Positions 1-32,681 of a DNA stretch of 32,681 nucleotides are shown one piece after another; within the stretch, counting starts at the first letter, position 1, and each line of letters starts with the position of its first letter. The DNA is from Leptolyngbyaceae cyanobacterium SM1_4_3 (GTDB lineage Bacteria > Cyanobacteriota > Cyanobacteriia > Elainellales > Elainellaceae). The DNA lies in NCBI GenBank assembly GCA_012031415.1, contig JAAUTN010000038.1, positions 1 through 32,681 on the forward strand. The letters are read 5' to 3'. A program made the position numbers and the translations under genes. The notes under the pieces are model-generated. The model did not search any database, was not told where the DNA came from, and worked only from the letters and a program-made list of their open reading frames with translations.

Positions 1-25
1 TCTGCTCCTGATGATTGCTGCATAA

Positions 26-147
26 GCTCCTGGATGATTCCGCACTGCTCCTGGACGATTCCGCACTGCTCCTGGATGATTCCGCACTGCTCCTGGACGA
101 TTCCGCACTGCTGCTTGGCGATTCCGCACTGCTGCTTGGCGATCGCG
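26..147. repeat. 21-bp tandem array, about 5-6 units
   Basis: Units start at 26, 47, 68, 89, 110 and 131 with an exact 21-bp period. The shared core is GATTCCGCACTGCTCCTGG, alternating GGATGATT and GGACGATT; the last two units carry CTGCTTGGCGATT and the final one runs into a HIP1-like GCGATCGCG. The plus strand stays open across the array (Leu/Asp/Ser/Ala heptads), but I see no convincing start or ribosome-binding site, so I treat it as a non-coding minisatellite. It could be the tail of a gene outside the window. Confidence 0.85.
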
Positions 148-187
148 CAGGGTTGCTAAAGCTCGTGGATTTAATAATTCCAGTTAA

Positions 188-375
188 GTAGGTTGGGTGA
201 AGCAAAGCGCAACCCAACACCCCCAGCATCAGACCTAGCATCGAACGTAGAATGATCAACGCAAAGCGTCCCCATCAAAGCCCAATTCCCAATATGGACG
301 GTATGGGCTATACTTCTTGCCCCTGTTCCCGTTAGTGCTTCTGTTGGGTTCCGCTGCGCTTCACCTAACCTACGG
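188..375. repeat. mini-element flanked by inverted GTAGGTTGGGT-type repeats
   Basis: A 33-bp repeat at 188-220 begins GTAGGTTGGGTGAAGC and ends CAACCCAACA. It reappears in opposite orientation at 343-375 (TGTTGGGTTCC ... CCTAACCTACGGG). Each copy is itself a hairpin. Together they bracket about 120 bp without a recognisable gene. Two more copies, in one orientation, lie at 26781-26811 and 26839-26870. This looks like a common cyanobacterial interspersed repeat. Mobility of the 188-375 unit is inference. Confidence 0.7.
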
Positions 376-431
376 GTAGCAATGGTTTTGGGAGTTGTGT
401 CCAGGGAACCAGGTAGAGTAGTGAGGGCGAA

Positions 432-647
432 TTGAATGAGGTAAGCACAGTGGGCATTGGAGAAATACTGGTTTTGATTCTGCTGCTGGTTGTCGCTTTT
501 GCCATCTTCGGCTGGTTTATGCGCGTGACAAAGGCGGTGATCAGCATCGGAATTACTATCTTTTTGTTCTTCCTGGCGCTCTACTTCATCTTTGGCATCA
601 CCCCTTTGGGATTGTTGCGACAGATCGTGCAACTCTTTCAAAGCTGA
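432..647 (+). CDS. small two-helix membrane protein, unknown function
   Basis: This 71-residue hypothetical protein is dominated by two hydrophobic stretches, roughly residues 10-28 and 35-56, separated by a short basic loop (RVTK). It is probably an inner- or thylakoid-membrane peptide with two helices. The first in-frame start is TTG at 432. A GTG at 450 is attractive because GAGG at 438-441 sits 8 nt before it, which would give 65 residues. No family was recognised. It stands alone between a repeat element and a pseudogene, with no obvious operon partner. Confidence 0.5.
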   Translation: MNEVSTVGIGEILVLILLLVVAFAIFGWFMRVTKAVISIGITIFLFFLALYFIFGITPLGLLRQIVQLFQS

Positions 648-692
648 TTAATGGCATAAATCAGGACAAAATGGCACTGACTTGAGGGGCTG

Positions 693-739
693 AGATCTGC
701 GACTTCAGATCTGCGACTTCTTTAAGAAGTCGCAGATCT
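693..739. repeat. AGATCTGCGACTTC palindromic repeat, left arm duplicated
   Basis: The 14-bp arm AGATCTGCGACTTC occurs at 693-706 and again at 707-720. Its perfect reverse complement lies at 726-739, across a 5-nt loop. The same palindrome with 15-bp arms occurs at 28116-28148. Two copies far apart mark it as a dispersed REP/MITE-like repeat. Here it may also act as a hairpin between a plus-strand gene and a minus-strand pseudogene. Confidence 0.8.
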
Positions 740-788
740 TGGTACTCATTTTCTACTTGTTTTAGTGCAGTTCAGCCATGATGCTTTC

Positions 789-1082
789 CTAACTGCTCAA
801 CAGAGTCATTTGTGCCTTTGAATTTGTCACGGGTGTTTTATGAGTTAACATACCAACATCTTTTAATCGCGGAATCGCACTGGGTGCATCATTAGTGTGC
901 AGTGTAGTCAACACCAAATGTCCGGTCAGGGCTGCCTGCACTGCGGTTTCGGCGGTTTCATGATCGCGAATTTCACCGACCATAATTACATCTGGGTCTT
1001 GCCGCAAAATAGCCCGTAGCCCTGCGGCAAAGGTCATTCCAGCGGGTTCATGTATCTGGGTTTGAGTAATACCGGGTAGCAA
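789..1082 (-). pseudogene. fragment of type IV pilus / type II secretion ATPase (PilB/GspE-like)
   Basis: Only the central ATPase core remains. The Asp box/Walker B stretch ([15 protein letters not shown]) and the His box ([18 protein letters not shown]) are nearly perfect matches to PilB/GspE extension ATPases. These proteins normally exceed 500 residues and power pilus assembly or secretion at the inner membrane. The N-terminal domain and Walker A are missing upstream. Homology stops after a PRLKDVGM stretch and gives way to unrelated residues before the stop. The good conservation suggests a recent partial duplication rather than old decay. A functional copy would have to lie elsewhere in the genome. 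Confidence 0.85.
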
Positions 1083-1180
1083 GTACGTTAGGAAACTCTC
1101 GGAAGAAGCGATCGCTCACTTCTGCATCAAGCAAAGATATTGCTGATGGAAGGGATAAATTCTCGTAGGGGCGAACGGCC

Positions 1181-1663
1181 TCACCCTTTTGGGGGCATAA
1201 GCCTTGCCAGCGCATCCTTTACTGCGGCGGGCAGTTGGCGCATAATTTTGCCTTTCTCACGATCGACTGCGACTAGGGCAACCTGTGCCGTCACGTATAA
1301 TTCCTGGCGATCGAGAGAATGAATCTGGTAGTCCCAGTTAATTCTTGCGCCTTCCATTTGAATCATTCTGGCTTTGACGATCGCTGCCATTCCCATCCGC
1401 AACGGGCAATGATAGCGAATTGATAGCTCGACAACGGGCAGGTCGCAGCCCAGCGCTACCAGGTCGGCAAATTCAATGCCGAGCGATCGCAAACATTCCA
1501 CCCGTGCCTCTTCTAACCAGGCGACGTAGGAACCGTGCCAGACCACTCCAGCATAGTCTGTGTGGTGTGGCTGTGCCCGAACTGGATATTCAAACCAGCT
1601 TTCTGTCACTGCCTGCAATGAGTTTTGATTAATCGCGCCAGTAGACTCTAGCTGAGGCTGCAT
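1181..1663 (-). CDS. acyl-CoA thioesterase, hotdog fold (YbgC/4HBT type)
   Basis: This 160-residue hotdog thioesterase probably hydrolyses an acyl- or aroyl-CoA. The family signature is at residues 34-53: HTDYAGVVWHGSYVAWLEEA, with the catalytic Asp (D36) followed by the conserved H43 and E51. This is the pattern of 4-hydroxybenzoyl-CoA thioesterase and YbgC proteins. About 20 extra N-terminal residues precede the domain. The start is supported by AGGAG 9 nt upstream. Cyanobacterial relatives include enzymes acting on dihydroxynaphthoyl-CoA in phylloquinone synthesis; the substrate cannot be read from sequence. It is monocistronic. The last codons run into a GTAGGGGC-type repeat. Confidence 0.8.
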   Translation of the reverse strand: MQPQLESTGAINQNSLQAVTESWFEYPVRAQPHHTDYAGVVWHGSYVAWLEEARVECLRSLGIEFADLVALGCDLPVVELSIRYHCPLRMGMAAIVKARMIQMEGARINWDYQIHSLDRQELYVTAQVALVAVDREKGKIMRQLPAAVKDALARLMPPKG

Positions 1664-2142
1664 GAGAAATAACTCCTACTCAACACAGGGCTTTTCAAAG
1701 AAGCCACATTTCCACATCAATTTTTACATCATTCAGCCCTTTGATTGCTACTGAGAGCGCTGGATAGAACCAAATAAGTAGAAGAACCGAGAGAACGATC
1801 TTCGATTCAACTTAAAAATAGAATTTTTCGTGGTCTGTATTTAAAGTTGCTATAGAGTCTAATTAATAGAAAGCATTTCATTTTATTAAAATAAATTCAA
1901 AGGATGAACTTACTTAAACAAATACATATCAGGGGTTATGATAGCTAACTGAAGGTGAATTAAAAATTCACAGATAACGATTTGTTGCTTGATATTCTCC
2001 ATGTCAAACTATTACAAATCGTTAATTTGTCTGTTAGCCAGTTCAAATTTTGGCGCACCAGGCAAAATAGACTTTGCCTAAAAATCAGCACAATACCAGT
2101 ACTCATTAAGTCAGTTGAAAACGATTTAACCAAGGGGCAGCA
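1664..2142. other. AT-rich divergent intergenic region
   Basis: This 479-bp stretch separates the minus-strand thioesterase from the plus-strand universal stress gene, so it must hold both promoters. It is clearly AT-rich. A small hairpin, GTGAATT-AAA-AATTCAC, lies at 1955-1971 without a T run. AAGGGG at 2132-2137 is a plausible ribosome-binding site for the start at 2143. I see no RNA gene and no convincing ORF. Confidence 0.5.
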
Positions 2143-2991
2143 ATGATAGAAAAAATTTTGCTTGCAAGTTCTGGCACGGGGCAATCTGAAGAAATGCTCA
2201 AAGCGTTGATGGAAATTCCTTCTATCCAACGATCTACAGTTAATGTTTTGCACGTTGTGCCACCTCAGGCTAGTGCTGATGCCATGACTCAAAAGTGGGA
2301 AGATGGCGGCAAAACACTGGCAGTGGCAATTCAAGCTCTAGGGCTTGACCCAAATCGCACAACCGCAATGTTGCGGGAGGGTGATCCTAAAGACGTGGTG
2401 TGTCGAGTCGCCGAAGAGATCGACGCTGACCTGATCATCATGGGGTCACGAGGGCTGAAGCGCTTGCAGTCAATTTTGGAAAATTCGGTCAGTCAGTATG
2501 TGTTTCAACTGGCTTCGCGACCCATGCTGTTGGTCAGAGATGATATCTATGTCAGGAAGATCAATCGCATCATGGTGGCGATGGATAAATCTGACTCGGC
2601 TCAAGCTTCTCTGAAGCTGGCACTGGCGTTTTTGCGAGATATCAAGGGTGGGCAGCTTGTCCTAGTTCATGCCAATCCTGATCTGAAGGTAAAGCGGGAT
2701 GAGGTGGAGGTTGATCCAAACCAAGATCCGGTTTTGCTTCCGGCGATCGCTGAGGCAAAAAAACTGGGCATCAACTATCGCTGTGTAGCGCCAGTCGGCA
2801 AGCCGGGAGCGCGAATTTGTCAGATTGCTGATGAGCTAAACGTCGATTTACTGGTACTCGGTTCGCCGGAGCGCCGCCCCTCCATTGCAAAAGCGCTGCC
2901 CGATTTAGATCGTCTACTGGGACAATCCCTCTCAGACTACGTGCGGGTTTATGCAAACTGTCCGGTGATGTTGGTTCGCACTGCTGCCTGA
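2143..2991 (+). CDS. tandem-domain universal stress protein (UspA family)
   Basis: Its 282 residues form two Usp domains, about 1-145 and 146-282, each with the alpha/beta nucleotide-binding fold. The first ends with IIMGSRGLKRL ... SRPMLLVR and the second with LVLGSPERR ... CPVMLVR, which are the usual phosphate-loop and final-strand segments. In domain 1 the G-2x-G spacing is kept, with Asn where the last Gly often sits. In domain 2 the loop is enlarged and lacks the second Gly, so that half may not bind ATP. Cytoplasmic, with a probable stress or dormancy role. A strong terminator follows. Confidence 0.9.
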   Translation: MIEKILLASSGTGQSEEMLKALMEIPSIQRSTVNVLHVVPPQASADAMTQKWEDGGKTLAVAIQALGLDPNRTTAMLREGDPKDVVCRVAEEIDADLIIMGSRGLKRLQSILENSVSQYVFQLASRPMLLVRDDIYVRKINRIMVAMDKSDSAQASLKLALAFLRDIKGGQLVLVHANPDLKVKRDEVEVDPNQDPVLLPAIAEAKKLGINYRCVAPVGKPGARICQIADELNVDLLVLGSPERRPSIAKALPDLDRLLGQSLSDYVRVYANCPVMLVRTAA

Positions 2992-3031
2992 GGAATGTAG
3001 CTCGAACAGGGTAATCTAAACCGTGTAAATT

Positions 3032-3076
3032 AATGAGCGTTGCTGAATTCTGATATTTTGCAACGCTCATTGTTTT
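3032..3076 (+). terminator. intrinsic terminator of the universal stress gene
   Basis: A perfect 12-bp inverted repeat (AATGAGCGTTGC at 3032-3043, its complement at 3060-3071) with a 16-nt loop is followed by GTTTTG, about 40 bp after the stop codon. Confidence 0.75.
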
Positions 3077-3088
3077 GAGTTGTCTTAG

Positions 3089-4036
3089 ATGAAATCTCCC
3101 GCTCCCCGCAATCGTACCCTCCAGTTGAATGAGGCAGAGCGATCGCACTACTGCCAAAAGCTAATCCAGCTAACCAAACCTGTTGAACCCGCCAGCCTGG
3201 TAGGACGAACGGTTTGCCAAGATTTGTTTGAAGTCTTGGACTACTTGCCGATTGGGTTTGTCGATTTGCTATTTGTCGATCCGCCCTATAACTTGAGCAA
3301 GCGCTTTAATCAACAGACAGTGAAGCGGCGATCGCTCTCCGACTACGAAACCTGGGTTGATAGCTGGCTCTCACGCCTGATTCCTATACTTAAACCTGAC
3401 GCTTCAGTTTATCTTTGCGGCGATTGGCAATCTTCTCCTGCGCTCTACGCCGTTGCCTCTCAACACTTCATCATCCGCAACCGTATCACTTGGGAACGCG
3501 AAAAAGGACGCGGTGCAAAGACAAACTGGAAAAACTGCGCCGAAGATATTTGGTTCTGCACGGTTTCTGAAAACTATTACTTCAATGCAGAAGCTGTTCA
3601 ACTAAAGCGACAGGTACGCGCCCCGTATACTGACGTTCAAGGTTTGCCTAAAGACTGGGAACGCAGCCCCAACGGTAACTTTCGCCTCACCGCAGCCTCT
3701 AATTTATGGACAGATATCACCGTACCGTTCTGGTCAATGCCCGAAAACACCAATCACCCTACCCAAAAGCCAGAAAAGCTGCTGGCGAAAATCATTTTGG
3801 CAAGTTCGCCTCCTGGAGCGGTTGTGCTTGATCCATTTCTTGGCTCTGGCACGACTTCGGTAGTCTCTAAAAAACTCGATCGCCAATTTGTTGGGGTTGA
3901 ACTCGATGAATATTACGCTTGCTTAGCTGAGAAGCGGTTAGAGCTAGCAGAGAGCGAGCGTCAAATTCAAGGATATGGCGATCGCGTCTTCTGGGAACGC
4001 AACAGCCTTCCGCTACAAAAATATACTCAATCGTAA
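3089..4036 (+). CDS. solitary beta-class DNA methyltransferase (N4-cytosine or N6-adenine)
   Basis: This 315-residue SAM-dependent methyltransferase has the catalytic motif DPPYNL at residues 64-69 before the SAM-binding motif DPFLGSGTT at 248-256. That order defines the beta class. TNHPTQKPEKLLAKII, the usual stretch ahead of motif I, is intact. A DPPY motif fits N6-adenine or N4-cytosine methylation. From memory, the sequence resembles the conserved cyanobacterial N4-cytosine enzyme typified by M.Ssp6803II (GGCC), but specificity is inference. There is no endonuclease next to it, so it is an orphan methylase. The start at 3089 has only a weak upstream ribosome-binding site. Confidence 0.85.
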   Translation: MKSPAPRNRTLQLNEAERSHYCQKLIQLTKPVEPASLVGRTVCQDLFEVLDYLPIGFVDLLFVDPPYNLSKRFNQQTVKRRSLSDYETWVDSWLSRLIPILKPDASVYLCGDWQSSPALYAVASQHFIIRNRITWEREKGRGAKTNWKNCAEDIWFCTVSENYYFNAEAVQLKRQVRAPYTDVQGLPKDWERSPNGNFRLTAASNLWTDITVPFWSMPENTNHPTQKPEKLLAKIILASSPPGAVVLDPFLGSGTTSVVSKKLDRQFVGVELDEYYACLAEKRLELAESERQIQGYGDRVFWERNSLPLQKYTQS

Positions 4037-4064
4037 TACTTCTTAACTAAGATTTTTCAATTAA

Positions 4065-4099
4065 AAGAGCGTCAGGTTACTAGATGCCTAACGCCCTTT
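4065..4099. terminator. likely bidirectional terminator between methyltransferase and psbM
   Basis: The arms AAGAGCGTCAGG (4065-4076) and CCTAACGCCCTTT (4087-4099) pair imperfectly. A-rich flank precedes the left arm and T-rich sequence follows the right arm. It lies between two convergent genes, so it could serve both. Confidence 0.6.
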
Positions 4100-4139
4100 G
4101 CTTCAAAAGCAAATCCTAATAAACCTGTCGGCAGATCGA

Positions 4140-4253
4140 TCAAGAACCCTTTCCTTCCCGGCTAGCCGTCTGAATGTAGAGGATCAACAGAAAGACCGTT
4201 GGAACCAAAACAAACAGAATAACGGCAACAAATCCTAAATCATTAACTTGCAT
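4140..4253 (-). CDS. psbM: photosystem II reaction centre protein M (PsbM)
   Basis: A 37-residue ORF begins [20 protein letters not shown] and continues [17 protein letters not shown]. This is the full PsbM pattern: a short lumenal N-terminus, one membrane helix (about residues 6-28) and a charged stromal tail. PsbM sits at the monomer-monomer interface of the PSII dimer in the thylakoid membrane. The ATG at 4253 is preceded by AGGGG about 10 nt upstream. It lies 153 bp downstream of the co-directional ferredoxin gene, so the two may share a transcript. The ORF is shorter than most gene-finder cut-offs and is easily missed. Confidence 0.95.
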
Positions 4254-4406
4254 TGAATCCAGCCCCTAAGCTCATTCAAAAAGACAGACCTGACATCAGG
4301 ATACCACCCACAGAGTTTTACATTTCGCCTACTCATCAAACCACAGCTGTAAGAGCTAGAGGCACACCCCCAGCTTTACAACTATTCACTTGGGGCAATT
4401 GTCCAC

Positions 4407-4703
4407 CTATGGCTTCGTTTTCACACTCACTGGTCCATTGACAATTGTTTGGCAGGCCAGTCGATAGGTGTCCGGCTTTTTTTTGAGCTTGCGATTCTCG
4501 ACTTCAGTTCTGGGCGATAAATTTTCCATCCCTTCTACAATTTCCACAATACAGGTACCGCACTGCCCATACCCACCGCAGTTCATCATCTTGCCCATGA
4601 AGGTATAAAGGTCAATGCCGTTTTCAAGAGCTTTGAACCTCAAATTTGCACCATCCGCAGCAATAACTTCCCGATCTTCTTCGACAAACTTAATATTAGC
4701 CAT
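4407..4703 (-). CDS. [2Fe-2S] ferredoxin-like electron carrier
   Basis: This 98-residue beta-grasp ferredoxin has cysteines at 42, 48, 51 and 84 ([10 protein letters not shown], then RLACQ), that is C-x5-C-x2-C-x32-C. That spacing is nearer to adrenodoxin-type or divergent ferredoxins than to photosynthetic PetF (C-x4-C-x2-C). It would bind one [2Fe-2S] cluster and carry single electrons in the cytoplasm; its partner is unknown. The start at 4703 has AAGGAAG about 9 nt upstream. A perfect TGTAAAC-N10-GTTTACA dyad lies 68-91 bp upstream and may be an operator. psbM follows on the same strand. Confidence 0.88.
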
Positions 4704-4770
4704 ATCGCTTTTCTTCCTTGCGCTTTCTATTCATAGCGCTTGATTAGCTCCCCACAGTGGTTACACGCCC

Positions 4771-4794
4771 TGTAAACTTTCACATTTGTTTACA
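4771..4794. promoter_or_regulatory. candidate operator dyad TGTAAAC-N10-GTTTACA
   Basis: A perfect 7-bp inverted repeat spans 24 bp in the upstream region of the ferredoxin gene (start 4703, minus strand). The centre-to-centre spacing of about 17 bp suits a dimeric regulator binding successive major grooves. It does not match the NtcA (GTA-N8-TAC) or CRP (TGTGA-N6-TCACA) consensus. The regulator is unknown. Confidence 0.45.
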
Positions 4795-4807
4795 AGCTTT
4801 TTTCTAG

Positions 4808-5383
<576 letters not shown>

Positions 5384-5830
5384 TTCATACCCATATTTAG
5401 AAACGCCTTCAATAACTACTTCGGTAGGAAATTAATGCTCTACACTGGGAATCCAAATTTACAGATATATGAGTTTGAAAATGATGTGGCTGGGGCGATC
5501 GCCAATTATCTGAAGTAAAGAAGACAGAAGGAACCCTAGATAGTTTGCAGGGCGGAGCATTTGTAGTTTCAACGTGCTTGAGGGAGGGGCGATCGCTTAC
5601 TTCTAGATTCCAATGAATGAGCTTGATGCACATCCCTAAATATCTCTGCGAACTAACGGTTCTGGTCAGCGGTTGCTGACACCTTTGCAGATCCACAAGA
5701 GGATTTCATCAATCCGCTGCACCAGAATGGTTAGCCTGCTGCCATAACACTATTTAAGCGGATTAATCTAAGAATCACTATAAAACCTACGTTAGACTTG
5801 ACATTATGGCGAATATAGATTGTAACTTGC
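5384..5830. other. gene-poor relic-rich spacer
   Basis: This 447-bp stretch lies between the transposase relic and the 5831 gene. A 27-codon ORF at 5435-5518, MLYTGNPNLQIYEFENDVAG, has AGGA 6 nt upstream and reads like a protein tail, but I cannot assign it. A 95-codon minus-strand frame (5409-5696) has no protein-like features. Near the end, TTGACA at 5798-5803 and TGTAAC at 5821-5826, 17 bp apart, look like a promoter, but its start point would fall inside or just before the next gene. Confidence 0.4.
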
Positions 5831-6634
5831 ATGGGTCAAGCTTGGAAAAAAGTACAAAAACATCGGCAGGCAAAAGCTAAGCTCTCTGGATTGATGAGTA
5901 AAGCTGATCAAGTCATTGTTATCCACTACTCCTGTGAAAGTTTCTATGACCGCCCCGATGGCTCATCGCCAAGAATTACGTCTATTGCTGTTCGGAATCT
6001 AGAATCTGGTCAGACTACATCCTTTTCTATTCATCAAGTGGCAGAACGAAAAGGTTACTCAGCAAGTGATTTAGAGCAGCACTATGACCAATTAGAAAGG
6101 CTAATGTTGGACGAATTCTATGAATACGCACGCCGTCATGGCTCTCATACCTGGCTGCACTGGAACATGAGGGATATAAATTATGGCTTTCCAGCGATCG
6201 CACATCGCTATAAAGTTCTTCAGGGTGATCCTGAAGAGATTAGTGAATCTAAGTTAGTTGATCTGTCTCGACTGCTCATTTCAATTTATGGTGTTGCTTA
6301 TATTCAACACCCCCGCTTGACTAGCCTAGTTGAAAAAAACTCAATATCACACAGGGATTTTTTAGATGGAAAGACTGAGGCGGATGCTTTTATAAACAAA
6401 CAATACGTAAAACTGCATCAATCTACCTTGAGGAAAGTAGATGTTCTTGCCAACATAGTTGAGCGTGCTGCTGATGGTTCGTTAAAAACGAATTCTAGCC
6501 GAAAAGATATTTATGGAAATTACCTTACAGCCTTTGTTGAGCTGATCAAAGAAAATCCGGTGATAAGTTCAGTTGTAGGCGTAATTAGTTTTGTAAGTGC
6601 GGTAGTTGGCATACTTGCTTTGTTTGTGAAATAA
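5831..6634 (+). CDS. unknown protein: possible DnaQ/RNase-H-like domain with C-terminal membrane anchor
   Basis: 267 residues. I do not recognise a named family. Residues 26-70 (VIVIHYSCES ... RITSIAVRNLESGQTTSFSIH), 107-125 (TWLHWNMRDINYGFPAIAH), 140-148 (SKLVDLSRL) and 172-185 (ISHRDFLDGKTEAD) follow the order and spacing of the Exo I, II and III regions of DEDDh exonucleases. The first acidic residue is not conserved (SCE instead of DxE), so catalysis is doubtful. Residues 244-265 form one hydrophobic helix ending FVK, giving a tail-anchored layout. The gene is AT-rich compared with its neighbours and sits among relics and repeats, which suggests transfer. No good ribosome-binding site precedes 5831; ATG at 5894 is an alternative. 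Confidence 0.6.
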   Translation: MGQAWKKVQKHRQAKAKLSGLMSKADQVIVIHYSCESFYDRPDGSSPRITSIAVRNLESGQTTSFSIHQVAERKGYSASDLEQHYDQLERLMLDEFYEYARRHGSHTWLHWNMRDINYGFPAIAHRYKVLQGDPEEISESKLVDLSRLLISIYGVAYIQHPRLTSLVEKNSISHRDFLDGKTEADAFINKQYVKLHQSTLRKVDVLANIVERAADGSLKTNSSRKDIYGNYLTAFVELIKENPVISSVVGVISFVSAVVGILALFVK

Positions 6635-6712
6635 GTACACTTGTTGCTATCCCATAGATAACCTTGCTGTACCGTCTCAGCTCAGAAACGAAGCAGGCTA
6701 ACAACTCACTAG

Positions 6713-6845
6713 ACAGAAAGTTTCTGCTTATTCCCTTAAGTAGCTTAGATAAGCAGAAAATTTCTGTATATCATCTGGAAACAGGTAGATAAGCAGAAAA
6801 TTTCTAGATATTATTCCAATTCAGGTGAATACGCAGAAAATTTCT
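6713..6845. repeat. four palindromic iterons, exact 40-bp period
   Basis: The dyad CAGAAA-(G/A)-TTTCT starts at 6713, 6753, 6793 and 6833 (first base counted as a/g before CAGAAA), exactly 40 bp apart. The central two copies share a longer block, TAGATAAGCAGAAAATTTCT, and weak similarity extends through the rest of each 40-bp unit, so this is a diverged tandem repeat with a conserved palindromic core. It lies 80-210 bp after the stop of the 5831 gene. A protein-binding array or hairpin series is plausible. Confidence 0.75.
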
Positions 6846-6910
6846 TCCTACTATTCGCTAAGCAACAACGAGATGCAAAGCCGTTTCCCTTTTGAAGGAA
6901 TTGCCCATTC

Positions 6911-6955
6911 AATCAAAAAGCTTTGGGCAATTGTGATTCTACCCAAAGCTTGATT
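6911..6955. terminator. hairpin with AAGCTTTGGG arms
   Basis: Left arm 6911-6927 (AATCAAAAAGCTTTGGG) pairs with right arm 6942-6955 (CCCAAAGCTTGATT), with a 3-nt bulge and a 14-nt loop. There is no T run. It may end transcripts from the 5831 gene or be a repeat boundary. Confidence 0.4.
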
Positions 6956-6981
6956 GCATAATTTAGTTTCAAGAAGCTTAA

Positions 6982-7155
6982 CTGAGATCTTGCACCAGGG
7001 ACAAGAGGCATTGCACTAGAGCCTTGAGATCAATCTCAGGCTCAAAGCTAAAACTCGTTAAAACGAGTTGAAACGGTCTCCTGGCTGGCGTTTGAGTCGG
7101 TTTCAACTGATTTAAGCTATTAGCCCGAAATTGATTTCAGGGCAGGTCATCGGGC
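6982..7155 (+). repeat. 174-bp dispersed repeat, uninterrupted copy (empty site)
   Basis: The block runs from CTGAGATCTTGCACCAG to GGTCATCGGGC. It recurs in opposite orientation at 25813-26084, where a 95-bp element plus a 3-bp duplication is inserted; 272 minus 174 equals 98. The two copies agree at most positions by eye. The block contains internal short palindromes, including CTCGTTAAAACGAG, the insertion target in the other copy. No ORF is evident. Confidence 0.9.
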
Positions 7156-7171
7156 GACAGATCAGTTTGAG

Positions 7172-7480
7172 TTAAAGTAGGTTCAATGAGTCTTTAAGCT
7201 TCTTGAGAGAGTCTCTGAGAGTGTTGAGAGAGTTTCTGAGGCTATTTGAAGAGTTTTTGAGAGTGTTGAAAGAATCTCTAGGAATGTCGGAAGAGTCTTT
7301 GGGAGTATCGAGCGAGTCTCTGAGAATGTCAGGAGAGCCTTTAAGGGTGTCGAGCGAGTCTTTAAGAATGTTGGAAAAGTCGCTGAGAATGTTGGAAGAG
7401 TCTTTGGGAGTGTCGAGAGATGTTTCTAGGAATGTCGGAAGAGGTTCAGGGATTGATTGAACAGGATTTTGCTTAATCAA
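7172..7480. repeat. degenerate 21-bp heptad array open on both strands
   Basis: About a dozen 21-bp units of the form GAG(T/A)-(T/C)-T-(C/T)-TGAGAATGTTGG fill this block. Because the period is seven codons, both strands read as heptads. The minus strand gives repeats like DSLDTLKDSLNTLRD (about 102 codons from a TTG at 7480). The plus strand gives SLRMLEE-type repeats. The minus frame would lie 18 bp after the 7499 gene and in its direction, which favours that strand if coding. However, the TTG directly abuts the only Shine-Dalgarno-like AGGGA, which is too close. It may be a coiled-coil tail protein or simply a minisatellite. Confidence 0.7.
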
Positions 7481-7498
7481 TCCCTACAATGAGAGACG

Positions 7499-7978
7499 CT
7501 AGACAGTAGGTTTATCTGTTTTAGGACGACGGTTGCCGATTGACTTAAACCGCTCTCCAAGTTGGTCTGCTACGCTTTTGAGCCCGGGTGAGTGCTTGGC
7601 AGCAGCTTTGACAAAGTCGTAGACCAGGAGGCTACTTGCCATTGATTCACTACCGACTGCCATTAGGGTATCGTCTACTTCTTCGGTCAACTGATTCAGC
7701 AAGCCGAGTATCTCGGTCAGGGCAACCGTTAGCTGATAATCCTTTTCAAACTCCTCAATATTAAAGTTTCCTGGCAATATTTCCGGGTTATTTTGGGTGA
7801 CGCTAAGGCTATTTCGGACAAAGGCGAGACTCTTATCGCCCATCTTGATGCGTTTACGGCGTTCGTCTGCGGTTAGACTAATTAAAAAGAACATGATAGC
7901 GCGAATGGTGGCGATCGCCGCTTTAATATCCGCTAAGTTTTGGTTTGAGAGCGTTGCGCTAATGTTTTGGTAGGGCAC
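7499..7978 (-). CDS. conserved helical protein of unknown function
   Basis: This 159-residue, mostly alpha-helical, soluble protein carries the stretch LTADERRKRIKMGDKSLAFV near residues 35-54 and EVDDTLMAVGSESM near 100-113. I recall this pattern from a widespread but uncharacterised family in cyanobacteria and other bacteria, and I assign no function. No signal peptide or membrane helix is visible. It follows the flotillin operon on the same strand, 173 bp away, with a hairpin in between (8011-8044) that may uncouple it. A heptad array lies immediately downstream. Confidence 0.7.
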   Translation of the reverse strand: MPYQNISATLSNQNLADIKAAIATIRAIMFFLISLTADERRKRIKMGDKSLAFVRNSLSVTQNNPEILPGNFNIEEFEKDYQLTVALTEILGLLNQLTEEVDDTLMAVGSESMASSLLVYDFVKAAAKHSPGLKSVADQLGERFKSIGNRRPKTDKPTV

Positions 7979-8010
7979 AGGCTGATTCCTTCTCTAGAGA
8001 ACAAATGAGA

Positions 8011-8044
8011 GCGGATAGAGTGCGTTAACTGCACTGCTTATCCG
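8011..8044. terminator. hairpin between flotillin operon and 7499 gene
   Basis: GCGGATAGAGTGC at 8011-8023 pairs with GCACTGCTTATCCG at 8031-8044, with one mismatch or bulge and a short loop. There is no T run on the minus strand. Two HIP1 octamers at 8099-8106 and 8117-8124, both self-complementary, can form a second hairpin just after the flotillin stop. Confidence 0.45.
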
Positions 8045-8151
8045 TCTGTAGGGTTCCCGGCTACACGGAAGAATAAACATTGGTGATATCAAACGAAAGC
8101 GATCGCCCCCAAAGAAGCGATCGCCCTCTCATTTCAAACTACGTTTAACTT

Positions 8152-9720
8152 CTACTTTTCCTCTACCCAAGCTTCCAGCATACTGGCGGGAATTTGGATA
8201 AAGGGATGAGCGAAGACAGCTTTGAGTGCTTCACGTCCTCCTACATCCATTGCTTTTTGTAGCCGTCGTTTCAGCGTTGGATATTGTTGAATCGCTTGCT
8301 CTACCGATAGCTCGGCTTGCTGAGGCGTGGGGTTAGACTGCGCTAGTTTTTCGAGCAGCTTTTGGATATCACTACGCAGCGCTGTGAGTGAGGCATCTTC
8401 GGTGAGTGAGTTGAGCGGCACGACCGCAGCCACTTTATCTGATGGAACGGTGACAGGGGGTGCAGGACTAATTGTAACAGTGTCAGAAGCAGGATCATTG
8501 GCAAAGCGGCGCGTCATGCCTGCTACATCAATGCCTGCGGCTTGGCGCAACTGTTCTAAGAACGAAGCGACCTGGGTAGCGGTACCACCGTGTTTCGTGT
8601 CGATCACACTAACGTTTTGCACGTCTATGTCGGGCACGGTGGAGGTAAGGGTTTTCAGCAATACTTCTAGTTTTTGGAACAGGAAGATTTCACGAGCGTT
8701 GGGGCCAGCAGCTTTCCAGGACTCGGTTAAACGTTTGGTACCCAGTGCTTGAGCTTTACCGTCTTCAATGATGCGAGAGGCGTTACCTTTTGCCTGGGCG
8801 ATCGCCCGCTTACACTCTGCCTCAGCCGGAGCGACTACATCCGCCTGAAGCTGTTGCTCAACCTGCTTAATGCGTTCCGTTTGCACGGCGACGTTTGCCT
8901 GGGTGCGGGCAACGATTGCGGCAATCTCACCTTCGGCTTCAGCAATAACGGCTGTACGTTTGGTGAGGGCATCCTGAATCCGCTGGTCGGCTTCTGCTTT
9001 GGCAATTTCAATCTTCGTTTCAATCTGCTTTAACGACGTAGTTTGTTGGTTTGCAGCCGTGCGAATGGCGGACTCAGCCTGTGCTTGAGCTTCGGCAATT
9101 CGGGCATCACGCAGCAGGTCTGCTCGCTGTTTGCGTCCAATTGAGTTGAGATATTGCACGTCATCGGAGATATTTTGAATCTGGAGGTTATCTAACACCA
9201 GTCCTAGTTTCTCTAAATCATCTTCCGCCTCTTCGAGCAAACTTCTAGCAAAGGCAGATTTATCTTCATTAATTTGCTCTGGAGTGAGACTGGCTAACAC
9301 GCCGCGCAAATTACCTTCTAGCGTTTCCTTAGCCATTTGCATAATCTCTTTTTGGCTCTTACCCAAAAGCCGCTCGATCGCATTGTGAATCGTGGGTTCT
9401 TCCCCCGCGATTTTGATGTTTGCTACTCCTTCTACAGTGAGTGGAATGCCGCCTTTGGAGTAAGCACTAATTACCCGCAGGTCAATAATCAGGTTAGTCA
9501 AATCCATCCGAAAGGCGCGTTCTAGCAAGGGCACTCGGACGCTGCTGCCGCCTTTAACCAGACGATAGCCAACCTTACGCCCAGTTGAAAGAGTGCGACG
9601 GCTTCCGGCAAAGATGAGAATTTCACTGGGCTGACAGATGTAATAGAGGTTGCGGAGTACCAGCGCTCCAGCCCCGGTTCCAGCGCCGAGGGCGATGAGT
9701 AATGCAAGAATGGCTTCCAT
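8152..9720 (-). CDS. flotillin-like SPFH/band-7 membrane protein with C-terminal extension
   Basis: 522 residues. A membrane helix occupies residues 3-22, followed by the SPFH domain (about 28-205: LIFAGSRRTLSTGRKVGYR, then YSKGGIPLTVEGVANIKI). A long Ala/Glu/Gln-rich coiled coil follows (about 205-320), then the flotillin C-terminal region. Flotillins scaffold ordered membrane microdomains. About 110 residues at the end (Ser/Pro-rich linker, then QQYPTLKRRLQKAMDVGGREAL) go beyond a typical flotillin and may be a protein-interaction domain. The start lies 2 bp after the stop of the upstream flotillin, so the two are translationally close and probably form a hetero-oligomer. Confidence 0.88.
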   Translation of the reverse strand: MEAILALLIALGAGTGAGALVLRNLYYICQPSEILIFAGSRRTLSTGRKVGYRLVKGGSSVRVPLLERAFRMDLTNLIIDLRVISAYSKGGIPLTVEGVANIKIAGEEPTIHNAIERLLGKSQKEIMQMAKETLEGNLRGVLASLTPEQINEDKSAFARSLLEEAEDDLEKLGLVLDNLQIQNISDDVQYLNSIGRKQRADLLRDARIAEAQAQAESAIRTAANQQTTSLKQIETKIEIAKAEADQRIQDALTKRTAVIAEAEGEIAAIVARTQANVAVQTERIKQVEQQLQADVVAPAEAECKRAIAQAKGNASRIIEDGKAQALGTKRLTESWKAAGPNAREIFLFQKLEVLLKTLTSTVPDIDVQNVSVIDTKHGGTATQVASFLEQLRQAAGIDVAGMTRRFANDPASDTVTISPAPPVTVPSDKVAAVVPLNSLTEDASLTALRSDIQKLLEKLAQSNPTPQQAELSVEQAIQQYPTLKRRLQKAMDVGGREALKAVFAHPFIQIPASMLEAWVEEK

Positions 9721-9722
9721 GA

Positions 9723-11141
9723 TTAGTTTTCTCCCTCTGGCTGTACTTTCTGAGCGTTACTGTTCTGGGCGTGGTATCCGTTTTGCTGGCTGAGTGTGCC
9801 GACGACATCAATTCCCAGGGTTTGATCAACCCGATCGAGAAACTGACGCACGGTTTCGGGGTAGGCGTTGACCAAGCTAGCGATCGCCTTCCCATCTCCG
9901 TTATCAATCACGTTGATATGCTTGAGGTGAACCCGACCGGGAATCTTCGCCGCCTCTTGCAGCACCATTTCAATTTGCTGGGTTAAGAACACCTCTGAGG
10001 CATTGGTTCCGGCTTCCTGCCAAACTTCAGCAAACAGATCATTCACCTGTGCCGCAGCCTGAGCATTTTCAGAGAGAACAGAGGCTTCCCCTCGTGCTTG
10101 CAGTTCCTTTGCCTGACGTTCAGCTTCGGCGGGCAAAACCTGATCGGCTTCCAGACGCAATCGTTCTAACTCAGCTCGAATTGTTTGAAGCTCCTGTTCG
10201 GCTCTGGCTCTGGCTTCTTGAGCAGCAGCAGTAGTGCGCTCTTCCTCAGATTTTGCCTGTTGCTCTAGTTCTGCTTTGATTCTACGTAACTCATTTTCTT
10301 TTTGCTGAATGATTGAACGCGCTTGGGTTTTTGCCACCTCTGACTGACGCTTGCAGTCTGCTTCGATTTGCTCTGCCTCAGTCAGAGCGTTGGATTCGGC
10401 AATTTCGGCATCACGCAGCACCACAGCAATCTGGCTGCGACCAATCGAGTTGAGGTAATCGACATCATCGGCAACACTTTGAATTTTTAAAGTATCAATG
10501 TGTAGACCCATCTTGGACAAATCGCGGCTGACATCTTCAGTGATGCGCTCGGCAAACACCAGTCGGTCTTCGTTCAATTCTTCCGGGGTGAGAGTGGCAA
10601 CTACGCCGCGCAAGTTCCCCTCTAACGTCTCTCTCGCCACACGGGAAATTTCGGAAGAGTCACGATCGAGGAAGCGTTCAATTGCATTGCCGACAACCAT
10701 TGGATCGCTGGAAATTTTGATGTTGGCGATCGCCTGAATCTTTAAAGGAATTCCCCCTTTGGAGTAAGCATTCTTTACCTCTACTGGAACGGGCATAGTG
10801 GTCAAATCCATCCGCTTGATCGTTTCCAGAATCGGAATGCGAACGGTGCGTCCGCCAAAAATCACTCGATAGCCAACGGTTTCACCTTCTTTGGTGCGTC
10901 GCTTCAATCCTGATAGAATTAAGATCTCGTTGGGGTTACAGATACATAAGATGAGTTTGTAAATCCAAATGAAAATGGCGATCGCCACCAATATTGAGAT
11001 TGCTAACGGCAAACTTCCAACCAGTTCATTCCTGATGCCATTGTTGGACGTTTCTGCTGGGAAAATAGGATCAACTTGGGCTATTTGTGCCATTGGAATA
11101 GGTGTAGACACTAACTGAAGCTCAGCACGATTATGGTTCAT
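9723..11141 (-). CDS. flotillin-like SPFH/band-7 membrane protein
   Basis: 472 residues. A hydrophilic leader of about 42 residues precedes a membrane helix (about 43-66, PLAISILVAIAIFIWIYKLI). The SPFH domain (about 72-250: EILILSGLKRRTKEGETVGYR, AYSKGGIPLKIQAIANIKIS) and a strong Arg/Glu/Ala coiled coil (about 255-365) follow. It is paralogous to the next gene in the SPFH core but has a longer N-terminus and lacks that protein's C-terminal extension. The start at 11141 has CAGGAA about 11 nt upstream. It lies between nfeD-like and the second flotillin; NfeD partners of flotillins are commonly encoded alongside them. Confidence 0.88.
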   Translation of the reverse strand: MNHNRAELQLVSTPIPMAQIAQVDPIFPAETSNNGIRNELVGSLPLAISILVAIAIFIWIYKLILCICNPNEILILSGLKRRTKEGETVGYRVIFGGRTVRIPILETIKRMDLTTMPVPVEVKNAYSKGGIPLKIQAIANIKISSDPMVVGNAIERFLDRDSSEISRVARETLEGNLRGVVATLTPEELNEDRLVFAERITEDVSRDLSKMGLHIDTLKIQSVADDVDYLNSIGRSQIAVVLRDAEIAESNALTEAEQIEADCKRQSEVAKTQARSIIQQKENELRRIKAELEQQAKSEEERTTAAAQEARARAEQELQTIRAELERLRLEADQVLPAEAERQAKELQARGEASVLSENAQAAAQVNDLFAEVWQEAGTNASEVFLTQQIEMVLQEAAKIPGRVHLKHINVIDNGDGKAIASLVNAYPETVRQFLDRVDQTLGIDVVGTLSQQNGYHAQNSNAQKVQPEGEN

Positions 11142-11174
11142 GAGTTTAAATTCCTGGTAATGGGCGTGATGCGG

Positions 11175-11801
11175 TCAAGTTACTGCTTTGAAGGACTTCT
11201 CAGATACGACCCAAATTCGATTTCCTTCTACTCCCACAATCACCACACGTTCACCTTTGACCAAAGTAACAGCTTCCTGAGTCGAGGCGGTGAAATCAAT
11301 CATCATTCCTTTTGCATTAACACGCACTTTCCCTCTACTAGAGGAATCAAAAGGAATTTCGACAATTCCTGAAAGCCCAGCCAAATCTCCAGATCTCACC
11401 AGGCTGTCGGCTTCTTGCTGACGCAATGAGTGCAGCGCCCAAACGATCGCCGTGCCACAAATGATGCCGATGGCTATCGCCAAACCCAACACCAGTGACG
11501 ATGGTAAGACAGGCTGTATTCTCGACAACAACAGCCCAGTTAGCCCAAAGAAACAACTTCCAAACGTCCAAAACCGCAGTTTCAGGATAGGTAAACCCAT
11601 GCGTCTGCGACGAGGACTAATCAGGGTTGCGAGTTCACCGCGTTCTCGCTGTTCCATCGCGTTTCCGGTATGAGGATCAACCTCGTACTCCCGATCGAGT
11701 TCCCAATCTGAATCAATATCTGCACCATCAAACCCCGCCAGTGCAGAGAGAAGCGTAAAGCTGCCGCCAATCAAAAAGCAAAGTTGATACAGGGTTAACA
11801 T
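11175..11801 (-). CDS. NfeD-like membrane protein, partner of flotillins
   Basis: 208 residues from ATG 11801. A first membrane helix lies at about residues 2-22. A charged loop holds DGADIDSDWELDRE. Two further helices lie at about 77-97 and 104-123. A C-terminal OB-like beta domain starts near LVRSGDLAGLSGIVEIPF and ends VEGNRIWVV. NfeD proteins pair with flotillins. The frame is also open to a GTG at 11867 (230 residues), which has AAGG close by. I prefer 11801 because the protein then opens directly with a membrane helix, though no ribosome-binding site supports it. First gene of the nfeD-flotillin-flotillin unit; 33 bp to the next gene. Confidence 0.75.
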   Translation of the reverse strand: MLTLYQLCFLIGGSFTLLSALAGFDGADIDSDWELDREYEVDPHTGNAMEQRERGELATLISPRRRRMGLPILKLRFWTFGSCFFGLTGLLLSRIQPVLPSSLVLGLAIAIGIICGTAIVWALHSLRQQEADSLVRSGDLAGLSGIVEIPFDSSSRGKVRVNAKGMMIDFTASTQEAVTLVKGERVVIVGVEGNRIWVVSEKSFKAVT

Positions 11802-11937
11802 AGGACAGGTTAGGGGTAAGGTCTGACAGAGCTTACTGTTCACAGTACAGTTATAGCCCTCCCACACCCTTCACCTGGATGGGTGATGGAGAAAATTATT
11901 ATTTAGGATTTAACCTCGTTGAAATAACCTCGTTACC

Positions 11938-12030
11938 AAGCTCCAGTTTCCAGATTGCTTGGACTAGTAAACGAAGCGATTGTCAACAGGAAGCTGGAGC
12001 TTTTTCCTTTGCATTGCTAAGCTGGAGCTT
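11938..12030. repeat. AAGCTCCAG repeats forming a long-loop hairpin
   Basis: AAGCTCCAGTTTCC at 11938-11951 pairs with GGAAGCTGGAGCTT at 11989-12002, which is followed by TTT on the plus strand. A third, shorter copy (AAGCTGGAGCTT) lies at 12019-12030. No plus-strand gene ends here, so this is more likely a dispersed repeat than a dedicated terminator. Confidence 0.5.
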
Positions 12031-12070
12031 GCAGCGCGTTTAACTTTCCGCTTCACCTCTCACTGGTTTA

Positions 12071-12649
12071 TCAGGTATCAATGTCGATGTTTTCATAGAG
12101 AGCAATGATGTCAATTTGAGCTTCAAACATACTTAGGGATAATGTGACATTCGGCTCATCATATTCTGATAGCAGCCATTGATTGGCAGCAGTTTTCACA
12201 TAGTGTTCTACATGAATGCTGTACTGATCGATGAGGAGATACTCGCGGAAGCTGCCAACAGTCCGGTAAGCGGAAAAATTTTCGCCGTGATCATAATCTT
12301 GGGTTGATTTGGATAACACTTCAGCAATAAAACAGGGATTGATCACGGTGTCGGTACGTCCTGTTTGAAGCTGTAGAGGCTTTTCGACCACCATGATATC
12401 GGGATAGGTGTAGAGATTGCGATCAGGAATCCAAAGTCGTTGGTCGGAGCCGAAAATCCGGTAGGGTTTGCCTCGCAAAACAGATTTAAGAAGGGCTGCA
12501 AGATTTATTGCCAACTCATTATGGTCAGGCGTACCCCCGGTCATAGGAACAATAGCTCCATTGCGATATTCACTGCGAGTTTCAGATACAAGTTCGAGTT
12601 CAAGATACTCATCAGGGGTGTAGCTTCGTTGTTCGATTGCCTGTGTCAT
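12071..12649 (-). CDS. Uma2/DUF820-type PD-(D/E)XK nuclease-like protein
   Basis: 192 residues. It follows the DUF820/Uma2 plan: N-terminal SYTPDEYLELE, SEYRNGAIVPMTGGTPDHNELA at about 26-47, then the nuclease-fold core with D84 (YPDIMVV) and E110 (FIAEVLSKST), and DHGENFSAYRTVGSFREYLLID. In most relatives the segment reads EVLSPST; Lys replaces Pro here. The family is greatly expanded in cyanobacteria; biological role and DNA target are unknown. The gene stands alone. The start at 12649 fits the usual MTQ/MT...YTPDEYL N-terminus. Confidence 0.88.
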   Translation of the reverse strand: MTQAIEQRSYTPDEYLELELVSETRSEYRNGAIVPMTGGTPDHNELAINLAALLKSVLRGKPYRIFGSDQRLWIPDRNLYTYPDIMVVEKPLQLQTGRTDTVINPCFIAEVLSKSTQDYDHGENFSAYRTVGSFREYLLIDQYSIHVEHYVKTAANQWLLSEYDEPNVTLSLSMFEAQIDIIALYENIDIDT

Positions 12650-12881
12650 GGTATGTTTCCGGCTCCTAATGTTTCAATTTAGTGACTGATCTGCTTAATT
12701 GTTTCTCCCTCACTCCGTTAGATAGATCTGTTGGATGAATTCATAGATTGATGACTTGTTTTTTGTAACCAACAAATTTGTAAGTGTTCAACGGTTTGGC
12801 GATCGTAGGATTTTGGGGCGTTTTTGTTTCGTAGGGATCGAGCATCTATTTTAGGGCGGAGCGATCGCATCTCGCAAATCG

Positions 12882-13766
12882 CTAGCCAAACCGTTGCTGG
12901 AGGAAGTCAACCAGTAGGCGAATTTTAGTAGAAAGGTGACGATTGACAGGATAAATGACGTAAATTGAGAGTTCAGTTGGGTGGTAATCTGGCAACACAA
13001 GTTGGAGTTTACCCTGCTGGAGTTCTGGCTCCACAATAAATTGAGGCAGAAGTGTAATGCCTAACCCGCGCACAGCTGCATCTCTCAACACTTCACCATT
13101 GTTAGAACATAATGTGCCATTGACAGGGAATGTATATTCTCCATCAGGGCCAATGAGTGTCCATTGATTCTCAACGGCAAGCTGTCCGTAGTGCAAACAG
13201 GAGTGATGTCGCAGTTGACTGGGATGAGTTGGGAGGTCGTGAGTTTTAAAGTAAGTGAGTGAGGCACAGAGTACCCGCTGAGCCGGAGCAAGCGTGTGAA
13301 CAATTAAACTGGCACTTGCTTGAGGTTTAGCAATCCGCACGGTGAGATCAAAACCTTCTTCGATTGGGTCAACGAAGCGATCGCTCAAGGTCAACTGCAC
13401 CTGAAGGTCGGGATATTGCACTAAAAAATCAGCTAAAGCAGGAGACAAATGTATTGTTCCAAAGGACATCGGTGCATTCACGCGCAGGCTTCCTCTGGGT
13501 TCGGTTTGAAGCTGGGTGAGCGATCGCTCTGCTTCTTCCAGACTGGTCAAAATTTCTATACAGCGTTCGTAAAATGCCAGTCCTGTTTCAGTTGGAGTCA
13601 CCACTCGTGTACTGCGGTGTAACAACTGCACACCCAAATCATTTTCCAGGGCAATCACTAATTTATTGACTGCTGAGCGTGACAGCCCCATTTCTCGTGC
13701 TGCCGCCGCAAAACCGCCTGAAACTACAACTTGAGTAAAGGCACGCATTCCTTCAAACTTATCCAT
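12882..13766 (-). CDS. LysR-family transcriptional regulator
   Basis: 294 residues. The winged helix-turn-helix occupies about residues 1-60 ([40 protein letters not shown]), followed by a linker helix and the periplasmic-binding-protein-like effector domain (about 90-294). The ligand is unknown. It is divergently transcribed from a pirin gene 127 bp away. That arrangement is typical of LysR proteins that control the neighbour and repress themselves. A dyad, ACAAT-N18-ATTGT at 13794-13821, lies in the shared region. It belongs to the CrgA/PA-type branch by its [14 protein letters not shown] start. Confidence 0.9.
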
Positions 13767-13793
13767 AAAGCGAAGACTGTAGAGTTTTTAGAT

Positions 13794-13821
13794 ACAATGT
13801 GTCCTTAGAATAGCATATTGT
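13794..13821. promoter_or_regulatory. candidate LysR-type binding dyad
   Basis: ACAAT (13794-13798) and ATTGT (13817-13821) form an inverted repeat across an AT-rich centre in the 127-bp divergent region between the LysR gene and the pirin gene. Position and symmetry suit a LysR operator, but the arms are short. Confidence 0.4.
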
Positions 13822-13893
13822 CTTTTTTAGAGATTCAATTCATAATAAGAGTATTCCAAAAGCAATTCAACTCTAGAACGAGGAGGAAACCAG

Positions 13894-14598
13894 ATGATTA
13901 CCATTCGACCCGCTCAAGAACGTGGCGCTGCAAATTTTGGTTGGCTCGATAGTCGTCATACCTTCTCCTTTGGCAACTACTACGATCCTCGGTACATAGG
14001 TTTCGCCGATTTGCGCGTGATCAATGAAGATAAAGTGACTCCTGGAAAAGGCTTTGGCACTCACGGACACCGGGATATGGAAATCGTTTCCTATGTGTTA
14101 GAAGGTTCATTAGAACACAAAGACAGCATTGGCACTGGCTCGGTGATTCGTCCCGGAGATGTGCAGCGGATGTCTGCTGGAACGGGAATTCAGCACAGTG
14201 AGTTTAATGCTTCTCACACTGATCCGGTGCATTTCCTGCAAATCTGGATTTTGCCAGAGCAAAAAGGAATTGAGCCTGGGTATGAGCAAAAAAACTTTTC
14301 TGATGCAGAAAAGCGCGGTACGCTGCGGCTAGTTGGTTCTCGTGATGGTCGAGATGGCTCAATCACGATTCACCAAAATGTTGATCTGTATGCTAGTGTC
14401 TTGCACGAAGGGGACACTGTAAACCACAGATTGGCAGAGGGCCGGGTTGCCTGGGTGCAAGTGGCGCGAGGTGCCGTTCAACTCAACGGTCAAACGCTTG
14501 CCGCAGGCGACGGAGCCGCTGTCTCTGAGGAATCGGAGATTACACTGCAAGGAACTGCCCAAGATGCAGAGGTGCTGTTGTTTGATATGGCGGCGTAG
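13894..14598 (+). CDS. pirin family protein (YhhW-like bicupin)
   Basis: 234 residues, the usual length for the short pirin class. Metal ligands are present at the canonical positions: H57 and H59 ([18 protein letters not shown]), H101 and E103 ([10 protein letters not shown]). E. coli YhhW, the model member, has quercetin 2,3-dioxygenase activity in vitro; the natural substrate here is unknown. The C-terminal cupin (about 125-234) lacks metal ligands, as usual. The start is well supported: GAGGAGG lies about 8 nt upstream. It is divergent from the LysR regulator, which probably controls it. Confidence 0.93.
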
Positions 14599-14715
14599 GT
14601 GCCTTGCTGGTTGTGTGATGTTTACAGCAGTTTTCACTTGCACAAAACGCAAATCCTTGCCGTGACAGGGCTGAAATACAATGAGTAGGTAACTCAGTTT
14701 AAGGCAGCAGCAACC

Positions 14716-15602
14716 TTGGCAAGTAGCTGGTGGGAGATCCAAGTTCTCTGTGATCTGGTTTTAGAAGATTTGGTGTTTTGGCGGCTGGAAACGTTTGGCT
14801 GTCGCGGCACCTCTAGTGAGATTAAGGGACATTCCTGCCTGATAAAGGCTTATTTACCGCAAATTCAGGCGCAGTTGCTAGATTTAGCGGCTTTATCGCT
14901 GCTGTTGCGGCAGGATGCTCTCTGTGCTGAACTGCCGACTCCGGCAATGCAGTGGCACCTGATTGAAGAGGAAGATTGGTCGAGCAGTTGGAAGGATCAT
15001 TGGCAACCTCAAGAGGTGGGCGATCGCTCCTGATCAATCCTGCCTGGTTGCCCAATCCTGAAGCTAGCGATCGCAGAATTTTGCGGCTCGATCCGGGGGT
15101 TGCCTTTGGCACCGGGGCACACGCCACCACTCAGCTTTGTCTGGAGTCTTTAGAAATGCGCCTGGATGGGCCAGGGGATGCGGTGATTGCCGATATTGGC
15201 TGTGGCTCTGGCATTCTCTCAATCGGCGCACTGTTGCTCGGTGCAAAACAAATTTATGCGGTTGACAATGATCCATTGGCGGTGATGTCTACCGAAAGCA
15301 ACCGAGAACTAAATCAAATCGAGCCACACCGTTTAGTTGTCGTTGAGGGCAGCATTGATCGACTGCCAGAACTAACTGCTGAGCCAGTAGACGGAATTCT
15401 CTGCAATATTTTGGCGGAAGTGATTATTGACCTGATTCCGCAGATGGAAGCGATCGCCAAACCCACCACCTGGGGAATTTTCAGCGGCATTTTGCTAGAT
15501 CAGGTTAAACCCGTCGCTGACCTGCTAGAACAAAGCGGCTGGATTGTCGCAACGCTCTGGCGTAGGAAGGATTGGTGCTGTTTGAATGTACGGCGTTCCT
15601 GA
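14716..15602 (+). pseudogene. prmA: ribosomal protein L11 methyltransferase, single frameshift
   Basis: PrmA trimethylates ribosomal protein L11. The gene starts with TTG at 14716 ([20 protein letters not shown]) and runs to 15033. The rest lies in another frame, from about 15028 to 15602, with [20 protein letters not shown], the SAM motif [19 protein letters not shown] and the CNILAEVI motif. The join should read [16 protein letters not shown]; one T is missing after CGC at about 15028. The fault touches a HIP1 octamer (15020-15027). Repaired length would be 295 residues, normal for cyanobacteria, and both parts are well conserved. It is therefore either a very recent mutation or a sequencing error. 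Confidence 0.88.
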
Positions 15603-15644
15603 CTGTGTTAGAGGATGTTTGAATCTAATTTGTAACCTAAAAAT

Positions 15645-15720
15645 CTGTAGGGGCGTGGCATTCGGGCAAGAATTTTCCGTCTATTTCAGGGTTTGCCTGC
15701 CGAATGCTACGCCCTTACAG
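15645..15720. repeat. 76-bp inverted-repeat element of the GTAGGGGC family
   Basis: CTGTAGGGGCG at the left end pairs with GCCCTTACAG at the right end, and GGCATTCGGGCAA pairs with a diverged partner inside. An outer 13-bp inverted repeat, GAGGATGTTTGAA at 15611-15623 and its complement at 15737-15749, surrounds it. Related ends occur at 18396-18462 and 23055-23082, and a half copy near 1157. This is a MITE-like family. It lies between prmA and the S4 gene. Confidence 0.7.
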
Positions 15721-15773
15721 GAGACATTTGCTACCTTTCAAACATCCTCATTAAAGTCCTGATTTTGTTAAAA

Positions 15774-15806
15774 GTGTAAATGCCCTTCAACGGGCTGCAT
15801 TTACAC
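15774..15806. terminator. hairpin between convergent prmA and S4 genes
   Basis: GTGTAAATGCCC (15774-15785) pairs with GGGCTGCATTTACAC (15792-15806) with a small bulge and a 6-nt loop. It sits 10 bp beyond the stop of the minus-strand S4 gene. No long T run is present, so a termination role is inferred from position. Confidence 0.5.
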
Positions 15807-15815
15807 GCTTTAGGT

Positions 15816-16595
15816 TCAAACAAAACGAGTCAACTGCACCCGATAGCGTTCTTTTTTAGTCACCGCGACTTCGCCAATTTCCAGGCGACCTTTACCACGA
15901 ATGGCAACCAGGTCGCCCGATTTAAGCTGATGGCTGGGCTGGGTAATGTCCTTCCAGTTGACTCGCACATCGCCACCGCTGATCATTTCCACCATTTTGC
16001 TGCGCGACATACCAAATCCGGCAGAGGCAACCGCATCCAATCGCAAAGAAGCTTCTACGGTCGTCAGTTCTTTCTTTTTGGGTTCGCGAATTTTCAGTTC
16101 GCTCAGGTCAATTGGCCGCGTTTTGACGGGAACTGAACGCACCTGCGTCAGACTCATTTCCAGAAATTCAACCAGTTCGGGCACAACGATCGCCTGTCCG
16201 CCTCGTTCTCCCAAAACAATAATGTCGCCAACTTTGTCGCGCACCAGCCCCGTGCCCAGCAGCGCACCTAAAAAGTCACGGTGAGTCGCTGAGTCAAACA
16301 GAAAATTTCCAGCAATGTCGAGCGCAGCGATCGCCACCTGAGACTGATCTAAAGGAATTTCAGAACGGGCGATCGCTACTCGCTGGCGTTCGGCTTGCGG
16401 GTAGCCTCCCCAGGCAAGCAGTTGCACCTCGGTGAGCCGCGCAAACATTCGCTGCACCTCAGCTAACTCAGGCGGTGAAAGAAAATCGGTGCAGACCACC
16501 TCCCAGGTTTTAATCGCCTGGTCTGCCTGGTCAATCACCCGCGCAGCACTCTCTCGATTTTCGATTCCCTGAAGTAATTCTTCTCTGGGCAGCAT
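15816..16595 (-). CDS. photosystem II S4 domain protein (YlmH-like RNA-binding)
   Basis: 259 residues. The N-terminal two thirds is the YlmH-type domain (MLPREELLQGIENRESAARV; THRDFLGALLGTGLVRDKVGDII at about 104-126). The C-terminal S4 RNA-binding domain is at about 181-245 (LRLDAVASAGFGMSRSKMVEMISGGDVRVNW). Cyanobacterial members are annotated as photosystem II S4 proteins; the Bacillus relative YlmH acts with stalled large ribosomal subunits, so a translation role is an alternative. The gene lies about 320 nt downstream of a minus-strand c-di-AMP riboswitch, but an intrinsic terminator stands between them. No clear ribosome-binding site precedes 16595. Confidence 0.85.
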   Translation of the reverse strand: MLPREELLQGIENRESAARVIDQADQAIKTWEVVCTDFLSPPELAEVQRMFARLTEVQLLAWGGYPQAERQRVAIARSEIPLDQSQVAIAALDIAGNFLFDSATHRDFLGALLGTGLVRDKVGDIIVLGERGGQAIVVPELVEFLEMSLTQVRSVPVKTRPIDLSELKIREPKKKELTTVEASLRLDAVASAGFGMSRSKMVEMISGGDVRVNWKDITQPSHQLKSGDLVAIRGKGRLEIGEVAVTKKERYRVQLTRFV

Positions 16596-16664
16596 AATTG
16601 AGCGATCGCCTCAAAACTCTAATTTTAATACTGCTTGCTCAGACTCGATTGAGCGCGTCTTCCC

Positions 16665-16697
16665 AAGAAAAAGGGGCGAATCGCAAAGCGATCGCCC
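16665..16697 (-). terminator. intrinsic terminator downstream of the minus-strand riboswitch
   Basis: On the minus strand, AGGGGCGATCGC-TTT-GCGATTCGCCCCT folds into a stable hairpin (16697 down to 16670), followed by TTTTC. It therefore ends minus-strand transcription coming from the riboswitch region, before the S4 gene. One arm contains a HIP1 octamer. Confidence 0.75.
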
Positions 16698-16913
16698 CTC
16701 ACGCTGGTCAAACTTGACTTGAGCAACAGACTGGTCAGGCAGCAGCTTGTGGACTGCTGCTCGGTTGTCCACCTGACTCAGCCCAAGAAATGCAGGAAAA
16801 CCTCCGCTGCTCAAGCTTGTGAACAGACACAGCAATAAAGCTGAAGTCTGTTCAGGATACTGATTAGATCGGTGCATTGTGAAAAAATGCTGACCTTTCA
16901 GTCTCCCCTCAAT
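16698..16913 (-). ncRNA. structured leader/RNA between riboswitch and terminator
   Basis: Between the minus-strand riboswitch and its terminator lie about 215 nt with strong local structure. A hairpin TGAACAGAC ... GTCTGTTCA spans 16854-16820 with an extra inner CAGC/GCTG stem. A long-range pair CTTGAGCA/TGCTCAAG joins 16815-16808 with 16725-16718. A CAGCAG/CTGCTG hairpin lies inside. A frame from ATG 16877 stays open for 88 codons but reads through the terminator and resembles no protein I know. I judge it untranslated or a decayed gene. Confidence 0.4.
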
Positions 16914-17043
16914 GCCGACGAAGTTAGCTGACGGGCTAGGACTGAGAGATGTCCTTCTCAATTGACCTCAGAGATAAGCCCCAAATTTGGTTCCTCCGCT
17001 CTGGGAAGTGCGCTAGGAGAAGCTGCAAAACCCAGATTAAGCT
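16914..17043 (-). ncRNA. c-di-AMP (ydaO-yuaA) riboswitch, minus strand
   Basis: Read 5' to 3' from 17043, the motif shows GCTTAATCTGGG pairing with CCCAGAGCGGAGG, then AACCA-AATTTGGGGCTTATC, a variable hairpin, and the hallmark AGCCCGTCAGCTAACTTCGT closing with GGC against the 5' GC. These are the conserved blocks of the ydaO-yuaA class, which senses cyclic di-AMP and usually turns genes off. The gene it controls is not evident: it leads into structured sequence and a terminator. Its partner on the plus strand lies 344 bp away, transcribed divergently. Confidence 0.9.
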
Positions 17044-17387
17044 GACTTATTTAGTTTGATGCCAGGATAGCTTCTCGTTAGGGGCTTCGTCAACCCAATG
17101 CTTCTAATCGCTAACACACCCTACTTGATTCGCATTCCTGAGAGAATCGCGGTAAAGACTCATGAAGGCAAAGGAGCGATCGCTAAATTGCCTCAAACGC
17201 CGCCTCCATAAGGTTTCTACCCTGAGGCAGTTAGCAACTCATCCGAAGCGTGTTAACTTTGTCAAACGTTAGACGAGCCGCAATGGGCATTTGCTCTAAA
17301 ATCTCGTAGGCTGATTAATGGCGATTGCATTTCAAGCAATCACTCGTGTTTCACTCTAGTTCCGTTCTGTTTCGTTAGTTGAGTGGG

Positions 17388-17505
17388 AGCCTAATCCAAA
17401 CCTGATCTGTGGGTTTGAAGCGGAGGACCCAATTGTTTATCGGGGCTAATCTCAACATGAGAGAGACACCTTCCAGTCTTAGCCCGTCAGCTAACTCCGT
17501 CGGCT
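17388..17505 (+). ncRNA. c-di-AMP (ydaO-yuaA) riboswitch, plus strand
   Basis: Conserved blocks occur in order: AGCCTAATCC at 17388, GAAGCGGAGGACCCA at 17418, CGGGGCTAATC at 17441, and AGCCCGTCAGCTAACTCCGT at 17481, closing GGCT at 17502-17505 against the 5' AGCC. This is the ydaO-yuaA aptamer. It lies about 225 nt upstream of the universal stress gene starting at 17732, and no other gene intervenes, so it presumably controls that gene. The two aptamers in this region share the core but differ in their variable hairpins. Confidence 0.93.
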
Positions 17506-17691
17506 TTGGAAGGAGAACTCAAGAATTTGACTAAGCTACCTGTAGAAGTACTCGTTTAGGTTCACAAGGTTGTAAAACCGGAATATTCCTAAACTTGCCA
17601 ATGCAGCTAGAGTCGCTGGAGTCTCCTCAAGCAGGGTGTATTTGTTTGGATCAAACCTATCCAGACGGGTACAGTCCTTCTTTCCTGACCC

Positions 17692-17729
17692 ACCTCTCGT
17701 CTTTAATTCACTTCGTGGAGAGGTTAAAG
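17692..17729 (+). promoter_or_regulatory. Shine-Dalgarno-sequestering hairpin (riboswitch expression platform)
   Basis: ACCTCTC at 17692-17698 is complementary to GAGAGGT at 17719-17725, which contains the ribosome-binding site (GGAGAGG, 17717-17723) for the GTG start at 17732. An alternative inner pairing, CTTTAA (17701-17706) with TTAAAG (17724-17729), is mutually exclusive with it in part. Such a switch could let the upstream aptamer control translation. Folding is by eye. Confidence 0.5.
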
Positions 17730-17731
17730 CT

Positions 17732-18366
17732 GTGAAAATCAAACCGATGTTAGCGCGTCTGCAAAGTACGCTAGGTCAACGCAATCTGGTCGAGCAAATG
17801 CTGCTGTTGCCACCAGAAGTGTCTGCGGCAGCTAGCTTTCAGTCGCAGGAGTTAGTTCAAGAGTCGATTAACCTGATGATTGGCTACACGGGTTCTCCTT
17901 GTAGCCAAACGGCTCTGGATCTGACTTTTTGGATGGCGCATCAAACTCGTTTGGCGACTCAAAAGCAAGTGACGGTGCATGTGGTTTATGTGGTTGATGA
18001 GGCTGCGACCCTAACTAAAACACCTCGATCGACTTCTAAAGAAAATGGTGCGAGACAATTGCTTCACGCTTCTAAGACAGAGCGTTCTAGTACCGCAACA
18101 TTGACCCGTCCTGAGGCTCCATTTGAGAAAGCAGACCGGATTCTTTGGCAGGCTCGCTGTTTAGCTGAGGAATGGCGTGGATCGCTAAATACCCATCTAC
18201 GGATTGGTAATTGCGCTGAGGAGTTAAAGCAGGTGCGATCGCCGAATCTGCCGATGTCCTCGTTTTGGGTTGCCGTTCTGTTCGCCATCCGCTGATTTTG
18301 CAATGGGCAAAAGGGTTTCCCTGCGCGGTGTTGGGGATTCCGGCGATCGCTAATCTAGAGCTGTAG
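17732..18366 (+). pseudogene. universal stress protein under riboswitch control, single frameshift
   Basis: GTG start at 17732 with GGAGAGG 8 nt upstream. The N-terminal leader (about 45 residues) precedes a Usp fold: INLMIGYTGSPCSQTALDLT, TVHVVYVVDEA, then a Ser/Thr/Arg-rich insertion and KADRILWQARCLAEEWRGSL. At about 18235 the frame breaks. One missing G would restore [20 protein letters not shown] and the C-terminus [11 protein letters not shown], stopping at 18364-18366 (211 residues). The break touches a HIP1 octamer (18235-18242). Without repair the last third, including the nucleotide-binding loop, is lost and the frame stops at 18295. Conservation past the break suggests recent damage or sequencing error. 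Confidence 0.8.
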
Positions 18367-18371
18367 ACGCT

Positions 18372-18495
18372 TTAGAAGTCAACAGCAAAATACCTGTAAG
18401 GGCAGGTTTAGCAACAAGACTGTGGATCAACTGCAAGGATTTATGGCAAAACCTGCCCCTACCCAGGGATAAATCTTCCTTAGAAGTTAATAGCA
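18372..18495. repeat. GTAGGGGC-family element flanked by 16-bp direct repeats
   Basis: GTAAGGGCAGGTTT at 18396-18409 and AAACCTGCCCCTAC at 18449-18462 form the terminal inverted repeats. Outside them, TTAGAAGTCAACAGCA (18372-18387) and TTAGAAGTTAATAGCA (18480-18495) are near-identical direct repeats; the second directly precedes the ATG at 18496. The layout resembles insertion with duplication of the upstream region of the next gene, although 16 bp is long for a target duplication. Confidence 0.7.
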
Positions 18496-19086
18496 ATGAT
18501 CGAAGTCGCCAAACAGGTGATGGCTCTGTATAGCCAAATTGACCAGCAGACCCGCGCATTTCAGGCTGAAACTCAGCTTCACTGTCCGACAGGGTGTGGT
18601 CGCTGCTGTGAAAACCCTCACGTAGAGGCCACGCTCCTGGAGATGGTGCCGCTAGCGGTGGAGCTATTTCGGCAAGGGGAAGCGGTGAAATGGCTGGAAT
18701 CGGCTGATGAGTCGAATGAAACGAATGCTTGCCTCTTTTACGAGCCTGATCCGCGCACACCGGGGAATGGTCGTTGTCAAGTTTATCCCTGGCGACCCTC
18801 CATTTGTCGGTTATTTGGCTATGCGACTGTGTCTGATCGAGATGGGCAACCGAGATTTGCTGCCTGTATGCGGCACAAAGCAGACATTCCAGAGGTCGTG
18901 GTGACGATTCAAGAGGCGATCGCTCAAGGTTTACCTGCTCCCAGTTTTGCCACGTCTCAACAAATTGCTCACCTTGCTCCCCAATTGGGTGCTGAGCGAA
19001 TGCCCATCAATCAGGCACTCAGCGCAGCTTTAAGGTGGGTTGGGCTGAATTTTCAGATGAAACAGACTGAACTAGATAGCAATTAG
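18496..19086 (+). CDS. YkgJ-like cysteine-cluster protein
   Basis: 196 residues. Cysteines are concentrated in HCPTGCGRCCENPH (about residues 29-42), CLFYEPD, GRCQVYPWRPSICRLFGY (about 92-109) and FAACMRHK, the signature of the YkgJ/UPF0153 Cys-cluster family, which is presumed to bind a metal or Fe-S cluster. Function is unknown. The protein is soluble. The gene precedes sufU on the same strand (80-bp gap), which fits a metal or Fe-S context but does not prove it. The ATG directly follows a repeat element, and no classical ribosome-binding site is visible. Confidence 0.85.
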   Translation: MIEVAKQVMALYSQIDQQTRAFQAETQLHCPTGCGRCCENPHVEATLLEMVPLAVELFRQGEAVKWLESADESNETNACLFYEPDPRTPGNGRCQVYPWRPSICRLFGYATVSDRDGQPRFAACMRHKADIPEVVVTIQEAIAQGLPAPSFATSQQIAHLAPQLGAERMPINQALSAALRWVGLNFQMKQTELDSN

Positions 19087-19175
19087 AGAAGGCATCCCAG
19101 CTTTGCAACTGCCCACTCAATTCCACGTCCCTGCTAGGATCAAGAAGAATGAGTAATATTTCTTGATTGATAGCC

Positions 19176-19646
19176 ATGTCATTGGACAATCTGCGCGATC
19201 TTTATCAGCAGGTCATTCTAGAGCGCTACAAAAAGCCTCGCAATCGGGGCAAAACGACTCCCGTCGATCGCTACCAGAAGGGACACAACCCTTCCTGCGG
19301 CGATACGATTGAGCTAACCCTGCAACTGAATGACGCAGAAGACCGGATTCAGGACGTAAAGTTTGAGGGAGAAGGCTGTGCGATCGCAATGGCATCGGTT
19401 GATCTGATGGCAGACGCATTGCGCGGTAAAACCACTGCCGAAGCTCTGGAAATGGTGCAACAGTTTCAGGCGATGATGAAGGGCGAAGCAGAATTCCCTT
19501 CTGAATTGCGAAAGCTCAACGTGATGCGGGGCGTGGCTCAGTTTCCAGTGCGAATTAAGTGTGCCAACCTGTCCTGGCATACGGTCAAGGCAGCTTTAGA
19601 ACTGACGAAAGACGTTCAACCTGCTGGGTTTGTCAGCAACGAGTAA
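19176..19646 (+). CDS. sufU: SufU-like Fe-S assembly / sulfur-transfer protein
   Basis: 156 residues from ATG 19176; a TTG at 19167 would add three. IscU-fold protein with the SufU ligand set C41, D43, C68 and C129 (NPSCGDTIEL, GEGCAIAMASVDLM, RIKCANLSWHTV). The insertion between the second and third cysteines (about 95-115) is characteristic of SufU rather than IscU. SufU accepts sulfur from the cysteine desulfurase SufS in a zinc-dependent step of Fe-S biogenesis. SufBCDS genes are not in the window. It is followed within 21 bp by the Ycf51-like gene. Confidence 0.9.
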   Translation: MSLDNLRDLYQQVILERYKKPRNRGKTTPVDRYQKGHNPSCGDTIELTLQLNDAEDRIQDVKFEGEGCAIAMASVDLMADALRGKTTAEALEMVQQFQAMMKGEAEFPSELRKLNVMRGVAQFPVRIKCANLSWHTVKAALELTKDVQPAGFVSNE

Positions 19647-19667
19647 GATTAAGGTTTTATACGAACT

Positions 19668-20198
19668 ATGCCAACCAATGCCGATTTCTTTCAATTTTCT
19701 CAATGGGCAGCGATCGCAACCCTGGTATTTGGGGCGATCGCCTTGCTCAGCTTTCTGTTTAAATGGGGCATCCGGTTTCGGCTGGTTGGTGCAACAGGTT
19801 TCCTCTTGGTGCTGACGGTCGGATTGTTTGGACTGGGGGTAGTTCCCTTTACCCGCACGGTGATTCCGGGTGCGGTGAGATATTCCACCATTTATGACTC
19901 TGGCGCAGATCGGGTGGTCATCGTGGTGCCTCAAACGATTACCGAGACAGAACTGACCGCTACTTTGCAGCAGGCAGCCAGCAACTTATTCTCTCCCGGT
20001 CGTTTGAGCCGAGGGGATGACAAGCTCACGATTCGAGCGCGAACCATCCTGCATCCTCAGCCAGGGATTTCTCAGCCGCTGTATTTAGGGCAGATCAGGC
20101 GATCGCTGTTCATTCGCGACGATGACCAGATGGAGATCAAACTCTACCCCGAAAACTTCGCCCAGCTTCCCAAGTCAAACGCCGCTTTACTACGGTGA
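19668..20198 (+). CDS. Ycf51-like membrane protein (DUF2518)
   Basis: 176 residues. Two N-terminal membrane helices (about 13-32 and 38-59) precede a soluble domain with IYDSGADRVVIVVPQTITE and RARTILHPQPGISQPLYLGQ. This matches the Ycf51/DUF2518 family found in cyanobacteria and some plastids; function is unknown. It lies 21 bp after sufU and is probably cotranscribed. The start at 19668 is chosen because it opens just ahead of the first helix. Confidence 0.8.
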   Translation: MPTNADFFQFSQWAAIATLVFGAIALLSFLFKWGIRFRLVGATGFLLVLTVGLFGLGVVPFTRTVIPGAVRYSTIYDSGADRVVIVVPQTITETELTATLQQAASNLFSPGRLSRGDDKLTIRARTILHPQPGISQPLYLGQIRRSLFIRDDDQMEIKLYPENFAQLPKSNAALLR

Positions 20199-20230
20199 AA
20201 TTAAAATTGTGAAAACCACAGGTGAGTATC

Positions 20231-20488
20231 ATGCAATCCCACGCACCAGCCCTCGCAGAACCAGCTAAAACTTGGAAATTTTTAGAACTCTGGGTTGATC
20301 CGGTGCTTTTCCCACCCAAGATTCTCATGCTCGTGGGTGATCAAGATGGTACTTGTCGCATTTTTAATCCTGCATCTGACTATAAACTTGTAGTCACTCA
20401 CTCCAACTACCAAGCTGCCCAAGACTGGCTTCTTGAGGATGAATATGAACGGGTTAAGGGTCAACTTCTGGCTGAAGAAGTCCTGTAA
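20231..20488 (+). CDS. small conserved cyanobacterial protein, unknown function
   Basis: 85 residues from ATG 20231, with AGGTGA 5-10 nt upstream; GTG 20222 is an alternative. It is soluble, with the stretch KTWKFLELWVDPVLFPPKIL, then GTCRIFNPASDYKLVVTHSN and an acidic C-terminus (LLEDEYERVKGQLLAEEVL). No domain was recognised. It lies 32 bp after the Ycf51-like gene on the same strand, so it may be the last gene of that unit. Confidence 0.65.
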   Translation: MQSHAPALAEPAKTWKFLELWVDPVLFPPKILMLVGDQDGTCRIFNPASDYKLVVTHSNYQAAQDWLLEDEYERVKGQLLAEEVL

Positions 20489-20590
20489 ACGTAGCGCCTT
20501 CTGTTCTATGCAGCTTTACAAGAATTGGTATAAAGTGATTCTTACTAAATTTTTGCCGTTCGCCGCTGATGGTGATGGTTGCTTTGCCCT

Positions 20591-21811
20591 ATGACCCATT
20601 CATCCTTGTCTCAAATTTCGGATGTTGCCAGTTCCGCTCCGCTGTTTACGCTTAATTTGGCTCCTGCTACGGTAATTCGAGGGCAGGATGCACTGGCCCA
20701 ATCGGGAGCAGCGATCGCCCGTTTGGGGCAAAGACCGCTTTTGGTGGGGGGCGATCGCACCCTGTCCACCGTGCAGCCTTTCCTTCAACCTGTTTTAGAA
20801 CAGCAGCGGCTAGAGGCGGCTCAAGCTGCTTACGGGGCAGATTGTAGTGAAGCAAGCTTGGCGGCATTGCGGCAGGCAGCAACGAATCACGAAGCGGACT
20901 TGATTATTGGTTTGGGCGGCGGCAAAGCGCTGGATGCAGCCAAACTGCTAGCCTACCAGCTAGATCTGCCAATTGTCACGATCCCAACTTCTGCGGCAAC
21001 CTGTGCAGCTTGGACTGCACTATCCAATGTTTACTCTGAACAGGGTGCATTCCTCTATGATGTCTCCCTGTCTCGCTGTCCCGATTTGCTGCTGCTGGAC
21101 TACGGGCTAATTCAGACGGCTTCTAATCGCACCTTAATTGCTGGAATTGGGGATGCCCTGGCGAAATGGTATGAGGCATCGGTGAGCAGCGGACACTCTG
21201 ACTACACTTTAGTGATCGCGGCGGTGCAGCAAGCGAGAGTGCTGCGCGATATTCTGTTTCAAAAATCGGCGGCGGCACTCCAGGCTCCGGGCAGTGCAGC
21301 ATGGCGAGAAGTGGTAGATGCAACGGTGCTGCTGGCTGGGGTCGTTGGTGGGCTGGGTGGCGCTCAGTGTCGCACAGTGGCGGCTCATGCGGTTCACAAT
21401 GGGCTAACCCATCTGCTCGAAAGTCACGGTACGCTGCACGGCGAGAAGGTCGCCTACGGCATTTTGGTGCAGCTTCGCTTAGAGGAAATGGTGCAGGGCA
21501 ATCAGCTAGCCGCTACTGCCCGTCAGCAGTTGCTCAAGTTTTATGCGGAGATTGGCTTGCCTCAGAGCTTGTCTGACTTGGGCTTGACGGAGGTGACGCT
21601 AGCAAACCTGCAATATGCCGCAGAGGTTGCCTGTTCGGTTGGGTCTGATATTCACAGACTGCCGTTTGAAGTTACGCCGACTCACCTGATGGCAGCAATG
21701 GTTTCTACGACGGCACCTGGTCAGGGTTTTAGACTCTCAGATCCTGATGGAACTTCGGCTCGACAAGCGCTGTCTAATGTTGCTCACCCTTCTAGCGAGG
21801 TGCAGGCATGA
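20591..21811 (+). CDS. iron-containing alcohol dehydrogenase, GldA-like
   Basis: 406 residues from ATG 20591. A Rossmann half holds GLGGGKALDAAKLLAYQ and IVTIPTSAATCAAWTALS. The metal half holds GIGDALAKWYEA (Asp), CRTVAAHAVHNGLT (His) and THLLESHGTLHGEKVAYG (His), the three ligands used by glycerol dehydrogenase relatives. It probably oxidises or reduces a small hydroxy compound with NAD(H); the substrate is unknown. Its TGA overlaps the ATG of the aminotransferase by 4 bp, implying translational coupling and a shared pathway, such as an alcohol/ketone converted to or from an amino acid. Confidence 0.85.
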   Translation: MTHSSLSQISDVASSAPLFTLNLAPATVIRGQDALAQSGAAIARLGQRPLLVGGDRTLSTVQPFLQPVLEQQRLEAAQAAYGADCSEASLAALRQAATNHEADLIIGLGGGKALDAAKLLAYQLDLPIVTIPTSAATCAAWTALSNVYSEQGAFLYDVSLSRCPDLLLLDYGLIQTASNRTLIAGIGDALAKWYEASVSSGHSDYTLVIAAVQQARVLRDILFQKSAAALQAPGSAAWREVVDATVLLAGVVGGLGGAQCRTVAAHAVHNGLTHLLESHGTLHGEKVAYGILVQLRLEEMVQGNQLAATARQQLLKFYAEIGLPQSLSDLGLTEVTLANLQYAAEVACSVGSDIHRLPFEVTPTHLMAAMVSTTAPGQGFRLSDPDGTSARQALSNVAHPSSEVQA

Positions 21812-23010
21812 GCTTAAACTGGATTACCCCCGCCGATCGCCTCAGTGCCCTGCCGCCCTATGTCTTTGCGCGGTTAGATGAACTAAAAGCTCGTGCCCGT
21901 GAGCAGGGGCTAGACTTAATCGACTTGGGAATGGGCAACCCGGATGGGCCAACCCCCCGACCTGTAGTGGATGCAGCGATCGCCGCTCTGCAAGACTCAG
22001 CCAATCACGGCTACCCGCCCTTTGAGGGAACTGCCAGTTTCCGTCGCGCCATCACCGACTGGTATCATCGCCGCTACGGGGTTGAGCTTGATCCCGATGG
22101 CGAAGCTTTGCCGCTGCTGGGTTCTAAAGAAGGACTGACGCATTTGGCGATCGCCTACGTGAATCCGGGCGACCTGGTTTTAGTCCCCAGTCCTTCCTAT
22201 CCGGCTCATTTTCGTGGCCCGCTGATCGCCGGAGGCAAAATTCACAACATCATGCTGAAGCCAGAGCAGGATTGGCTAATTGACTTGGGAGCGATTCCCG
22301 ATGCGGTGGCAGAGCAGGCAAAAATCCTGTATTTCAACTACCCCAGCAATCCGACAGCAGCAACTGCTCCCCGTGAATTTTTCCAGGACATCGTGAAATT
22401 TGCCCGCAAACACGAAATTCTGCTAGTCCACGACCTGTGCTATGCAGAACTGGCGTTTGACGGCTTTCACCCCACCAGTCTGCTCGAAATTCCCGGTGCT
22501 AAGGACATTGGCGTGGAGTTTCACACCCTCTCCAAGACTTACAACATGGCGGGCTGGCGAGTTGGCTTTGTCGTCGGCAATCGCCACGTCATCCAGGGCT
22601 TGCAAACACTAAAAACTAATCTGGACTACGGCATTTTTGCGGCGCTTCAGTCGGCTGCTGAAACGGCCCTGCAACTGCCAGATGTCTACCTGCATGAAGT
22701 GCAGGCCCGCTACCGCACCCGTCGCGACTTTTTGATAGACGGTTTGGCAAAGCTGGGCTGGACGGTACCCAAAACCAGAGCCACGATGTATCTCTGGGTG
22801 CCTTGCCCGCCGGGAGTTGGCTCTACCGACTTTGCGCTCTCGGTGCTACAGCAAACGGGGGTTGTGGTGACTCCTGGGAATGCATTTGGTGCAGGTGGTG
22901 AAGGCTATGTGCGAATTAGCTTGATTGCAGAGTGCGATCGCCTCCAAGATGCGCTCCAGCGATTCCAGCAGGCAAACATCCGCTACCAGCCCGAAGCCGT
23001 GATTTCCTAG
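21808..23010 (+). CDS. class I/II PLP aminotransferase (aspartate/alanine/LL-DAP type)
   Basis: 400 residues of fold-type I. Residues seen: LGMGNPDGPTP substrate loop, PSPSYPAH, N182 in YPSNPTAA, D209 and Y212 (VHDLCYAELAF), PLP lysine K243 (FHTLSKTYNMAGWRVGF) and the carboxylate-binding Arg in GEGYVRISL. It resembles the AlaC/DapL-like subgroup, which cyanobacterial genomes often label aspartate aminotransferase. The amino donor and acceptor cannot be fixed. It starts inside the stop of the GldA-like gene (ATGA overlap). A palindromic repeat ends the unit. Confidence 0.87.
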   Translation: MSLNWITPADRLSALPPYVFARLDELKARAREQGLDLIDLGMGNPDGPTPRPVVDAAIAALQDSANHGYPPFEGTASFRRAITDWYHRRYGVELDPDGEALPLLGSKEGLTHLAIAYVNPGDLVLVPSPSYPAHFRGPLIAGGKIHNIMLKPEQDWLIDLGAIPDAVAEQAKILYFNYPSNPTAATAPREFFQDIVKFARKHEILLVHDLCYAELAFDGFHPTSLLEIPGAKDIGVEFHTLSKTYNMAGWRVGFVVGNRHVIQGLQTLKTNLDYGIFAALQSAAETALQLPDVYLHEVQARYRTRRDFLIDGLAKLGWTVPKTRATMYLWVPCPPGVGSTDFALSVLQQTGVVVTPGNAFGAGGEGYVRISLIAECDRLQDALQRFQQANIRYQPEAVIS

Positions 23011-23054
23011 AATAGACCTCCTGCATGAATCCTGTTTAGGGACGTGAATCGTGC

Positions 23055-23082
23055 GTAGGGGCGAACGGCCGTTCGCCCTTAC
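23055..23082. repeat. 28-bp GTAGGGGC-family palindrome between convergent genes
   Basis: GTAGGGGCGAACGGCC and its complement (…GTTCGCCCTTAC) form an almost perfect palindrome with no loop. It is the shortest member of the family also seen at 15645 and 18396. A half copy at about 1157 shares GTAGGGGCGAACGGCC. Here it separates the aminotransferase and deacetylase genes and may terminate both. Confidence 0.75.
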
Positions 23083-23090
23083 AGGAAGCA

Positions 23091-24959
23091 TCAGAACTTA
23101 GACGCAACCGTGCAGCCAGCATTCGCCTGTGAATCAGACTGGGGGGGTACCAGCCCAACCACATGGGGCACGGGACGAGGCGTATAGCCTACCAGTGACT
23201 CACCCCGGTAAGCCAGGGAAGTGCTTGCTCCAGAATCCAGCATGACGGCATCCTGAAGACCAGACTGATACAGCATTTCGCCCAACGAAATGGAATCAAC
23301 GTAGTCAGTGGATACGCCAATGACAGGCTGTCCGTCCTGGTTGATGCCCCAGAAAGCCCGGTGTCGTCGGGCATCGAAATCAAACAGACTACCAAAGGTG
23401 CTGGCAGGCTGAGGTTGTCCATCTTTGACCAGCCACGCCGCTGCCACAAAAGCATCGGTGACATCTGCCATTTCAGCCTGAACTCCTTCCAGGGTGTTGT
23501 GTTTGTCCGCATCAAAGGGAACGAACCGTACCTGATTTGAACTAATCAGCACAAGCGGTCGCCCGTTTAGCAGAGGATTCTCGCTAGGGTTTCCAGGAAC
23601 GAAAACTCCCTCACTCTGGCTCAAGACCGGCCCGACCATCACGTTTGAGTCGAGGTATTTGAGCGAGAAGAAGCCTCCATCGACAGCCGCCGCAACTTCG
23701 CTGTCGGCAATGATTTCCTCAACCTGATAGCGGCTATCTGCATGAATCGTGACAGGCTTGCCGCCCGAAATCAGAATCAGCGGCACATCATCGTAGGTGA
23801 CTTCATTCATCTGGATGGGAGCGTTAAAGTCAAAGGCAGCGCCCCATCTTCTAGGTGAAGGGCCACCCCAGGCATCCGCAATCACTTCTTCGATTTGAGA
23901 TTGCCCAATCCGATCGATCGCCAGCAGATTAGTAGATTCTCCTGCCATCAGGTTTTCAGCATCGTTCATCGTTAAAGCCGCTTCAAATCCGGCTTTGCGA
24001 ACCTCCCCAGCGACCCGCGCATCGTACTTGCCTTCGGGGTAGGTGAAATAGCGGATCGGGATGCCCAACTGTTCCTGTAGAATTTGGCGAGACTCAACGA
24101 TTTCCTGGGTCAACGTCTCATCGGACAGGTCGCGCAGGTCAGATGGATGCATGACGCTGTGAGCGGCGATCGTCACTAGCGGGTCTGCGGCCATTTCCTT
24201 GAGCTGCTCCCAGGTTAAACCAGGTCTGCCGTGATCCCGACTGACCTTATACGTATAGATGGAGAATAAACCGGGATAGCCGTATTCTCTCAGCAACGGC
24301 AGGACGTGATCATAGTGACCCTTATAGCCGTCATCAAAGGTTAGCAGAACGGGCTTTTCAGGCAGCGGCAAGCCTGTTCGCAGGTGCGCTACCAGTTGAT
24401 CCATGCTGACGGGCGTTAAGCCATTCTCTTTGATTAACTCCAGGTGTTCTCGAAATTCCTCTGGAGTGACATCAAAAAACACCTCTTTTTCAGGCAGAAT
24501 GTCGTGATACATCAGGATCGGCACTCTGGCTAACCGGGCACGCTGATGAATTTCAGGCCAAGCCGTAGGGGTCAGTTGTGCGGCTAATTGAGGTCCAACG
24601 CTCTGCAAAATTGCGCCCAAGCCACTTTCCGGTTCCTCAATCCAGGTTGCAGCCTGCATCAGATTTTGGGTTACATCACTAATTTGCAGGGCAGAGCGGT
24701 CATGTGGAAGCGAACAGGCTTGTTTGGGCAGTTCGGTTTCACCTTCAAGGGTTTCGCCGTCCAGGGTCGTGTTGGGGAGTTGGGCGATGCGAAGCAGTTC
24801 CCCTTTTGGGGTAATCCCCCCCTGCGAGAGCATCGCGGCAGAGGACGGAACCGCTAGAGGCGTGAAACAACTAACCGCGAGGCTAAAGATCAGGCTGCGA
24901 TTCAGGAACTTAATCGTTTTGCAGCGGTGCAACAGAGAATCCCGATCAATCGGCATCAT
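23091..24959 (-). CDS. secreted polysaccharide deacetylase fused to a phosphodiester-glycosidase-like (DUF2233) domain
   Basis: 622 residues. A signal peptide (about 16-42, basic then SLIFSLAVSCFTPLAVPSSAA) sends it across the inner membrane. The NodB domain (about 146-345) keeps TFDDGY (207-212), the metal pair H267 and H271 (AAHSVMHPS) and FTYPEGKYD (305-313), so it should remove acetyl groups from peptidoglycan or exopolysaccharide. The C-terminal half (about 385-610: ADSEVAAAVDGGFFSL, WGINQDGQPVIGVS, DAVMLDSGASTSLAYRG) matches NAGPA/DUF2233 domains, which cleave sugar phosphodiesters. Having both in one chain is notable. MM at 24959/24956 gives two possible starts. Confidence 0.85.
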   Translation of the reverse strand: MMPIDRDSLLHRCKTIKFLNRSLIFSLAVSCFTPLAVPSSAAMLSQGGITPKGELLRIAQLPNTTLDGETLEGETELPKQACSLPHDRSALQISDVTQNLMQAATWIEEPESGLGAILQSVGPQLAAQLTPTAWPEIHQRARLARVPILMYHDILPEKEVFFDVTPEEFREHLELIKENGLTPVSMDQLVAHLRTGLPLPEKPVLLTFDDGYKGHYDHVLPLLREYGYPGLFSIYTYKVSRDHGRPGLTWEQLKEMAADPLVTIAAHSVMHPSDLRDLSDETLTQEIVESRQILQEQLGIPIRYFTYPEGKYDARVAGEVRKAGFEAALTMNDAENLMAGESTNLLAIDRIGQSQIEEVIADAWGGPSPRRWGAAFDFNAPIQMNEVTYDDVPLILISGGKPVTIHADSRYQVEEIIADSEVAAAVDGGFFSLKYLDSNVMVGPVLSQSEGVFVPGNPSENPLLNGRPLVLISSNQVRFVPFDADKHNTLEGVQAEMADVTDAFVAAAWLVKDGQPQPASTFGSLFDFDARRHRAFWGINQDGQPVIGVSTDYVDSISLGEMLYQSGLQDAVMLDSGASTSLAYRGESLVGYTPRPVPHVVGLVPPQSDSQANAGCTVASKF

Positions 24960-25404
24960 ACGAGTCTTAGAGATCTACGGGTATCGTTGTTAGGTTTAAC
25001 CGATTTTCTGAACTTTCTCAGGTTTTGTAGGTGACACTGACCCAAGAAATTAGAAACTTTATAGAACTTACGTCAGAATACAGCAGATTCGGGATAGGAA
25101 TTAGGGTCTGCTTTCTAAATATTTCAAAGTTATAGCTGTACTCAGCCAGGTTAAGACATAGACAGTTTGGTGGTGCGGCGGAGCCGCACCACCAAACTGT
25201 CCTAATCAATATGGCTACCGCTATATTTCTTTATTGGGCGACTTGCTCTCTTACTCAAGGGATGGCATGAGCAGATTTTAAACCGATCGTCTCAACCCTC
25301 AAGTCGTCCTGCGACTGAGGGCTTAGTTGCAAAAAATATATGGCTTACAATCTATGCTCTAAAATTCCAGTAAATTCTAATGAAGTCAGAGAGGTCATGA
25401 CATT
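24960..25404. other. intergenic region with two hairpins
   Basis: This 445-bp region separates divergent genes and holds no ORF I believe. It contains the 19-bp-arm palindrome at 25161-25201 and a smaller hairpin at 25296-25321 (CCCTC-A-AGTCG / CGACT-GAGGG). GAGAGG at about 25389-25394 is the ribosome-binding site of the VOC gene. The stretch around 25330-25380 is AT-rich and probably carries that gene's promoter. Confidence 0.5.
25161..25201. repeat. perfect 41-bp palindrome, 19-bp arms
   Basis: GACAGTTTGGTGGTGCGGC at 25161-25179 is followed by a 3-nt loop and its exact complement at 25183-25201. Perfect arms indicate recent arrival or selection. There is no T run, and it lies inside a divergent intergenic region, so a terminator role is unlikely. 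It is probably a mobile palindromic repeat. Confidence 0.8.
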
Positions 25405-25779
25405 ATGCGCCCGACAGTTTACTATTTTGAGATTCCGGTCAATGACCTAGAGCGTGCAATCACATTCTACGGTGCGGTTTTTGGTTGTGAGTTTGATCGC
25501 GCTGATGTTGACGGCAACCAAATGGCTAACTTTCCGCCATTGGAGGGAGGAACTGGTGCATCTGGAGCTTTGGCTAAAGGGGATAGCTATGTTCCAGGCA
25601 CACAAGGGGTTCGAGTTTACTTTGACACTGACAACATAGATGAAACGCTTGCTAATGCGGTAGCTGCGGGCGGGAAAGTGTTGTATCCCAAAACATCCAT
25701 TGGCGAACTGGGCTGGGTCGCTGAGTTTGAAGATAGTGAAGGCAATTGCATTGCTCTAAGCCAACCGTTATCAGATTGA
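25405..25779 (+). CDS. VOC/glyoxalase-superfamily protein
   Basis: 124 residues forming one VOC module pair: YYFEIPVNDLERAITFYGAVFGCEF at the N-terminus and VRVYFDTDNIDETLANAVAAGG ... AEFEDSEGNCIALSQP at the C-terminus. The family includes glyoxalase I, dioxygenases and resistance proteins; this short one (YCII/PhnB-like) is unassigned. The likely metal position near the end is E in FEDSEGN. The start has GAGAGG upstream. It is monocistronic and is followed by a repeat copy carrying a MITE. Confidence 0.85.
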   Translation: MRPTVYYFEIPVNDLERAITFYGAVFGCEFDRADVDGNQMANFPPLEGGTGASGALAKGDSYVPGTQGVRVYFDTDNIDETLANAVAAGGKVLYPKTSIGELGWVAEFEDSEGNCIALSQPLSD

Positions 25780-25812
25780 GGGAAGACGCATCATTCTTCC
25801 CGTAACTGTGAA

Positions 25813-26084
25813 GCCCGATGACCCGCCCTAGAATCAATTCCGGGCTAACAGCTTAAGTCAGCTGAAACTGACTCAAACGCCAACCGGGAGACTGTTCCAA
25901 CTCGTTTTAAGGATCATGGATTAAATAAAACCTAATATTTTTGGAAGTGCCGCGCACCGCGCGGCACTTCCCAAAAAATATTACAGGTTAACTAATTCAC
26001 GACCCTAACGAGTTTTAGCTTTGAACCTGAGATTGATCTCAAGGCTCTAGTGCAATGCTCTCTGTCTCTGGTGCAAGATCTCAG
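25813..26084 (-). repeat. 174-bp dispersed repeat, copy interrupted by a MITE
   Basis: This is the reverse-complement counterpart of 6982-7155. Flanks match from GCCCGATGACC at 25813 and end at 26084 (complement CTGAGATCTTGCACCAG). It is split by a 95-bp insert with a 3-bp duplication (25911-26008). Its position directly after the trpG stop (26090) means it may also influence that operon's 3' end. Confidence 0.9.
25911..26005. mobile_element. 95-bp palindromic MITE with TAA target-site duplication
   Basis: The insert starts GGATCATGGATTAAATAAAA and ends TTAACTAATTCACGACCC. Its two halves are imperfect inverted repeats for the whole length and become nearly perfect at the centre (GGAAGTGCCGCGC / GCGCGGCACTTCC). 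TAA flanks it at 25908-25910 and 26006-26008. Removing the element and one TAA restores the uninterrupted repeat seen at 6982-7155 exactly in length. It is too short to code for anything and would depend on a transposase elsewhere. Confidence 0.85.
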
Positions 26085-26089
26085 ACATT

Positions 26090-26683
26090 CTACTTTTCAA
26101 GATCCATCAAAAAGTTTTTCAATAGCTGCTTTCCCGAATCGGTAAGAATGCTCTCTGGATGAAACTGCACGCCTTGAATGTGAGGATAGTCTCGGTGACG
26201 CACGCCCATGATCGTGCCATCTTCTACCCAGGCTGTCACTTCTAGCTCGTCGGGGCAGGTTTGAGCATCGATGACGAGGCTATGATAGCGAGTTGCCGTA
26301 AATGGATTGGCTAACCCTTTGAACACGCCTATGCCTTTGTGCTGCACAGGCGAAGTTTTGCCGTGCATGAGTTCTGGAGCGGCAGTAATCTTGCCGCCAA
26401 ACACCTGACCAATTCCCTGATGTCCCAGACACACGCCTAGAATGGGTGTCTCAGTCCCCAATTCTTTAATCAGGGCAGGAGAAATTCCGGCATCTTCAGG
26501 GCGACCTGGACCAGGGGAAATCACGATCGCGTCAGGCTGCAACTGCCGGATCTGCTCCAGGCTAATCTGGTCATTGCGATAAACCTGAATATCTGCTGCG
26601 ACAGGCAACTCAGCCCCTAATTCACCCAGGTATTGCACCAGGTTGTAGGTAAAACTGTCGTAATTATCGATAACGAGAATCAT
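26090..26683 (-). CDS. trpG: anthranilate/aminodeoxychorismate synthase glutaminase subunit
   Basis: 197 residues, a class I glutamine amidotransferase. The nucleophile is C85 in GVCLGHQ, and the His-Glu pair is in VQFHPES near residues 172-177. The N-terminus [20 protein letters not shown] and [11 protein letters not shown] are diagnostic of TrpG/PabA. It supplies ammonia from glutamine to TrpE for tryptophan, and in many bacteria also to PabB for folate. The partner subunit is not in the window. It is the last gene on the strand of the prfB-ybeY-dgkA run, separated from dgkA by two repeat copies. Confidence 0.93.
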
Positions 26684-26780
26684 AGTGAGTCAATGACGAG
26701 TAATTTAAACAGGATTAAAAATTTCTGCTGATTACTTCGGAAGAATTTACAGCACCGTAGTAGCGCAGCAAGTCTAAAGT

Positions 26781-26870
26781 GTTGGGCTGCGCTCTGCTCC
26801 ACCCAACCTACGGGTCTGTGTCAACATTTACTTGCTTTGTTGGGTTTCGCAAAGCTCCACCCAACCTACA
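26781..26870. repeat. two tandem copies of the GTAGGTTGGGT-type repeat
   Basis: GTTGGGCTGCGCTCTGCTCC ... ACCTACGGG (26781-26813) and GTTGGGTTTCGCAAAGCTCC ... AACCTAC (26839-26869) are in one orientation, 27 bp apart. They are the same family as 188-220 and 343-375. They lie between dgkA and trpG. Confidence 0.75.
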
Positions 26871-26900
26871 AAGACGGCTACTGTTGTTGCTCTTGCTGGG

Positions 26901-27365
26901 TTAGGAGTGCTGAGCCAGAGTTGTTTGAATTAACGCTAGCAGGGGCGGCAGCAACAAAGAGCCTGCAACCAGCAGCGATGCCATTGCAGAAACCAGAACG
27001 GCTCCAGCAGCGCAGTCTTTAGCGATTCTGGCTAGATCGTGATAGTTTTGCTTGACGGTCAGGTCAACCACCGATTCGATCGCTGTATTGAGCAATTCCA
27101 TCGTCAGGACAGCCCCGGTAGTTAGCCCAATGATGGCGATTTCAACGGCGCTGAGCTTGAGGAAAATGCTGAGAGCGATCGCCACCAGTCCCACAAAGAG
27201 ATGAATCCGAAAGTTGCGCTGCGTTTGAAACGCATAGCTCAGCCCCGCCCAAGCATACTTAAAGCTGACCACCAGACTAGACGCAATTTGCCAGGAGAGT
27301 TCGCGGTTTGGCTTGACCAGCTTGGGAGCGTGAGGCGGTGTCTCGGTTGATAGTTCTTGGGACAT
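26901..27365 (-). CDS. dgkA: diacylglycerol kinase / undecaprenol kinase (DgkA family)
   Basis: 154 residues from ATG 27365; the frame is open further up to 27431, but that extension is not DgkA-like. Three membrane helices (about 49-66, 73-92 and 122-145) surround the family motif MELLNTAIESVVDL, with VKQNYHDLARIAKDCAAGAVL after it; the Glu residues and Asn are catalytic or metal-binding. It phosphorylates lipid alcohols at the inner membrane, recycling diacylglycerol or undecaprenol. The N-terminal 25 residues are Pro/Thr-rich. It lies downstream of ybeY on the same strand, an arrangement common in bacteria. Confidence 0.9.
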   Translation of the reverse strand: MSQELSTETPPHAPKLVKPNRELSWQIASSLVVSFKYAWAGLSYAFQTQRNFRIHLFVGLVAIALSIFLKLSAVEIAIIGLTTGAVLTMELLNTAIESVVDLTVKQNYHDLARIAKDCAAGAVLVSAMASLLVAGSLLLPPLLALIQTTLAQHS

Positions 27366-27531
27366 AGGCAGAAAAGTTAAGGGAAATATAGTGGTCGAAG
27401 GCAGACCCGTTGTCAAAGCAGATCTGCTCAATTTTAGACCCTACACAGACCTGTGCTGTAGGATGCTGTACTATCCTGTGCCAGTTTCTAAGGCGATAAG
27501 TGAACCTATGTTACAGCTTACTCAGCCCAGA

Positions 27532-28113
27532 TTAAGTTTTTTCTGTCAAATATTGGGTGCTAAGACCCACCGATCGCAGCAGAGTTTCCTGCATAGACAG
27601 CATAGCCATCAGGCTGCTGTCATCTGGATGATCCCAACCCAGCAAGTGCAGCAGCCCGTGCGCTGATAGCCAGGCTAGCTCTTGTTGCAAGGAATGTCCT
27701 TCTTGTTGAGCTTGCGATCGCGCCGTTTCAACCGAGATTACAATGTCTCCCAAATACAGCGGTATTTCTACCTCATGGTCAACGAAGGGAGCTTCTACTT
27801 CCAGCGCTGCAAACGCCAGTACGTCTGTCGGCTGATCTTTCTGGCGATATTGGGCATTGAGTGACTGAATCTCGGCATCGTCGGTCAGCCGCAGACACAG
27901 TTCATAAGCACCTGTAACGGTAAGCTCTGGTTGCAGATGCTCTAACCAACAGCTAAACCAACTTTGCCAGGTTTCATCCGAAATCGGTGACTCTGAAGCT
28001 GGTTCAGACTCAAAATAAATATCCTGAATGCTAACTTCTACCTGCACAGGTTGATTGGCTATCACGATGAAATCGAGTTTTCTTAAAGAAATAGCGTAAA
28101 AACTAAGCTCCAC
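27532..28113 (-). CDS. ybeY: endoribonuclease YbeY (rRNA maturation)
   Basis: 193 residues as an open frame from GTG 28113. The zinc site HGLLHLLGWDH and the domain start YELCLRLTDDAEIQSLNAQYRQKDQPTDVLAF are diagnostic of YbeY, a single-strand endoribonuclease for 16S rRNA 3' maturation and ribosome quality control. The first 16 residues are not family-like, and an AGATCTGCGACTTC palindrome ends 2 nt before GTG 28113. A GTG at 28065 (giving IANQPVQVEVSIQD) is therefore the more likely start. Neither has a good ribosome-binding site. It is flanked by the DUF3285 gene and dgkA in the same direction. Confidence 0.88.
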   Translation of the reverse strand: MELSFYAISLRKLDFIVIANQPVQVEVSIQDIYFESEPASESPISDETWQSWFSCWLEHLQPELTVTGAYELCLRLTDDAEIQSLNAQYRQKDQPTDVLAFAALEVEAPFVDHEVEIPLYLGDIVISVETARSQAQQEGHSLQQELAWLSAHGLLHLLGWDHPDDSSLMAMLSMQETLLRSVGLSTQYLTEKT

Positions 28114-28115
28114 TC

Positions 28116-28148
28116 AGATCTGCGACTTCTTAGAGAAGTCGCAGATCT
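28116..28148. repeat. AGATCTGCGACTTCT palindromic repeat upstream of ybeY
   Basis: Perfect 15-bp arms (28116-28130 and 28134-28148) enclose a 3-nt loop. It is the same family as 693-739. It fills almost the whole gap between the DUF3285 stop (28159) and the first possible ybeY start, so transcripts of the operon must carry this hairpin. Confidence 0.85.
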
Positions 28149-28158
28149 AGGCCACGTT

Positions 28159-28395
28159 TCAGCGGGTCAGGTAGGACAAGCCCACCAGCACAACCAGCAG
28201 CCCCACTGTCGTCAAGGCAAAGTGAAATAGGGATGTGCCGCGCTTTCTAACCATGTTTCGCATGGCTAGCTTGACGTAGCTAGGTTTGGGTTCAGCAGGC
28301 GATGCAGCGGGTTCGGTTGGCTGCACGGTAGGCGTTTGTGTCTCGGCGATCGCCGGAGAACCTTGAGATTCTGGAATGGAAGGAGAATCGTTCAT
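28159..28395 (-). CDS. small cyanobacterial membrane protein (DUF3285-like)
   Basis: 78 residues. A disordered Pro/Thr/Ala/Glu-rich first half is followed by KLAMRNMVRKRGTSLFHF and one membrane helix, ALTTVGLLVVLVGLSYLTR, at the end. That C-terminal pattern is what I recall for DUF3285, a cyanobacterial family of unknown function. The start lies 2 bp after the stop of prfB, so it is surely in the same transcript. Orientation is probably N-terminus in the cytoplasm, by the basic residues before the helix. Confidence 0.82.
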   Translation of the reverse strand: MNDSPSIPESQGSPAIAETQTPTVQPTEPAASPAEPKPSYVKLAMRNMVRKRGTSLFHFALTTVGLLVVLVGLSYLTR

Positions 28396-28397
28396 AA

Positions 28398-29523
28398 CTA
28401 CACTGTACTTTCCTGCAACATTTGGTTTTCCTGACGCAAACAGGTTTCAATGAAGGGGTCAAGGTCGCCGTCCATCACATCGGCGATCGCGGTTGTCTCA
28501 GTGCCTGTCCGCAGATCCTTGACCATTTGATAGGGATGAAAGACATAGTTGCGAATCTGGTTGCCCCATGCAGCTTCTACCATGTCTCCACGAATGTCGG
28601 CGACTTCTTTAGCGCGTTGCTCTTGAGCGATAATCAGCAGCTTAGCTTTGAGAATCGCCATTGCTTTTTCTTTATTCTGAAGCTGCGATCGCTCCTGCGT
28701 ACAGCGCACCGCAATTCCGGTAGGCAAGTGAACAATTCGCACTGCCGTTTCTACCTTGTTGACGTTCTGACCGCCTTTGCCGCCCGCCCGCGAAGTCGTA
28801 ATCTCCAGATCCTTCTCAGGAATGTCTAATTGTACGGAGCTGTCGATAATTGGCATCACCTCCACCCCCGCAAAGCTGGTTTGCCGCTTACCGTTGGCAT
28901 TGAACGGCGAAATCCTCACCAGGCGGTGAGTTCCCTTTTCGACCTTTAAGTAGCCGTAGGCATAGCGCCCTTCAACTTCTAGCGTTACGGATTTGATGCC
29001 AGCTTCGTCTCCCTCGGAAAGCTCAGCCAGGTGAGCCTTGTAGCCATGCTTTTCTGCCCAGCGGGTGTACATTCGCAGCAACATCTCTGCCCAATCCTGA
29101 GCGTCTGTGCCGCCTGCGCCCGCATTGATGGTCAAAACTGCGCCTCGTTGATCATAGGGTCCAGCCAGCAATTGCTGAAGTTCCCACTGGTCTAGCTCTT
29201 GACTCAGGTGGGTTACAGTGTGCTGGGCTTCTTGCAATAATGCCTCATCTGTCTCTAGCTCCAGCAATTCTAAAACCGCTTTGGTATCGTCAAGGGCGGA
29301 CTTCCACTGCTGAAGCTGTTCTAGATGCGATTTGAGATCGTTTAACTCCTGTAGCGTTTTCTGTGCCTGCTCTTGGCTATCCCAGAATTCTGGCTGGGCC
29401 GCAACCTGCTCCAGGTCTTGAATTTTGGCAGTTAAAGCCGGAACGTCAAAGATAGTCCTGAGTTTTACCCAGGCGATCAGACAACACTTCTACGTCTCGC
29501 TTGATTTCTAAAGCCTCTATCAT
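28398..29523 (-). CDS. prfB: peptide chain release factor 2, programmed +1 frameshift
   Basis: RF2 reads UGA and UAA stops. It has the anticodon-mimic SPF (VRISPFNANG) and the catalytic GGQ (RAGGKGGQNVNKVETAVR). The 25-codon first frame (29523-29449: MIEALEIKRDVEVLSDRLGK, then TQDYL) ends at TGA 29448-29446. The slippery context is CTCAGGACTATCTTTGAC, that is an AGG Shine-Dalgarno-like triplet followed by CTT-TGA-C, the conserved RF2 site. Skipping the T at 29448 continues DVPALTAKIQDLEQVAAQPEFW, for 374 residues in total. RF2 thus autoregulates through its own UGA. Annotating only from 29267 would lose about 85 residues. Confidence 0.95.
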
Positions 29524-29668
29524 AAAATTCCTGAGAAATGAAATCCTTTCGCTGTGTGGCTTACAGCTTATTTTATCACAGGCTCACAGGTTGGCTTGGG
29601 AACCTGAATGATTCAGAGAAGTTGAGGTTGTGTTGGATACGGAGGCGGAACTGGGTGATGTTTAAATC

Positions 29669-31864
29669 ATGCTGTACGAATGGGTTAGCTCTGCACTGGG
29701 GCGCTTAGAATCCATAACACCCGCAAGATTCACCTTTTCGCCGAAAGAAATGTTACAGCCTACCTCAGTTGGACAACGGAATGGAATTTTTGAAGGTCGG
29801 GCGTTTACTCGACCAGCGGAAGGGGAGGTTGTGTCTTGCTCGATTTTAGTGGTAGGTGGCTCGACAGCGGCCTATTCAGCAGCGCTGGTTGCAGCCCGGA
29901 CTAACCTGGATGTGTGTTTAGTGCAACCCACTCAAATCGTGGGCGGACAGTTTACTACTCAAGCGTTGCCTGCATCGGATGATGGTGATTTACTGCGACA
30001 TCGAGCAACGACAACCTGTGTAGAGGGCGAACGGTTTGCCATCTCTAAGTTGCAGCGGCAGTTTCGGGTGAAGCAGCGATCGCTTCAACTCGTCAAAAGC
30101 AAGCACGTCGCCAATCCGGGGGGCGGTTGGGTGAGTCCGCTGTGTACAACTCCAGTAGTAGCTGCAACGGCGATGAACGGGGCGATCGCTCCCCATATCG
30201 CTCAGGGCAACCTGAAGCTCATTCCTTTAGCTGAACCGATTGAAGTTCTATTTGAGCAAAATCCAGGGCAGCGGCGACGAGTGACGGGTGTGGTGTTTGA
30301 AGATGTGCAAGATGGGCGTACCTTCACCGTTAAGGGACAGGTTGTAATCGAAGCAACCGATTTAGGCGACCTACTAGAACTGGGTGACATCGAATCGCGA
30401 ATTGGGCAAGAAGCTCGCAGCGAAACGGGAGAACAGCGGCTGCCAGAACACCCGCTACCCCGCTGTCAGCAGTCATTTACCTTTGGGGTTGTGGTTGAGC
30501 GAACGGCTCCAGGCAAAGGCGTACCGATGAGTGCCCCTACAGGCTATGGGGCGCAACGATGGCTCAATGCCCAGGAATTTCGCGGCAAATTTTGGGCTAA
30601 AAGCGGCGGCAATTGGGAACCTGAACCGCGTGATTTTTTTCACAGCTACGGCATTTTTCGCTATCGTCGCCTGCTGCGAATGGCAGAAGACGAAAAAACG
30701 GTCAGCCCTGGTGATGTTACTGTCCTTAACTGGGGACAGCACAAAGATGGACACAGTGGCCCAATGTGCTGTGGCAACGACTATCGGGTTGGGGTGCTGG
30801 TGGGAGTAAGCCGCGCAGAACGCAGACTTCACCTCCAGCAAGCTCGCGATCGCGCCCGTGCCTATGTTCATTTCCTTCAGACTAATGGCGTGAGGGATCT
30901 AAAACCGCGAGGAGACTTAACCTGGACAGCAGACGGCATTGCCCTGGAACCTTACATTCGAGAAGCGCGACGGGGTATTGCACTCACCACCATTCGCCAT
31001 GAGGATGTCGGTGAAATCTTTTTTCCTGGAGAAGCACGAGCCAAATGTTTTAATGACAGCGTTGGCATTGGTCAATATCATTACCTTGACCTGCACGGTA
31101 ATGAGGAAATTGGTCACGTTAGTCTTCCTGGTAGAAATGTTTATGCGCTGCCGTTTTCTTTGCCTGCTGGGGCACTGGTGCCAGTTAACGTAGACGGGCT
31201 GATTCTCTCTGCTAAAAGTATTGGCACGACTCACATCACTAACGCGGCTTATCGAATGCATCCGGTGGAATGGGCGATCGGGGAAGCTAGTGGCTACCTG
31301 GCGGCTCTATGCGTTTGGACGAATGCTCAGCCTCGCGATATTGTCACAAAGGAAGCAGCAACCCGGAAGCTTCAGGGATTGCTGACTCGCAATGGAATTC
31401 CGATCTTTTGGTTTGATGATGTTGCACACGATGATCCTGACTTTGAAGCAATTCAACTGCTTGCAGCGGCAGGCATTGTGCGAAGTGAGAACAAGGATAA
31501 TTTACACTTTCGCCCCGAAGGAACGGTGAGTCGAGCGGTGGTTGCCACTGCACTGGTGAAGCTGTTGGGGTTTGAGAAAGTATCTCCTGCTGTGCCCAGT
31601 TTTGCTGACTTGCCGACTCATCATTGGGCCTACACGAGTATTGAAACATTAGTGTCTAAGCAAATTGTTTCGGGTATGGGGAACAGGCGGTTTGCTCCTG
31701 ATCAGCCCATTACGCGACAGCAACTCTTTTTCTTGGTGAGTAAGGCAATGCCAGCGGTGAGCGATCGCACCTTCTCCACCACTCTAAAAGACCGTCAGCT
31801 TCTGCGCCGACGTGAACTATCTAGAGTATTGTATGGAGTACTCCGGGCAAAGCTAGGCATCTAG
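29669..31864 (+). CDS. FAD-dependent oxidoreductase fused to C-terminal SLH repeats
   Basis: 731 residues. Residues 57-80 form the FAD-binding beta-alpha-beta (SCSILVVGGSTAAYSAALVA); GGSTAA replaces the usual GxGxxG. VVIEATDLGDLLELGDIESR and SIGTTHITNAAYRMHPVEWAIGEASG match the FAD_oxidored (PF12831-like) group. Residues 581-635 and about 645-695 look like two S-layer-homology repeats (WFDDVAHDDPDFEAIQLLAA; SFADLPTHHWAYTSIETLVS, then GNRRFAPDQPITRQQL). SLH domains bind secondary cell-wall polymers, so a surface location is implied, yet the N-terminus shows no clear signal peptide. The substrate is unknown. Confidence 0.85.
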   Translation: MLYEWVSSALGRLESITPARFTFSPKEMLQPTSVGQRNGIFEGRAFTRPAEGEVVSCSILVVGGSTAAYSAALVAARTNLDVCLVQPTQIVGGQFTTQALPASDDGDLLRHRATTTCVEGERFAISKLQRQFRVKQRSLQLVKSKHVANPGGGWVSPLCTTPVVAATAMNGAIAPHIAQGNLKLIPLAEPIEVLFEQNPGQRRRVTGVVFEDVQDGRTFTVKGQVVIEATDLGDLLELGDIESRIGQEARSETGEQRLPEHPLPRCQQSFTFGVVVERTAPGKGVPMSAPTGYGAQRWLNAQEFRGKFWAKSGGNWEPEPRDFFHSYGIFRYRRLLRMAEDEKTVSPGDVTVLNWGQHKDGHSGPMCCGNDYRVGVLVGVSRAERRLHLQQARDRARAYVHFLQTNGVRDLKPRGDLTWTADGIALEPYIREARRGIALTTIRHEDVGEIFFPGEARAKCFNDSVGIGQYHYLDLHGNEEIGHVSLPGRNVYALPFSLPAGALVPVNVDGLILSAKSIGTTHITNAAYRMHPVEWAIGEASGYLAALCVWTNAQPRDIVTKEAATRKLQGLLTRNGIPIFWFDDVAHDDPDFEAIQLLAAAGIVRSENKDNLHFRPEGTVSRAVVATALVKLLGFEKVSPAVPSFADLPTHHWAYTSIETLVSKQIVSGMGNRRFAPDQPITRQQLFFLVSKAMPAVSDRTFSTTLKDRQLLRRRELSRVLYGVLRAKLGI

Positions 31865-32275
31865 CCGTCCCACATCTAAGACTGAAGGTTATGGAGCAAT
31901 CGCGATCGCCCTCAGCCGCGCCGAAGCCTCATCACGTACATAGCTACAGCCGCTGTCCAGAACTAACGCCGTAACAGAACCGCAACCAAAGTACCCGTAT
32001 GGGTACTGCCATTAACTCATGGGTTGTCCAGAATGATAAAGACGGTGTGAAAGTTTCCAGGGCAAGCTTTCCGAGAGTGACAGCAACAAAGCCAGTCTGG
32101 TCAATCCACCGTTCTAATGTTTGATCACTGAGACAACGATGCCACGTCAGTAGACACATGGAAATCGAGCCAAATATTCTGGCTCCAGTGTTTTCACTTA
32201 AGGATAATTCCTCGGTGATCGGTCTGTTTAAGTGAAAAGTTCGGCAGACAGTGCCTTTTATGGAGAGAGGAAACC
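31865..32275. other. intergenic region with hairpins upstream of the 32276 ORF
   Basis: These 411 bp carry no convincing gene. A 71-codon minus-strand frame (31944-32159) looks protein-like only in part (LERWIDQTGFVAVTLGKLAL) and has no clear start or family. GAGCC-N9-GGCTC lies at 32167-32185. A perfect 11-bp inverted repeat, TTTTCACTTAA, lies at 32191-32201 and its complement at 32228-32238. These precede the well-supported ribosome-binding site AGAGAGG before 32276. Confidence 0.5.
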
Positions 32276-32557
32276 ATGCGAAAGATTCCTTTTCAATTTA
32301 GTCATGGCGGTTACATTCGAGAAAAGTTTGTAGAAAGAACAACTCAGGGAACTGGCGCATCGGCGATTGACGTAGAAACAGACTTTAACTATCTTTTCCC
32401 CGACCTGTCCACAGATCCCCACAGCCTGCTCCCGGCAGACAATCCAGCAGACACCATCGCCAAGCTAAAAGACCTGGGCAACGCCATGATCGATGCCCAA
32501 TCGCCCATTGATCCAGAGGACGCTAACTCCAAAATCCCCCCAGTTTATACCTATTAG
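32276..32557 (+). CDS. short ORF resembling only the N-terminal part of a bacterial haem peroxidase
   Basis: 93 residues with a strong ribosome-binding site (GAGAGGAAACC just before ATG 32276). The segments FNYLFPDLSTDPHSLLPADN, TIAKLKDLGNAM and KIPPVYTY parallel the region before the distal-haem motif of animal-type haem peroxidases in bacteria, where YTY is followed by (L/F/W)GQFxDHD. Here a TAG comes directly after YTY, and the sequence beyond (32558-32617) does not restore that motif. The protein therefore lacks the haem site and is either a truncated relic or a small protein in its own right. The assignment is from memory and is tentative. Confidence 0.5.
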   Translation: MRKIPFQFSHGGYIREKFVERTTQGTGASAIDVETDFNYLFPDLSTDPHSLLPADNPADTIAKLKDLGNAMIDAQSPIDPEDANSKIPPVYTY

Positions 32558-32617
32558 ACTTCTTCAAGAATAAGGGGGATATGGCACTCTAGAGAGAGTC
32601 GGGTTGCTTATCGAGTC

Positions 32618-32681
32618 ATGAATCACGCCTACTTTAATCGCATTCTCCATCTGCTTCAACAACGCCCTAAACAGGGAAAAC
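32618..32681 (+). CDS. possible 5' end of a gene running off the window
   Basis: From ATG 32618 the frame reads MNHAYFNRILHLLQQRPKQG and continues to the window edge without a stop. No strong ribosome-binding site is visible. Only 21 codons can be seen, so no function can be offered; it may be a chance frame. Confidence 0.25.
   Translation, partial: MNHAYFNRILHLLQQRPKQGK

Follow-up and report, generated by a model that had tools for sequence, protein, structure and literature searches.

In the 32,681-nt stretch of DNA analyzed here (the window), from the filamentous Leptolyngbyaceae cyanobacterium SM1_4_3, two c-di-AMP riboswitch aptamers lie back to back on opposite strands, between a photosystem II S4-domain protein gene on the minus strand and a universal-stress-protein (Usp) gene on the plus strand. 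The locus was compared with those of two congeners, Cyanobacteria bacterium FACHB-471 (G022) and the MAG Leptolyngbyaceae RM1_406_9 (G021), which together with the genome of the window (G000) represent three species of the genus. The features are as follows:

15816..16595, minus strand: gene for a photosystem II S4-domain protein (Sll1252 family; TIGR03069, 373 bits)
16622..16627, minus strand: -10-like box TAAAAT of the S4 gene, located by eye 3' of the terminator
16668..16700, minus strand: intrinsic terminator AGGGGCGAUCGCUUUGCGAUUCGCCCCUUUUU, with a predicted hairpin of -21.1 kcal/mol followed by a U-run
16703..16896, minus strand: folded noncoding segment after the aptamer, with a closing helix GGUCA/UGACC and three to four hairpins
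16855..16864, minus strand: AUCAGUAUCC, remnant of a family-wide switch element (A/U)UCAGUGUCCUC defined by the comparison of 46 leaders
16898..17053, minus strand: c-di-AMP aptamer RF00379 (full model, 71.9 bits, E = 5e-15), present in all three species of the genus
17064..17093, minus strand: promoter-like TTGACG-18-TATCCT found by consensus scan, with a predicted start at ~17057
17378..17520, plus strand: c-di-AMP aptamer RF00379 (full model, 65.0 bits, E = 4e-13), also present in G022 and absent at the locus in G021
17692..17724, plus strand: predicted hairpin ACCUCUC...GAGAGGU covering the ribosome-binding site GGAGAGG before the GTG at 17732
17732..18365, plus strand: Usp-domain gene, in frame to 18295 and continuing in another frame to 18365

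Elsewhere in the window, two adjacent similar long open reading frames (522 and 472 aa) occupy 8152-11141 on the minus strand, and their cross-matches indicated ~40% mutual identity.

Identity and genomic setting of the two aptamers

A first-pass annotation had placed two divergent ydaO-yuaA cores at 17043-16914 (minus) and 17388-17505 (plus). In a cmscan search with Rfam 15, both strands gave full-length matches to RF00379 (model positions 1-134 in each), which enclose these cores and exceed the gathering score of 38 bits. Each aptamer was also found to carry all three of the conserved blocks that had been recognized on both strands, GCGGAGG, GGGGCTNATC, and AGCCCGTCAGCTAAC. Both aptamers thus belong to the c-di-AMP riboswitch class, the class and divergent orientation originally proposed being right, and the Rfam scores ruled out a chance motif as an account of the two cores. 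The full matches are separated by 324 bp, 344 bp being the core-to-core distance. As the entire genome (7.8 Mb in 700 contigs) contains only three RF00379 matches, the presence of two of them within 325 bp is not due to chance. In addition, the diadenylate cyclase domain PF02457 is encoded in the genome, which makes c-di-AMP plausible as the ligand. The third aptamer (L037, G000:C473:8095-8275, minus strand) precedes an operon for an ABC transporter that includes an NMT1-like binding protein; a Usp-like gene comes after the operon.

The prospect of finding the same divergent pair in related genomes was borne out in G022, where the spacing is nearly equal (2711 to 3056 on the G022 contig). Of the 36 genomes of the family, G000 and G022 alone have the pair, making two of the three species of the genus, and no further divergent pair was found among all the RF00379 matches listed for the family (at the class level, the best 150 matches were listed). 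The minus aptamers of the congeners scored 67.5 and 70.3 bits against RF00379. In relatives such as G003, G015, G024, G034, and G035, the S4 gene and a SufU-type nifU gene are divergent neighbors with no riboswitch between them. Meanwhile, the corresponding gap in this genus holds the minus aptamer in all three species, and the plus aptamer accompanied by the Usp gene and a CxxCxxCC gene in two of them; in G021, the plus unit is absent and nifU directly follows the minus unit. The plus unit may have been either gained in G000 and G022 or lost in G021. This arrangement would be accounted for by the insertion of two independent c-di-AMP sensors into the space that originally separated the divergent genes S4 and nifU.

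The plus and minus aptamers share 63% identity, and the plus aptamers clustered with leaders of Usp genes from G027, G019, and G020 (97/84), apart from the minus aptamers. Given this low identity and the grouping with Usp leaders of other genera, the inverted duplication that had been raised as an option is not supported as a recent local event, although an AU test of both aptamers as one clade did not formally reject it (p = 0.19). Tandem c-di-AMP riboswitch doublets, of which 77 have been reported (PMC9481103), likewise place two aptamers for the same ligand close together; they lie, however, on one strand within one leader, whereas the present pair lies on opposite strands in separate, predicted transcripts. 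Among other leaders (L051, L060, and L061), two same-strand c-di-AMP aptamers were separated by ~3.5-4 kb, the first preceding an ABC operon and the second a Usp gene. Among the titles and abstracts listed in a literature search, with most subscription papers outside its scope, there was no description of a divergent c-di-AMP pair or of a c-di-AMP-sensing noncoding RNA.

The plus aptamer and the Usp gene

The plus aptamer sits in an ordinary leader in front of the Usp gene. Usp genes lie directly 3' of an aptamer in several genera, and are also the terminal genes of some aptamer-headed ABC operons. The predicted hairpin that would cover the ribosome-binding site has the same pairing arms in G022, and the Usp leader of G027 contains a similar motif. 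These features make control at the level of translation likely, in which c-di-AMP would govern Usp synthesis by hiding or freeing the ribosome-binding site. As in the ydaO/yuaA c-di-AMP riboswitch (RF00379), both aptamers here comprise the full model with every conserved block. This class, whose founding paper is reportedly Nelson 2013, is known in the context of osmotic and ion stress, and the plus aptamer likewise heads a stress-protein gene.

Alignment with G022 revealed a 1-base deletion near 18235 in the Usp gene of the window, which breaks its reading frame; Pfam Usp scored the window open reading frame at 23.4 bits and the unbroken gene of G022 at 40.5 bits. This frameshift may be either an assembly error or real decay. 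The interval between the Usp gene and the next gene contains, at 18386-18475, a short dispersed repeat whose ends (GGGCAGGTTT...AAACCTGCCC) are inverted. This repeat is absent at that position in G022; it has 13 matches in the genome, its own copy counted.

The predicted folded minus-strand RNA

On the minus side, the RNA would comprise, in order after its putative promoter, the aptamer, a conserved folded domain, and a strong terminator, with no gene. Both hexamers of the promoter-like site are identical in the alignment of the three species, and the terminator is 97% identical between G000 and G022 and is also present in G021, hence in all three. The folded segment (~194 nt) showed z-scores of -4.94 without and -5.99 with the terminator. 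Between G000 and G022, its identity was 88.7%, as compared with 89.7% for the minus aptamer, 60-74% for the flanking spacers, and 66% and 80% at the fourfold sites of S4 and nifU, respectively. Across the three sequences, 97.6% of the pairs were kept, and five pairs were changed on both sides, compared with a shuffled value of 2.6 and with 0-1 after sliding. These pair-preserving changes support the fold of the segment, the covariation being thin because only three minus RNA sequences exist. When folded singly, the G021 sequence adopted a partly different structure (z = -2.6).

The DNA of the segment was not found in the 33 other genomes of the family, and a covariance model of the segment, run on the family and a 380-genome class sample, retrieved the three congeners only, beyond two weak matches in the family search (E = 0.08 and 0.11). 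The only match of the segment to a known RNA family, NsiR9, was below threshold (16.4 bits versus 90, E = 1.2) and vanished when a narrower stretch was searched; it was therefore discounted.

No conserved reading frame was found in the minus transcript among the three species. That the transcript encodes a short peptide from an ATG at 16877 (minus) is a very improbable account: this ATG and ~27 codons do lie in a common frame in the three species, but the open lengths are at least 70 (open to the scanned end), 38, and 32 codons, a ribosome-binding site is absent, the substitutions are mostly amino-acid-changing, and the changes track the hairpins. Because no gene lies before the strong terminator, the minus transcript probably does not serve as another leader controlling a gene. 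The reading of the pair as two transcripts for two genes holds for the plus copy, the Usp leader, and probably not for the minus copy. As for the earlier suggestion that one signal would act on two transcripts from a shared promoter region, its first half is reasonable, whereas the shared promoter region is weak, since the promoter-like site of the minus strand (17093-17064) lies right next to its aptamer and conservation of the spacer is modest (70%).

With both aptamers, the conserved fold of the domain, the terminator, and the absence of any conserved reading frame all computed here, we favor at about even odds (roughly 0.5) a model in which the minus strand gives rise to a stand-alone c-di-AMP-sensing noncoding RNA of ~390 nt beside an ordinary riboswitch.

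In a comparison of 46 leaders downstream of RF00379 matches, the aptamer flank GAGGGGAGACUGA and a further-downstream CUUCAGUGUCCUC were common to many leaders of the family. By inspection, CUUCAGUGUCCUC can pair with the aptamer flank, with a terminator arm (GAGGGACGCUUUUUU), or with a ribosome-binding site. For the leaders L036-L072, the flank is given as GAGGGGAGACUGAAG and the downstream element as CUUCAGUGUCCUC. The minus RNA retains the flank and AUCAGUAUCC, and the folded domain stands in place of the usual partner; furthermore, the pairing of AUCAGUAUCC to the flank is broken in G022. The replaced partner and the broken pairing point away from ordinary cis control.

These remnants could also be read as those of a relic leader, its gene having been lost or relocated and its remaining RNA kept passively. 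In line with this, the flank and AUCAGUAUCC persist with their partner gone, the genes following the aptamers differ widely across the family, and the plus unit is missing from G021. Nevertheless, the downstream domain and the terminator are conserved like the aptamer, far above neutral sites, and the folded domain carries pair-preserving changes; such a passive remnant is accordingly improbable.

The S4 gene and the possible role of the minus RNA

The S4 gene is present in all 36 genomes of the family and is preceded by a riboswitch only in this genus; none was found before S4 in the 33 other family genomes, nor at 78 further S4 loci drawn from genome contigs. Many relatives have -10-like boxes similar to that of the window at a comparable distance from the S4 start, and the S4 gene is probably separate from the minus RNA. 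The strongest competing account, which we regard as less likely, takes the minus aptamer as the leader of S4 and the folded domain with the terminator, 200 nt downstream, as a long attenuator, through which c-di-AMP would set the read-through of the polymerase into S4 in addition to transcription from the gene's own promoter. S4 is indeed the first gene met on the minus strand, 302 nt past the minus aptamer, and the terminator-to-start-codon distance of ~45 nt in G021 leaves scant room for a full separate promoter, which keeps this account alive. However, in many leaders of the family ~120 nt accommodates both the switch element and either a terminator or a hairpin at the ribosome site, no convincing competitor was found for the 12-pair terminator stem, and S4 keeps its -10-like box beyond the terminator; the restriction of the riboswitch to this genus among the S4 loci surveyed also argues against it. 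If the S4 account were true, c-di-AMP would be linked to a photosystem II-associated protein, and we know of no report tying the two together.

In the favored model of a stand-alone RNA, we infer that the minus RNA is transcribed and responds to its ligand, the binding of c-di-AMP altering its stability or fold, and that the folded domain would act in trans on a target, either a protein or an mRNA. Predicted pairing of the minus RNA to the Usp or the S4 leader was not above the shuffled background for these two leaders. A ydaO-class aptamer joined, within a separate trans-acting transcript, to a structured domain specific to the genus, head-to-head with a conventional riboswitch, so that one signal would be played out on both an mRNA leader and a regulatory RNA, is put forward as a tentative picture, possible yet short of probable.

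A riboswitch is defined by its control of the gene that follows. The minus copy differs from the ydaO/yuaA riboswitch in heading a folded noncoding segment and a terminator, with no gene, and in its divergent placement. Rare trans-acting riboswitch RNAs are known for ligands other than c-di-AMP (Loh 2009; DebRoy 2014; Mellin 2014, as cited in PMC7266159); like the proposed minus RNA, they combine an aptamer with an RNA whose action may lie outside its own locus, and they differ from it in their ligand. In Synechocystis, a c-di-AMP riboswitch controls slr0753, and few effectors of cyanobacterial c-di-AMP signaling have been described so far (PMC10117731). A minus aptamer without a gene of its own would, if true, represent an unusual use of a c-di-AMP sensor, and, with such an aptamer at the head of a conserved noncoding RNA, c-di-AMP signaling in cyanobacteria would gain a directly testable RNA output.
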